Part shown: positions 1 through 46,651 of the stretch, one piece after another
Position numbering within the stretch: position 1 is the stretch's first letter
Layout: the number at the start of each line of letters is the position of its first letter
Assembly (NCBI GenBank): GCA_022787565.1
Contig: JALFVN010000066.1
Location: 1-46,651 of the forward strand
Length of the DNA stretch: 46,651 nt
Direction of reading: 5' to 3'
Source: Clostridiales bacterium
GTDB taxonomy: Bacteria; Bacillota; Clostridia; Oscillospirales; Oscillospiraceae
Made by a program: the position numbers and the translations under genes
Notes under the pieces: generated by a model
What the model saw: only the letters and a program-made list of their open reading frames with translations
Database searches by the model: none
Told to the model about the DNA's origin: nothing

Positions 1-26
1 TTCAAGGCCAAATGGCTTTGTTCAAG

Positions 27-205
27 TGCAAGGATTTCGGGTAAAACCGCCCGAAATCCTTGCACCTTCCGCTGGAACGCTCCAGCGTTCCAGCGGAAAT
101 ACGCATTGTAACAATGTCTGAATTTCATCAAAAGGGAAAAAAGTTGTCCTTTTGATGAAATTCTGCGGCAACAGCCGCAGGAATAAACCGCAAAGCGGTT
201 TATTC
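27..205. repeat. cluster of five adjacent perfect hairpins
   Basis: This non-coding stretch at the window edge is a chain of inverted repeats. Perfect stems lie at 27-41/50-64 (15 bp), 67-81/84-98 (15 bp, 2-nt loop), 121-135/148-162 (15 bp), 163-169/174-180 (7 bp) and 181-191/195-205 (11 bp). No open reading frame of note crosses them. The sequence shows the stems directly; their role (repeat debris, transcription stop region or structured RNA) is not known. Confidence 0.75.
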
Positions 206-221
206 AGTAGACATTATTATA

Positions 222-262
222 AAATGATCTCAGCGATTTTCTGCAAATCGCTGAGATCATTT
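222..262 (-). terminator. terminator after the GH31 gene
   Basis: A perfect 18-bp stem (222-239 with 245-262) with a 5-nt loop sits just past the stop codon of the minus-strand glycosidase gene. On the minus strand it is followed by a T/A-rich run, as in an intrinsic terminator. It is symmetric, so it could also act on plus-strand transcripts. Confidence 0.8.
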
Positions 263-269
263 ATAACGC

Positions 270-2612
270 TTACGGCCTTTTGAGGGCTCTCAGTTCTTCG
301 ATGGGCCCGTCCAGACTCTTGGGCAGGATGCCCGGCCGGTCAAATTGTCCCAGGGCCTTTTTCAGCGGGCCGGCGTTTTTGCGGGTGTTGGACATCTGGT
401 ATTTGGTGATGAGCCGCACTGCCTCTTCCTCCAGAGGCAGGTTCTCCCGTCCCTTCACGTCACGAAGCTCCACCGTCAGCGTCTCGCCCCAGGACCACAG
501 CTCCAGGCTGCACTCTCTCTGCCCGTTGCCGGTCAGTACGGTTTTCAGCACCGCCGCTTCCCCGTTGACAAAGGCTGCAGCCCTTTCCACATCCCGGAAG
601 CGCAGGATCAGTTTCCGCCGGGGCAGCGGATAGTCCGCCGCGCCCCGCTCCGTCTCCATGGTAAAGCGGAGCGTGCTCCCCTCCTCCCTGACTTTCATAT
701 GGGTCAGGCTCCACTGTCCGTCGCGGTAGGCCTTGCTCTCTCCGTCGTCCTCGTACCAGTCAAAGGTTCCGTCACCCCGGTAGATCCAGAGTTCATGGGG
801 CTGCGCCGGGTCAAGGCTGTTTTCCCGTCCATCTGCGTACAGCGGCAGGATGGCCCCCGCCCTGGCCAGAATGGGGATGGAGCTCATATCCCGGTACATG
901 GTCAGGGTCCGGCTCCCCTCATAGATCCGGCCGTTGAAAATGTCCGTCCAGCGGCCCTCCGGCAGCCAGACCTTCACCGGCGCAAGCAGCGTCAGCTTGT
1001 CCAGAGGCTTGGTGACGGGGGCGGCGATCAGCGCAGGGCCGAAACGGTATTGGTTGGGCACCCGGTAGGCCGCCTGGTCTTTCCATTCATAATACATGGG
1101 CTCGCAGAGGGGCACGCCTTCCCTGGATGTAAAGTAGTTGCAGGCATAGAGATAGGGGATCAGCCGCTGGCGCAGACGGAGAAATTCGCTGGCTGCCGCC
1201 TCCACGGCAGGCGACTGTTTCCAGGGTTCTTTGCCCATATACTCGCAGCTGGTGGAGTGGAGCCGGTTGATCGGGCTGAACACGCCGAACTGCAGCCAGC
1301 GCAGATAGAGCTGCTCGTCCTGCACGCCCAGCATGTGTCCGCCGATATCGTGGCTCCACCAGGTGTAACCGGCGTTGGCGGCGTTGGCCGTGAAATAGGG
1401 CTGGTATTCAAGGCTCTTCCAGCTCATCACCGTGTCCCCGCTGAAGCCCAATGGGTAGCGGTGGCTGCCAAGGCCGCCGTACCGGGACAAAATCAGAGGC
1501 CGCTTCTCACCCTTTTCCTCCATGTCCCGGGTGTGAAAGTGGTTTAAAAGCCACAGAGGATCAAGCCTCTCTTCCCCGGCCTTTGTCCCCTGCTGCCAGT
1601 CGATCCACCAGAAATCCACGCCCTCCTTTTCCAGCGGGCGGTGTACCTGTTCAAAATAGACTCGGCGGAACCGTTCATCCGTCAGGTCAAAGGGGATAGG
1701 CTTACGCTCCGCCGGGTCAAGATCCAGCGCCCGGCAGGCATTTTCATAGCAGTCCTCAAAAAAGCGGACGCCCTGGGCCGGGTGGACGTTCAGCGTCACC
1801 TTCATGTTCCTCTCGTGGAGCCAGGAAAGCAGCTCCCTGTGGTCGGGAAAAAGCTCCCTGTTCCAGCTGTACCCGGTCCAGCCCGGATTGTGTTTGATAT
1901 CAAAGCGCTCCCGGAAGCTGCCGTTGTTGATTTCAGGCCGGGCCTCCGGCCCGAAGCGTCCGATCACATCCACCCAGTGCCAGTCCATGTCGATGGTGGC
2001 CACGCTGATAGGGATCTGTTTATCCAGAAAGCGCTGCATCAGCGCCCGGTATTCCTCCTGGGTGTAGGCCTTGTAGCGGCTCCACCAGTTTCCCAGACAG
2101 TATCTGGGCACCAGAGGGACCTGGCCTGTGAGAGCGAAAAAGTCTTTCAATGCGCCCCGGTAATCGTCGCCGTAGGCGAAAAGGTATTTATCCTTTCCTC
2201 CGATGCGCCGGAGCAGACGGTCCCCGTCCAGCAGCAGACTGCGGCTGTCGTCCATGAGAGCCGCGCCGCTGCGGGACATGATGCCGTCTTCCAGCTTTGT
2301 CTTGCCGTTGCAGCGGTCCAGGGTCCGGGCCGTGCCCTTCAGATTGCCTTTTGTAACGTCCGTCACCCGCCGCCCGTCGCTTAACGTTAGCTCCTTTATC
2401 CGGCCCCGGCGGCAGTCAATCACCGCTTTGATCCGGGCCGTCTGGACAGTACACAGCTCATCCTTCAGCGCAAAATCCGCCCCGGCTTCGGCAAAGTCCC
2501 TGTGCAGCACGGTCTGACTGGGAAGCTCGGTAAAGTTTTCCGTCTCCACGCGGAGCAGCCGGTCCGTGATGACCGTTATCCTGGTTTTTCCGGCACTTAT
2601 CTGACGATCCAT
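270..2612 (-). CDS. glycoside hydrolase family 31 protein (alpha-glycosidase)
   Basis: This 780-residue protein looks like a retaining alpha-glycosidase of family GH31, cytoplasmic because no signal peptide is visible. The barrel contains DMDWHW near residue 208, FWWIDWQQG near 335 (its Asp, about 338, is the expected nucleophile) and GFSGDT near 391 (its Asp, about 393, is the expected acid/base). The later WWSHDIGGH stretch is also typical. The nucleophile region reads DWQQG rather than the classical DMNE of alpha-glucosidases, so the exact sugar specificity cannot be read; alpha-glucosidase, alpha-xylosidase and related activities remain open. I chose the ATG at 2612 over a GTG nine bases upstream because AAGGAG lies 8 nt before it. 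It is a single-gene transcript with its own promoter and terminator, divergent from the NrtR operon. Confidence 0.9.
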   Translation of the reverse strand: MDRQISAGKTRITVITDRLLRVETENFTELPSQTVLHRDFAEAGADFALKDELCTVQTARIKAVIDCRRGRIKELTLSDGRRVTDVTKGNLKGTARTLDRCNGKTKLEDGIMSRSGAALMDDSRSLLLDGDRLLRRIGGKDKYLFAYGDDYRGALKDFFALTGQVPLVPRYCLGNWWSRYKAYTQEEYRALMQRFLDKQIPISVATIDMDWHWVDVIGRFGPEARPEINNGSFRERFDIKHNPGWTGYSWNRELFPDHRELLSWLHERNMKVTLNVHPAQGVRFFEDCYENACRALDLDPAERKPIPFDLTDERFRRVYFEQVHRPLEKEGVDFWWIDWQQGTKAGEERLDPLWLLNHFHTRDMEEKGEKRPLILSRYGGLGSHRYPLGFSGDTVMSWKSLEYQPYFTANAANAGYTWWSHDIGGHMLGVQDEQLYLRWLQFGVFSPINRLHSTSCEYMGKEPWKQSPAVEAAASEFLRLRQRLIPYLYACNYFTSREGVPLCEPMYYEWKDQAAYRVPNQYRFGPALIAAPVTKPLDKLTLLAPVKVWLPEGRWTDIFNGRIYEGSRTLTMYRDMSSIPILARAGAILPLYADGRENSLDPAQPHELWIYRGDGTFDWYEDDGESKAYRDGQWSLTHMKVREEGSTLRFTMETERGAADYPLPRRKLILRFRDVERAAAFVNGEAAVLKTVLTGNGQRECSLELWSWGETLTVELRDVKGRENLPLEEEAVRLITKYQMSNTRKNAGPLKKALGQFDRPGILPKSLDGPIEELRALKRP

Positions 2613-2633
2613 CGCCCTCACTCCTTCGGGGAT

Positions 2634-2662
2634 ATTATATTGTCGGAAAACCGGGCTGTCAA
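2634..2662 (-). promoter_or_regulatory. sigma-A promoter of the GH31 gene
   Basis: On the minus strand TTGACA (2657-2662) is separated by exactly 17 bp from TATAAT (2634-2639), a consensus match, about 20 bases upstream of the start codon at 2612. No catabolite-repression box was recognised. Confidence 0.85.
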
Positions 2663-2702
2663 TGCGTTTGACAGAAGAAAAACAAGGAGAAGGGCTTGAC
2701 TT

Positions 2703-2739
2703 GTTATTATCTTTATGATGTTATCATATTGTAAATAAC
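2703..2739. promoter_or_regulatory. imperfect palindrome in the promoter of the NrtR operon, candidate operator
   Basis: GTTATT (2703-2708) and ATGAT (2715-2719) are mirrored by ATCAT (2723-2727) and AATAAC (2734-2739), giving a 37-bp imperfect palindrome centred on 2721. It directly follows a TTGACT -35-like element (2696-2701) and overlaps the likely -10 region and transcription start. Nudix-type NrtR regulators usually repress operons through palindromes placed like this. The site is therefore a candidate autoregulatory operator; binding is inferred. Confidence 0.5.
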
Positions 2740-2758
2740 AGTCGAGGGGTGATATCCT

Positions 2759-3580
2759 ATGCAGTCAGAAATAGAGTATCTGTCCAAATACAATATCGCC
2801 GATTATGAACGGCCCTCGGTGGCAGCGGATATTGTGGCCTTTATGATCCGCACCGAAGAGGGCGGCAGCTACCGTCAGGACCCGAAAAGCAGGCTGTCCA
2901 TCCTGCTGATCCAGCGCGGCGAGCATCCTTACAAGGGTTCCTGGGCGCTGCCGGGCGGCTTTCTGCTGCCCAACGAGACCATTGAGGAATGTGCCTTGCG
3001 GGAGATCATCGAAGAGACCAACGTGACCCCCTCGGCGCTGATGCCGGTAGGCGTATTCAGCCAGGTGGGCCGCGACCCGAGAGGCTGGATCATTTCCAAC
3101 GCTTTTGCCTCCGTCATCAGCGAGGAATCCGTTAAGGAGATGGGCGGAGACGACGCGGCAGACGCCAAATGGTTTGACATCCGCTTTGAACAGAGCAGCG
3201 ACGGGAATTACCTGCTGGATCTCTCCTGCGGGGACATTGAGCTGAAAGCCGTCCTTTCGGAAAAGGAGAGCCGTTTCGGCAGGACCAGCTTCCATATTCT
3301 TGACAGCGGCTCCCTGGCCTTCGATCACGCCGGCATCATCGCCACTGCCCTGACCGCGTTGAGAAACGAGGCCCGGAATCTGGAGACCATCTTCGATTTT
3401 CTCCCGGAGAAGTTCACCCTGACGGCTTTGCAGAGAGTACAGGAGACCATTTTGAACATTTCCGTGCTGCCTGCCAATTTCCGGCGTAAGGTGGCAGATT
3501 ATGTGATTGAAACCGAGGAATACACAACCGGCGCCGGGCACCGGCCCGCAAAGCTCTACAGGAAAAAAAGCAATTATTAA
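2759..3580 (+). CDS. NrtR-like Nudix transcriptional regulator
   Basis: The 273-residue protein has an N-terminal Nudix domain and a C-terminal winged-helix domain. The Nudix box is visible as GGFLLPNE followed seven residues later by REIIEET, nearly complete but with Asn in place of the usual Gly after the last Glu pair. The C-terminal part (FTLTALQRVQE ... NFRRKV ... GHRPAKLYR) matches the DNA-binding domain of NrtR, a repressor of NAD metabolism genes that senses ADP-ribose or related nucleotides. The neighbours fit: a SPFH protein follows 16 bases downstream, then an NAD-kinase-like gene. The ATG at 2759 follows a GAGGGG ribosome site. Assignment to the NrtR family is fairly sure; its effector and whether it still hydrolyses nucleotides are not shown. 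Confidence 0.85.
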   Translation: MQSEIEYLSKYNIADYERPSVAADIVAFMIRTEEGGSYRQDPKSRLSILLIQRGEHPYKGSWALPGGFLLPNETIEECALREIIEETNVTPSALMPVGVFSQVGRDPRGWIISNAFASVISEESVKEMGGDDAADAKWFDIRFEQSSDGNYLLDLSCGDIELKAVLSEKESRFGRTSFHILDSGSLAFDHAGIIATALTALRNEARNLETIFDFLPEKFTLTALQRVQETILNISVLPANFRRKVADYVIETEEYTTGAGHRPAKLYRKKSNY

Positions 3581-3596
3581 ACAGGAGGGATACTGT

Positions 3597-4628
3597 ATGT
3601 TCGCAAAATTTCTCCCCAGCGAGTATGTTCTTCGCTACAAAAAGGGAAAACTGGTCAGGGAGGGTATAGGGCTTTCCTTCTTCTATTGGACGAAAAGCAC
3701 CTCCGCCTGCGCCATTCCTGTGTCCAACACCGACACCGACTTCATTTTTGAGGAGACCACCCGGGATTTCCAGACCGTGTCGATCCAGGGGCAGCTCAGC
3801 TACCGTATCCTGGATTACAAAAAGATTGCAGGCGCAATGGATTTCACCGTCGATCTGAAAACGAAAAAGTACAACAATGAGCCCATGGCCAAGCTCTCCA
3901 AGCGCATCGTCAACATTGCCGCGGTGCTGATCCGAAGTCATATCGGCTCCGGTACGCTGAAGGAAGCCATGCAGTCCGGCCGGTCTCTGGCCGCGCTGGT
4001 TCTTGAGGAGATGCAGAATGTACCGGAGATCCGTGATCTGGGCATTGCCGTCACCGGCTTTTCCCTTCTGAAGATCAGCGCCAACAAAGAGACCGCCAGA
4101 GCGCTGGAAGCCGAAACCCGGGAGGATATTCTGAAGCAGTCCGACGACGCCCTTTACCTGCGCAGAAACGCCTCCATTGAGCAGGAGCGCCGCATCCGGG
4201 AAAATGAGCTGAGCACCGAGATCTCTGTGGAAGAAAAGAAAAAGCAGATCCGGGAGACAGAGATCCAGACAAAGCGGATGATTCTGGAAAAGGAAAACGA
4301 GCTGGCCAGGATCGAGGCGGAAAGCGCGGCGGCCCGGGAACAGCTCCGGCTGGACAACGAGATCGAGCTGGAACGCAAGCGCAGGGAGCTGGCGGAGCTT
4401 CGGCTGGAAAATGCCCGGAAAGACGCCGACGCGGAAGCCTATCGGATCAGCGCCGTTATGGAGGCCTACGGCAAGCTGGGCGCAGAAGTCCTTGTAGCTC
4501 TTGCCACGCTGAACATGGAGCCGGAAAAAATGATTGCCCAGGCATTCGACAAGCTGGCCGCCAACAGTGAAAAGATCGGCACCCTCAATATCACGCCCGA
4601 CCTTCTGGAGAGCTTAAAGGCGGGGTAA
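3597..4628 (+). CDS. SPFH/band-7 domain protein
   Basis: This 343-residue protein resembles the SPFH (stomatin/prohibitin/flotillin) family. The N-terminal half is a band-7-like domain. Residues about 190-295 are very rich in Glu, Lys, Arg and Ala with heptad character (an extended coiled coil), as in SPFH oligomers. No N-terminal membrane helix or lipid signal is visible, so if it reaches the membrane it must do so peripherally. The open frame extends 30 codons upstream, but the ATG at 3597 has AGGAGGG seven bases before it and is the clear start. It lies between an NrtR-like regulator and an NAD-kinase-like gene with short gaps, so the three are probably one operon. The function of such an SPFH protein in an NAD context is not known to me. 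Confidence 0.8.
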   Translation: MFAKFLPSEYVLRYKKGKLVREGIGLSFFYWTKSTSACAIPVSNTDTDFIFEETTRDFQTVSIQGQLSYRILDYKKIAGAMDFTVDLKTKKYNNEPMAKLSKRIVNIAAVLIRSHIGSGTLKEAMQSGRSLAALVLEEMQNVPEIRDLGIAVTGFSLLKISANKETARALEAETREDILKQSDDALYLRRNASIEQERRIRENELSTEISVEEKKKQIRETEIQTKRMILEKENELARIEAESAAAREQLRLDNEIELERKRRELAELRLENARKDADAEAYRISAVMEAYGKLGAEVLVALATLNMEPEKMIAQAFDKLAANSEKIGTLNITPDLLESLKAG

Positions 4629-4633
4629 AAAGG

Positions 4634-5569
4634 ATGGACAGGAAAACGGAGCAGAAGATCGTTCTCGTGACCCAGAAAACCCGTCTGGAGGACCTGATCT
4701 ATCGGTACAACACGGAAAGTCAGGTAAAGTTTTACCTTGAGCACCACGGCGGAGACTTTAACGACTACAAGCAGGAGCATGATACCTATCACTCCTCGGT
4801 AAAAACGGCCGTCTCCTTTCTGGAAAGCTACGGGCGGCTGCAGATCGTCGACCGGGACCATATCCCCAACTATATCTTCGGTGAAAGGGACCTTGTCGTC
4901 GTCATCGGGAGAGACGGTCTGGTGGCCAATGTTCTGAAATACCTGTCCTGTCAGCGGGTCATCGGTGTAAATCCCGACCCCCGGCGCTGGGACGGTGTGC
5001 TGCTGCCCTTCGCGTCGGAGGATCTGGTGAAGATCGTGCCGGAGACCTGCGCGGGCCGCCGCCGCGTCCGGACCATCACCATGGCCCAGGCAAGGCTTAA
5101 CGACGGGCAGACGCTTTACGGCGTAAACGATCTGTTCATCGGTCAGAAGACCCATGTTTCCGCCCGGTACGAGCTCCGTCTTGACCGCAGATGCGAGGTC
5201 CAGAGCTCCAGCGGCATCATCGTGTCCACCGGGCTGGGCTCTACCGGCTGGCTGAAAAGCATTCTGGCCGGGGCAGCCGGGATCAGCCGGGCCTGCGGCG
5301 TCCGTTCAGCGCTCTCTGTCCCCAAGGATTTTTCCTGGGAATCCGAGGCCCTTTACTTCACCGTGCGGGAGCCCTATCCCAGCATATCCACCGGGGCGGA
5401 CATCGTTTTCGGGAAGATCGGGCAGGACAGTACCCCGGAGATCGTCTCCTACATGCCCCAAAACGGCGTGATCTTCAGCGACGGGGTGGAGCAGGATTAT
5501 CTCCAGTTCAATTCCGGGGCCACCGCCAAAATAAGCCTTGCCGAAAAGCAGGGACATCTGATTGTATAA
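4634..5569 (+). CDS. NAD kinase-like protein
   Basis: The 311-residue product carries the landmarks of the NAD kinase / diacylglycerol kinase superfamily in altered form. VVIGRDGL (about residues 95-102) stands where GGDGT normally lies, GVNDLFIG replaces the NE motif, and SGIIVSTGLGSTGW matches the conserved glycine loop that ends GSTAY in NAD kinases. The N-terminal roughly 90 residues are unlike typical NadK. The start follows the SPFH stop by 5 bases, with no separate strong ribosome site, which points to translational coupling. With the NrtR-like regulator two genes upstream, a role in NAD(P) handling is the best inference. The departures in the first motif leave open another nucleotide or sugar substrate. 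Confidence 0.7.
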   Translation: MDRKTEQKIVLVTQKTRLEDLIYRYNTESQVKFYLEHHGGDFNDYKQEHDTYHSSVKTAVSFLESYGRLQIVDRDHIPNYIFGERDLVVVIGRDGLVANVLKYLSCQRVIGVNPDPRRWDGVLLPFASEDLVKIVPETCAGRRRVRTITMAQARLNDGQTLYGVNDLFIGQKTHVSARYELRLDRRCEVQSSSGIIVSTGLGSTGWLKSILAGAAGISRACGVRSALSVPKDFSWESEALYFTVREPYPSISTGADIVFGKIGQDSTPEIVSYMPQNGVIFSDGVEQDYLQFNSGATAKISLAEKQGHLIV

Positions 5570-5581
5570 ATGATTACAGAA

Positions 5582-5614
5582 AATCCGATATCCGCGAAAA
5601 GCGGATATCGGATT
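5582..5614. terminator. bidirectional terminator between the NAD operon and the flavoprotein gene
   Basis: A perfect 14-bp stem (5582-5595 with 5601-5614) with loop GAAAA lies between two convergent genes, 12 bases after the stop at 5569. It is flanked by T/A-rich sequence on both sides and can serve both transcripts. Confidence 0.85.
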
Positions 5615-5619
5615 CTATA

Positions 5620-7227
5620 TTATTCTGAATAATGAGAAATCAGCTCAAGCAGCTGGCGGAGGCTCTTTTTGCCTATGGCGGCCTGTTCTCCGCCGATGAT
5701 CAGGCAGGGTACGCTCATCACCCGGTACTTCTCTTTCAGCGCCGGGAACAGGCTGATATCATAGACCTCTGCCCGTACCTTCTCATTGACGGCGGCGATC
5801 TGCTGGGCAGCCGTCACCATATCCGGGCACATGCCGCAGGAGAGGGTGACCAAAATCTGCATGCTGACCGGACGGGAGATGGCTTTGATTTTCCGCTCCG
5901 TCTCCGCGTCCAACTCCTGTCCCGGCCCGGCGGCGTTAAACAGCCCCAGGACAAAGGAGGAAAACTCATGCCCAGCCGGAACGCCGTGAAAGGCAAGGCC
6001 GGTGTCGCTCCCGTCCTGGCGCAGCACGCGGACGCAGGGGCGTTCGCTCTCCTCCGCCGGGTCTCTGGCCGTCTCCACGGTGAGCTTCTCCGTCAGGGCG
6101 GCAAGACCCTGCATACAGCGCGCAAGCTCCTGTGAGGCCGTGCGCTCATCCGGGTACAGGCGCAGGATAAGGGGGCTTTCCATGTGCCGGAAAAGCTGCT
6201 GAAGCCGGAGGCTGATTTCCCCGGAAAAAGGGCTCTCCGGTTTTCCGGGGTTTTTGGGCTGCAGGCCGGTCTTCTCCCTCATGGCGGATGCGGTTTTTTC
6301 CAGCGCAATTGCCGCTACAGCCCCGTCGCTGACGGCGGTGACCACCTGCCGCAATGCCTTGGCGCAGACATCTCCGGCAGCGAACAGGCCCTCGGTTCTG
6401 GTCTTCCCGTCCCTGTCGGTAAGGACAAAGCCCTTTTCGTCCAGCTCCGCATACCCCCGGAGCAGGGCAGATTCCGGCTCCGCCCCGGCGAAAACGAAAA
6501 GGCCCATCTCCTCCCCTTCCGCTGCCCGGTACTCGGTCACTTCCCCGGTTTTTCTGTTCCGGCAGCGGATCGTGTTCAGGCCCCGGTCTGTTCCGGAGAC
6601 CGCCTCCACCTGTACGCCGGTGACCACGCTGATCTTCTCATGGCTCCTGGCCCTGTCGGCCAGCGACCTGGCGCAGGAGAAATCCTCCCCCCGCATCAGA
6701 ATGGTCACATGGCTGGCAAAGCGGGCAAGAAATACGCTCTCCTCCGCTGCGGCATAGCCGCCGCCGATGACAAAGACCTGCCTGCCGGTATAAAGCTCCC
6801 CGTCGCAGACAGCGCAGGTGGAAACACCTCTGCCTCTGAACGCCTCCTCGCCCTGAAAGCCGGCGCTGCGGGGCCGTGCTCCCATGGCCGCAAGGACGCC
6901 GAAGCAGCGGAAGGGGCCCTGATCGGTGAGGACGGTTTTCACCTCTCCCTCAAGCTTCAGTTCTTTGGCCTCCGCCATAAGAAATTCCGCGCCGAAGCTC
7001 CGGGCCTGCCGGCGCATGGTCTCCGCCAGTGTCTGTCCGTCGGTGGAGAGGACGCCGGGGTAGTTTGCCACCTCCGCGCTGAGGGCGATCTGTCCGCCCA
7101 GACGCTCCTTTTCCAGCACCAGAACCCGGCAGCCGGCCCGGGCCAGATAAATGGCGGCGGAAAGCCCCGCCGGCCCGCCGCCGATGATCACCACATCATA
7201 CAGCTCTTCCCGCTTTTTGTTTTCCAT
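5620..7227 (-). CDS. thioredoxin reductase-like flavoprotein with C-terminal thioredoxin-fold domain
   Basis: The 535-residue protein starts with an FAD-binding GGGPAGLS motif (about residues 16-23), has the thioredoxin-reductase redox pair CAVC (C138, C141) and a second nucleotide motif VIGGGYAAAEE. About residues 450-535 form an AhpF/glutaredoxin-like domain with CGMC (about 464-467) and the cis-Pro loop VPCL. It is thus a reductase fused to its own thiol-transfer domain, arranged opposite to AhpF, where that domain is N-terminal. It probably passes electrons from NAD(P)H to peroxiredoxins or protein disulfides in the cytoplasm. The frame is open for 53 codons upstream, but homology starts at MENKK. 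The ATG at 7227 has only a weak ribosome site. A TATACT -10 element lies at 7277-7282 with a poor -35. Confidence 0.85.
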   Translation of the reverse strand: MENKKREELYDVVIIGGGPAGLSAAIYLARAGCRVLVLEKERLGGQIALSAEVANYPGVLSTDGQTLAETMRRQARSFGAEFLMAEAKELKLEGEVKTVLTDQGPFRCFGVLAAMGARPRSAGFQGEEAFRGRGVSTCAVCDGELYTGRQVFVIGGGYAAAEESVFLARFASHVTILMRGEDFSCARSLADRARSHEKISVVTGVQVEAVSGTDRGLNTIRCRNRKTGEVTEYRAAEGEEMGLFVFAGAEPESALLRGYAELDEKGFVLTDRDGKTRTEGLFAAGDVCAKALRQVVTAVSDGAVAAIALEKTASAMREKTGLQPKNPGKPESPFSGEISLRLQQLFRHMESPLILRLYPDERTASQELARCMQGLAALTEKLTVETARDPAEESERPCVRVLRQDGSDTGLAFHGVPAGHEFSSFVLGLFNAAGPGQELDAETERKIKAISRPVSMQILVTLSCGMCPDMVTAAQQIAAVNEKVRAEVYDISLFPALKEKYRVMSVPCLIIGGEQAAIGKKSLRQLLELISHYSE

Positions 7228-7334
7228 TGCTTTTCGCTGCCCATCCGGGCAATCCTTCCCTGTTTTTTCACCGGGTAGTATAGCCTCATTTGGGAAAGGA
7301 TATGCAAAACGGGCGGCCACAAAGGCCGCCCAAA

Positions 7335-7612
7335 GGGCATGCAAGATAGGGAGGCGGCAGGTTTTGAGCGGGCCTTTTCCGCCCATGCTTCACGAAAAAT
7401 TGCGGAAATACACGCAAGTATTCCCGCAATTTTTCATTTTCCTGAACGAAAAAATCCTCGTTCAAAACTGCTTTGCACCTGAAAAAGAGAGGTTTTTCTG
7501 TCAGGCGAGGCGAAAAGCGCAGAAATACTTGAGTTGTATTTCGAGCATTTTCAACGAAGCATGACGGGAAAATATCCTTTTTCAGGCTGCCGGATCCCTA
7601 CCTTGCATGCCC
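7335..7612. mobile_element. MITE-like element with 26-bp terminal inverted repeats and nested hairpins
   Basis: Positions 7335-7360 and 7587-7612 are inverted copies of each other at 23 of 26 bases (outer ends GGGCATGCAAG and CTTGCATGCCC), bounding a 278-bp non-coding unit. Inside are an 18-bp stem with one mismatch (7394-7411 with 7418-7435). There is also a second nested fold closed by 7478-7487 with 7577-7586, continued by about 11 paired bases (7493-7503 with 7562-7572), and ending in a 7-bp hairpin (7522-7528 with 7536-7542). No open reading frame or clear target duplication was found. It resembles small structured repeats I recall from Oscillospiraceae genomes. It could be a non-autonomous element, a structured RNA, or both. 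Confidence 0.6.
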
Positions 7613-7636
7613 TAATTGGTAAGTCTGTTTGTTTCC

Positions 7637-7846
7637 TCAGCCCACGGAGAGCACGGTATAGCCCTGATCCTCCACAGCTTTTTTCAGCACCTCGTCGGCT
7701 ACCGGGCTTTTCAGCGTGACTACGGCGGTGCCGGTCTGGTGGCTGACGGCGGCCTGCTCCACCTCGGGCAGGGCCTCAAGGGTCTTCTTTACCCGTGCCT
7801 CGCAGTGTCCGCACATCATGCCTTCGATTTTCATTGTCTTTTCCAT
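7637..7846 (-). CDS. possible free CopZ-like chaperone from an internal start within copA
   Basis: Within the copA frame, an ATG at 7844-7846 opens [15 protein letters not shown], exactly the start expected for a stand-alone 69-residue copper chaperone. A consensus ribosome site (AAGGAGG on the minus strand, 7858-7864) lies 11 bases before it. The frame is shared with CopA without a stop between them. Either copA and copZ fused by loss of a stop codon, or the gene makes both a fusion and a free chaperone. The domain and site are visible; separate translation is inferred. Confidence 0.5.
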
Positions 7847-10147
7847 GGTTTTCTTTTCCTCCTTGTGTTTTCTTTTGATTTTTCTGTCCTTTTTGGGGCT
7901 TTGCAGATCAAACAGGTTCAGTCTGAGGGCGTTGGACACCACACAGAAGCTGCTGAGACTCATGGCGGCGGCAGCAAACATGGGGTTCAGCGTCAGCCCC
8001 AGGGGGATGAACACCCCTGCTGCCAGAGGGATGCCGATGCTGTTATAGAAGAAGGCCCAGAACAGGTTCTGGTGAATGTTCCGCAGGGTGGCCCGGCTGA
8101 GGCGGATTGCGGCAGGCACATCGGACAGGCGGCTTTTCACCAGCACCAGATCCGCCGCGTCCACGGCCACGTCAGCGCCCGCGCCGATGGCGATGCCGAT
8201 ATCCGCCCTGGTCAGAGCCGGGGCGTCATTGATGCCGTCGCCCACCATGATAACTTTCCCCTGTACCCTGAAGCGGCGGACCACGCTCTCCTTCCCGTCG
8301 GGCAGGACCCCGGCGATCACCTGGTCAACACCGGCCTGGCGGCCGATGGCTTTGGCCGTGCGTTCATTGTCGCCGGTGAGCATAACGACCCGCAATCCCA
8401 TATTCTGCAGTGCGCGCACCGCGCCGGGGCTGTCCTCCCGGATCTGGTCCGCCACGGCGATGATGCCGCAGAGCTGCCCGCCCCGGCTGAAAAACAGCGG
8501 GGTCTTTCCCTGCTCCGCAAGCCCTTCGGCCTGCTTTTTCATGCTCTCCGGCACCTGGGTCCGGGAGCTGATGAAGTTCAGGTTTCCTCCGCACAGCTCA
8601 TCACCGTGAAGGGATGCCGTAAGCCCGTTGCCGGGCAGAGCCTGGAAATCCGTGACCTCTCCGATCTCTGCCTTCCTCTCCTCCGCCGCCAGCAGCACGG
8701 CCTTGGCCAGCGGGTGCTCGCTCTTCTTTTCCAGCGCAGCAGCCAGCTTCAGCAATTCTTCCTCCTTCAGGTCTCCGGCGGGGAGGATATCTGTTACCCG
8801 GGGCTCGCCCACGGTAATGGTGCCGGTCTTGTCCAGCACCACGGTTTCCGCCTTGCCCGTCTCCTCCAGAGAGACGGCGGTTTTGAACAGAATGCCGTTT
8901 TTCGCGCCCATGCCGCTGCCCACCATGATGGCCACCGGCGTAGCAAGACCCAGCGCGCAGGGACAGCTGATAACCAGCACCGAGATGCCCCGGGCCAGGG
9001 CAAAGCCCACGCCACGGCCCAGCAGCAGCCAGACCGCGGTAGTCACCAGGGCAATGGCGATGACCGCCGGAACAAACACACCGGATACCTTGTCCGCCAC
9101 CTTGGCGATGGGGGCCTTGGTGGCCGCCGCGTCGCTGACCATGCGGATGATCTGGGAAAGGGTGGTGTCCTCCCCCACCCGGGTGGCCCGGCAGCGGATA
9201 AAGCCGGACTGGTTCACCGTGGCGGCGGAAACCGTGTCTCCTTCCGTCTTGTCCACGGGGATGCTCTCGCCGGTGAGGGCAGCCTCGTTCACGGCACTGC
9301 TGCCTTCCACCACCACGCCGTCCACCGGGATGTTTTCCCCGGGCCGGACGACGAAAATGTCCCCCAGCTGCACCTGCTCCACGGGGACTTCTGTCTCCGT
9401 GCCGTTCCGGACCACCGTGGCGGTCTTGGGTGCCAGCTTCATCAGGCTTTTCAGCGCGTCGGTGGTCTTGCCCTTGGACCGGGCCTCCAGCATCTTGCCC
9501 ACGGTGATCAGGGTCAGGATCGTACCGGCAGACTCGAAGTAAAACTCCATCATGTAGTCCATCACCGCGTCCATGTTGCCCTTCACCTGGGCGTCGGTCA
9601 TGGCAAAGAGGGCATAGGTGCTGTACACAAAGGCGGCAGTGGAGCCCAGGGCCACCAGCGCGTCCATGTTGGGCGCTCTGTGCCACAGGCTCTTAAAGCC
9701 GCTGACAAAAAACTTCTGGTTGATCACCATGATGATCGCGGTGAGCAGAAGTTGGGTCAGCCCCATAGCCACATGGTTATCGTTATAAAAGGGCGGCAGC
9801 GGCCAGCCCCACATCATATGGCCCATGGAGAAGTACATCAAAACCGCCAGAAAGGCCACGGACCAGATCAGCCGGCGCTTAAGCAGCGGGGTCTCACGGT
9901 CCTTCAGGGCGTCCTCCCTGTCCACATTACTGCTTTTTTCGGCAGCTGCGCCCTTCTCACTGGCGCCATAGCCCGCCTGCTCCACGGCGGCGATGATCTC
10001 AGCCGGGGCAGCGCTGCCCTCCACGCCCATGGAGTTTGTCAGCAGGCTTACGGCGCAGGAAGTCACCCCCGGCACGCCGGAAACCGCTTTCTCCACCCGG
10101 GCACTGCAGGCCGCGCAGCTCATCCCCGTTATGTTATATTGCTTCAT
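7637..10147 (-). CDS. copA: copper-exporting P1B-type ATPase with a C-terminal CopZ-like domain
   Basis: The 836-residue protein pumps Cu(I) out of the cell. It starts with a metal-binding HMA domain (GMSCAAC). It has the P1B-1 markers CPC in [11 protein letters not shown], the phosphorylation motif DKTGT, TGES, the SEHPLA motif, [17 protein letters not shown] and AAMSLSS in the last helices. Unusually, after the last membrane helix a charged linker leads into a second HMA domain (GMMCGHC) of about 69 residues that looks like a complete CopZ chaperone. The start [11 protein letters not shown] at 10147 follows GGAGGAAG; the longer upstream frame overlaps csoR and is rejected. It forms an operon with csoR, 17 bases upstream, under two CsoR operators. 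Confidence 0.95.
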
Positions 10148-10164
10148 TTTCTTCCTCCCGGAAA

Positions 10165-10473
10165 CTATTTCATCAGCTTTTGCAGGGTGTTCACCAGCTC
10201 CTCGATGGTCTCGTCCCTGCCCTCTCTGATATCCTGTACAACACAGCTGCGGATATGCTCCGCCAGAAGCTCCTTTCCAAAGGCGTTCAGCGCGGCGTTG
10301 GCGGCGGAGACCTGGCCCAGAATGTCGATACAATAGGCATTCTTCTCCAACATGCCCCGGATACCCCGGATCTGCCCCTCAATGCGGTTCAGTCGGTGGA
10401 AAAGCTTTTTTACTTCCTCGTCGCTCCGCTCCTTGGTCCTGCCGCTGCAGCAGCAACATTCCTTTTGTTCCAT
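10165..10473 (-). CDS. csoR: CsoR-type copper-sensing repressor
   Basis: This 102-residue protein matches the CsoR/RcnR family. [17 protein letters not shown] is the DNA-contacting helix, and the ligand pattern includes a Cys in NAYCIDIL and His-x3-Cys in EHIRSC. The N-terminus has an extra Cys cluster (ECCCCSG) that could bind metal too. It represses copA when copper is low and releases the DNA when Cu(I) binds. The start at 10473 follows GAAGGAGC; upstream codons of the frame lie inside the operator region. The operators directly upstream and the copA neighbour make the copper assignment firm. Confidence 0.95.
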
Positions 10474-10497
10474 CGGCAGCTCCTTCTTTCCTGAAAT

Positions 10498-10547
10498 ATA
10501 CCCCCTGGGGGTATCTATATAATATACCCCCAGGGGGTATTTGTCAA
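10498..10547 (-). promoter_or_regulatory. csoR-copA promoter with two CsoR operators
   Basis: On the minus strand TTGACA (10542-10547) and TATTAT (10519-10524) are 17 bp apart. One perfect 17-bp palindrome, five C then five G around a central base with ATA/TAT ends (10524-10540), fills the spacer. A second copy (10498-10514) lies at the transcription start and leader. These are classic CsoR boxes, and their placement means bound repressor blocks polymerase at both sites. Confidence 0.92.
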
Positions 10548-10617
10548 GACCCATAACATATTTTTTCTTTTCCCGGGGAAAGATATTCCCATATCATTGG
10601 GAAATGAGGTTTATACG

Positions 10618-11649
10618 ATGGGCATAAGACTTGGCAGACAGACGGTGATGCTGTCCACGCCGCCTGCGGTGATCGGATACGCCGGTGTGGTTGGACAGAA
10701 GGAGGGCGAAGGTCCGCTGAAGGGCTGTTTTGACTACATCTCCGACGACTCCTATTTCGGCGAGAAGTCCTGGGAGAAGGCGGAGAGCCACATGATCAAG
10801 CAGTGCTTTCAGATCGCCTGCGGCAAGGCGGGGCTTGCGCCGGAGGGGCTGGACTATATTTTCTCCGGGGATCTGCTGAACCAGTGCGTCAGCTCCGCCT
10901 TTGCCATGAAGGACTGCAAAGCGCCCTACATGGGCGTATACGGGGCCTGCTCCACCATGGCGGAATCTCTGGGTCTGGCGGCCATGGCGATCGACGGGGG
11001 CTTTGCCGCAAAGGCCTGCGCCCTCACCGGCTCCCATTTCTGCTCGGCAGAGCGGCAGTTCCGCTTCCCGCTGGAATACGGCGGACAGCGTACCCCTACC
11101 GCCCAATGGACGGTGACGGGGGCCGGGGCCGTGATCCTCGCCGCCGGGGGCCAGGGGCCAAAAATCACCCATGTCACCACCGGGATGATCGTTGACGCGG
11201 GGATCAAGGACGCCAATTCCATGGGCAGCGCCATGGCTCCCGCCGCATACGAGACGCTGAAGGCCCACTTCACGGAGACCGGGCGCAGTCCCAACTACTA
11301 TGACGCCATCTTCACCGGCGACCTGGGGGCCCAGGGCCACGATATCCTGCAAAGCCTGTTTCAGGCAGACGGCGTGGAGCTGGACGCCCGGTATATGGAC
11401 TGCGGGGTGATCATGTTCGACCTGAACACCCAAAACGTGGGCTGCGGCGGTTCCGGCTGCGGCTGCTGCGCCTCGGTGCTGGGCGGGCATATCCTGAAGG
11501 CCATGGAAAAGGGCGTATGGCAGCGGGTGCTGGTGGCAGCCACCGGCGCGCTGATGTCCCCCACCAGTGCCCAGCAGGGGGACAGTATCCCGGGGATCTG
11601 CCACGCGGTAGCCATAGAAAGCGGGGTTTGCAATGGAAATGCTGTTTGA
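10618..11649 (+). CDS. spoVAD: stage V sporulation protein AD
   Basis: The 343-residue protein is SpoVAD, a thiolase-fold component of the SpoVA channel that moves dipicolinic acid into the forespore and out on germination. The opening TPPAVIGYAGVVG, YGACSTMAE and the late DLNTQNVGCGGSGCGC stretch are characteristic. The ATG at 10618 has GAGG eight bases upstream; an earlier in-frame start at 10597 lacks one. It overlaps spoVAE by 17 bases. The usual partner spoVAC is not upstream, where csoR lies instead. A forespore sigma-G promoter is expected but I could not recognise one. Confidence 0.95.
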   Translation: MGIRLGRQTVMLSTPPAVIGYAGVVGQKEGEGPLKGCFDYISDDSYFGEKSWEKAESHMIKQCFQIACGKAGLAPEGLDYIFSGDLLNQCVSSAFAMKDCKAPYMGVYGACSTMAESLGLAAMAIDGGFAAKACALTGSHFCSAERQFRFPLEYGGQRTPTAQWTVTGAGAVILAAGGQGPKITHVTTGMIVDAGIKDANSMGSAMAPAAYETLKAHFTETGRSPNYYDAIFTGDLGAQGHDILQSLFQADGVELDARYMDCGVIMFDLNTQNVGCGGSGCGCCASVLGGHILKAMEKGVWQRVLVAATGALMSPTSAQQGDSIPGICHAVAIESGVCNGNAV

Positions 11650-12004
11650 ATATATCAAAGCCTTTGCCGTGGGCGGGGCGCTGTGCGTTTTCGGCCAGCT
11701 GCTGATCGACTATACCAGGCTGACCCCGGCACGGATTCTGACGCTGTATGTGGTTCTGGGCGTGGTGCTGGGGGCCGTAGGCGTCTATCAGCCCCTCGCC
11801 GACTGGGCCGGGGCGGGGGCCACGGTGCCTCTGACGGGCTTCGGCAATCTGCTGGCCAAGGGCGTGAAGAAAGCCGTGGAGGAAAGCGGACTGCTGGGCG
11901 CCTTCACCGGAGGCTTTACCGCGGCCGCCGGCGGAATCTGCGCGGCGGTGTTCTTCGGTCTGATCGTGGCTCTGCTTTTCAAACCCGGAGATAAAAATAA
12001 ATAA
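11633..12004 (+). CDS. spoVAE: stage V sporulation protein AE
   Basis: The 123-residue protein is a small multi-pass membrane protein of the SpoVAE(b) type, with hydrophobic segments at about residues 10-28, 37-55 and 90-117. It works with SpoVAD and SpoVAC in dipicolinate transport. It starts inside the end of spoVAD, so the two are translationally coupled. An alternative ATG lies two codons in. A terminator follows. Confidence 0.92.
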   Translation: MEMLFEYIKAFAVGGALCVFGQLLIDYTRLTPARILTLYVVLGVVLGAVGVYQPLADWAGAGATVPLTGFGNLLAKGVKKAVEESGLLGAFTGGFTAAAGGICAAVFFGLIVALLFKPGDKNK

Positions 12005-12021
12005 ACACGGAAAAACTGTTC

Positions 12022-12066
12022 ACCGCCCCTGCAGCTCTGCTTTGTCAGAACTGCGGGGCGGTTTTT
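12022..12066 (+). terminator. terminator after spoVAE
   Basis: A GC-rich stem of about 12 bp (12022-12034 with 12051-12062, one bulge) is followed by a run of five T on the plus strand, 18 bases after the spoVAE stop. Confidence 0.85.
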
Positions 12067-12087
12067 CTCAATTTTTCTGAAAAGCAG

Positions 12088-12141
12088 TTGACAATTGTAG
12101 TCCGTGTTGCTATACTGCAGTTAGACGACGCGCGTAGTCTA
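12088..12141 (+). promoter_or_regulatory. promoter and candidate BlaI-type operator of the blaI/M56 operon
   Basis: TTGACA (12088-12093) and TATACT (12111-12116) are 17 bp apart, a near-consensus sigma-A promoter. Just downstream a 20-bp near-perfect palindrome (12122-12141, core AGACGACGCGCGTAGTCT, one mismatched pair) covers the transcription start. The spacer also holds a TGTAGTC half-site. BlaI/MecI repressors bind palindromes of this kind in their own promoters, so autorepression is likely. The binding itself is inferred. Confidence 0.75.
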
Positions 12142-12158
12142 TTTATGGAGGGCCTGAA

Positions 12159-12533
12159 ATGAACAAATCCGTTGAAAAGATAAGTGATTCCGAGCTGGAG
12201 GTCATGCGCGTGCTGTGGGAGGCGGGGGACGCCCTGCCCATCACAGAGATCCGCCGCAGTCTCCAACGCAGTAAAGGCTGGGAAGCCACCACCATCAAAA
12301 CCCTGGTGCAGCGGCTCTGCGCCAAGGGGGTGCTGGCACAGGAAAAACGAAATGTGTTTTACTACAGCCCCTTAGTCAGCGAACAGGAGTACAACGACTG
12401 GGCAACCGGCGACCTGATCCGCAAGCTGTATCGGGGCAGCGCCAAGGAGCTGGTGGCGGCGCTGGTCCGTTCTGACGGACTGAGCAAAAGCGACGTGGAC
12501 GAGCTTCGGGCCATGTTCAAAGTGGAGGAATAA
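12159..12533 (+). CDS. BlaI/MecI-family transcriptional repressor
   Basis: This 124-residue winged-helix protein matches BlaI/MecI: ISDSELEVMRVLW at the N-terminus, the recognition region WEATTIKTLVQRLCAKG, and a C-terminal dimerisation helix. Such repressors are cleaved or displaced when the partner membrane protease is activated. The partner gene starts 2 bases after its stop. No beta-lactamase or penicillin-binding protein gene is nearby, so the controlled genes may lie elsewhere or be only this pair. The family assignment is firm; the signal is unknown. Confidence 0.93.
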   Translation: MNKSVEKISDSELEVMRVLWEAGDALPITEIRRSLQRSKGWEATTIKTLVQRLCAKGVLAQEKRNVFYYSPLVSEQEYNDWATGDLIRKLYRGSAKELVAALVRSDGLSKSDVDELRAMFKVEE

Positions 12534-12535
12534 CC

Positions 12536-15262
12536 ATGGGTATGCCGCTGAAAACGCTGCTCATCCTGTCTCTGGGCGGCACCCTGTTGGGCCTTTCCCT
12601 GATGCTGCTGCGGCGGCTTCTGGGGAAAAAGCTGCCCAGCGCCTTTTATTACTACGCCTGGCTGCTGGTCTTTCTCCGCTTTTTGCTGCCTCTGCCGGGG
12701 CTGGTGGGAGGCGAGTCTGCCATGGTGGAAAGCCCCCTGGCGCTGGATACCGCCGCTCCTCCGGCGATAGAGTCCTTCTCCCCCAGAAGCTATCTGAGCG
12801 CAGGGGCTGGCCCTGCCGGAGAGCCTTCCGCCAGTGCGGCCCCGGCTTCCGATAATACTGCCGCTCCGGCAGCGCAGCCGGTAACGGAGCAGGAGGAAGC
12901 CGTGTCTTCCCGGAGTCCGGAGCCAACGGGCCATACCGGGCCGGAGCTCAGTTCCCTGCTGCATGCTCAGCACTTCTGGCTTGGGCTGTGGCTCTGCGGG
13001 GCCATACTGTGCCTCACCTGGTACATATGGGGCTATGTCCGTTATTCCCGCGCCGTCAGGCGCTGCCTGAAAGAACCGTCTGACCCTGAGCTGGCTTTTT
13101 ATCTTTCCATCCCCCAAAAGCACCGGCCGGAGCTGGCAAAATGCCCCGGTCTGGACTCCCCTATGCTTTTGGGTGTGGCCCGTCCTCTGTTGGTACTGCC
13201 TGACCGGGAATACAGCCCGGAGCGGCTGAGGGCCATATTGAGCCACGAGCTGACCCACTACCGCAGAGGTGATCTGATCTTCAAATGGTTTGCCGTTCTG
13301 GTGTTCTCGCTGCACTGGTTCAACCCCTTTACCCGGCTTTTCCGCCGGGAGCTGGACCGGGCCTGCGAGCTGAGCTGCGACGAGCATCTGCTCCGTCGCA
13401 TGGACAGGGACGGCAGACAAAATTACGGCGAGACGCTTTTGGATCTTGCCGTCGGTCGTTCCCTCTCTCCCCGGGTAATCGCCACCAGCTTTGCCACGGA
13501 GAAGCGGAACCTGAAAGAAAGGCTGGAACAAATCATGACATACAAAAAGAAAGGCCGGGCCGCTCTTGCGCTGACCCTGGCCGCCATACTGCTGCTCTGC
13601 GGCTGCGGCGCCGCTCTTGGTCCCGCGGCCAGTGAGACAATCCCTCCCGCACCTACCCCAGAGACCTCCCAGAGCAGTGCAGAGCCAATAAGCAACCCCG
13701 CCTCTCAGGGCGAGGTGGTCAGTGTGGGCGCGGTAGACGCGCTCCTCTCCGCCATCGCCCCGGGGGCTGAGATCACGCTGAAAGAAGGCGTATATGACCT
13801 GACCATGGCTTCCAACTACGGTCAGGACAGCGGCAGCGATTACTATCGCTGGGAGAGCATGTCTGACGGCTTTGAGCTGGTGATCACCGGCGTGGACGGA
13901 CTGAGCATCAAGGGCGCGGGCATGGGCGACACGGTAGTCTGCGCCCAGTCCCGGCAGGCCAATGTGCTGCGGCTGGAGGACTGTGAAAACATCCGTCTCA
14001 GCGGCTTTTCCGCGGGGCACACCGAAAAGCCCGTGCCCTGCAGCGGCGAAGTGCTGACGCTGGAAAACTGTAGCGGTATCCAGCTGGAGGACTGCGGCTT
14101 ATACGGCTGCGGCACCGTGGGCCTCAACGCGGAAAACAGCGCCGGCATCACCCTTTCCGGCAGTGATATCTATGATTGCAGCGACATGGCCATGTTCCTG
14201 AAAAGCTGCGCCGATATCCGGCTGGAAAACTGCAATATCTATGCCTGCGGCAGCGATACCGGACCTCTGTTCTTCGTTTGGGGATGCCGGGGCTTTGCGC
14301 TGGTGAACTCCCGGGTATATGACAATAACTGCATGTCCCTTATTTACAATAATTATTCTCCCGAGGTCTATCTTCTGGGCAGCACGGTGGAGAACAACAG
14401 GTTCAGCAGCTATCTGTTCAATATGAGCCAGCGGGGCGTCATTGTCGACAAGTGCAGCTTTGCAAACGACGGTTACACCGAACTTTGCTTCACTTACGGC
14501 GATATGGCACAACTTCTGGATATAGACGGCAATGTGCTTGACGAGGAGCAGCTTCTGTCCATGAAGCGGGAGAACGCCATATTTAATGGGCCTGAGGATC
14601 TGTCCCCCCTGCCTGCGCCGGAGGGCAGCATCAACGCCGACGGTCTGCTGGAAGTTCATGTTCAGGATGTGGACAGCTTTCTGGCCGCCATCGGGCCGGA
14701 CACCATCATTTATCTGGACGGGGAGATCTTCGATCTGAGCACCGCCCGGAGCTACGGTCAGTACAGCACGGAATACTACGACTGGATCAACTATGACGGC
14801 CCGGGCCTGCGGATCAAAAACGTAAAGAATCTGACCATTATCGGTCAGGGAAAAGATAAGACCCAGCTCTGCGCCGTGCCCAGGACAGTAGACGTGCTGA
14901 GCTTTGAAAACTGCGAAAACCTGACCCTCAGCTCCCTCACTGCGGGACACACCCCCGAGCCTGGCGTATGCAGCGGCGGCGTGCTGGCCTACAGCGGCTG
15001 CAAAAACATGTCCGTTGAGGACTGCGGTCTCTTCGGCTGCGGCATCATCGGCATCGGCGCGGAAAGCTGCGAGGACATGGCAATCAAAAACACCGACATC
15101 TACGAGTGCAGCAGCGGCGCGGCCAGATTCTATGACTGCACCGATGTGGTGTTCACCGGCTGCACGGTACGCGACTGCGGCACGCCGGAGTTTGTCTGCG
15201 ATCTGAGCCAGGTCAGCTACAACGGCACAGAGCTGCCCCAGGGCAACAGCCAGGTAAGCTGA
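12536..15262 (+). CDS. BlaR1-like M56 membrane metalloprotease with tandem beta-helix domains
   Basis: The 908-residue protein begins like BlaR1/MecR1. There are hydrophobic segments at about residues 5-22, 33-52, 143-165 and 248-262, a zinc motif HELTH at 237-241 and the downstream ELDRACELSCDE stretch. A further hydrophobic segment near 340-360 ends in a lipobox-like LLCGC. Instead of a penicillin-binding sensor, residues about 395-700 and 710-900 hold two copies of the same domain. Each begins VDxxLxAI, includes SYGQ or NYGQ, and is made of short repeats rich in C, N and S (for example LEDCENIRLSGF, FENCENLTLSSL), as in right-handed parallel beta-helices. The extracellular part may recognise a polysaccharide or cell-wall feature. 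It is the expected protease partner of the BlaI-like repressor. The sensor role is inferred. Confidence 0.85.
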   Translation: MGMPLKTLLILSLGGTLLGLSLMLLRRLLGKKLPSAFYYYAWLLVFLRFLLPLPGLVGGESAMVESPLALDTAAPPAIESFSPRSYLSAGAGPAGEPSASAAPASDNTAAPAAQPVTEQEEAVSSRSPEPTGHTGPELSSLLHAQHFWLGLWLCGAILCLTWYIWGYVRYSRAVRRCLKEPSDPELAFYLSIPQKHRPELAKCPGLDSPMLLGVARPLLVLPDREYSPERLRAILSHELTHYRRGDLIFKWFAVLVFSLHWFNPFTRLFRRELDRACELSCDEHLLRRMDRDGRQNYGETLLDLAVGRSLSPRVIATSFATEKRNLKERLEQIMTYKKKGRAALALTLAAILLLCGCGAALGPAASETIPPAPTPETSQSSAEPISNPASQGEVVSVGAVDALLSAIAPGAEITLKEGVYDLTMASNYGQDSGSDYYRWESMSDGFELVITGVDGLSIKGAGMGDTVVCAQSRQANVLRLEDCENIRLSGFSAGHTEKPVPCSGEVLTLENCSGIQLEDCGLYGCGTVGLNAENSAGITLSGSDIYDCSDMAMFLKSCADIRLENCNIYACGSDTGPLFFVWGCRGFALVNSRVYDNNCMSLIYNNYSPEVYLLGSTVENNRFSSYLFNMSQRGVIVDKCSFANDGYTELCFTYGDMAQLLDIDGNVLDEEQLLSMKRENAIFNGPEDLSPLPAPEGSINADGLLEVHVQDVDSFLAAIGPDTIIYLDGEIFDLSTARSYGQYSTEYYDWINYDGPGLRIKNVKNLTIIGQGKDKTQLCAVPRTVDVLSFENCENLTLSSLTAGHTPEPGVCSGGVLAYSGCKNMSVEDCGLFGCGIIGIGAESCEDMAIKNTDIYECSSGAARFYDCTDVVFTGCTVRDCGTPEFVCDLSQVSYNGTELPQGNSQVS

Positions 15263-15295
15263 TCAAAGCCCCCTATATTTTCATACTTTAAAATG

Positions 15296-15342
15296 CTCCC
15301 GCCGCCCTGGTTTTTGCCAGAGCGGCGGGAGTTTGGTTTTTC
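15296..15342 (+). terminator. terminator after the M56 protease gene
   Basis: A perfect 10-bp GC stem (15296-15305 with 15322-15331) is followed by a T-rich tract on the plus strand, 33 bases after the stop codon at 15262. Confidence 0.85.
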
Positions 15343-15373
15343 TCACATTTATTATAGAAGCCTTATTAGTGCA

Positions 15374-15415
15374 AAAGACCACATCCAAGGATTTTACTCC
15401 AAAGATGTGGTCTTT
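15374..15415. terminator. hairpin between convergent genes
   Basis: A perfect 12-bp stem (15374-15385 with 15404-15415) around an 18-nt loop lies between the plus-strand protease gene and the minus-strand oxidoreductase gene. It has no long T-run on either side, so it is a weaker terminator candidate. Nothing else is visible in 15343-15514. Confidence 0.5.
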
Positions 15416-15514
15416 CTGTTGGCACCGCTTGAAGACGCCACTAAAACCAGTTAATTTGAACTGTCGTTAAGTGAGTGCCTCCAAAAGGCCGTCCCTTTAT
15501 TCTTTATATCCGGT

Positions 15515-17590
15515 TTATATCTTCATGCACACATCCCATGCGCGCCAGATGACGGTACGCAGGTTGCCGATGGCCACGCAGTCGCCCACGCGGTAGGCCT
15601 TGCTGTTCTTGCCGCCCACGGGAGTGGGAACAAAGCCGATGCCGTTGACCACATTGTCGCACTCCACGTCGAAGGTCTCGCCGGTCTTTACGTTCTTCAC
15701 CGTGACGGAGCCGTCGCGGATCTCGGTGACGGTGGACTCCAGATACACGGGCACCTTGTGGTACTCCATGGCGTCGCGGAGGAAGGAGGTGTTGGCAAGG
15801 CAGGTGGCCTGAGCCGCGATCAGGTCGCAGGCGTACTCCACGATGATGGGGTGCTTGCCCTGGAGAATCAGGTCGTAGGCCGCCTCACAGGAGGACTGGC
15901 CGCCGCCGATGAACAGCACCTTGTCGCCGGTCTCCACCTTGTCCACCAGAAGCTCGGTGAAGTTCAGGCACTTGTCGAAGCCGGGGATGGTGGGCATGGT
16001 TCTGGGAACAGAGCCGGTGGCCACGATGATCTCGTCAAAGCCTCTCAGGGTACCCAGGTCGTTGACCTCGGTGTTCAGATGGACCTCGATGCCCTGCTTT
16101 GCGATCTCTCTGCGGTACCACTGGATCAGCTCACGGTCGTTCTCCTTGAAGCTCATGGCGGAGGCGGTGATGAACAGGCCGCCCAGCTCACCGGCTTTCT
16201 CGAAAATGACGGGCTTGTGGCCCCGCTGGGTCAGCACCAGAGCGCACTCCATGCCGCCGATGCCGCCGCCGATGATGGCCACTTTCTTGGGCTTTTTGGT
16301 GGGGACGATCTTATAGCGGTTGTGCTGCATGGTGGTGGGGTTCAGGGCGCAGCGGGCAAGATGCAGGGAGTCGTCCAGTCTCTGCAGGTTGGAGGTTCCC
16401 TTGTACTTGGCAAAGTTGAAGCAGCCATTGTGGCAGCGGATACAGGGCTTGATCTCGTCCTGGCGGCCTTCCATGATCTTATGTACCCACTCATGGTCGA
16501 CCAGGTTCTGGCGTGCGATGGCAACTGCGTCGATCTTACCGGCAGCGATCTCCTCGGCAGCCTTGACCGGGTCCATACGGCCGGCGCAGACCACGGGCTT
16601 GTCGGTAAAGTTCTTGATATGCTCAACATATTCAAGGTTGCAGTTGTCGGGCATGTACTGAGGCGGATGTGCCCAGTACCAGGCGTCGTAGGTGCCGTTG
16701 TCGCAGTTGAACATGTCGTAGCCCATGTCGCCCAGATACTTGATGGCCCGCTCGGACTCCTCCATGTCGCGGCCGAACTCCTCAAAGTCGGTCTCGTAAG
16801 GCATGGCGCCTTTGCCCCAGGCCTTGGTCTTGGAGACCACGGAGTAGCGCAGGGAGACGGGGAAGTCCTTGCCTGCCTGGCGCTTGATCTCCTGAACGAT
16901 CTCCACGGGGAAGCGGAAGCGGTTTTCAAAGGAGCCGCCGTACATGTCGGTGCGGTGGTTCCAGTTTTTCATGGTGAACTGGTCCAGCAGATAGCCCTCG
17001 TGCACGGCGTGGATCTCAACGCCGTCCACACCGGCCTCGCGCAGCTTCTTGGCGGTCTTGCCGAAGGCCTCCACCATCTCCCGGATCTCCAGGACGGTGA
17101 GGGGACGGGAGGTCACGTCCTCCGCCCAGCGGTTAGGGGTCTCGGAAGCGGAGGCGCAGATATACTGCACGTCCACAATGGGGCTGGCGATCTTGTTGAG
17201 CAGGTCGTTCTTGGCCAGGGTGGTCATCCAGCTGTTGATGGCCATGGAGCGACCCATTCCGGCGGCCAGCTGAATGAACAGCTTTGCTCCGGTCTTGTGG
17301 AACTCCACCATGTACTCCTTCAGTTCCTTGAACATCTGGTCGTTCTGGTACAGCCACTTTCTGCCAGGGATGCCCAGCGGGTCACGGACACACTGCATGC
17401 CGGGCAGGATCAGGCCCACACCGTCCTGTGCTCTGTTGAGCAGGAAGTAGGCCGCCTCCTTGTCGAAGTGGTTGGGTTCCATCCAGCCGAACAGGGACGT
17501 GCCGCCCATGGAGCACTGGACAAGGCGGTTTTTGATTTCCACATTGCCGATTTTCCACGGGGTAAACAGGGCATTATATTTTTGGTCCAT
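15515..17590 (-). CDS. old-yellow-enzyme family NADH:flavin oxidoreductase with Fe-S and FAD domains
   Basis: The 691-residue protein has the layout of 2,4-dienoyl-CoA reductase, 2-enoate reductase and the bile-acid enzymes BaiCD/BaiH. An N-terminal FMN barrel (FTPWKIGNVEIKNRLV; later HEGYLLDQF and NHRTDMYGG) comes first. A four-cysteine cluster motif CIRCHNGC with a later Cys in ARCALNP follows. The C-terminal FAD/NAD part has GGGIGGMECALVL and IGGGQSSCEAA. Such enzymes reduce activated C=C bonds with NAD(P)H in anaerobes. The substrate cannot be read. The start at 17590 (MDQKYNALF) follows AAAGGAAG; the 13 preceding codons of the frame are basic and unlikely. It is a single-gene unit. A CaiB/BaiF-like and a BaiA-like gene lie about 8 kb away, which may or may not be related. 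Confidence 0.9.
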   Translation of the reverse strand: MDQKYNALFTPWKIGNVEIKNRLVQCSMGGTSLFGWMEPNHFDKEAAYFLLNRAQDGVGLILPGMQCVRDPLGIPGRKWLYQNDQMFKELKEYMVEFHKTGAKLFIQLAAGMGRSMAINSWMTTLAKNDLLNKIASPIVDVQYICASASETPNRWAEDVTSRPLTVLEIREMVEAFGKTAKKLREAGVDGVEIHAVHEGYLLDQFTMKNWNHRTDMYGGSFENRFRFPVEIVQEIKRQAGKDFPVSLRYSVVSKTKAWGKGAMPYETDFEEFGRDMEESERAIKYLGDMGYDMFNCDNGTYDAWYWAHPPQYMPDNCNLEYVEHIKNFTDKPVVCAGRMDPVKAAEEIAAGKIDAVAIARQNLVDHEWVHKIMEGRQDEIKPCIRCHNGCFNFAKYKGTSNLQRLDDSLHLARCALNPTTMQHNRYKIVPTKKPKKVAIIGGGIGGMECALVLTQRGHKPVIFEKAGELGGLFITASAMSFKENDRELIQWYRREIAKQGIEVHLNTEVNDLGTLRGFDEIIVATGSVPRTMPTIPGFDKCLNFTELLVDKVETGDKVLFIGGGQSSCEAAYDLILQGKHPIIVEYACDLIAAQATCLANTSFLRDAMEYHKVPVYLESTVTEIRDGSVTVKNVKTGETFDVECDNVVNGIGFVPTPVGGKNSKAYRVGDCVAIGNLRTVIWRAWDVCMKI

Positions 17591-17670
17591 GCGTTTCTTC
17601 CTTTCCTTTTTTATTTTACGGCGACGCATACTCCCTCCGTCGTCCGTTGTCTATGATTTGAACTTTGTTA

Positions 17671-17699
17671 ATTTTAACATACAGAGTTGGAAAAGTAAA
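17671..17699 (-). promoter_or_regulatory. likely promoter of the flavin oxidoreductase gene
   Basis: On the minus strand TTTACT (17694-17699) and TAAAAT (17671-17676) are 17 bp apart. A short palindrome of GTTAA and TTAAC arms (17668-17679) overlaps the -10 element and could be an operator. The leader to the ATG at 17590 is about 75 bases. Confidence 0.5.
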
Positions 17700-17773
17700 T
17701 GAACAAATCTGCTCCGGCTGTCCATGATTGTTTCAATTTTTGTAATAGCTTGTCCCATACAGAACGAAAAAAC

Positions 17774-17870
17774 TGTCATTCTGAACAGCAGTGAAGGATC
17801 CCGTGCGGCTGCACTGCAGCTTCTGTTCACGGGATTCTTCACCGTTTTGCGGTTCAGAGCGGCAGCCTTT
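17774..17870. repeat. REP-like imperfect palindrome of the TCATTCTGA family
   Basis: This intergenic block contains CTGTCATTCTGAAC, then GAAGGATCCCGTG, and mirrors them with CACGGGATTCTTCACCG and GTTCAG, a palindrome of about 95 bp. The same words recur at 39041-39235 and 46340-46651. It is a dispersed extragenic repeat rather than a gene. Confidence 0.7.
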
Positions 17871-17871
17871 T

Positions 17872-18753
17872 TCAGCCGCCCATGATCCGCAGGTAGTGGT
17901 TCGCCTCACGCAGTACATGGTCGGCCAGCAGAGGCAGAATGACGGAGCGTATTTTGCACTCCTCTATCCCCTCGGTCCCGGCAGCCTTGAAGTCCCGGAA
18001 TTTTCGGGTCAGCTCCTCCGCGCCGCCCCGGGCAGAGCTGTCCAGCAGGCGCTTATAATCCCCGGCAAAACCGTCGGCAGAGGCGATCAGCGCCTCCTCG
18101 CAGGGGTCCAGCAGCCCCCGGATGAACAGAGCGTGCTCCATCATGATCCGGTTCCAGAATTTTTCGTCTCCGCAGCCCTCCGGGCAGCCGCAGTCCTTCA
18201 TGCCCTCCAGTTCCCTGAGCCTTGCGCGGTAAAGTTCTGCCTCCCGCAGGATGTGCCCGATGAGCAGGGGGTAGTTGGCCGTAAACAGGCAGCAGGAGCA
18301 GACTTGCTGCAATATGCGCTCCTTCAGGGAGATCAGTCCCTCCACCTGCGCCAGAGCGTCCCGGTTCAGGCGGCATACCTGGGCGGACAGACGGGGATCG
18401 ACGCACAGCTCCGCGCCGCAATCGCTGCCGCTGAGGCACATGGCCCGGGCGGTCAGCTGCCGGTCAATGGCAATGCCGGTCAGGCGCTGGGTCCGGCACT
18501 CGGCCTTGTCGGTGAAGCGGGTGAAAACCTCGCCGCTGTCCAGCACGCAGCGGCGGACAATATGATTGCTCAGAGAGACGGCCCGGGAGAGAATCGCCTC
18601 AAAACGGCGCAGAAACATTTCGCTCTCTCTGGCAAAGGCCGCCCCCGGCGGCATGAAGCCCGCTTTCAGAAACAAGGCATGTTCCTTCATAATGCGGGCA
18701 AAAAACAGGTGCAGCTCCAGAGAGTCCACCACATAGTCCTGATTACATTGCAT
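17872..18753 (-). CDS. DUF2935 family protein, two-repeat helical bundle
   Basis: This 293-residue protein matches the DUF2935 family of Firmicutes. It consists of two related halves, each a predicted four-helix bundle opened by the motif EHALF (MKEHALFLKAG near residue 20 and MMEHALFIRG near 170). Further Glu and His residues occur in LLIGHILREAELY and LLADHVLREANHY, a pattern suited to binding metal, possibly a di-iron or other centre as in hemerythrin-like bundles. It has many Cys (for example CGCPEGCG). The start at 18753 follows AAGGAGGAC; the track upstream is out of homology. It is separated from the FAD-Rieske gene by a terminator. The true function is unknown. Confidence 0.85.
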   Translation of the reverse strand: MQCNQDYVVDSLELHLFFARIMKEHALFLKAGFMPPGAAFARESEMFLRRFEAILSRAVSLSNHIVRRCVLDSGEVFTRFTDKAECRTQRLTGIAIDRQLTARAMCLSGSDCGAELCVDPRLSAQVCRLNRDALAQVEGLISLKERILQQVCSCCLFTANYPLLIGHILREAELYRARLRELEGMKDCGCPEGCGDEKFWNRIMMEHALFIRGLLDPCEEALIASADGFAGDYKRLLDSSARGGAEELTRKFRDFKAAGTEGIEECKIRSVILPLLADHVLREANHYLRIMGG

Positions 18754-18815
18754 AGAAAACGTCCTCCTTACGCAAAACAGTATATATGGGAAATCCGGTA
18801 TATGTGTGTAAGATG

Positions 18816-18849
18816 AAAACGCGGGCCGCCCACAGGATGCCCGCGTTTT
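18816..18849 (-). terminator. terminator after the FAD-Rieske gene
   Basis: A perfect 11-bp stem (18816-18826 with 18839-18849) directly at the stop codon of the minus-strand FAD-Rieske gene is followed on that strand by TTTTCATC. It would separate the upstream oxidative group from the DUF2935 gene. Confidence 0.75.
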
Positions 18850-20156
18850 TAAGGATGTTTTTTCAGATTGCCGGTGGCGGGGCCGTCCAGCAGCTCGCCC
18901 TCCGCCGTAAAGCGGGAGCCGTGGCAGGGGCAATCCCAGCTCTGCTCCTCCTCGTTCCATTTCAGCGCGCAGCCCATGTGGGGGCAGCGGGGCCGGGTGG
19001 GTGTGAGAAGATTGGCCGCCGCGTGAAAAGCGTTTACCAGAAGCTGCGGGTGCATACTGCTGCGCTGAGGGGAAAAGACTTTCGCATAAGGGTTTTCCCG
19101 CTCCAGAAGCAGGTCGCTCAGAATCATTGCCGAGACCATGGAGGAAGTCATCCCCCATTTATTGAAGCCCGTGGCCACATACAGCTCCGGCGTATTTTTC
19201 CCGTAGTGCCCGATATAGGGTATGCCGTCCAGACTCATGCAGTCCTGGGCCGCCCAGCGGTACTTGATCCGGGCGCCAGGATAACAGCTTCGGGCAAGCG
19301 CCTCCAGCTCAGCATAACCGCCGCCCTTCTTCCCCGTGGGGTGGGCCCCTCCGCCGAACAGCAGCAGATCCCCGCTGCTTCTGATGGAGGGACCGCAGCC
19401 CTCCGCGCCGATAAACATCCCGGCCGGGTCCGTCGCGTTCTCCAGAGCCAGCACATAAGAGCGGTCCTGAAACAGCTTCAGAAAATAGCCGCCGTGCTTG
19501 TTGATAATGGGGAAATGGGTGGCGATGAGGATCTTCTTTGCCTCTATCCTCACCTTGTCCGTGTAAACGGTATTACCCTCGAAGCCACGGGCGGGGGTAT
19601 GCCCATAGATGTTCAGCCCGGCTGCGATCCCCGCTGCCAGCAGCAGCGGATGAAACTGGGCCTGGTCTTCAAATTCAATAGCGCCGGTCACGGCAAAGGG
19701 CAGGGGCAGGCTGTCCCGATACCCGGCTTTCGCCCCGATGCGCTCCAGGGCCTGCAGCTCCTTTCCCAGCTTTTCCGTACTGCCGGTGGTGTAGACAAAG
19801 GCCGGCTTTGTCTCCATCTGGCAGGGATAGTCCGCTGCCAGCCTGCGAAAGCTGCTCATTGCAGCCTGGTTGGCCTCATAATAGAGTCGGGCGGTCTCCA
19901 CATCATATTCGCCTATCAGCTTGTCGTAGATCAGGCCGTGCTGGCTTGTGATCTTGGCGGTGGTGTTGCGGGTCACGCCGCCGCAGATCCTGTCCGCCTC
20001 GATCAGCGCGTAATCCGCGCAGGCCCTGTTCAGGGCGCAGGCGCAGAGAAGCCCCGCCATACCCCCGCCGACGATCAGGATATCCGTTTTCAGGTCCTGC
20101 TCCAGGCTGGGGAAGGACGGCAGCTTCGCTGTCTCCGCCCAAAGAGAATTGATCAT
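18849..20156 (-). CDS. FAD-dependent oxidoreductase with C-terminal Rieske domain
   Basis: The 435-residue protein has an N-terminal amino-acid-oxidase-like FAD domain (LIVGGGMAGLLCACAL, then IEADRICGGVTRNTTAKIT) and a C-terminal Rieske [2Fe-2S] domain (CPHMGCALKWN and CPCHGSRF, giving the two Cys and two His ligands). This is the architecture of Bacillus YhfW and similar proteins, whose substrates are unknown. It lies downstream of the SOD-like and mutY genes on the same strand. The ATG at 20156 has a weak GGTGAT ribosome site. A redox role in stress protection is inferred from context only. Confidence 0.85.
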   Translation of the reverse strand: MINSLWAETAKLPSFPSLEQDLKTDILIVGGGMAGLLCACALNRACADYALIEADRICGGVTRNTTAKITSQHGLIYDKLIGEYDVETARLYYEANQAAMSSFRRLAADYPCQMETKPAFVYTTGSTEKLGKELQALERIGAKAGYRDSLPLPFAVTGAIEFEDQAQFHPLLLAAGIAAGLNIYGHTPARGFEGNTVYTDKVRIEAKKILIATHFPIINKHGGYFLKLFQDRSYVLALENATDPAGMFIGAEGCGPSIRSSGDLLLFGGGAHPTGKKGGGYAELEALARSCYPGARIKYRWAAQDCMSLDGIPYIGHYGKNTPELYVATGFNKWGMTSSMVSAMILSDLLLERENPYAKVFSPQRSSMHPQLLVNAFHAAANLLTPTRPRCPHMGCALKWNEEEQSWDCPCHGSRFTAEGELLDGPATGNLKKHP

Positions 20157-20206
20157 TTTTCATCACCGGGCTTAGTATGTGTTTCCCGGCGAAAAATATG
20201 ACTTTT

Positions 20207-20653
20207 TCAGGTTTTGCAGATCACGCCGCAGCCGATTTTCGTCCCCGCGTTTCCCGCGGGCTGAGAATGGAGATCATCCGATCCGGCATGGATGACCGCG
20301 GAGCGGCCGATCACATCCTTTACGCAGAAGCGGCCGGTGATCACCGCCAGATAGGCCCTGCCATTGCAGCTCAGCAGCGGCGGAAGGTCCCCGTCATGGA
20401 AGGGATGGGGGCGGCCCTCAGTATCATAGTGCCCGCCGGTGTTGGGAAAGCCCTCACCGGAGCAGTCCCCTTTTCCGTGGATATGAAAGGCGAAAAAGCC
20501 GGAGGGCGGATCACAGGGCAGGCCTGTCAGCTCTGCCTCCACCAGAACACTCCCCGGCAGCTGATAAAATTTTACGCTGCCCTTCAGGCAGGGCGCCTGC
20601 TCTCCGCCACTGATCTTTGCCGCGGCGTCGGGACAAAGGGAAAATTTGCGCAT
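20207..20653 (-). CDS. Cu/Zn superoxide dismutase-like protein
   Basis: The 148-residue protein shows the SodC metal sites: FAFHIHG (Cu ligands H57 and H59), GGHYDT (bridging H75), HPFHDGD (Zn ligands around H83-D89) and VIHAGSDDL (H122). The disulfide pair C64/C142 is present. The active-site arginine of SodC enzymes, in a GNAG-x-R stretch, is replaced by Lys (NAGTKIGCGV, K139), which may lower activity. There is no signal peptide, so unlike most bacterial SodC it would be cytoplasmic. A ribosome site GAGGTGG precedes the ATG. It lies 20 bases after mutY and 50 before the FAD-Rieske gene. Clear homolog; enzyme activity is uncertain. Confidence 0.85.
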   Translation of the reverse strand: MRKFSLCPDAAAKISGGEQAPCLKGSVKFYQLPGSVLVEAELTGLPCDPPSGFFAFHIHGKGDCSGEGFPNTGGHYDTEGRPHPFHDGDLPPLLSCNGRAYLAVITGRFCVKDVIGRSAVIHAGSDDLHSQPAGNAGTKIGCGVICKT

Positions 20654-20673
20654 AAAACCACCTCGGTCTCAGC

Positions 20674-21756
20674 TTATGCGCGCCCCCCTTTGTTTGCCCC
20701 GGAGATCAGGTTCAGGCAAAAGCGAAAGGCCGTGGGCAGAGAGTAGTCCCGGGCGATCTCCTCCGGGCTTTTCCATAGAAAGTCTCCGCCTTCCCCGGCG
20801 CAGTTCAGCAAACAGGCCTCCATATGCCACTCCACATGGGTGAAGACATGGGTATGGGCGGCGCAGGGCGTGCAGCCGGTGACGGTCAGGCCCTGACTTT
20901 CCGCCCGGGCGGCCGCCTCTTCGGCGCTGAGCTTTCCCTCGCAGTTGGGAAATTCCCAAAGCCCCGCCAGAAGCCCCCGCTCCGGGCGGCGGCGTATGGC
21001 ATAGCGCCCTTTATTGCACAGCAGGAACACCGTCCGTTCCTCCGTCCGCCGGGCTTTGGGCGGCGTTTTAACGGGGAAGTGCTCCTCTCTGCCGCTCAGG
21101 TGGGCAAGGCAGTGCTCCCGAAGAGGGCATTGTGCGCAGTCGGGCGCGCCCTTGGGGATGCACAGGGTCTCCCCCAGCTCCATCAACCCCTCGGTCAGCA
21201 GCGCCGCGTCTTTTCCGCCGGGGTAGCTTTGGCGCAGCAGCGCCGTGATCCGCTTTTTGGTATCCGTCTGCGTAATATCCCCATCATCGGCCAGCAGCCG
21301 GGTCATCACCCGCAGAACGTTTCCGTCAACTGCAGGCTCCGGCTGCCCGTAGGCAATGGAGGCGATAGCCCCCGCCGTATAGTCCCCAATGCCGGGCAGC
21401 TTTTTCAGCTCCTCCGCCTTTTGGGGCAGTTCTCCGCCGTAACGCGCTGTGAGCAGGAGCGCCGCCTTTTTCAGGTTCCGGGCACGGCTGTAATAGCCCA
21501 GGCCCTCCCACAGCTTCATCAGCCGCTCGTCCTCCGCCCCGGCCAGCGCCTCCACCGTGGGAAATTCCCGGAGAAAGCGCCGGTAATAAGGGATCACCGC
21601 CTCAATGCGGGTCTGCTGGAGCATGATCTCCGAGATCCACACATGATAAGGCGAAGGCTCCTGCCGCCATGGCAGGGGCCTTCCGCAGTCTGCGTACCAC
21701 CGGATGACCAGGGGCAGGCAGCTTTTCAGTTGTTCCGTTTCTCTGTTTTTGTCCAT
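20674..21756 (-). CDS. mutY: A/G-specific adenine glycosylase
   Basis: The 360-residue protein removes adenine mispaired with 8-oxoguanine. It has SEIMLQQTR with the catalytic Glu, the helix-hairpin-helix LPGIGDYTAGAI, the catalytic Asp in AVDGNV, and a [4Fe-4S] site of four Cys (CIPKGAPDC, then CPLREHC), with seven rather than six residues in the first gap. The C-terminal about 130 residues form the Nudix-like domain that recognises 8-oxoG. The start lies 17 bases after the SDR stop and its stop is 20 bases before the SOD-like gene, so it is in the middle of a probable operon. Confidence 0.95.
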   Translation of the reverse strand: MDKNRETEQLKSCLPLVIRWYADCGRPLPWRQEPSPYHVWISEIMLQQTRIEAVIPYYRRFLREFPTVEALAGAEDERLMKLWEGLGYYSRARNLKKAALLLTARYGGELPQKAEELKKLPGIGDYTAGAIASIAYGQPEPAVDGNVLRVMTRLLADDGDITQTDTKKRITALLRQSYPGGKDAALLTEGLMELGETLCIPKGAPDCAQCPLREHCLAHLSGREEHFPVKTPPKARRTEERTVFLLCNKGRYAIRRRPERGLLAGLWEFPNCEGKLSAEEAAARAESQGLTVTGCTPCAAHTHVFTHVEWHMEACLLNCAGEGGDFLWKSPEEIARDYSLPTAFRFCLNLISGANKGGRA

Positions 21757-21773
21757 TTTCTTGCCTGAGGAAA

Positions 21774-22547
21774 TTACAGGTAGCAGCCGCAGTCGCAGTC
21801 AATGGCCTGGCCGGTGATGACCCGGGACTCGTCCGAGGCCAGAAACAGCAGGATATTGGCGATATCCACATCCTTGCAGATGCCCACGGACAAATCGGAG
21901 TGCTTTTCCACGGTGTTGTAGAATTCCTCCGCTGCCGGGGAACGCTCGTCCTTCAGCTGGACGCGGGTCATAGGAGTCCACACGGTGCCGGGGCAGATGC
22001 AGTTGGCCCGGATGCCCTTGTCCACATAGCGCATGGCGATGTGCCTTGTCAGGGAGACCACGGCCCCCTTGGAAGCGCAGTACACCGCCCCGGAAATGCC
22101 CAGCTTTGCGGAGATGGAGGCCACGGAGATGATGTTTCCGCTGCCCTGCTCCAGCATGATTTTACAGGCCTCCCGGGTGATGGACATGGTGCCCTTCACG
22201 TTGATGTTGGTGACAAAATCATAGTCTCTGTCGGTAAACTCCTCGATAGGCTTCAGGCCCTTTTCCAGCACGCCAGCGCAGTTTACCAGCACGTCGATCC
22301 GTCCAAAGGTCTCCACCGCCTTGCGCATCAGGGCCTCATTGTCCTCCGCGCTGGTGATGTCTCCCCTGACGAAGATGGCCTCTCCGCCCAGCTTCCTGAT
22401 CTTTGCCAGGACCTTGTCCTTATTGGAGTCGCTCACATCTGTCAAAATCAGCTTTGCGCCCTCCCCGCCGAAAACCTCCGCGGTCTTCATGCCGATACCG
22501 GAGTTTCCGCCGGTGACGATACATACTTTCCCGTCCAGTCTTCCCAC
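21774..22547 (-). CDS. short-chain dehydrogenase/reductase
   Basis: The 257-residue protein is a classical SDR: VTGGNSGIG nucleotide motif near residue 10, VNCAGVL, the Ser of IISVASISAKLG, and YCASK with the catalytic Tyr and Lys. Asp in LTDVSDS after the second strand suggests NAD rather than NADP. The end is unusual, with CDCGCYL. Its substrate is not known. I chose a GTG start at 22547 because CGGAGGG lies 7 bases before it and the protein then begins at the usual place (GRLDGKVCIVTGG). The longer ATG version would add 17 residues upstream of the ribosome site. Confidence 0.85.
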   Translation of the reverse strand: MGRLDGKVCIVTGGNSGIGMKTAEVFGGEGAKLILTDVSDSNKDKVLAKIRKLGGEAIFVRGDITSAEDNEALMRKAVETFGRIDVLVNCAGVLEKGLKPIEEFTDRDYDFVTNINVKGTMSITREACKIMLEQGSGNIISVASISAKLGISGAVYCASKGAVVSLTRHIAMRYVDKGIRANCICPGTVWTPMTRVQLKDERSPAAEEFYNTVEKHSDLSVGICKDVDIANILLFLASDESRVITGQAIDCDCGCYL

Positions 22548-22582
22548 AGTTATCCCTCCGAAAAAATTTTTTTGATGGAGAA

Positions 22583-22611
22583 AGTTTATACTATCCACGC
22601 CGGACTGTCAA
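22583..22611 (-). promoter_or_regulatory. promoter of the SDR-mutY-SOD-Rieske group
   Basis: On the minus strand TTGACA (22606-22611) lies 17 bp from TAAACT (22583-22588); TATAAA two bases earlier is an alternative -10. It sits 36 bases upstream of the SDR start and is the only good promoter seen before the FAD-Rieske gene. Confidence 0.7.
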
Positions 22612-22730
22612 GAAGTCTGCATGCGATACCATCCTTTGATAAAACGCTTCAGACCTCCATCCAAGGCAAAAATATGCCGTAAGCTGCGCTGCCCCGGCTT
22701 TCCTCTCAGGGTAGCCGGGACAAAGCGGTT

Positions 22731-23189
22731 TTATATATTATGTAAACCAATTTTGTGGATCAGGCCGTATATCCGCGTAAGCGCGGGGCGAAACGGAATA
22801 AGCCGGACCCACACCCGGGCAAAGAACTCCCACCAGAAATCTCCCGGGGCCAGAATGCGGCCCTTGCGCCGGACTTTGGTGACCAGGGCAAAAATCTGCT
22901 CCCTTGCTACCGGGCCTTCGATCTCCGTCTGTGCGTCGCCCACGATATAATAGCCGCCGTCTTTGATCCGGCAGATCCGGTGGAGTACATACCGTCCGCT
23001 TCTGCGCCGGAAAAACACCATGTCGCCCACCCGCAGGGGCCGGTCCGGGGCTTTGAAAAACACCTGGTCCCGCTCGTGGCACAGAAATGGGCTCATGCTG
23101 CTTCCGCTGATGGTCATGCTGACCTCCCGGCCTTCCTCCACCAGCTCCTTCAGAACGGAAACATATTCAAAGGTATCCACCTTTTTCAT
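22731..23189 (-). CDS. S24/S26-type peptidase-like protein
   Basis: This 152-residue protein has a signal-peptidase/LexA-like fold. SGSSMSPFL holds the catalytic Ser, VGDMVFFRRR follows, and YVLHRI puts a His where bacterial type I enzymes have Lys, as in SipW/ER-type signal peptidases. There is no N-terminal membrane helix; the only semi-hydrophobic stretch is near the C-terminus (FWWEFFARVWVRLIPF). It is therefore probably not a standard signal peptidase. Proteins of this kind occur, as I recall, beside PqqD and HprK-like genes in Clostridia, so leader processing of the peptide at 36554 is one possibility. It lies 22 bases after murI, probably co-transcribed. Confidence 0.75.
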   Translation of the reverse strand: MKKVDTFEYVSVLKELVEEGREVSMTISGSSMSPFLCHERDQVFFKAPDRPLRVGDMVFFRRRSGRYVLHRICRIKDGGYYIVGDAQTEIEGPVAREQIFALVTKVRRKGRILAPGDFWWEFFARVWVRLIPFRPALTRIYGLIHKIGLHNI

Positions 23190-23211
23190 GTTTACTCCGC
23201 CTTTCTCTTCT

Positions 23212-24060
23212 CTACTCGTCGAAAACCTTGACTGTGATCTCGCCGGAGTCCTCTGCCGCGACTTCTCTTACCGCCTGGGCATAGGCGTCGGTCAGCTTGC
23301 TGGTATAAAAACGCTGCTGAGGATTCTCTCCGCTGCCTGCTGCCAGAGCATGATCTTCCATCATGGTTTTGATTCCCCGGGCCACAATATCTGCCGGGTC
23401 AATAATCAGGACCGACGGGTACAGTTTTTCGATCACCGGCCGCAGGAAGGGAAAATGGGTGCAGCCCAGAATCAGGGCGGAAACCTGATTTTTCTCCATA
23501 TATTCATCCAGTGCATCCCGAACGATGGCTTCCGCCTCCGGGCCGTCGCAGATTCCCGCCTCTACTGCCGGAACGAAGCTGGGGCAGGCCAGCGGGAAAA
23601 GCTCACCCCGGCACCCGCTCTCCCGCAGCTTTTTCACATACATTCCGCTTTTGATGGCCGCGCTGGTGGCAATGATCCCGATATTCCGGTCCGGATAGGT
23701 ATCGGCAACGGTTTTAACCGTCATGTCGATCATTCCCTCAACGGGAAGGTCCGGATAGCGTTCTTTCAAATTGCCCAGGCACAGGGAACTGATGGTATTG
23801 CAGGCAACCACAAGCATTTTTACGGGGAACGAGGTCAGAAAATCGGCTATCTGCCGGGAAAAAAACTTCAGCGTCTCCACCGACCGGTCGCCGTAGGGCG
23901 CTCTTAAGCAGTCGCCATAGTAGATGATGCTCTCCCCGGGCAGCTGCCTTCTCAGCGCTTTCACGCAGGTCAAGCCGCCCATGCCCGAGTCAAACAGCGC
24001 GATGGCCCTGTCGTCCGTCTCCCTGTTGTTCCGGCTTTCGGCCTTTTCAGTATATTCCAT
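23212..24060 (-). CDS. murI: glutamate racemase
   Basis: The 282-residue protein converts L- to D-glutamate for peptidoglycan. The landmarks are FDSGMGGLT with the catalytic Asp, VACNTISS and LGCTHFPFL with the two catalytic Cys, and YYGDCLRAPYG. The first about 18 residues are a charged extension. The ATG at 24060 has no strong ribosome site, so a slightly later start is possible, though no better one was seen. It follows a long leader with its own promoter and terminator hairpin. Confidence 0.95.
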   Translation of the reverse strand: MEYTEKAESRNNRETDDRAIALFDSGMGGLTCVKALRRQLPGESIIYYGDCLRAPYGDRSVETLKFFSRQIADFLTSFPVKMLVVACNTISSLCLGNLKERYPDLPVEGMIDMTVKTVADTYPDRNIGIIATSAAIKSGMYVKKLRESGCRGELFPLACPSFVPAVEAGICDGPEAEAIVRDALDEYMEKNQVSALILGCTHFPFLRPVIEKLYPSVLIIDPADIVARGIKTMMEDHALAAGSGENPQQRFYTSKLTDAYAQAVREVAAEDSGEITVKVFDE

Positions 24061-24128
24061 GGTCGCACACTCAACTCTTTTATTATTTATTCTTCCCCAG
24101 CGCCGGAAAGGCTTTATCCCAGGCTCAC

Positions 24129-24267
24129 GAAAAAACAGAGTACCACAAAAACGTTGTACTCTGTCAATTCATCTTTCCGAACGGACTGGATCTTCGGAGC
24201 TTTTACGAAAAACAGCAGAAATACTGCCCGCAGCGCGGACAGCAGCAGGATGCTCCGTTTTCTGCTA
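24129..24267 (-). ncRNA. candidate small RNA or attenuated leader upstream of murI
   Basis: A consensus promoter at 24274-24302 and an intrinsic terminator (stem 24135-24143 with 24156-24164, then six T on the minus strand) define a transcript of about 138 nt. It begins with a perfect stem (24214-24221 with 24259-24266) starting at the predicted 5' end and has a second hairpin (TCCGAA with TTCGGA, 24175-24197). A 70-codon frame crosses it but begins upstream of the promoter. It is either a free RNA or a leader that attenuates murI. No named RNA family was recognised. Confidence 0.5.
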
Positions 24268-24273
24268 CAGTAC

Positions 24274-24302
24274 AGTATAGTTTCGCCGGCTGAAAATGTC
24301 AA
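24274..24302 (-). promoter_or_regulatory. sigma-A promoter of the murI leader
   Basis: On the minus strand TTGACA (24297-24302) and TATACT (24274-24279) are 17 bp apart, one of the best promoters in the window. Confidence 0.85.
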
Positions 24303-24392
24303 CACATTTTTCCGCCCTCCTTCCATGTAGCACTACATTCCCAGCCTGCCACGAAAGCGTTCTCATAAACGTCTAAGGGAATAATTGAAATA

Positions 24393-24425
24393 AAAGAACG
24401 AGCGCGGTTGCCGCGCTCGTTCTTT
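24393..24425 (-). terminator. terminator after the CoA-transferase gene
   Basis: A perfect 15-bp stem (24393-24407 with 24411-24425) with a 3-nt loop ends in TTT on both strands. It lies 41 bases past the stop codon of the CoA-transferase gene. Confidence 0.85.
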
Positions 24426-24466
24426 CATCATTAAATAAATCGATGGGAAATGCCGTAAGTACAGGA

Positions 24467-25741
24467 TCAGAGATGCTTATACTGGGGGCAGGCGTCCTGT
24501 CTGCTGACAGAAATTCCCTTGTCAAAGAAGCCTTTGATCTCCGCCTCGCTGTATCCCAGGTCGGCAAGCACATCGGCGGTATCGTAGCCAAAGTCCACGC
24601 CGGTACGCCAGATGGACAGAGGGTTGTTCTTGGCTCTGGGGACGATGTTGGGCATGGTGACAGGCAGAGGCTGGCCCGGGTTCTTCGGGTCTTCCCAACG
24701 GGTACTGGGGTTGACGGTGAGGGATTCTCTGGCCAGATACTGGGGGTTGGTGAGCATGTCCTGATAAGTAAGGACCTGGCTGCAGGGGATCTTATTGTCG
24801 TTGAGGATCTTCTCTACCTCGCTGGCGCTGTGCTCCTTGCAGAAGGTCTGGAGCGCTGCCTCCACCTTTTTGCCGTTTTCCGTATGGCGGAAGAAGCCGT
24901 AATCGCCGGCGGGGAACTCGTCCGTGCCGTAGGGGAAGCCCAGCAGCAGCGCCAGACGCTTGCATACCTGGAAGCCGGTGGCAATCATAAAGACGCTGCC
25001 TTCCTTGCAGTCGTAGTTGCCGATGCCGGAGCACAGGGAAGCGGCGATCCACATGGATCTCTTCTCCGGATTTCCTTCCACGATGTCCTGCAGCAGGTAC
25101 TGGCACAGGGTTCTCAGGCCGCACTCATACTGGGCAATATCCAGGCTCTCGCCCTTGCCCGTTCTCAGGGCGTTGATATAGGCGGACAGGCAGGAAGTGG
25201 AAGTGAACAGGGCAGTATAATAGTCGATCACGTTGTCGGCAATGGGGAAGTAGGGCATGGTATCGTCGCCGTTGGCGTAAACCAGACCGCCGAATGCCTG
25301 GGCAATGGGGTCATAGGCTGCGCGGGAGATATATTCCTTCAGGCCGGTCTGGCCATAGCCGGAAATATGCGCGATGACCAGCTTGGGATTGACTTTCCAG
25401 AGGAATTCGTCGCTCAGGCCCCATCCGGCCCACTGGCCGCCCTTGGAAGATTCAATAAAGATATCGGTTTCCTTCATCAGGCGCAGGAACGCTTCACGGC
25501 CCTTGGGCTTTGTCACGTCCAGGGTGATATCCCGCATGTTGCGGCGGTGGGATTCATTCTGCCAGCCGGGGTTGGGCCCGCCGTGGGAAAAGTCCGGATT
25601 TTTCGGGTTTTCCAGCTGAATTACATCGGCTCCCATATCCGCCAGAACCTCGGCCGCGAAGGGACCGGCAACCGAGATGGCGCTGACTACCACGCGGACG
25701 CCCTGCAGCAGGCCCTGCTGAGGAATTTCATTTCGTTTCAT
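24467..25741 (-). CDS. CaiB/BaiF-type family III CoA-transferase
   Basis: The 424-residue protein resembles both E. coli CaiB (carnitine CoA-transferase) and Clostridium BaiF (bile acid CoA-transferase). Shared stretches include GREAFLRLMKETDIFIE, ESSKGGQ, GLSDEFLWKVNPKLVIAHISGYGQTG and TGKGESLDIAQYE, whose Asp is the catalytic residue of the family. The C-terminal LTYQDMLTNPQYLARES and IWRTGVDFGYDTADVLADLGYSEAEI also match. It moves CoA between small organic acids, so it would activate a substrate for oxidation or reduction. The ATG at 25741 follows AAGGAGC. A dehydrogenase gene starts divergently 470 bases away. Substrate unknown: carnitine-like acids, bile acids or aromatic acids are all possible. 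Confidence 0.88.
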   Translation of the reverse strand: MKRNEIPQQGLLQGVRVVVSAISVAGPFAAEVLADMGADVIQLENPKNPDFSHGGPNPGWQNESHRRNMRDITLDVTKPKGREAFLRLMKETDIFIESSKGGQWAGWGLSDEFLWKVNPKLVIAHISGYGQTGLKEYISRAAYDPIAQAFGGLVYANGDDTMPYFPIADNVIDYYTALFTSTSCLSAYINALRTGKGESLDIAQYECGLRTLCQYLLQDIVEGNPEKRSMWIAASLCSGIGNYDCKEGSVFMIATGFQVCKRLALLLGFPYGTDEFPAGDYGFFRHTENGKKVEAALQTFCKEHSASEVEKILNDNKIPCSQVLTYQDMLTNPQYLARESLTVNPSTRWEDPKNPGQPLPVTMPNIVPRAKNNPLSIWRTGVDFGYDTADVLADLGYSEAEIKGFFDKGISVSRQDACPQYKHL

Positions 25742-25837
25742 TGAATTACGCTCCTTTTCTGATTTGTTTTTGCCTCCGTATTCCATACGGCAGACAACCG
25801 AAACCTCGTTTAAAGCTTAACGAAGTACTTTGTGTTA

Positions 25838-25865
25838 ATTATATCACCAAAATTCCCGATTGCAA
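25838..25865 (-). promoter_or_regulatory. promoter of the CoA-transferase gene with overlapping palindrome
   Basis: On the minus strand TTGCAA (25860-25865) and TATAAT (25838-25843) are 16 bp apart. Just downstream TTAAC and GTTAA arms around AAGTACTT (25818-25839) form an imperfect palindrome over the start of transcription, a candidate operator. The rest of the 470-bp divergent region is AT-rich with no clear plus-strand promoter. Confidence 0.55.
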
Positions 25866-26211
25866 GCCGGAAAAAACCGGTTTTCCGTCTGTTTCGTTCA
25901 TTTTCGTTTCCGATAAAGTGCTTTTTTGGGGCGAATTTCCCCATTTTCTTTATATTTTCTCCTATTTTGTTCCCTTTATGGTTAATATCCTTTTCCGTTT
26001 CGGGAAAGCTGCCGCTGCCCAGGCAGATATAAGAACATCATTTTTTGACCGGTTTATCTGAGCGGAATGGGAAAATTTTGGCCGTTTATCCACATGGGGA
26101 AATGTTAAAATATTGTCGTATAAATGTCTGTCCCGGCGTCTTTCCCCGAAACTGCGGAAAACGACGGAACTCACACCGTTTCAATTCATTTGAGAAAGGA
26201 AGTATTCCCGC

Positions 26212-26979
26212 ATGTTTGAAAACGAATTTAATGGCAAAGTCGTCGTCATTTCCGGCGGCAGCCGCGGTATCGGCTTTGCAGCTGTCAAGGGCTTTCTGGC
26301 CAATGGTGCAAAGGTCTGCTTCCTCAGCCATTATGAGGAGACCGGCGCAAAGGCTCTGGCCGCGCTGAAGGAGATCAACCCTGATTACGAAGTCATGACC
26401 AAGGCCATCGACCTGTGCGACTTCAAGGCAGCCCAGGAGCTGTACAAGGAAGTCATCGCAAAATGGGGCCGCATCGACGTGCTGATCAACAACGCCGGCG
26501 TTGACTCCAACACCTGGCTCACCAGACTCAAACAGTCCGAGTGGGATGCCGTCTGCAACGTAAACCAGAAGGCTGTCTTCAACATGAGCAAGTACGCCAT
26601 TGACTACCTGAAGAAGACCAAGGGCTGCATCATCAACACCGCCTCTGTGGCCGGTATCTACAGCTCTCCTGCCGGTATGCCCTATCCCGCCACCAAGGCC
26701 GCCGTTATTGCCATGACCAAATCCATGGCTTACTCCTTCGCGCCCAACGGCGTGCGCGTCAACTGCATCGCCCCCGGCGTTGTCGACACCGACATGGTGG
26801 CCTCTATGCCCAAGTTTGCCCGGGACACCGTCAACAACAGCATCCCCATGAAGCGCTTCGGCGAGCCCGAGGATATTGCCAACGCCATGATGTTCCTGGC
26901 CTCCAGCGCTGCATCCTACATCACCGGCGCCTGCCTGCAGGTAGACGGCGGCTTCCGCCCCACCAACCTGATCAACTGA
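26212..26979 (+). CDS. short-chain dehydrogenase/reductase, BaiA/FabG-like
   Basis: The 255-residue SDR has ISGGSRGIGFAAVKGFL as nucleotide motif, INNAGVD, the catalytic Ser in INTASVAGIYSS, Tyr and Lys in YPATK, and the late IAPGVVDTDMV and VDGGFRP. Several of these resemble BaiA (bile acid 3-alpha-hydroxysteroid dehydrogenase), but FabG-like and other alcohol dehydrogenases share them. The ATG at 26212 follows AAAGGAAG. It diverges from the CaiB/BaiF-like gene, so the two may act on the same CoA-linked substrate. Specificity is not shown by the sequence. Confidence 0.88.
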   Translation: MFENEFNGKVVVISGGSRGIGFAAVKGFLANGAKVCFLSHYEETGAKALAALKEINPDYEVMTKAIDLCDFKAAQELYKEVIAKWGRIDVLINNAGVDSNTWLTRLKQSEWDAVCNVNQKAVFNMSKYAIDYLKKTKGCIINTASVAGIYSSPAGMPYPATKAAVIAMTKSMAYSFAPNGVRVNCIAPGVVDTDMVASMPKFARDTVNNSIPMKRFGEPEDIANAMMFLASSAASYITGACLQVDGGFRPTNLIN

Positions 26980-27032
26980 GAGCGCTCCTCACGCCGGCGC
27001 ACAGCCGGACAAAACAGCAGGCTCTTTTGAAC

Positions 27033-27078
27033 AAAAAACCGTTTTTCCACGGAGTTTTCCCTGGAAAAACGGTTTTTT
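27033..27078. terminator. bidirectional terminator between SDR and Spx-like genes
   Basis: A perfect 17-bp stem (27033-27049 with 27062-27078) carries A6 at one end and T6 at the other, so it is an intrinsic terminator for both convergent genes. Confidence 0.92.
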
Positions 27079-27082
27079 CTGT

Positions 27083-27436
27083 TTACAGGCCCAGGGCAGA
27101 CGCCCATTCGGCCTCCTTGAAGCCTGCCAGCACAAAATCCCGGCCGATCAGCAGCGGACGCTTTACCAGCATGCCGTCAGAGGCCAGCAGGGCAAGCTGC
27201 TCGTCTTCGCTCATGGTGGGAAGCCTGTCCTTCAGCGCCAGCTGCTTATACAACTGCCCGCTGGTATTGAAAAACTTCTTCAGAGGCAGGCCGCTCTGTT
27301 TGTGCCACGCCCTCAGCTCTTCGATTGTGGGCTTGTTGTCCCTGATGTGTCTCTCCTCGAAGGCAAGGCCCTTTGTCTCCAGCCACTTTTTTGCCTTCCG
27401 GCAGGTGCTGCATTGGGGATAACAGATCAATTGCAT
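27083..27436 (-). CDS. ArsC/Spx-family protein
   Basis: The 117-residue thioredoxin-fold protein starts LICYPQCSTCRKAKKWL, with the CxxC redox pair at the N-terminal end of the first helix, and contains RPLLI as in ArsC-related proteins. The family includes arsenate reductases of the glutaredoxin type and Spx/MgsR regulators. The single-domain length and CxxC fit the Spx/YffB group, but activity cannot be told. A ribosome site AAGGAG precedes the ATG. It is the last gene of a likely three-gene operon after the rhodanese lipoprotein, which has 40 bases between. Confidence 0.88.
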   Translation of the reverse strand: MQLICYPQCSTCRKAKKWLETKGLAFEERHIRDNKPTIEELRAWHKQSGLPLKKFFNTSGQLYKQLALKDRLPTMSEDEQLALLASDGMLVKRPLLIGRDFVLAGFKEAEWASALGL

Positions 27437-27476
27437 TACACTTCTCCTTGTCTATTTCCTTTTGGTCCCGCCGCTG

Positions 27477-27878
27477 TCACTCTCCGCCGGTGACCGTATC
27501 GCCCGTCCAGTCCATAATGCCGCCAAACTCCATAATGTTTGTATAACCCAGCGCCGCAAGCTTTTCCGCCGCCTGCTTGCTGCGGTTTCCGCTGCGGCAG
27601 TAGATCAGGAGCAGCTGATCTTTATCCGGCAGCTCCGGGATCTCCTCCGCCCCGATGGTCTCATTGGGAATACAGATCGCCCCGGGGATATGCTCGTTTT
27701 CATACTCCTCCCGGGTGCGGACGTCCAGAAGGATGTAGTTTTCTTCCCGGTCCATGATCTGCGCGGCTTCCTCCCCGCTGATCTGCTGATATCCGTTTTT
27801 CCCGCTGCTTTCTTCCCGGGAAGCGGAGCAGCCGGAGAGAAGCAGCGCCGCCGCAAAAAGAAGAGCCCATTTTTTCAT
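27477..27878 (-). CDS. rhodanese-domain lipoprotein
   Basis: The 133-residue protein has a lipoprotein signal peptide (MKKWALLFAAALLLSGC, lipobox LSGC with Cys at 17) and one rhodanese domain. The active-site loop is YCRSGNRS. It would be anchored on the outer face of the membrane and transfer sulfur or bind thiol compounds there. Its start overlaps the end of the GNAT gene (ATGA), so they are translationally coupled. Confidence 0.9.
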   Translation of the reverse strand: MKKWALLFAAALLLSGCSASREESSGKNGYQQISGEEAAQIMDREENYILLDVRTREEYENEHIPGAICIPNETIGAEEIPELPDKDQLLLIYCRSGNRSKQAAEKLAALGYTNIMEFGGIMDWTGDTVTGGE

Positions 27879-28570
27879 GGTGTTCCTCCTTGCTCTTCAT
27901 CTGCTTTTTCCCGGGCCGCTTTTCTCTGTTCCAGCAGCTCTTTCCGCGCTTTCTTTGCAGAGGCATCCAGCGCCGTTCCCAGGCAAAGCCCGATGCACAG
28001 TCCCAGGGAGACGCCTGTTCCGATGCTGCCGGAGGCCGAGCCCAGCGCGGTGCCGATGCTCAGGCCAAAGAGCATATAAATCACCATCCAGCTGGTCAGC
28101 GGGCTTTCCAGAACAAAGCGCGGGCCTTCCCTGCCCTCCCCGTCCGGCACAAAGCCGCATTTTTCCAAGACCCGCTGGGAGGCCCTGTTGTCCGGCTCGG
28201 TTTCCGCCTCCACGAAAACCACGCCTGCACTGCCGAAGGCCCATTGGGTCATCGCCGTGACCGCTTCCGTGGTATATCCCATTCCCTCGTATTCCGGCAA
28301 AACGCCGTAGCCGATCTCCACTGCCTTCTCCCTGGCCGGGCCTTTAAAGCCCAGATCGCCCAGGAAAGCCTGGTCGCTTTTCCGCGTCATTTTCCACGGT
28401 GCATACCATATTCTGTTTTCCGGATCCTTTTTGCAGCCGGAAAGCATTTCCCCGTAGGCCTTGCGAAGCTCGGCCGAGTCGGTTTTGTCCATCAGGGTTT
28501 CGATTTCCCCGTCTGACATGGGCGACAGAAGCATTCTCTTTGTTTTAACCGGTGTTTCTTTCTTCTTCAC
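27875..28570 (-). CDS. GNAT acetyltransferase with C-terminal membrane segment
   Basis: Residues about 10-150 are a GNAT domain of the RimJ/RimL type (EIGYGVLPEYEGMGYTTEAV, EPDNRASQRVLEKCGF). The C-terminal about 70 residues hold a hydrophobic, glycine-rich stretch (MLFGLSIGTALGSA, then GLCIGLCLGTAL) like a glycine zipper, followed by a charged tail. A membrane-bound acetyltransferase is thus likely. I chose a GTG start at 28570, which has GGAGGG 10 bases upstream. The upstream ATG of the open frame lies at a TACAAT promoter element (28639-28644, extended TGC) and is probably untranslated. Confidence 0.7.
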   Translation of the reverse strand: MKKKETPVKTKRMLLSPMSDGEIETLMDKTDSAELRKAYGEMLSGCKKDPENRIWYAPWKMTRKSDQAFLGDLGFKGPAREKAVEIGYGVLPEYEGMGYTTEAVTAMTQWAFGSAGVVFVEAETEPDNRASQRVLEKCGFVPDGEGREGPRFVLESPLTSWMVIYMLFGLSIGTALGSASGSIGTGVSLGLCIGLCLGTALDASAKKARKELLEQRKAAREKADEEQGGTP

Positions 28571-28638
28571 GATTTTCTTTCCCTCCGTCTCCGGGCGCAA
28601 ACGCCGAAGGCCGCGGTTTCTGTCCGCTGCACGTTCGT

Positions 28639-28644
28639 ATTGTA
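28639..28644 (-). promoter_or_regulatory. extended -10 element of the GNAT-rhodanese-Spx operon
   Basis: TGCTACAAT on the minus strand, an extended -10 motif, lies about 70 bases upstream of the GTG start. No good -35 was found, which is common with extended -10 promoters. Confidence 0.5.
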
Positions 28645-28752
28645 GCACATTTCCCTGCCTTTAAAAAGTCTTTTTCCTCTTTCTGCCGAAGCTTTACCCA
28701 AAGTCGGGGCCCACGGAGAAAACTGCCTATGGCATCGGCGGACCGTTTGTGC

Positions 28753-28758
28753 TATAAT
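28753..28758 (+). promoter_or_regulatory. extended -10 element of the plsC-PAP2 operon
   Basis: TGCTATAAT on the plus strand, 79 bases upstream of the plsC start, is a perfect extended -10. The -35 region is weak. Confidence 0.6.
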
Positions 28759-28837
28759 GCCCCCCATAGTGTAAAACGTCCCGGAGTTCCGGCCTGTCCA
28801 AGGGCTGCCGGTCCGTCCGGACAGAAAGGAAAAAAAC

Positions 28838-29614
28838 ATGAATGAGAAAAAAACAAGCTGCTTATACCGGCTGATCCGCTGGCTGGTCCGCCTGTTCTCC
28901 CCGAAGTTTCGGGTAGAGGGAGCGGAGAATCTGCCGGACGAGCCCTGCGTGATCGTGGGAAACCACAGCCAGATGTACGGCCCCATCGCAGGGGAGCTGT
29001 ACACGCCGGGCAAGCACTATATCTGGTGCGCCGGGGAGATGATGCACCGGAAAGAGGTGGCGGCCTATGCCTTTCAGGATTTCTGGGCCGCCAAGCCCAA
29101 AAGGAGCCGCTGGTTTTTCCGGCTTTTGAGCCACCTGATCGCGCCGCTTTCGGAGCTGATCTTTACCAGCGCCCACACCATCCCCGTGTACCACGACACC
29201 CGCCTGGTCAGCACCTACCGGGAGTCCATCGCCAAGCTGCAGGAGGGAAACAGCATGGTCATTTTCCCGGAGCACGGCATCAGGCGCAACAACATTGTCA
29301 ACGACTTTCAGGACAAATTCATCGACCTGGCCCGTTTTTATTATAAGAAGACCGGCAAGGAGCTGTCCTTTGTCCCGCTGTACCTGGCGCCCCGTCTGAA
29401 GACCATGACTTACGGCAAGCCCATCCGCTTTCACGCCGACGCGCCTATCGCAGAGGAGAGAAAGCGGATCTGCACCGCTCTGATGGAGGAGATCACCGCC
29501 ATCGCCCTGTCCCTGCCGGAGCACACGGTGGTGCCCTATGCAAACATCCCCAAAAAACAATACCCGAAAAACATCCCTTTGGAGGTCTATTCCCATGAAG
29601 AAACAGCGGGTTGA
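28838..29614 (+). CDS. PlsC-like 1-acyl-glycerol-phosphate acyltransferase
   Basis: The 258-residue protein resembles the PlsC/LPLAT family. The catalytic block reads VGNHSQMYGP, keeping the His but lacking the Asp four residues on that PlsC enzymes have (HxxxxD). The second block is VIFPEHGIRRNN in place of FPEGTR. It would act on lipid acyl chains at the membrane, but the altered motif makes the reaction uncertain. The ATG follows AAAGGA. Its last 20 bases overlap the PAP2 gene, so the two are coupled. Confidence 0.75.
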   Translation: MNEKKTSCLYRLIRWLVRLFSPKFRVEGAENLPDEPCVIVGNHSQMYGPIAGELYTPGKHYIWCAGEMMHRKEVAAYAFQDFWAAKPKRSRWFFRLLSHLIAPLSELIFTSAHTIPVYHDTRLVSTYRESIAKLQEGNSMVIFPEHGIRRNNIVNDFQDKFIDLARFYYKKTGKELSFVPLYLAPRLKTMTYGKPIRFHADAPIAEERKRICTALMEEITAIALSLPEHTVVPYANIPKKQYPKNIPLEVYSHEETAG

Positions 29615-30326
29615 TTACAGCGGCTTTTCCCTGCGGCGTCTGAATGAACCCCGCTTTGCCCACATAAAGCTGCTGGCAGGCTGGATCGTCTATTTCGCCC
29701 TGTATTTCCTGACGGAAAACCTGATCCCCGTGGAGCGCTGCCATGTGATCCACTGGGCGCTGGACGATTGGATCCCGTTCAATGAGTATTTTACGATTTT
29801 TTATGTGGGCTGGTATCTGCTGGTGGTCGCCGCACTGGCCTACACCCTGTTTTACGACGTGGAGAGCTTCAAAAAGCTGCAATGCTTTATCATGATCACC
29901 CAGGGCCTTGCCATGCTCTGCTACATTTTCTACCCCAGCGTGCAGCAGCTGCGGCCGGAGAGCTTTCCCCGGCAGAATGTGTTCACCTGGTTTCTGGGCT
30001 TTCTCTACACCTTCGACACCCCCACCGGTGTCTGCCCCTCCCTGCATGTGTCCTACTCGCTGGGCATTCTCTCCGTCACCCTGAAGGACAGGCAGCTGAA
30101 CCGGGGCGTCAAAGCAGCCGTGGGCCTTTTCGTTTTCATGGTGTGTCTCTCCGTATGCTTTATCAAGCAGCACTCGTCCCTTGACGTTCTGGCGGCGCTG
30201 CCGGTCTGCCTTGTTGCAGAGATCGTGCTGTACGGGAAGGACTACTGGCTCCCCAAACTGCGCAAATCCAGTCTCACCGAAAATCTATCGGTGCCCTTAT
30301 CCAAGAAAGGAGAAAAGAATACATGA
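29595..30326 (+). CDS. PAP2-family membrane phosphatase
   Basis: The 243-residue protein has about six membrane helices and the PAP2 signature: LRPESF near residue 120, CPSLHVSYS with catalytic His, and KQHSSLDVLAA with the second His and Asp. It probably removes phosphate from a lipid phosphate or lipid pyrophosphate on the outer face. The ATG at 29595 has GGAGG 8 to 9 bases upstream, inside the end of the PlsC-like gene. The end overlaps the next gene by 4 bases. Confidence 0.88.
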   Translation: MKKQRVDYSGFSLRRLNEPRFAHIKLLAGWIVYFALYFLTENLIPVERCHVIHWALDDWIPFNEYFTIFYVGWYLLVVAALAYTLFYDVESFKKLQCFIMITQGLAMLCYIFYPSVQQLRPESFPRQNVFTWFLGFLYTFDTPTGVCPSLHVSYSLGILSVTLKDRQLNRGVKAAVGLFVFMVCLSVCFIKQHSSLDVLAALPVCLVAEIVLYGKDYWLPKLRKSSLTENLSVPLSKKGEKNT

Positions 30327-31186
30327 GCAAACACAGAGGAGACCGGCGTGACGGTACCTATCTGAAAAACATCGACTCCATGCACACCATCATGCCGCTG
30401 ATGTATCCCAACCGCTGCGACAACGAGGCTTTTATCTCGGAGCGCATCGACCTGACCAACATCAACGCCTACCTGGAAAAGAAAAACGCGGACAACCCGG
30501 AGTACCCCTTCAACCTGTTTCAGATCATGGTCACAGCGCTGCTGAAGGTCATCACCCTGCGGCCCAAGATGAACCGCTTCATCGCCAACAAATCCATCTA
30601 TCAGCGCAACGAGGTCTCCGCCGCCTTTACGGTCAAGAAGATCTTTTCCGACGAGGGAGGCGAGGCACTGTCCTTTATCCACGCCAAAGACAGCGACACC
30701 ATCAACAGCATCCACGACGAGATTTTCCGGCAGGTCTCTCTCTGCCGCAGCGAGGAGAAGGACCCCTCCACCGCCGCCATGGACATCATCCAGAAAGTGC
30801 CCCGCACCTTGCTGAAGCTGGTGGGCGCCGTTGCCCGCTGGCTTGACCGCCACGGCTGGATGCCCCAATCCGTGATCGCCACCGACCCCTACTATGCCTC
30901 GGCGGTGCTGACCAATCTGGGCTCCATTCAGCTCCATTCCGGCTATCACCATTTGACCAACTGGGGCACCAACTCGGTGTTCTGCGCCATCGGCGAGCGG
31001 AAAAAGCGCCCCTTTTTCGATGAGGAGGGCCATGTGGAAATGCGCGACAGCGTTGACCTGGGTCTGACCATTGACGAGCGGATCGCCGACGGCTACTACT
31101 ATTCCAAGACCGTGCGCCTGCTGCGCAAGCTCCTGGAAAACCCGGAGCTGCTGGAGCTGCCGCTGAGCGAAAAGGTGGAATACTGA
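30323..31186 (+). CDS. acyltransferase-fold protein related to 2-oxoacid dehydrogenase E2 / CAT
   Basis: The 287-residue protein resembles the catalytic domain of dihydrolipoyl acyltransferases and chloramphenicol acetyltransferase, with no lipoyl domain. FNLFQIMVTALLKVI and TLRPKMNRFI match the fold, and the final DLGLTIDERIADGYYYSKT lies where these enzymes have HxxxDG. Here the catalytic His is replaced by Glu (DERIADG). It may use another mechanism, or bind rather than acylate. It starts in the ATGA overlap after the PAP2 gene, so it works with the PlsC-like and PAP2 proteins, presumably on a lipid or lipid-linked substrate. Its function is unknown to me. Confidence 0.7.
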   Translation: MSKHRGDRRDGTYLKNIDSMHTIMPLMYPNRCDNEAFISERIDLTNINAYLEKKNADNPEYPFNLFQIMVTALLKVITLRPKMNRFIANKSIYQRNEVSAAFTVKKIFSDEGGEALSFIHAKDSDTINSIHDEIFRQVSLCRSEEKDPSTAAMDIIQKVPRTLLKLVGAVARWLDRHGWMPQSVIATDPYYASAVLTNLGSIQLHSGYHHLTNWGTNSVFCAIGERKKRPFFDEEGHVEMRDSVDLGLTIDERIADGYYYSKTVRLLRKLLENPELLELPLSEKVEY

Positions 31187-31215
31187 ACGATTGAAAGATA
31201 TCCTTCATCCTGCCG

Positions 31216-31257
31216 AAATGGCCTCCCTGTCTGCAAACGCAGACAGGGAGGCCATTT
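31216..31257 (+). terminator. terminator after the plsC-PAP2-E2-like operon
   Basis: A perfect 19-bp stem (31216-31234 with 31239-31257) with loop AAAC runs into a T-run, just before the convergent kinase gene. It can also stop that transcript. Confidence 0.92.
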
Positions 31258-31299
31258 TTCTTCATTATTCCCTTTCGTGCCGCTCCCTGGGCCGTTCCG

Positions 31300-32712
31300 T
31301 CACTTTTTTGCGGAATAGTTCTTATAGCTGCGGTAATACTCTCCGTAGCCGTAATATCCGTAGGCCTTGCCCAGAGCGCCGTGGCTGACGCCGTTCATCA
31401 CGCAGCCGACCAGAGGCAGCCCATCGTCGGAAAGCAGCTGGATCCCCTCCAGGATCTGGCTTTTTGACGCGCAGTCCTGGCGGATGGTGATCAGCGCGCA
31501 GTCGGCCAGGCCGGACAACTCCGAGGCATCGGCCAGCAACGAGCAGGGCGGCGTATCCAGAATGATACAGTCAAACGTCCCCCGCGCCGCAGCAATAAAC
31601 GCCTGGGTTCTCTCCGTTGCCAGAAGCTCAGCCGCGTTGGATACCGGTCTTCCACCGAAAACGGCAAAGAGATTTTCCGTTTTTGTGCTGTGGATCAGCG
31701 CATCTGCCGACTGGGTACCCTTCAGATAGTCGGCCAAGCCGCGGGTGGTCTTCTTTCCCAGAACGCCGGCAACAGAGGGGTTTCTCAGATCGCAGTCCAC
31801 CAGCAAGGTCTTTCTCCCCTTCTGGGCCATGGCCAGGGCAAGATTTGCCGCCACGGTGGTTTTTCCTTCCCCGGGAATGGCGCTGGACACCAGCAGCACC
31901 TTTTTATTCCCCTTTTGCATCTCTTTTTCCACCCGGTGGCAGAGAAGCCGCATGGATTCACCAAAGCCATAGGGATCTCCCTGGCCGGTCAGCCCCGGAT
32001 AGGTTTTTCCCTTCTGGTAGCTCTTCACTGCAGGCAACATGCCCAGACAGCTCACATTGACCAGCCGCCTGAGTTCCTCCTCGTTATGGACTGTGGAGCG
32101 GACAAAGCACAGAAACAGCACCGCACCCAGCCAGAGAACAGCGCCGGAAACAAGCCCTTTTTTCACCGCAGAAGCGTAGTTTCTGCTGTTGATCGGCGCT
32201 GTGGGCAGCCCGCTCTCGTCCAGCAGATACATCTCCGTGGGCCCGACGACAAATTCCGCCACGCTGGGGTAATAGGCAATGACGGCGTTGAGCACGTCAT
32301 AGGCCAGCTGCGGGTCGCCGGAAGTGACGCTCAGCGTGAAGATGTTGGTATTGCTCAGAACACTGGCCGTCACCTTCGGCATGGAGGAGATGCCCAGTTC
32401 ATTCATCACCTTGCTGCTCAGCGCGCCGCTGGTAAGGATGTAGGGGAAGGTTTTCTGCATCTGCTCAGCCGTGGCCGTGTTATAGGTGCGGACCTCCGCC
32501 TGAAGGGGATTTGTCACATAGACGGTAAAGGAGGCCGAAGCCTGATACTGGGGCGAATAAGACCGGTATGTCCGCCAGCAGAAGAAGGCCGCGAGCAGCA
32601 GGATCAGCAGGATCCCCGGCAGCAAAAGCCGTTTTGCCACCCGGCGAAAATCCACAAGCAGGATGCCCAGATCGATTTTGGCCATATTATTTTCGGTATG
32701 CTCATTGCCCAT
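31300..32712 (-). CDS. Wzz/Wzc-type polysaccharide co-polymerase and bacterial tyrosine kinase (copy 1)
   Basis: The 470-residue protein has a Wzz-like chain-length domain between two membrane helices (about residues 30-48 and 183-205), then a cytoplasmic BY-kinase. The kinase shows Walker A SAIPGEGKTTVAANL, Walker A' LLVDCDLR, Walker B CIILDTPP, and a C-terminal tyrosine cluster (YGYYGYGEYYRSYKNY) that is the autophosphorylation site. It regulates export or chain length of a capsular or exopolysaccharide. It has both activities in one chain, unlike most Firmicutes. It lies 32 bases after the second copy, in the same operon. No glycosyltransferase is nearby. Confidence 0.9.
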   Translation of the reverse strand: MGNEHTENNMAKIDLGILLVDFRRVAKRLLLPGILLILLLAAFFCWRTYRSYSPQYQASASFTVYVTNPLQAEVRTYNTATAEQMQKTFPYILTSGALSSKVMNELGISSMPKVTASVLSNTNIFTLSVTSGDPQLAYDVLNAVIAYYPSVAEFVVGPTEMYLLDESGLPTAPINSRNYASAVKKGLVSGAVLWLGAVLFLCFVRSTVHNEEELRRLVNVSCLGMLPAVKSYQKGKTYPGLTGQGDPYGFGESMRLLCHRVEKEMQKGNKKVLLVSSAIPGEGKTTVAANLALAMAQKGRKTLLVDCDLRNPSVAGVLGKKTTRGLADYLKGTQSADALIHSTKTENLFAVFGGRPVSNAAELLATERTQAFIAAARGTFDCIILDTPPCSLLADASELSGLADCALITIRQDCASKSQILEGIQLLSDDGLPLVGCVMNGVSHGALGKAYGYYGYGEYYRSYKNYSAKK

Positions 32713-32744
32713 AATGCGCTCTGTTCCTCCGATTGTTCAGCGGT

Positions 32745-34199
32745 TTACTGTTCACTGTATTTCCCGTACTTTCCGTAGCGGCCGTAATGGCCGTAACGCC
32801 CATATCCGTAACCATAGCCGTAGCTCTCTCCCTGGGGCAGGGAATAGACATTGTTGACCACGCAGCCCAGCAGCCTGGATTTTGCGCTGTTCAGGGAAGC
32901 CACGGCCCGGTTAAGGCCCTCCGCCGTAACATAATTCTGCCTCGCTACCAGCAGCGACGCGTCCACAAGCTCCATGAAAAACTCCGCGTCCGACGCCACC
33001 GACATGGGCGGAGTATCTATGATCACATAGTCGAAGTACTTCCGCACATCTTCCATCAGCTTCGCCATGCCCTCGGAGCCGGCGATCTCCGCGTTGCTCC
33101 GCATTCCTTTTCGCTCCAGCAGCAGATACAGCTCCGTTTCCTTCATGCGGACGATAACATCCTGCATCCCGGCCCGTCCGGCTGCCACATCCACCGTGCC
33201 GAAGCCTCTCCAGGGACATTCCAGGATCTTATAGCAGGCCGGCTTGCGGAAATCGCAGTCCATCAGCAGTACGCGCTTGGATTTTTGGGCCATGGCAAGG
33301 GCCAGATTCACCGCGATGGTGGATTTTCCCTCGTTTTCCATCACGCTGGTGACCATAAGGATCTGCCCGTCTCCGGGCATTTGCGTCTCTATCCTGCGGC
33401 GCAGCTTGCGCATGGTCTCCGTAAACAGGAAGCTGGTAGTGGGTCTGGTGATCAGGATACCGGTTTTCCGCCGTCTGAGCAGCGCGCCCAGGGTTTTATA
33501 TTTCCGCTCATGCCGGATTTCTCCCAGAATCTGGCAGTTCAGTTTCTTTTCCGCCTCCTGACTGCTGCGGACGGTATCCCGCCGGTAGGAGAGCATTCCC
33601 AGAAGCAGGCACATGGCCGCCGCGGTCAAAACCGTCGCTTTCTTCATATAAGAAAAAGCGCGGACCGGGTTGACCGGTGCGACAGGCACCACCGGCTCCT
33701 GCAAAACTTCCAGGATCGTGTCGCCCAGCACCTGGTAGGAGACGATGGCGTGATTTTCAATAATGGCCCGGGTCACCAGGAACGCGGTGCGCGGATCGGT
33801 GGCCGTAACGCGCAGAGTGAGCAGATTGGTCTCCGCAATGGCCGTGGCGCTGATGCTCCCGTCGAAGGAACTCATGCCCAGCGTCTCCAGAATGGTTTTC
33901 CGCAGGATGGAGCTGTTGAGCACCTCGGAAAACACGGCGGCCAGGTTGGTGGTGGCGTTCAGATTCTGATAGACCGTGGTGGAGCTGCCCTTTGCTGAAA
34001 CCACAAAGGTCGTGGTGGTGGCATAGGAGGGAGTGTAGAGCAGATCGGATATCACATAAGCCGCCATTCCTGCCAGCAAGGCTGCCATGATCACAAGATA
34101 CCAACGCTTCAGAATATCCCGTGCAATGGTCAGCGGACTGAAGGAGAGCAGAGATAGCTGCCCGGTCAGGTTTTCTGTCTTTTCCTGCATAGCGCTCAC
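32745..34199 (-). CDS. Wzz/Wzc-type polysaccharide co-polymerase and bacterial tyrosine kinase (copy 2)
   Basis: The 484-residue protein has the same build as copy 1: two membrane helices (about 36-54 and 186-204), Walker A SVMENEGKSTIAVNLA, Walker A' LLMDCDFR, Walker B YVIIDTPP and a tail of alternating G and Y (YGYGYGYGRYGHYGRYGKYG). It differs from copy 1 over most of its length, so this is an old duplication and not a recent one. The tail is longer and more repetitive. Its start overlaps the stop of the Ig-like membrane protein gene by 4 bases. Confidence 0.9.
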   Translation of the reverse strand: MSAMQEKTENLTGQLSLLSFSPLTIARDILKRWYLVIMAALLAGMAAYVISDLLYTPSYATTTTFVVSAKGSSTTVYQNLNATTNLAAVFSEVLNSSILRKTILETLGMSSFDGSISATAIAETNLLTLRVTATDPRTAFLVTRAIIENHAIVSYQVLGDTILEVLQEPVVPVAPVNPVRAFSYMKKATVLTAAAMCLLLGMLSYRRDTVRSSQEAEKKLNCQILGEIRHERKYKTLGALLRRRKTGILITRPTTSFLFTETMRKLRRRIETQMPGDGQILMVTSVMENEGKSTIAVNLALAMAQKSKRVLLMDCDFRKPACYKILECPWRGFGTVDVAAGRAGMQDVIVRMKETELYLLLERKGMRSNAEIAGSEGMAKLMEDVRKYFDYVIIDTPPMSVASDAEFFMELVDASLLVARQNYVTAEGLNRAVASLNSAKSRLLGCVVNNVYSLPQGESYGYGYGYGRYGHYGRYGKYGKYSEQ

Positions 34200-35038
34200 T
34201 CCTCCACCACAACGATCAGCCGGGTGTATCCGGTATAATTGCCGTATTTCACCGTATAGGCCACGCTGTAAGTTCCCGGCGTATTGGTGCTGACGTCGGA
34301 GCTGCAGGAGACGGAGACCCGGTCGTTTGCATTGCGCAGGTCGATCTTCTCCCCGGAAACGCGCAGCGTTTTTAAATAAGAATTGGGTTCAAATCTGGCT
34401 CCCTGCTTCAGATAGACCAGATTTTCGCTGAGCTCCACCGTGGCGTTGTAAGCGCCGGAGGGACAGACCTCCACCGGCACAGTCAGATAAACCGTGTCGT
34501 TCATGCTGTTGGTCACGCGGAATTCCACCTCGTGGACCCCCTCCGTGGTGATCGAGCTCTCCCGGCTGACCAGCGTCGCCTTAACCCGATCGTCCAGCGT
34601 GCCGTCGATCACATCCTCCGCGCCCACATAATTGAGCACATTAAAGGAGATCCCGCTGCGGAACACCAGAGGGGCAGACAGCGTGAATCTGGGGCTCTGA
34701 TAGTCGGTATAGCGCAGTGTGCGTTTGGCCTTTGCCACGTTTCCGGCTTTGTCAAAGGCGGCATAGGTCACCGTGGCGGTCTGATCCGGAGACAGTTCGG
34801 AGATCCCCTCCACCACAAGGCTGCCGGTCACGTCTCCGTCCCGCTTATCCGTAGCCGTGACGCCGTAGAGCAGCTCTGCTTCCGTCACGCCCACGGAAAC
34901 TTCGATCTCCCCGCTCTGGAAGGAGATTTCCGGAGCCGCATGGTCGGCAGCCTGCCTGGAAAGGACATAGTAAGCCCCGAAAGCAGCGCAGCACAGCGCG
35001 GTGAAAAGCACAGCGACTTTTTTCCCCTTTTCCCTCAC
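34196..35038 (-). CDS. membrane-anchored protein with Ig-like (DUF5011-type) domains
   Basis: The 280-residue protein has one N-terminal membrane helix (about residues 8-24) and an extracellular part of two or three beta-sandwich repeats. The first (LLYGVTATDKRDGDVTGSL) has the pattern of DUF5011/HYR-like bacterial Ig domains; the last is NTPGTYSVAYTVKYGNYTG. The start is a GTG at 35038 with AGGAG 8 bases before it; a nearby ATG is in another frame. It is the first gene of the operon with the two BY-kinases, so it may be an outer partner of the polysaccharide export or polymerase complex. This role is inferred. Confidence 0.75.
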   Translation of the reverse strand: MREKGKKVAVLFTALCCAAFGAYYVLSRQAADHAAPEISFQSGEIEVSVGVTEAELLYGVTATDKRDGDVTGSLVVEGISELSPDQTATVTYAAFDKAGNVAKAKRTLRYTDYQSPRFTLSAPLVFRSGISFNVLNYVGAEDVIDGTLDDRVKATLVSRESSITTEGVHEVEFRVTNSMNDTVYLTVPVEVCPSGAYNATVELSENLVYLKQGARFEPNSYLKTLRVSGEKIDLRNANDRVSVSCSSDVSTNTPGTYSVAYTVKYGNYTGYTRLIVVVEE

Positions 35039-35162
35039 CGATCATTCTCCTCAGGCGTCCTGCATAAGCCGGATCTGACCGGCCGCGGCCAGGACGCGTT
35101 GTTTTCTCTGTTCCGGCCGGCTGTGGGCCGGCCGTCATGCCAGTCAATATACAATATAAGGT

Positions 35163-35191
35163 ATTTTATATCCTGCGCCACTATAAATCAA
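35163..35191 (-). promoter_or_regulatory. likely promoter of the BY-kinase operon
   Basis: On the minus strand TTGATT (35186-35191) and TAAAAT (35163-35168) are 17 bp apart. The leader of about 120 bases to the GTG at 35038 contains a GC-rich hairpin (about 35113-35132). Confidence 0.55.
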
Positions 35192-35356
35192 GGAAAAATT
35201 TTACCACAATTCATTCCTCTCCGGGTTGACGCCGGACCTGAATACATATTACCGCTTTATGTAAACTCACGCTATATATTGTGTTCAACTTTCATTCTTC
35301 AACAATATATTGATATCCCAGTAAAAAAAATCACAAGAGATTTTTGTTGTTTATTA

Positions 35357-35385
35357 TTGACAAAAGTGTTCCGATTTACTATAAT
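35357..35385 (+). promoter_or_regulatory. sigma-A promoter of the peptide-modification operon
   Basis: TTGACA (35357-35362) and TATAAT (35380-35385) are exactly 17 bp apart, a perfect consensus match. It faces the PqqD-like gene with a leader of about 103 bases. Confidence 0.9.
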
Positions 35386-35413
35386 TTCCTGATAGATACT
35401 GGGGTTAATATTC

Positions 35414-35459
35414 GCATAAGGGTATACCCTTATGCCTTTCCCTTTGGAAAAGGCATAAG
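35414..35459 (+). promoter_or_regulatory. leader with two mutually exclusive hairpins
   Basis: A perfect 22-bp palindrome (35414-35435, arms of GCATAAGGGTA) overlaps a second hairpin in which 35429-35439 pairs with 35449-35459 (11 bp plus two more pairs after a bulge). The word CTTATGC at 35429-35435 is needed for both, so only one can form at a time. The palindrome could also be a protein operator. The site ends 35 bases before the first start codon. Confidence 0.65.
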
Positions 35460-35494
35460 CTGGAAATTTGCAGCCGGGCCGGAAGGATGGACAT

Positions 35495-35761
35495 ATGAAG
35501 ATCAGAGACAACTTTATTTTGCGTGAAGTCGCCGGCGAGCATATTCTGATCCCAGTGGGCGAGGCCGCTCTCCGGGTCCACGGCATGGTCACGCTGAGCG
35601 AAAGCGCCGTTCTGCTTTATGAAAGACTGCAGAACGAATGTGATGAAGAAGCCCTGGTGGATGTGCTCACCGGGGAGTACGACGTGGACCGGGACGAGGC
35701 CCTGCAGGATGTAAAGGCTTTCCTGGACCAGATGCGGCATGTCGGCATATTGGAAGGATGA
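35495..35761 (+). CDS. PqqD-family RiPP recognition protein
   Basis: The 88-residue protein is a stand-alone PqqD-like domain (MKIRDNFILREVAGEHILIPVG ending at a DVKAFLDQMRHVGILEG helix). Such proteins bind the leader of a precursor peptide and deliver it to a radical SAM enzyme. It is the first gene of a five-gene operon that holds a precursor-like peptide and a radical SAM/SPASM gene. The start at 35495 follows GGAAGGAT; an upstream in-frame Met at 35468 has no ribosome site. The rest of PQQ synthesis is absent, so a RiPP role is meant. Confidence 0.88.
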   Translation: MKIRDNFILREVAGEHILIPVGEAALRVHGMVTLSESAVLLYERLQNECDEEALVDVLTGEYDVDRDEALQDVKAFLDQMRHVGILEG

Positions 35762-35765
35762 TTCA

Positions 35766-36521
35766 ATGAGAGCAAAAAAACGCGGAGCGAACAGGCTTGG
35801 CCTGGCGCTGCTGGTGCTGCTGTGTGTTCTGATGCTGCTTCTGCTGAGCTGGGGCGGCGTCTCAGGCAGCCCGGAAGAAACTCCCGGACCGGCAGGAAGC
35901 CCGGAGCCGGTCAGTTCTTCCGAAGCGCCCCAGCCGTCCGCCTCACCGGAGCAGGACAATACCCGCTTTAATGTGGAGCTGCCTTATGACCTGGAAAACG
36001 GCGATCTGCGCATCATTTCCCTGTTTCAGACCGATGCGCTGAACCCGGACTGCAACGATGAAGAGGGCAGCGATCTGGCCTCGGTGGAGCTGGTGAACCT
36101 TTCAGACAAGTATCTGGAAGAAGCCCGGCTGACCATTGCTCTGACGGACGGCACGGTGCTGGAATTTCTTGTACAGGATCTGCCCGCGGGAATGACCGTA
36201 TGGGCCTTCGAGACAGGCAACCAAAGCCTGGCGGACGACTCGAAATGCGAAACCATTGACTGTGCAGCGCAGTTTTTGGACGTCCGGCCGCTGATGAGCG
36301 GCATAAGCACGGAGGCCTCCGGCGCCAGTCTGAAGGTGACAAACCAGACCGGCGGGGATATCCCTGTTTTGACCCTGCGGATCCACTGTCTCTTTGAAAA
36401 TGTTTACTTCGGCGGAAAATCCGCTGAATATACCATTGAAAACTTGGCAAACGGCGCTGCGGCGGAGATCACCGCTGTGGAATGTTACATGGGAACGGCC
36501 CAGGCCGCTTCCATCCGATAA
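35766..36521 (+). CDS. membrane-anchored extracellular protein of unknown function in the RiPP operon
   Basis: The 251-residue protein has one N-terminal membrane helix (about residues 12-30), a Pro/Ser/Glu-rich linker (about 35-65) and an extracellular domain of about 185 residues with alternating strands that looks like two beta-sandwich units. Three Cys occur in CETIDC and CLFEN. No signal cleavage site is obvious, so it is probably anchored. I do not recognise the family. The start at 35766 lies 4 bases after the PqqD stop, so it is coupled. It could be a display partner, immunity protein or sensor for the peptide product. Confidence 0.7.
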   Translation: MRAKKRGANRLGLALLVLLCVLMLLLLSWGGVSGSPEETPGPAGSPEPVSSSEAPQPSASPEQDNTRFNVELPYDLENGDLRIISLFQTDALNPDCNDEEGSDLASVELVNLSDKYLEEARLTIALTDGTVLEFLVQDLPAGMTVWAFETGNQSLADDSKCETIDCAAQFLDVRPLMSGISTEASGASLKVTNQTGGDIPVLTLRIHCLFENVYFGGKSAEYTIENLANGAAAEITAVECYMGTAQAASIR

Positions 36522-36553
36522 GGCCGTGTTCAGATACAGGAAGGAGAACGAGA

Positions 36554-36817
36554 ATGAAGAAATATGTGAAGCCTGAGCTCTTTTTCGAGAGCTTCGAGCT
36601 CAGCCAGAGCATCGCAGCCTGCGGGATCGATGTGAATTTTACAAGCGTGACCGATAACAACTGCAGACCAACCCTGGATCTAGTAATGTGGGGCCCCATA
36701 GGCGGCACTAACGTTTTTGGACAAGGCAGAGACGATTGTGCAACAGATATCAGCGCTTACGATGTTTACTGCCACACCGCTGGCACCAGCGAGGCCGGAA
36801 GGCTGTTCAACTCCTGA
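36554..36817 (+). CDS. candidate RiPP precursor peptide
   Basis: The 87-residue peptide begins with a charged, leader-like MKKYVKPELFFESFELSQSI, then AACGIDV. The rest is a glycine- and polar-rich core with Cys at 23, 37, 62 and 73, several Thr, Asp and Asn, one Trp and three Phe, and a C-terminal Ser (RLFNS). It has no membrane helix or signal peptide. It has a strong ribosome site (AAGGAG, 7 bases) and its stop overlaps the start of the kinase gene (TGATG). Its place between a PqqD-like protein and a radical SAM/SPASM enzyme makes it the likely substrate. I recall similar KKYVKPEL...LSQSIA starts in other gut Firmicutes, unchecked. Core, crosslinks and cleavage site are not known. Confidence 0.72.
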   Translation: MKKYVKPELFFESFELSQSIAACGIDVNFTSVTDNNCRPTLDLVMWGPIGGTNVFGQGRDDCATDISAYDVYCHTAGTSEAGRLFNS

Positions 36818-37692
36818 TGGCTGAGCGGCGGCATTACCGCCTGCGCATTTCCGGCGTTGGGATTGCCTTTTCCTCGTCTCAGCCTTTGCCGGTGACGGAG
36901 CGCTTTGCCCCTTTCCTCACGGAGGAGCGCGGGACGGACTTTTTTGTGGAATACCGCGAAGTCCCCGCACTCACGGTCCCCTTGGGCGAGCCGGTGTATA
37001 AAGGCGAGCGTTTCTGGGTCTGGCAGGAGGAAAACGGCGTCTTTTCCCGCTGGTATTTCGACGGGATGCAGGGCAATGCCTTTTTTGCCCGTTCCCGGCA
37101 GGACAGGGCGGATCATGTTCAGGTGGACTATTCCCCCATCGGGCGGGAGCTGGTCTCCGACATGGGCAACTGCTTTTCCTTCTGCGGATGGGAAATGCTG
37201 CTGCTGCAAAAGGAGAGACTGCTGCTTCATGCCTCCTGTGTGGATACCCCGCTGGGCGGTCTGCTGTTCTCCGGCCCCTCAGGCATCGGGAAAAGCACCC
37301 AGGCGGAGTTATGGCGGCAGTACGCGGGCGCAGAGCTGATCAACGGCGACAGGCCCATTCTCAGCCGGGACGAACAGGGCTGGCACGCCTGGGGCTCCCC
37401 CTATGCCGGTTCCTCCCGCCGCTTTGTGAATGAAAGCTGCGCTCTCCGGGCCCTTGTCCTGCTGAAGCAGGCGAAAAGCTGTGATCTCCGCCGTCTCCGC
37501 GGCGCGGACGCTTTCCGCCGGGTATTTGCCGGAGCAACAGCGAACAGCTGGGACAGGACCTCCGTTCAGAATGTCTGCCGTCTGACAGAGCAGCTGGTCT
37601 CCGATCTGCCGGTGTACGAGCTGTCCTGCACGCCTGACCGGGCGGCGGTGGAGCTGCTCCGGGCCGAGCTGGAGAGAAAGGCATCAATATGA
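36817..37692 (+). CDS. HPr kinase-like protein
   Basis: The 291-residue protein has the P-loop of HprK-like kinases, FSGPSGIGKSTQAE (GPSGIGKST at 153-161), preceded by HAS at 138-140 and followed by INGDRPIL and the Gly/Ser loop GSPYAGSS. The N-terminal half has no clear match. HprK-like proteins in lasso peptide clusters phosphorylate the C-terminal Ser of the precursor. Here the precursor gene directly upstream ends in Ser and the genes overlap. A kinase for the peptide is the leading idea; it is an inference, and some HprK-like proteins have other substrates. Confidence 0.75.
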   Translation: MAERRHYRLRISGVGIAFSSSQPLPVTERFAPFLTEERGTDFFVEYREVPALTVPLGEPVYKGERFWVWQEENGVFSRWYFDGMQGNAFFARSRQDRADHVQVDYSPIGRELVSDMGNCFSFCGWEMLLLQKERLLLHASCVDTPLGGLLFSGPSGIGKSTQAELWRQYAGAELINGDRPILSRDEQGWHAWGSPYAGSSRRFVNESCALRALVLLKQAKSCDLRRLRGADAFRRVFAGATANSWDRTSVQNVCRLTEQLVSDLPVYELSCTPDRAAVELLRAELERKASI

Positions 37693-38816
37693 CTGAGAAT
37701 TCTACCATCAGCCCCACCCGCCTGACGGAGTACATGTACACCAAAGCCGGCAGAATGGGCGTCCCCATAGGCGGCACCTTTGAGCTGTCCCCGGTCTGCA
37801 ACTTTGCCTGCCGCATGTGCTATGTGCGCAAGACGGCCAGAGAGGTTGCAGAAAGTGAGCGCCCCATCCTGACGCTGGACGATTGGCTGAGAATTGCCCA
37901 TGAAGCCCGGGAACAGGGTCTGCTGTACCTGCTTCTGACCGGCGGCGAGCCTTTCCTCTGGCCCCATTTCTGGCCGCTGTATGAAGAACTGATCAAAATG
38001 GGCTTTCTGGTTTCCATCAATACCAACGGCTCGTTGATCGACGATAAAGCGGTGGAGCAGTTAAAGCGTCTGCCTCCCCGCAGAGTCAATATCACCCTCT
38101 ACGGCGCAAGCGATGAGACCTACGAAGCCCTGTGCCGGACCAAAGGCGTTTTTACCAGGGTCACCCACGCCATCGAGTCTCTGCAAAGGGCCGGCATCCT
38201 GGTCAAGCTCAACGGCACCATCACCCCGGATAATGTCTGCGATCTGGATTACCTGATCGACTATGCAAAAGACCGGGGGCTGATCCTTGAGACCACGACT
38301 TATCTGTTTCCTCCTGTCCGGCGGGATCCCTCCATGACCGGCGTCAACCGCCGTTTCACCCCGGAGGAAGCCGCCCGGGTCCAGATGCATATATACCGCC
38401 GCCAAAACGGCGAGGAGCGGTATCAGGCTTATCTTGAAGCCATTACCAAAGGCTCCATTCCCCCGCCGGGACTGGACGAGTCCTGTATCGACCCCGTGGA
38501 CGGCAAGGTCCGCTGCCGTGCGGGCCGGGCCTCCTTTTGGGTCACCTGGGACGGCTGGCTCACCCCCTGCGGCATGATGATCCAGCCCAGCGTTGAGCTG
38601 AACGGGCAGTCCTTCGGCGACGCCTGGCAGCAGCTCCGGGAGGAAATGGGCCGCGCGGCCCTGTCCGGCGTCTGCGCCAAATGTCCCGACCAGTCGCTGT
38701 GCAACGCCTGCGCTGCCATGGCCCAGACGGAGACCGGCAGCATATCCGGCATCCCCACCTACCTGTGTCAGATCGTGCGCGAAATGCGCCGCATCGCCCA
38801 GACGGAGCGTGAATAA
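37689..38816 (+). CDS. radical SAM/SPASM peptide-modifying enzyme
   Basis: The 375-residue protein has the radical SAM motif CNFACRMC (C37, C41, C44), the following TGGEPFLW and a SPASM domain with Cys at 276, 294, 329, 332, 338, 341 and 360. The SPASM domain holds auxiliary Fe-S clusters used by sactipeptide, ranthipeptide and related maturases. The closest relatives I can recall are unassigned peptide maturases of gut Firmicutes. It starts inside the stop of the kinase gene (ATGA). It probably makes C-S or C-C links in the upstream peptide. No terminator or transporter follows; repeats begin after the stop. Confidence 0.88.
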   Translation: MTENSTISPTRLTEYMYTKAGRMGVPIGGTFELSPVCNFACRMCYVRKTAREVAESERPILTLDDWLRIAHEAREQGLLYLLLTGGEPFLWPHFWPLYEELIKMGFLVSINTNGSLIDDKAVEQLKRLPPRRVNITLYGASDETYEALCRTKGVFTRVTHAIESLQRAGILVKLNGTITPDNVCDLDYLIDYAKDRGLILETTTYLFPPVRRDPSMTGVNRRFTPEEAARVQMHIYRRQNGEERYQAYLEAITKGSIPPPGLDESCIDPVDGKVRCRAGRASFWVTWDGWLTPCGMMIQPSVELNGQSFGDAWQQLREEMGRAALSGVCAKCPDQSLCNACAAMAQTETGSISGIPTYLCQIVREMRRIAQTERE

Positions 38817-38850
38817 GCGCCCCGCATCTCCTCCGCACTTCACCCCCCGC

Positions 38851-39235
38851 CGTAGGGGCGACCCTTGCGGTCGCCCGCTTCCCACCGGCTCCGGACGCAC
38901 TTTATCCCCCATCGTAGGGGCCGGCGTCCCCGACGGCCCTTCTCCCCGGCTTTCTCTGCCCCCTGCACGGGCGATTCGTGAATCGCCCCTACGTTTCTCC
39001 TCCCCTTGCAGGGGCGCTTCACGAGGCGCCCGCTCCCCTCCGTCATTCTGAACCGCGAAGCGGTGAAGAATCCCGTCACCCCCCTCTGTCATTCTGAGGA
39101 GCATCCGCGACGAAGAATCCCCTGAACAGACGTTCCGTTCCCTGTCATTCTGAACCGCGTAGCGGTGAAGAATCCCGCAAACAGAACTCCCCCAGCGTAA
39201 CCGCACGGGATCCTTCGCTGCCGCTCAGGATGACA
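38851..39235. repeat. mosaic of small palindromic extragenic repeats
   Basis: This gene-free region between the radical SAM and sialidase genes is filled with two repeat families. Four GTAGGGGC-type units occur at about 38851-38878, 38911-38940, 38967-38992 and 39007-39032, each a small palindrome such as GGGCGACC with GGTCGCCC. Three TCATTCTGA...GAAGAATCC units (39041-39076, 39087-39121, 39143-39178) and one inverted copy (39206-39235) follow. No gene is visible up to 39349. Confidence 0.75.
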
Positions 39236-39364
39236 CATGGTCCTCCCCATTGGCTCCCCCCACAGTCCCATCCCCTTGACCCCCTTGGTATAAACGGCAA
39301 GACCCCATGTTTTGCTTTTATATAATTTTCATTAATCTCAATTCACTTGAGGAGGTTAATTCAA

Positions 39365-42300
39365 ATGAAGCGTGTAAAAACCTTGTCCCTGCTTCTGGCC
39401 CTGTGCATGATCTTCAGTCTTGCCATGCCGGTAAGCGCCTTTGCGGACGAAGATTCCGCTCCCGTCGAGGATCCCATCGTCACGGAGACTCCGGTGGAGA
39501 CGCCTGTTGTCACTTCCGTCCCCGAAGTGAGCCCAGCTCCCTCCGAGACGCCTGACGCGGAGGAGTCCCCTGTTCCCTCGGATACGCCCGCGGACAGCGA
39601 GCCTGCAGGTGATATATCCGCAGATGACGAGTCTGCCGCTGACGACGAGCCCGGTGATTATACCCTGTCCAACCCGGACGAGGGCGTCGCCACCACGTCT
39701 CTTACCATGGGCACAAAGCCCGCTGACGGTACCACCACCGGCAATCCCTTTGTGAAGGGCACCGGCGGCAGCAACAGCTTCCGCATTCCCGCCCTGGTCA
39801 CCCTGAATAACGGCACCCTGGTGGCGGCAGCGGATGCCCGCTGGAACACCACCTATGACGGCGGCGGTCTGGACACCATTGTCAGCTACTCCATCAATAA
39901 TGGCTCCAGCTGGAACTACACCTTTGCCAACTATCTGGGCGACAATGGCAACACCTATAACGGCAGCGGCTCCACCGCGTTCATTGACCCCGCCCTGGCC
40001 ACTGACGGCAGCACGGTCTACATGCTCTGCGACCTGTATCCTTACGGCGTGGCTCTGAACGGCAGCGGCAACACCGCGCCCTCTACTGCTGTCGGCTTCA
40101 ATTCTAACGGCAAGCTGCTGTTGTCAACCGATGGCTCCAACTACAATTACTATTTGGATGGCACTGTTATCAAGGACAGCAGTGGCAATGAGGTCTCCGG
40201 GCTGACTGTAGATTCCTACTTCAATGTCACCGGTACCTATAACAATACAGCATATAATACCAACCTGTTCTTCTCCGATTCCCCCTTCAAGGTCGTCCGC
40301 ACCGGCTACCTGTACCTGACCAGCTCCTCTGACGGCGGAAAGAACTGGTCCGCGCCTACGCTGATCCCCAATGTCAAGACCTCCTCTGAGCAGGTCTGCC
40401 TGGTTGGCCCCGGCCGCGGTCTGGTGACCGGCGACAAGATCATCTTCCCGGTTTACAGCTATAATAACGGCAACCAGCAGATGGGCTTTATCTACTCCTC
40501 TGACGGCGGCGCAACCTGGACCCGCTCTGCCAACTTCACCGGCGACAGCTGGAGCTCTGAGGCCGCCGTGGTAGCGTTGAAAGACGGCACCCTGCGCTTC
40601 TTCTACCGCAACGGCAATTCCACGTTGCGCTATGTGGATTATTCCTGGACGAATGGCTGGGGCAGTGCCGTGAATACCGGCATTGCCACCAATTCCAACA
40701 CCCAGATCTCCGCCATCTCCTATTCCAAGACCGTGGGCGGCAAGCAGGTCATCCTCGTTTCCTGCCCCACCGGAAGCAACAGTAATGGTTCTGCTGATTC
40801 CAGCGCCAGCGCCCGTCTCAACGGACGGATTCAGATCGGCCTGGTCGACAGCAAAACCAATACCATGACTTGGGAGACCCCCATTGACGTCACCACCAAC
40901 AACAGTCAGTTCATGTATTCCTGCCTGACCGAGCTGAATGACGGCAAGGTTGCTATCCTCTATGAAAACCAGGAGAGCAAGTGGGGTACCGGTGATAACT
41001 GCTACTACACCATGGCTTTCGCGACCTATGACCTGGGTCTGACCTTTGACAGCGGCAACTCTGGCGAAGGTGAAGATATTTATGTTGACAATGGCGAAGG
41101 CGGAACCGGCATCACGATCAATTTTGGCGGAACAGCGGTTGCGGCAGATGCTGTTACAATTACAGCTGTAAATCCTGAAGTTCTTTCTGACAAGACCTAT
41201 TTGGCTTATGATATCGCTGTGACTGGTTTCAGCGGCGAATCCGCCAAGGTAACCATTCCCCTGAACGGCAAGTTTGCTGCTGATGCAAAGCTGTACGCGG
41301 TGTATATCAATGCTGACGGCCAACTCACCGAGGAAACGTTCACAGGCGATTTCGACGTGACTGCAGATACCTTCACTTTCGTTGCAACGCACTTCTCCAC
41401 CTATGCGGTCCTGGCTGAAGCTGCTGAGAGTGAACTTCCTGCGCATGAAAATGAGAAGGACATTACCCTTGCTGTTGATGGCAAGGAAACCGTCACCGAT
41501 GAAACCGGCAACCATGAGAGCAGCTATACCGGCGCGGGGTTGAACGAAAGCATTGCCACTGTGACGGTGAAAGGCGAGACTACAACCATTCCTGGCGGAA
41601 CCACAACTGGATTGGTTACTTCTCTTGTAGATGGAAACTATATCATTGGCAACGGTAGCCAGTGGCTCACACTTACGAACGGGACGCTTGGCACCACAGA
41701 TACCGCAGCAAATGCCACGGAATGGACGATCACCGCTTCTAACGGCAGCTATACCATCCAGTCTGGTAGCTATTACCTTGGATGGGAGAGCTCATCAAAC
41801 AGCAGTTGGGGCACAACTACCTATACCTATACTCTTTCTGCAGTTACGAGTGCAGCCAGTTGGTCTTATAACAGTTCAACAGGATTGTATTCAAATTTGA
41901 CTTACCAGTATAACAGGTGGAGTGGTACAACAGATTCCGATTATTACCTCAGCTATAGTAACGGCTGGACCATGGCGCGAAATAATGCTTCCTCTTATGG
42001 CCGAGTATATACAAGGGCCACCGAAGCAGGCGGAACAACAGAAAAAACCACCATCACCTTCACCGGCGTGACTGCGGGTGAGACCCAGGTTGTTGTTGGT
42101 CAAACCCTCTATAACATCACCGTCAATCGCAAAGAGGTGTCAGTACCTCTCACTGTCGGCAATACTGCGACTTATACCGACAAGAACGCCGGAAGCGTTA
42201 CTGTTGCTGACAACACCGTTGCCGAAGCTTCTCTGACCAACGGAGAACTCACCATCAAGGGCCTGAAGGAAGGCACCACCACTGTCACCACTGCCACCAC

Positions 42301-45175
42301 TAAGTATACCGTCACGGTTTCTGATGGCACGCCCATTTCCATCAAGGAAAATGAGACCACAACCATCTCCGTTACCCTGGAAGACGGCCAGACCGTGGAA
42401 TGGTCCTCTGCTGACAGCAGCCATGTGGGCGTGGCAGGCAAGTATGACACCGATTCCGGAGCCTACACCAACGAGGCCATTCTGGCCGGCCAGAACGTGA
42501 CCGAAAGCCCCGTAACTGTCACCGGCACGGTTTACAACGCCGATGGTTCTGTGGCAGGCGTATACAAGTGGCTGGTCACCGTCACCAAGGGCGATGACGA
42601 TACCAATACCTCTTCAAAGGGCATTTACTTCAACATTGATACCATTGAAAACTGCACCGTCTATTACTCCATTAACGGCGGTGAGCTGATTCCCGTCAAT
42701 GGAACCGGCGTGACCACCGGCAACTGGACAGGCAACGGCACCTACACCGGCCACTTCAATATCATGTTCTTTGCGGCCCCGGATGAGGGGTATGCCCTGA
42801 CCTATATGAGCATTTCCGGCTCCGCTGACCAGTACTATACCCTGTCCAACGGCAACCCAGACGGTACCGGCAGCGACGCCTGGCCATTTAATGACCCAAG
42901 CGCTTCTACCATTCCCAGCTCCAGCGGCGATTCTGCATGGAAAACCATCGACGGTTCCCTGCACGGCTTCCGCTGGGCTCTGCTGGAGGGCAACATGACC
43001 ATCGACCAGATGAAGGTCCTGTTCTCCAATGCTATTGCCTTGGGTTGCGATGGTGCAACAACCATCACGAAGAACAGCACATCTGGTATGGGCAGCGCCA
43101 GCAGCCCCACGGTCTGCAAGTTTGTCGCCCAGAAGCTGCCCACCGTGAAGAAGACCATCAAGAGCATTACTCACAATGGCACAGAAACCCCTTATACCGA
43201 CGGCATGAAGGTGGAGATTGGCGACACCATCAAATACAGTGTTGTTGTCACCCGCTATGCCACCAATTCCACCTACGGCACCATTACCTATGATAAGGAA
43301 AAGCTGACAGATGAGCTGACCGGCAACAGCGGTATCAGTAATCCCGACATGGGCACCTCCACCACCAGCGATAAGACCTATACTTATACGACAAGTCTGA
43401 CCCTGACAATGGACAACTTTGCCGATGTTGTAGAGAACGGTACGATCACCAACACCGTGGATTTCTCCTACAGCTATTCCTCCCAGTACAGCGCGGGTTC
43501 TCTGGACACCGAGGCCTCCGCAGTGGCAGAAATCACGGTCAAGGTTCCCGAATATGTCATCGACTTTGGCCTGCCTGTGACAATTGACCTGAGCAGCGTG
43601 CTCGGCGGTGCGGCCATCGCCAGCGGTTCAGCTTCTTACGGAACAATTACTCCCAGTGGCACAAGCTTTACTTACACGCCCAATACGGTCCTTCGCGGTG
43701 TGGACTATGTGACCTTGACTCTGGGTAACAAGCAGACCTACGGCGTTAACATCTACCCCGCCACCACCGTTTTCTATGAAGAAAGCTTTGCCGTTGCCGA
43801 AGCAAATCCCGTAAGCGACCTCCAGACTACGCAGCCCGCCGGCAGCAGTTCAGATGCGTACGGCTATGACGCCGCTTATGCCGGAAGCGTCCGTACTTCC
43901 ACTGAGCTCAACAACGCCGGTTTCAGCTTCACCGGCACCGGTGTGGATATCTACACCAACAATACCACTGCTGACGCCTGGATGATGGTCGTCATCAAGA
44001 GCGGCAACACCATCGTCAAGGCAGCTCAGGTCAACACCGCAATGAAGAACGGTACCACCGAGGCAACCACGAATCAGGCCGTTGACGGATACGGCGTCCC
44101 GGTTTACAGTATTGATAGTCTGGCCTACGGCAGCTACACGGTTACCCTGACCCAGATGAGCGGCAAAGCTGTTCAGTTGGATGGCTTCCGCGTTTACAAC
44201 ACGCTGGAAAACAAGAAAGATCCGGTCTACGTCAATGACCTTGAGGACGATCCCGTATTCATCGAGCTCCGTGACCGTGTGCTTGCATCTTTGAACGCAG
44301 CCGCAGATAACTCCAACCAGTATGCCGCGCAGATATCCCGCAACACCCTGTCTCAGGTCTATGCCACTGCCGGAACTACCGGCGGAGTCGTGATCACAGC
44401 CAAACCGGGCACCTATAATAAGGACACTCTGCAGGATCTGCTGGATAATGGCCCCAAGAACGAGATCTACCTCCAGCCCGGCCAGGCTCTGACCTTTAAG
44501 CTCAATACAAACCGCGAGGTTCAGCTCGGCCTGCGGGCGCTGAATGAGGCGGCAAGCTATACAATTAATAACGATGCCGCCAAGACCGTCTCTTCCAACA
44601 CCGACATGTTCTACACGGTGCTTGCCAAGAGAGCGGATACTGCCGAGCAGGGGGTCACTGTCACCAATACAGGCAAAACAATCCTGGCTTTGACCAAGCT
44701 GAAGGTCTGCGACGATCCCAACTTCAGCTTTGTGGAACTGACAGACGAAGATCTTGTTCCCGCTCTGGTCAGCCTGGGTTATGAGCTTGAGCCCGATGAG
44801 CCTGAGGTTCAGTACGCCGACGCAGTCCTGACCGTTGAAGTAAACGGCCAGACCGCAGTCCTCACCAAAAACGGCGTTGTGGGCGAGTCCGCCACCTTCA
44901 CCGCAGCGGAGATCGAAGCCGCTGCCCAGGGCCTGGTTCCCGATGGCTATGAGCTGAAAGATCAGGCAGCGGACGTGGCCGTGGCCTACGGTGGTTCCTC
45001 CACCGTCAGCCTCAGCGCGGAAGCGATTCCCACCGAGCCTGAACAGCCCGAGGAGCCTGAGAAGCCCGCCGAACCCGAAAAACCCGCACAGCCTGAGAAA
45101 CCCGCCAATATCATCTCCGCCGTGATCCGTCTGATCGACAGGATTTTCGGCTCCCTCAAGGGCTTCTTCCGCTGA
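39365..45175 (+). CDS. large secreted sialidase (GH33) with accessory domains
   Basis: The 1937-residue protein has a signal peptide (residues 1-27, ending VSAFA), a Pro/Glu/Asp-rich linker to about 105, then a sialidase domain (about 110-565). FRIPAL (139-144) holds the first arginine of the triad. Asp boxes are visible (SSSDGGKNWS, YSSDGGATWT), and the ILYENQE stretch fits the catalytic Glu. It releases sialic acid from mucin. Later regions include an Ig/lectin-like part and repeats, one near 1270-1300 (PTVKKTIKSITHNG). The last about 50 residues are Pro/Glu/Lys repeats followed by IISAVIRLIDRIFGSLKGFF, an amphipathic helix and not an LPXTG signal. The ATG at 39365 follows AGGAGGT. Confidence 0.9.
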   Translation: MKRVKTLSLLLALCMIFSLAMPVSAFADEDSAPVEDPIVTETPVETPVVTSVPEVSPAPSETPDAEESPVPSDTPADSEPAGDISADDESAADDEPGDYTLSNPDEGVATTSLTMGTKPADGTTTGNPFVKGTGGSNSFRIPALVTLNNGTLVAAADARWNTTYDGGGLDTIVSYSINNGSSWNYTFANYLGDNGNTYNGSGSTAFIDPALATDGSTVYMLCDLYPYGVALNGSGNTAPSTAVGFNSNGKLLLSTDGSNYNYYLDGTVIKDSSGNEVSGLTVDSYFNVTGTYNNTAYNTNLFFSDSPFKVVRTGYLYLTSSSDGGKNWSAPTLIPNVKTSSEQVCLVGPGRGLVTGDKIIFPVYSYNNGNQQMGFIYSSDGGATWTRSANFTGDSWSSEAAVVALKDGTLRFFYRNGNSTLRYVDYSWTNGWGSAVNTGIATNSNTQISAISYSKTVGGKQVILVSCPTGSNSNGSADSSASARLNGRIQIGLVDSKTNTMTWETPIDVTTNNSQFMYSCLTELNDGKVAILYENQESKWGTGDNCYYTMAFATYDLGLTFDSGNSGEGEDIYVDNGEGGTGITINFGGTAVAADAVTITAVNPEVLSDKTYLAYDIAVTGFSGESAKVTIPLNGKFAADAKLYAVYINADGQLTEETFTGDFDVTADTFTFVATHFSTYAVLAEAAESELPAHENEKDITLAVDGKETVTDETGNHESSYTGAGLNESIATVTVKGETTTIPGGTTTGLVTSLVDGNYIIGNGSQWLTLTNGTLGTTDTAANATEWTITASNGSYTIQSGSYYLGWESSSNSSWGTTTYTYTLSAVTSAASWSYNSSTGLYSNLTYQYNRWSGTTDSDYYLSYSNGWTMARNNASSYGRVYTRATEAGGTTEKTTITFTGVTAGETQVVVGQTLYNITVNRKEVSVPLTVGNTATYTDKNAGSVTVADNTVAEASLTNGELTIKGLKEGTTTVTTATTKYTVTVSDGTPISIKENETTTISVTLEDGQTVEWSSADSSHVGVAGKYDTDSGAYTNEAILAGQNVTESPVTVTGTVYNADGSVAGVYKWLVTVTKGDDDTNTSSKGIYFNIDTIENCTVYYSINGGELIPVNGTGVTTGNWTGNGTYTGHFNIMFFAAPDEGYALTYMSISGSADQYYTLSNGNPDGTGSDAWPFNDPSASTIPSSSGDSAWKTIDGSLHGFRWALLEGNMTIDQMKVLFSNAIALGCDGATTITKNSTSGMGSASSPTVCKFVAQKLPTVKKTIKSITHNGTETPYTDGMKVEIGDTIKYSVVVTRYATNSTYGTITYDKEKLTDELTGNSGISNPDMGTSTTSDKTYTYTTSLTLTMDNFADVVENGTITNTVDFSYSYSSQYSAGSLDTEASAVAEITVKVPEYVIDFGLPVTIDLSSVLGGAAIASGSASYGTITPSGTSFTYTPNTVLRGVDYVTLTLGNKQTYGVNIYPATTVFYEESFAVAEANPVSDLQTTQPAGSSSDAYGYDAAYAGSVRTSTELNNAGFSFTGTGVDIYTNNTTADAWMMVVIKSGNTIVKAAQVNTAMKNGTTEATTNQAVDGYGVPVYSIDSLAYGSYTVTLTQMSGKAVQLDGFRVYNTLENKKDPVYVNDLEDDPVFIELRDRVLASLNAAADNSNQYAAQISRNTLSQVYATAGTTGGVVITAKPGTYNKDTLQDLLDNGPKNEIYLQPGQALTFKLNTNREVQLGLRALNEAASYTINNDAAKTVSSNTDMFYTVLAKRADTAEQGVTVTNTGKTILALTKLKVCDDPNFSFVELTDEDLVPALVSLGYELEPDEPEVQYADAVLTVEVNGQTAVLTKNGVVGESATFTAAEIEAAAQGLVPDGYELKDQAADVAVAYGGSSTVSLSAEAIPTEPEQPEEPEKPAEPEKPAQPEKPANIISAVIRLIDRIFGSLKGFFR

Positions 45176-45191
45176 AACACCGAACCCCTTT

Positions 45192-45219
45192 ACATGGCCG
45201 CCCACCCGGGCGGCCATGT
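45192..45219 (+). terminator. terminator after the sialidase gene
   Basis: A perfect 12-bp stem (45192-45203 with 45208-45219) with a 4-nt loop is followed by TTTCTCGTT, 16 bases after the stop codon. Confidence 0.85.
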
Positions 45220-45253
45220 TTCTCGTTGTACGAACAAATGATTCTGAGCATAA

Positions 45254-45291
45254 AAAATCAGAGCCGCCCCATAAGGGACTGCTCTGATTTT
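45254..45291. repeat. copy of the tRNA-Pro terminator hairpin
   Basis: This 38-nt hairpin (AAAATCAGAGC with GCTCTGATTTT, 16-nt loop) is nearly identical to 45909-45946, which ends the intact tRNA gene, with one base changed in the loop. It suggests the tRNA region was duplicated. Confidence 0.7.
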
Positions 45292-45336
45292 GTGGTTTGG
45301 AAACAGTATAGGTGATCTTATACGAATCGGTGAAAT

Positions 45337-45543
45337 ATTTGCCTGCGGCAAATGTGAAATAACGCCCTTCGGGCATTGTGAAATGTTCCGCTAAAGCGGA
45401 ACGTGAAATGAAATAAATCCACCCACGCCCGCAGGCATTTCACATGGCGAAGCCATATTTCACACCGCAAAGCGGTATTTCACAAATCCCGAAGGGATTT
45501 ATTTCGTTGAAAAAGACCCGATGCAAAGCATCAGGTCTTTTTC
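45337..45543. repeat. array of mini-hairpins with GTGAAAT / ATTTCAC spacers
   Basis: Small stems, most with 2- or 3-nt loops, follow each other: 45337-45353, 45364-45374, 45385-45402, 45427-45436, 45444-45456, 45464-45476, 45484-45500 and a longer one at 45509-45543. The first three are separated by GTGAAAT and the later ones by the reverse complement ATTTCAC, so the array is itself arranged as a large inverted structure. It is not a CRISPR: units differ in sequence and are palindromes. Confidence 0.8.
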
Positions 45544-45821
45544 TGGTCCGAGTAACTGGAGGAGGAGAATTGCCCCGCAGGGGCAAGAGAGGCCGGCCTG
45601 GGCCGTTTGAACCAGCGGCCGGATTGAACCGGTAAGAGGCCGCCGGCACGCACTCATCAATCTGCATGGGGCGGGTTTGGGAGGGGATTGGTTATCCCCT
45701 CCCAAAAAATTGAGCGCAGCGGATATTTGCGCCGCAAAGCGGCGCTGACTCGGACCAAAAAAGAGACATGCTCATGCATGTCTCTTTTTTGGTCCGAGTG
45801 ACTGGATTTGAACCAGCGGCC
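45544..45821. repeat. degraded tRNA-Pro 3'-end copies and tRNA-derived palindrome
   Basis: TGGTCCGAGTAACTGG at 45544-45559 and TTTGAACCAGCGGCC at 45606-45620 are pieces of the tRNA-Pro 3' half split by 46 bases. At 45790-45821, 32 bases are identical to 45946-45977 of the intact gene. A 24-bp perfect stem (45748-45771 with 45776-45799) contains the tRNA 3' end in both orientations around a short loop. These are fragments and cannot fold into full tRNAs. Confidence 0.75.
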
Positions 45822-45875
45822 GTCGGCGGCGGTAAACGCCGCTCGCCGGCCGCAGGGCGGCCGGATTGAACCGGC

Positions 45876-45892
45876 AAGAGGCCGCTGGTTCA
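45876..45892. repeat. inverted tRNA-Pro fragment
   Basis: These 17 bases are the exact reverse complement of 45965-45981 of the intact tRNA-Pro gene (T-arm and variable region). Together with the copy at 45790-45821 they form an inverted pair around about 55 bases. Confidence 0.7.
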
Positions 45893-45908
45893 GTCTGCCT
45901 CTCAAATG

Positions 45909-45946
45909 AAAATCAGAGCCGCCCCACAAGGGACTGCTCTGATTTT
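45909..45946 (-). terminator. terminator of the tRNA-Pro gene
   Basis: On the minus strand the CCA end runs directly into a hairpin of 11 bp (45909-45919 with 45936-45946) whose descending arm ends in TTTTC. It is an intrinsic terminator right behind the tRNA. Confidence 0.8.
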
Positions 45947-46021
45947 GGTCCGAGTGACTGGATTTGAACCAGCGGCCTCTTGAACCCCATTCAAGCGCGC
46001 TACCATCTGCGCTACACCCGG
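45946..46021 (-). tRNA. tRNA-Pro (anticodon GGG)
   Basis: The 76-nt minus-strand gene has acceptor stem CCGGGTG pairing with CACTCGG (one G-U pair), D-arm GTAGCGCAGATGGTAGCGCGC-like core, anticodon stem CTTGA/TCAAG with loop ATGGGGT giving anticodon GGG, T-arm CTGG-TTCAAAT-CCAG, discriminator A and an encoded CCA. It reads proline CCC/CCU codons. A TATAAT box lies 34 bases upstream (46055-46060). Confidence 0.92.
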
Positions 46022-46054
46022 ATATTCGGTTTTTGCCGTTTTTCTTGCGGCTTG

Positions 46055-46060
46055 ATTATA
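46055..46060 (-). promoter_or_regulatory. -10 element of the tRNA-Pro promoter
   Basis: TATAAT on the minus strand, 34 bases upstream of the tRNA 5' end; the -35 region is weak (CAATTG or TTGCAA at suboptimal distance). Confidence 0.6.
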
Positions 46061-46099
46061 TTACCACAACTGTTTTCCAATTGCAATACCTAATTTTAC

Positions 46100-46257
46100 T
46101 TTTTTTCGCCGGGTTGGAGGGAAGGCTGCTGTTTAACCCCTCCGGCCCTTCGGGCCACCTCCCCTTTCAGGGGAGGCAAGGTCCTGGCCCCCCTGCAAGG
46201 GGGGCTGGCAGCCGTAAGGCTGACTGGGGGGTCTGACCCCTCCTCCGCCGCTTTGGG
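46100..46257. repeat. GC-rich palindromic repeat block
   Basis: Several small inverted repeats, such as GGCCCTTCGGGCC, CTCCCCTTTCAGGGGAG and GCCGTAAGGC with nearby arms, fill this gene-free stretch. They share words with the direct repeats that follow. Open frames here are repeat-derived. Confidence 0.6.
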
Positions 46258-46423
46258 GGGGAGGACAATCCCGACCTCACGGTTTCGCCGTGCCACCTCC
46301 CTTTACACAAGGGAGGCTTTGGGGAGCGTAAAAAACGCACTGTCATCCTGAGCGCAGCGAAGGATCCCGTGCTTAGAAGTGCGTTCTTCTGACGACGGGA
46401 TCCTTCGTCGTTTCACTCCTCAG
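46258..46423. repeat. 166-bp direct repeat, copy 1
   Basis: Identical to 46486-46651 except one base (A46325 versus C46553), offset 228 bases. It contains the TGTCATCCTGAGCGCAGCGAAGGATCC-family words in both orientations, so each copy is partly palindromic. No coding content. Confidence 0.9.
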
Positions 46424-46485
46424 GATGACAGCTGGATTTTAAGACTGGCAGACCCTTCCGCCGCTTCGCGTCACCTCCCCTTTCA

Positions 46486-46651
46486 GGGGAGGACAATCCC
46501 GACCTCACGGTTTCGCCGTGCCACCTCCCTTTACACAAGGGAGGCTTTGGGGCGCGTAAAAAACGCACTGTCATCCTGAGCGCAGCGAAGGATCCCGTGC
46601 TTAGAAGTGCGTTCTTCTGACGACGGGATCCTTCGTCGTTTCACTCCTCAG
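46486..46651. repeat. 166-bp direct repeat, copy 2 (cut by the window end)
   Basis: Second copy of 46258-46423. It runs to the last base of the window, so the repeat may continue or occur again beyond it. Confidence 0.9.

Follow-up and report, generated by a model that had tools for sequence, protein, structure and literature searches.

We propose that a compact five-gene operon of a gut bacterium yields a radical-SAM RiPP that would also be phosphorylated on its last residue, a reading to which we assign a probability of roughly 0.7. A further step, for which we put the chances somewhat short of even, is that the mature peptide would serve the large secreted protein encoded beside the operon. 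The operon lies at positions 35357-38816 of the window, the whole stretch of 46,651 nucleotides analysed, with all genes on the + strand. The first-pass annotation had described five tightly packed genes behind a consensus promoter, encoding a PqqD protein, a membrane-anchored protein, an 87-residue peptide with four Cys, a kinase and a radical SAM/SPASM enzyme, and our analysis bears this out. Gaps of 4 nt and 32 nt separate the PqqD gene, the membrane protein gene and the peptide gene, the peptide and kinase genes overlap by 1 nt, and the kinase and radical SAM genes overlap by 4 nt.

35357..35385, + strand: promoter-like site TTGACA-N17-TATAAT, 12/12 consensus match
35414..35435, no strand assigned: 22-bp perfect palindrome shortly 3' of the promoter, a candidate operator or 5' RNA hairpin
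35495..35761, + strand: PqqD-family leader-binding (RRE) protein, 88 aa, Pfam PqqD E 1.8e-15, above cut-off
35766..36521, + strand: membrane-anchored protein, 251 aa, with an N-terminal TM helix, a Pro/Ser-rich linker and a beta-sandwich region
36554..36817, + strand: precursor peptide, 87 aa, 4 Cys, with the leader MKKYVKPELFFESFELSQSIAAC, a variable core with further Cys and a tail ending FNS
36817..37692, + strand: P-loop kinase of the HprK/PEPCK fold, 291 aa, with H138, GPSGIGKST and NGDR, the proposed C-terminal-Ser kinase
37689..38816, + strand: radical SAM/SPASM enzyme, 375 aa, Pfam Radical_SAM E 3.4e-26, above cut-off, the proposed modifier of the Cys core

Perfect promoter matches number two in the window, compared to a mean of 0.01 per shuffle, and the PqqD genes of three relatives (L002, L003 and L004) are also preceded by identical hexamers with a 17-nt spacer. 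By eye, the palindrome has a counterpart at the same place in L002, a 9-bp stem with paired changes, and an imperfect one in L003.

The radical SAM enzyme carries the CX3CX2C motif and the SPASM cysteines, with C37, C41, C44, C276, C294, C329, C332, C338, C341 and C360 invariant in 11/11 sequences, while its Pfam SPASM score of 14.8 bits is below the cut-off of 21.5. Mobility of the enzyme was considered and set aside: it matches 40 plasmid records and 3 phage records, always below 60% identity, and at most 35% among the matches listed. Relatives of the membrane-anchored protein are encoded at 27 of the 63 radical SAM loci. For its AlphaFold2 model (pLDDT 81), the best Foldseek match has an E of 1.2e-3, and no PDB structure reaches 1e-3.

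The precursor has the anatomy expected of a RiPP, a ribosomal peptide with a conserved leader and a variable core encoded beside modifying enzymes. Residues Y4, K6, P7, A21, C23, C37 and S87 are invariant in 11/11 precursors, whereas the Cys cores change fast among the 67 peptides collected by their leaders. An example is the pair L002 and L003, whose radical SAM enzymes are 98.7% and kinases 97.9% identical. Their precursors agree at 25/25 leader positions and 8/9 tail positions but at only 21/50 core residues, with a core nucleotide identity of 0.55 and saturated silent sites. A core swap by recombination was entertained for this pair and dropped; because the PqqD and membrane genes are also more diverged than the kinase and radical SAM genes, we limit the claim to a fast-changing core. 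We also rejected the precursor's IAAC as a lipobox, since by eye no hydrophobic signal segment accompanies it.

The first-pass annotation had taken the peptide to be the substrate of the PqqD/radical SAM system, and leader conservation, core variability, gene linkage and co-occurrence across genomes all argue for this. At the ten closest loci (L002-L011), a peptide with the same type of leader adjoins the kinase and radical SAM genes in 10/10 cases, which is more than chance. More widely, the kinase is present in 58 and a PqqD match in 46 of 64 radical SAM loci. These counts are stated per 64 because L012, which with L013 and L014 lies outside the set of 63, counts as a radical SAM locus by the threshold used (E 9e-72) and has neither a kinase nor a PqqD match; another locus, L074, joined the set via its kinase rather than a radical SAM gene. 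The loci are related to one another, so locus counts are not independent. Among 400 family genomes, the precursor occurs in 32, the enzyme in 34 and both in 30. Because the precursor profile draws largely on loci from those very genomes, the weight of this comparison lies with the 366 enzyme-less genomes, only 2 of which match it. That the small ORF is an unmodified accessory peptide and no RiPP precursor strikes us as very improbable: modification is itself a prediction, but the PqqD-type leader motif, the fixed leader with its free core, the linkage to a SPASM enzyme and the genome co-occurrence all speak for a precursor.

The refuting condition named in the first-pass annotation, loss of the peptide where the enzyme genes are kept, was checked. 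A peptide was recognised in 46 of the 58 loci with radical SAM and kinase genes, while the stretches fetched for the other 12 showed no recognisable one (L016, L068, L074, L105, L107, L108, L110, L111, L121, L122, L125 and L142). Five of these 12, all from one genus, have family peptides on other contigs, and L122 has one about 7 kb away. ABC exporters are linked in 9/63 loci. S26-like genes are also linked in some relatives, and Wzz/CpsD-type genes lie near the operon in the window and in some relatives.

The first-pass annotation could name no class for the system, and we are led to the same view. No NCBIfam cut-off was reached by the radical SAM enzyme among the matches listed (25 of 69), and no report of a RiPP combining a radical SAM enzyme with an HprK-like kinase was found in open-licence PubMed Central papers. 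No Pfam domain of a lasso cyclase or B2 peptidase is present in the five operon proteins or five window neighbours, which sets the operon apart from lasso systems. Our analysis goes beyond that annotation in the tie between the C-terminal Ser and lasso kinases, the sister kinases, the neighbouring exoprotein, and the exporters and peptidases of some relatives.

The modelled kinase aligns over its whole length with structures of PEPCK and HprK, placing the protein in this fold, although its Pfam Hpr_kinase_C score is 13.3 bits against a cut-off of 33.3. Passages of PMC9266682 describe lasso-peptide kinases such as PadeK as phosphorylating a C-terminal Ser, termed extremely conserved, and since these kinases act there, we infer the same target for the operon kinase. 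Ser is the C-terminal residue of 62 of the 67 family peptides; the remaining five have it in the penultimate position. For kinase-adjacent peptides the count is 46 of 49, with Ser second-last in the other three, compared to a Ser frequency of 7.0% elsewhere in the precursors. Clustering 42 loci at 70% enzyme identity gave 35 clusters, of which 33 are all-Ser at the C-terminus, and a leader-only profile, which is blind to the C-terminus, found four peptides that all end in Ser. These counts follow by-eye removal of other-frame or distant ORFs among the regex matches (L004 8462, L006 2319, L067 twice, L073 6437, L117 1858 and L118 10536), addition by hand, before the Ser count, of the L109 and L123 peptides that had escaped the regex, and exclusion of a possible L074 peptide ending in Thr as unrecognisable.

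PadeK and ThcoK were compared through the published motif rather than by sequence alignment. Of the His-Lys-Asp-Asp motif given for lasso-peptide kinases in parts of PMC9266682 and PMC10368454, the operon kinase keeps the His, the P-loop Lys and the second Asp, and has Gly in place of the first Asp; a script read NGD in 56/63 kinases. The first Asp is described as essential in lasso-peptide kinases in the relevant passages of PMC9266682, so activity of the operon kinase is not assured. A sister family keeps the pair. Its short NDDK kinases, of about 240 aa, represent 21 kinase-plus-PqqD loci in the same order (L035 and L037-L056), with a PqqD match in 18/21 and YxxP-type small peptides in some. 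Unlike in the operon family, none of nine printed peptides there (five judged clear) ends in Ser, and no radical SAM match was found in the 21 stretches of 2-4 kb. Three plasmid records match one of the short kinases at 33-35% identity.

The replaced Asp and the NDDK-keeping sisters, which adjoin YxxP peptides with another last residue, would fit a different reading, in which the kinase-like protein is another NTPase or has another target and the terminal Ser has been retained for some other reason. We think this improbable given the three retained motif residues, the full-length fold match and the placement of Ser last or second-last in all 49 kinase-adjacent peptides. The terminal Ser could alternatively be a recognition or packing residue. 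Radical SAM loci without a kinase are represented by a single peptide (L066, on the divergent strand), which ends in Phe, and with this one case the kinase and the C-terminal Ser are not separated.

Under the reading of a cross-linked and phosphorylated RiPP, the PqqD protein would bind the YxxPxL leader, as family knowledge suggests. The SPASM enzyme would then put one or more cross-links into the Cys-bearing core, and the HprK/PEPCK-fold kinase would phosphorylate the near-invariant C-terminal Ser, in the manner of PadeK/ThcoK-type kinases. Leader cleavage and export would presumably proceed via a protease and an exporter encoded outside the operon. Finally, going by gene pairing, the peptide may act as a small subunit, anchor or ligand of the exoprotein encoded with it, in this case a sialidase.

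39347..45175, + strand: large secreted sialidase-like protein, up to 1942 aa, BNR_2 E 9.8e-16, with a signal-peptide-like start and the hydrophobic C-terminal tail NIISAVIRLIDRIFGSLKGFFR, the proposed peptide partner

This frame starts 530 nt past the radical SAM gene, beyond repeats. A large secreted-type frame takes the same position in L002, L003, L004, L006, L007 and L010; L008 retains part of a sialidase, truncated where the contig stops, and none was seen in L005, whose contig extends only about 1 kb past the enzyme. Of the 67 precursors, 31 have their start no more than 60 nt downstream of a large secreted-type frame, compared to 1 of 406 control ORFs. Domains recognised at such frames and at nearby exoproteins are sialidase-type BNR (in the window), GH20, GH53, endonuclease I and VWA. 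Such a frame lies within 4 kb of 48/67 precursors (19 are without one) compared to 12/200 controls, as judged by our own composition rule, which an ABC exporter and GAPDH also passed: the exporter (L070) is excluded from the 48, and the two loci with GAPDH downstream (L131 and L138) still count because of an upstream exoprotein 184-192 nt away. Giant frames occur at 28 of 43 loci, with 15 lacking one, and at 2 of 29 control stretches. These pairings are hints that the peptide and the adjoining huge secreted protein may work together.

Five genomes of a single genus encode their peptides apart from the enzymes, and 10/10 of these peptides still sit 9-21 nt behind a secreted-type gene. These ten come from 17 extra peptides, of which seven were excluded: a radical SAM gene is found some 7 kb from L197 and some 12 kb from L206, a downstream kinase seemingly accompanies both L206 and L214, L217 and L218 are on contigs below 5 kb, and L189 and L190 were also left out. 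An ordinary competitive, bacteriocin-like RiPP in surface or exopolysaccharide islands, with the exoprotein neighbour a matter of genome geography, would account for a core that evolves much faster than its enzymes and for the ABC exporters and Wzz/CpsD-type genes noted above. We regard it as unlikely in view of the ten unlinked peptides that keep such a neighbour (control 1/406 ORFs). On inspection by eye, no immunity gene was recognised.

The exoprotein pairing might instead take a special form, in which the exoprotein takes up the cross-linked peptide as a structural subunit, with the phosphate at its end marking it for targeting or quality. The gene logic resembles that of QhpD/QhpC of quinohemoprotein amine dehydrogenase, in which, according to passages of PMC7876137, a radical SAM enzyme cross-links the small leader-bearing polypeptide QhpC, which is then exported and joins large subunits in the assembled protein. 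Gene pairing points here to a comparable small polypeptide encoded with one or more large exported proteins. Unlike QhpC, the operon peptide has a hypervariable core and a kinase, no heme protein was recognised, and its partners vary in domain by locus (BNR, GH20, GH53, Endonuclease I, VWA) rather than being one conserved enzyme, so we consider this form rather improbable.

A broader version of the pairing, with the odds somewhat against it, is that gut Clostridia use one radical SAM plus Ser-kinase maturase to make peptides that are both cross-linked and phosphorylated. Each peptide gene would lie directly behind or next to the gene of its own giant secreted protein, be it a sialidase, a hexosaminidase, a nuclease or a VWA protein, and some would be unlinked and served in trans. 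The peptide would then be a dedicated, fast-evolving subunit or anchor at the cell surface. If correct, the proposed system would be a RiPP class in which a SPASM radical SAM enzyme is joined by a C-terminal-Ser kinase of the lasso type. It would also suggest that RiPP chemistry, instead of yielding a free antibiotic, can furnish secreted proteins, some of them mucin-directed, with a modified peptide. With the C-terminal Ser near-invariant, the kinase target is directly testable, and the NGD kinase offers a natural variant for probing the role of the first Asp in HprK-type active sites. Experiments are feasible because a named isolate, Anaeromassilibacillus senegalensis An867 (L004), carries the system.

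Among known systems, the NCBIfam HPr-rel-A system (TIGR04352/TIGR04353) also pairs a PqqD-family protein with an HprK-related kinase, but the operon proteins score below its cut-offs (11.4 versus 200 and 24.4 versus 35 bits). Sactipeptides and ranthipeptides of the AlbA, SkfB, CteB and RumMC type share the SPASM radical SAM enzyme and the Cys-bearing peptide, and a PqqD/RRE partner is typical of the class. Neither a kinase nor a C-terminal Ser is known to belong to those systems. Paeninodin-type lasso peptides, with their PadeK/ThcoK/SyanK kinases, differ in that the operon has a radical SAM/SPASM enzyme instead of the lasso cyclase and B2 peptidase, a long, Cys-rich core, and a kinase with NGD rather than the DD pair. 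They share with it the YxxPxL leader, a discrete PqqD-like B1/RRE protein, an HprK-like kinase and a Ser at the C-terminal end of the precursor. Some relatives of the operon also have a nucleotidyltransferase-type gene (PF14907) and an ABC exporter, resembling the N and D genes of the bsf lasso cluster as described in part of PMC10368454.

The precursor gene and the enzyme genes mostly keep company across relatives of the window operon. With the radical SAM protein as the query, one scan of genome contigs returned 13 loci (L002-L014), and in all ten of the loci L002-L011 the kinase and radical SAM genes are preceded by a small ORF with the same type of leader. The 11 aligned peptides have Y4, K6, P7, A21, C23, C37 and the final Ser in common. 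In an order-level survey of 295 genomes, the radical SAM enzyme is present in 8 (E <= 1e-60), the kinase family in 86 (E <= 1e-10) and the precursor in 4 (E <= 1e-3), and in a family-level survey of 400 genomes the enzyme is present in 34 (E <= 1e-70). The genomes surveyed are mostly draft or metagenome-assembled, and the loci are related to one another.

The surroundings of every enzyme match were retrieved; a radical SAM match below 1e-40 defines a set of 63 loci, and L012 makes it 64. The kinase is found in 58/64 loci and PqqD in 46/64 (L012 counted in), and the membrane protein in 27/63 (L012 left out). L012 encodes a radical SAM relative (E 9e-72, 30% identity), has neither a kinase nor a PqqD match within 13 kb, and possibly represents a different use of the enzyme. 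The window's own genome holds two further radical SAM relatives. One (G000:C24, L060) combines a kinase and PqqD with two long, Ser-terminated precursors and adjoins Wzz/CpsD-type genes; the other (G000:C6, L061) is without a kinase or recognised precursor.

Within the precursor, divergence is concentrated in the core. Between L002 and L003, the radical SAM proteins are 98.7% and the kinases 97.9% identical, and the precursors agree at 25/25 leader and 8/9 tail residues, but at only 21/50 core residues, with a DNA identity of 0.55 across 48 aligned core codons. Against either of these loci the window behaves similarly: its enzymes are 85-89% identical and the leader agrees at 25/25 residues, but the core at only 24/54 and 22/53.

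The C-terminus is nearly fixed. Precursors were gathered by a leader pattern blind to the C-terminus, with seven rows removed and two added by eye; Ser is last in 42 of the 45 that adjoin a kinase, and in all four further precursors that a leader-only profile found in kinase loci (46/49 overall). A whole-peptide profile, built largely from these genomes and run on 16 and on 400 genomes, matched at 44 loci and yielded 43 readable peptides; 38 of these end in Ser, and the set overlaps the leader-pattern one. In the merged set of 67 places, the last residue is Ser in 62, Tyr in two, Ala in two and Phe in one, and Ser is second-last in all five exceptions (GSY in L064, GSF in L066, LSY in L129, ASA in L133, TSA in L182). 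Given a Ser frequency of 7.0% at the remaining positions, a plain binomial test of 62/67 yields p = 2e-65, which is overstated since the loci are related; when the 42 loci in which both enzyme and precursor had been identified were clustered at 70% enzyme identity, 33/35 clusters were all-Ser. Phe occupies position -3 in 20/45 precursors. Kinase-less radical SAM loci offer a single precursor for comparison of the terminal residue.

Lasso-peptide kinases of the PadeK/ThcoK/SyanK type phosphorylate a C-terminal Ser of their precursors that is described as extremely conserved, and require a His-Lys-Asp-Asp motif (PMC9266682); the more distant BsfK has the same motif and targets Ser3 (PMC10368454). 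Because the terminal Ser here is near-invariant and lasso kinases target a C-terminal Ser, we infer that the kinase would phosphorylate the last Ser of the precursor. One result against this is the loss of the first Asp: the radical SAM-locus kinases keep the His, the P-loop Lys and the second Asp, with NGD in place of DD. NGD was read by script in 56/63 kinases and by eye in L074 and L142; L071 and L119 have CND, L121 has SSD and the short sister kinase of L075 has NDD, while the L073 motif was not parsed by script.

The sister family, of about 240 residues, keeps NDDK and adjoins PqqD in 18/21 loci (L035, L037-L056), with a radical SAM match in 0/21 of these 2-4 kb stretches. Among nine YxxP-type ORFs listed from these loci, five of them judged clear (L037, L038, L041, two in L045), 0/9 end in Ser. 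This system of short NDDK HprK-like kinase and PqqD is more widespread in the order; by eye, its loci often hold an S24/S26 signal-peptidase-like gene. YxxP peptides, tiny and acidic, occur in some of the loci.

A large secreted-type protein recurs beside the precursor.

Exoproteins near the precursor in the window and in relatives
39347..45175, plus strand: window, secreted sialidase-like protein downstream of the operon (BNR_2)
Corresponding downstream place: GH20-type in L002, L003, L007
Corresponding downstream place: sialidase-type in L004, L006, L103
Giant frame ending a few bases 5' of the precursor: GH20 in L009, L117, L118, L126
Giant frame, same place: GH53 in L104
Giant frame, same place: VWA in L109, L113
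Giant frame, same place: without clear catalytic domain in L106, L114, L119, L128, L132, L134
Ending 192 nt 5' of the precursor: endonuclease I protein in L131
Starting 429 nt 3' of the precursor: GH20 protein in L135

Secreted-type frames were counted with a composition rule of our own (open frame >= 600 aa, few R/H/C, many S/T/G/N), an imperfect filter. Among loci of at least 9 kb, 28/43 with radical SAM and kinase genes contain one, against 2/5 kinase-less radical SAM loci and 2/29 control stretches taken from these genomes at arbitrary coordinates (Fisher p = 5e-7 for radical SAM plus kinase loci, ignoring the kinship of loci). Counted per precursor (frames >= 350 aa, L070 corrected), 31/67 start <= 60 nt behind such a frame and a further 17 lie within 4 kb of one (48/67); none lies within 4 kb of the other 19, three of which are at a contig or locus edge. 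Control ORFs under the same rule gave 1/406 and 12/200, respectively. In several precursor-adjoining exoproteins, a recurrent C-terminal motif like ALKLYGDLAAEYFNK / AMLRYGDAASAYF takes the place of an amphipathic-looking tail (L116, L124, L127, L130, L131, L136-L138, L197, L206).

This pairing is kept without enzyme linkage, which alters the picture more than any other result. Five genomes of one genus have a radical SAM/kinase locus without a recognised precursor, and ten precursors on other contigs; in G558, two of three lie at least about 130 kb from the enzyme locus, if contigs abut. In a sixth genome of the genus, G479, the precursor is linked (L114). For all ten unlinked precursors, the start lies 9-21 nt behind a secreted-type frame with an end that, by eye, appears amphipathic, such as IVKQIVSSFVSNLFRSISRLFGN; the C-terminal tail of the window sialidase looks similar. 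The peptide remains next to the exoprotein even in genomes that have it apart from its enzymes. That the RiPP product is itself tied to the exoprotein is a tentative proposal, one we hold as somewhat less probable than its opposite.

Other genes accompany the loci less regularly: ABC exporters in 9/63, S26-like genes in 8/63 (matching below the Pfam cut-off) and nucleotidyltransferase-type genes (PF14907) in 5/63, with the domain checked on one member of each class. The bsf lasso cluster (PMC10368454) also contains nucleotidyltransferase and ABC genes, as some of our loci do. The membrane protein is predicted to have a single helix and a beta-sandwich region, and its model gave no convincing structural match. 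Between the promoter and the PqqD gene, window positions 35414-35435 form a perfect 22-bp palindrome; because L002 has a 9-bp stem with paired changes and L003 an imperfect stem at this site, the sequence suggests a regulator site or an RNA hairpin. Between the radical SAM and sialidase genes, 38834-39185 holds diverged direct repeats, including 34-nt copies of GTCATTCTGAACCGCGNAGCGGTGAAGAATCCCG and others, which look like dispersed intergenic elements. Divergent from the operon (31300-35038, minus strand) lie genes for two Wzz/CpsD-type ATPase proteins and an Ig-like surface protein, with relatives of all three in L002, L003, L060, L069 and L074.

Taken together, we assign a probability of roughly 0.7 to a RiPP pathway in which PqqD would bind the leader, the SPASM enzyme would cross-link the core and the kinase would phosphorylate the C-terminal Ser. 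The gene logic resembles that of QhpD/QhpC (PMC7876137). A cross-linked small-subunit system of that kind overlaps the main reading, and we consider it unlikely. In the open-licence PubMed Central papers searched, no earlier account of a RiPP with a radical SAM enzyme and an HprK-like kinase came up. The tests made assign the system to none of the PadeK-type lasso, SPASM maturase or QhpD/QhpC systems. Judged by the PadeK motif given in papers, the proposed RiPP pathway would work like a cross of PadeK-type lasso tailoring and SPASM maturases.
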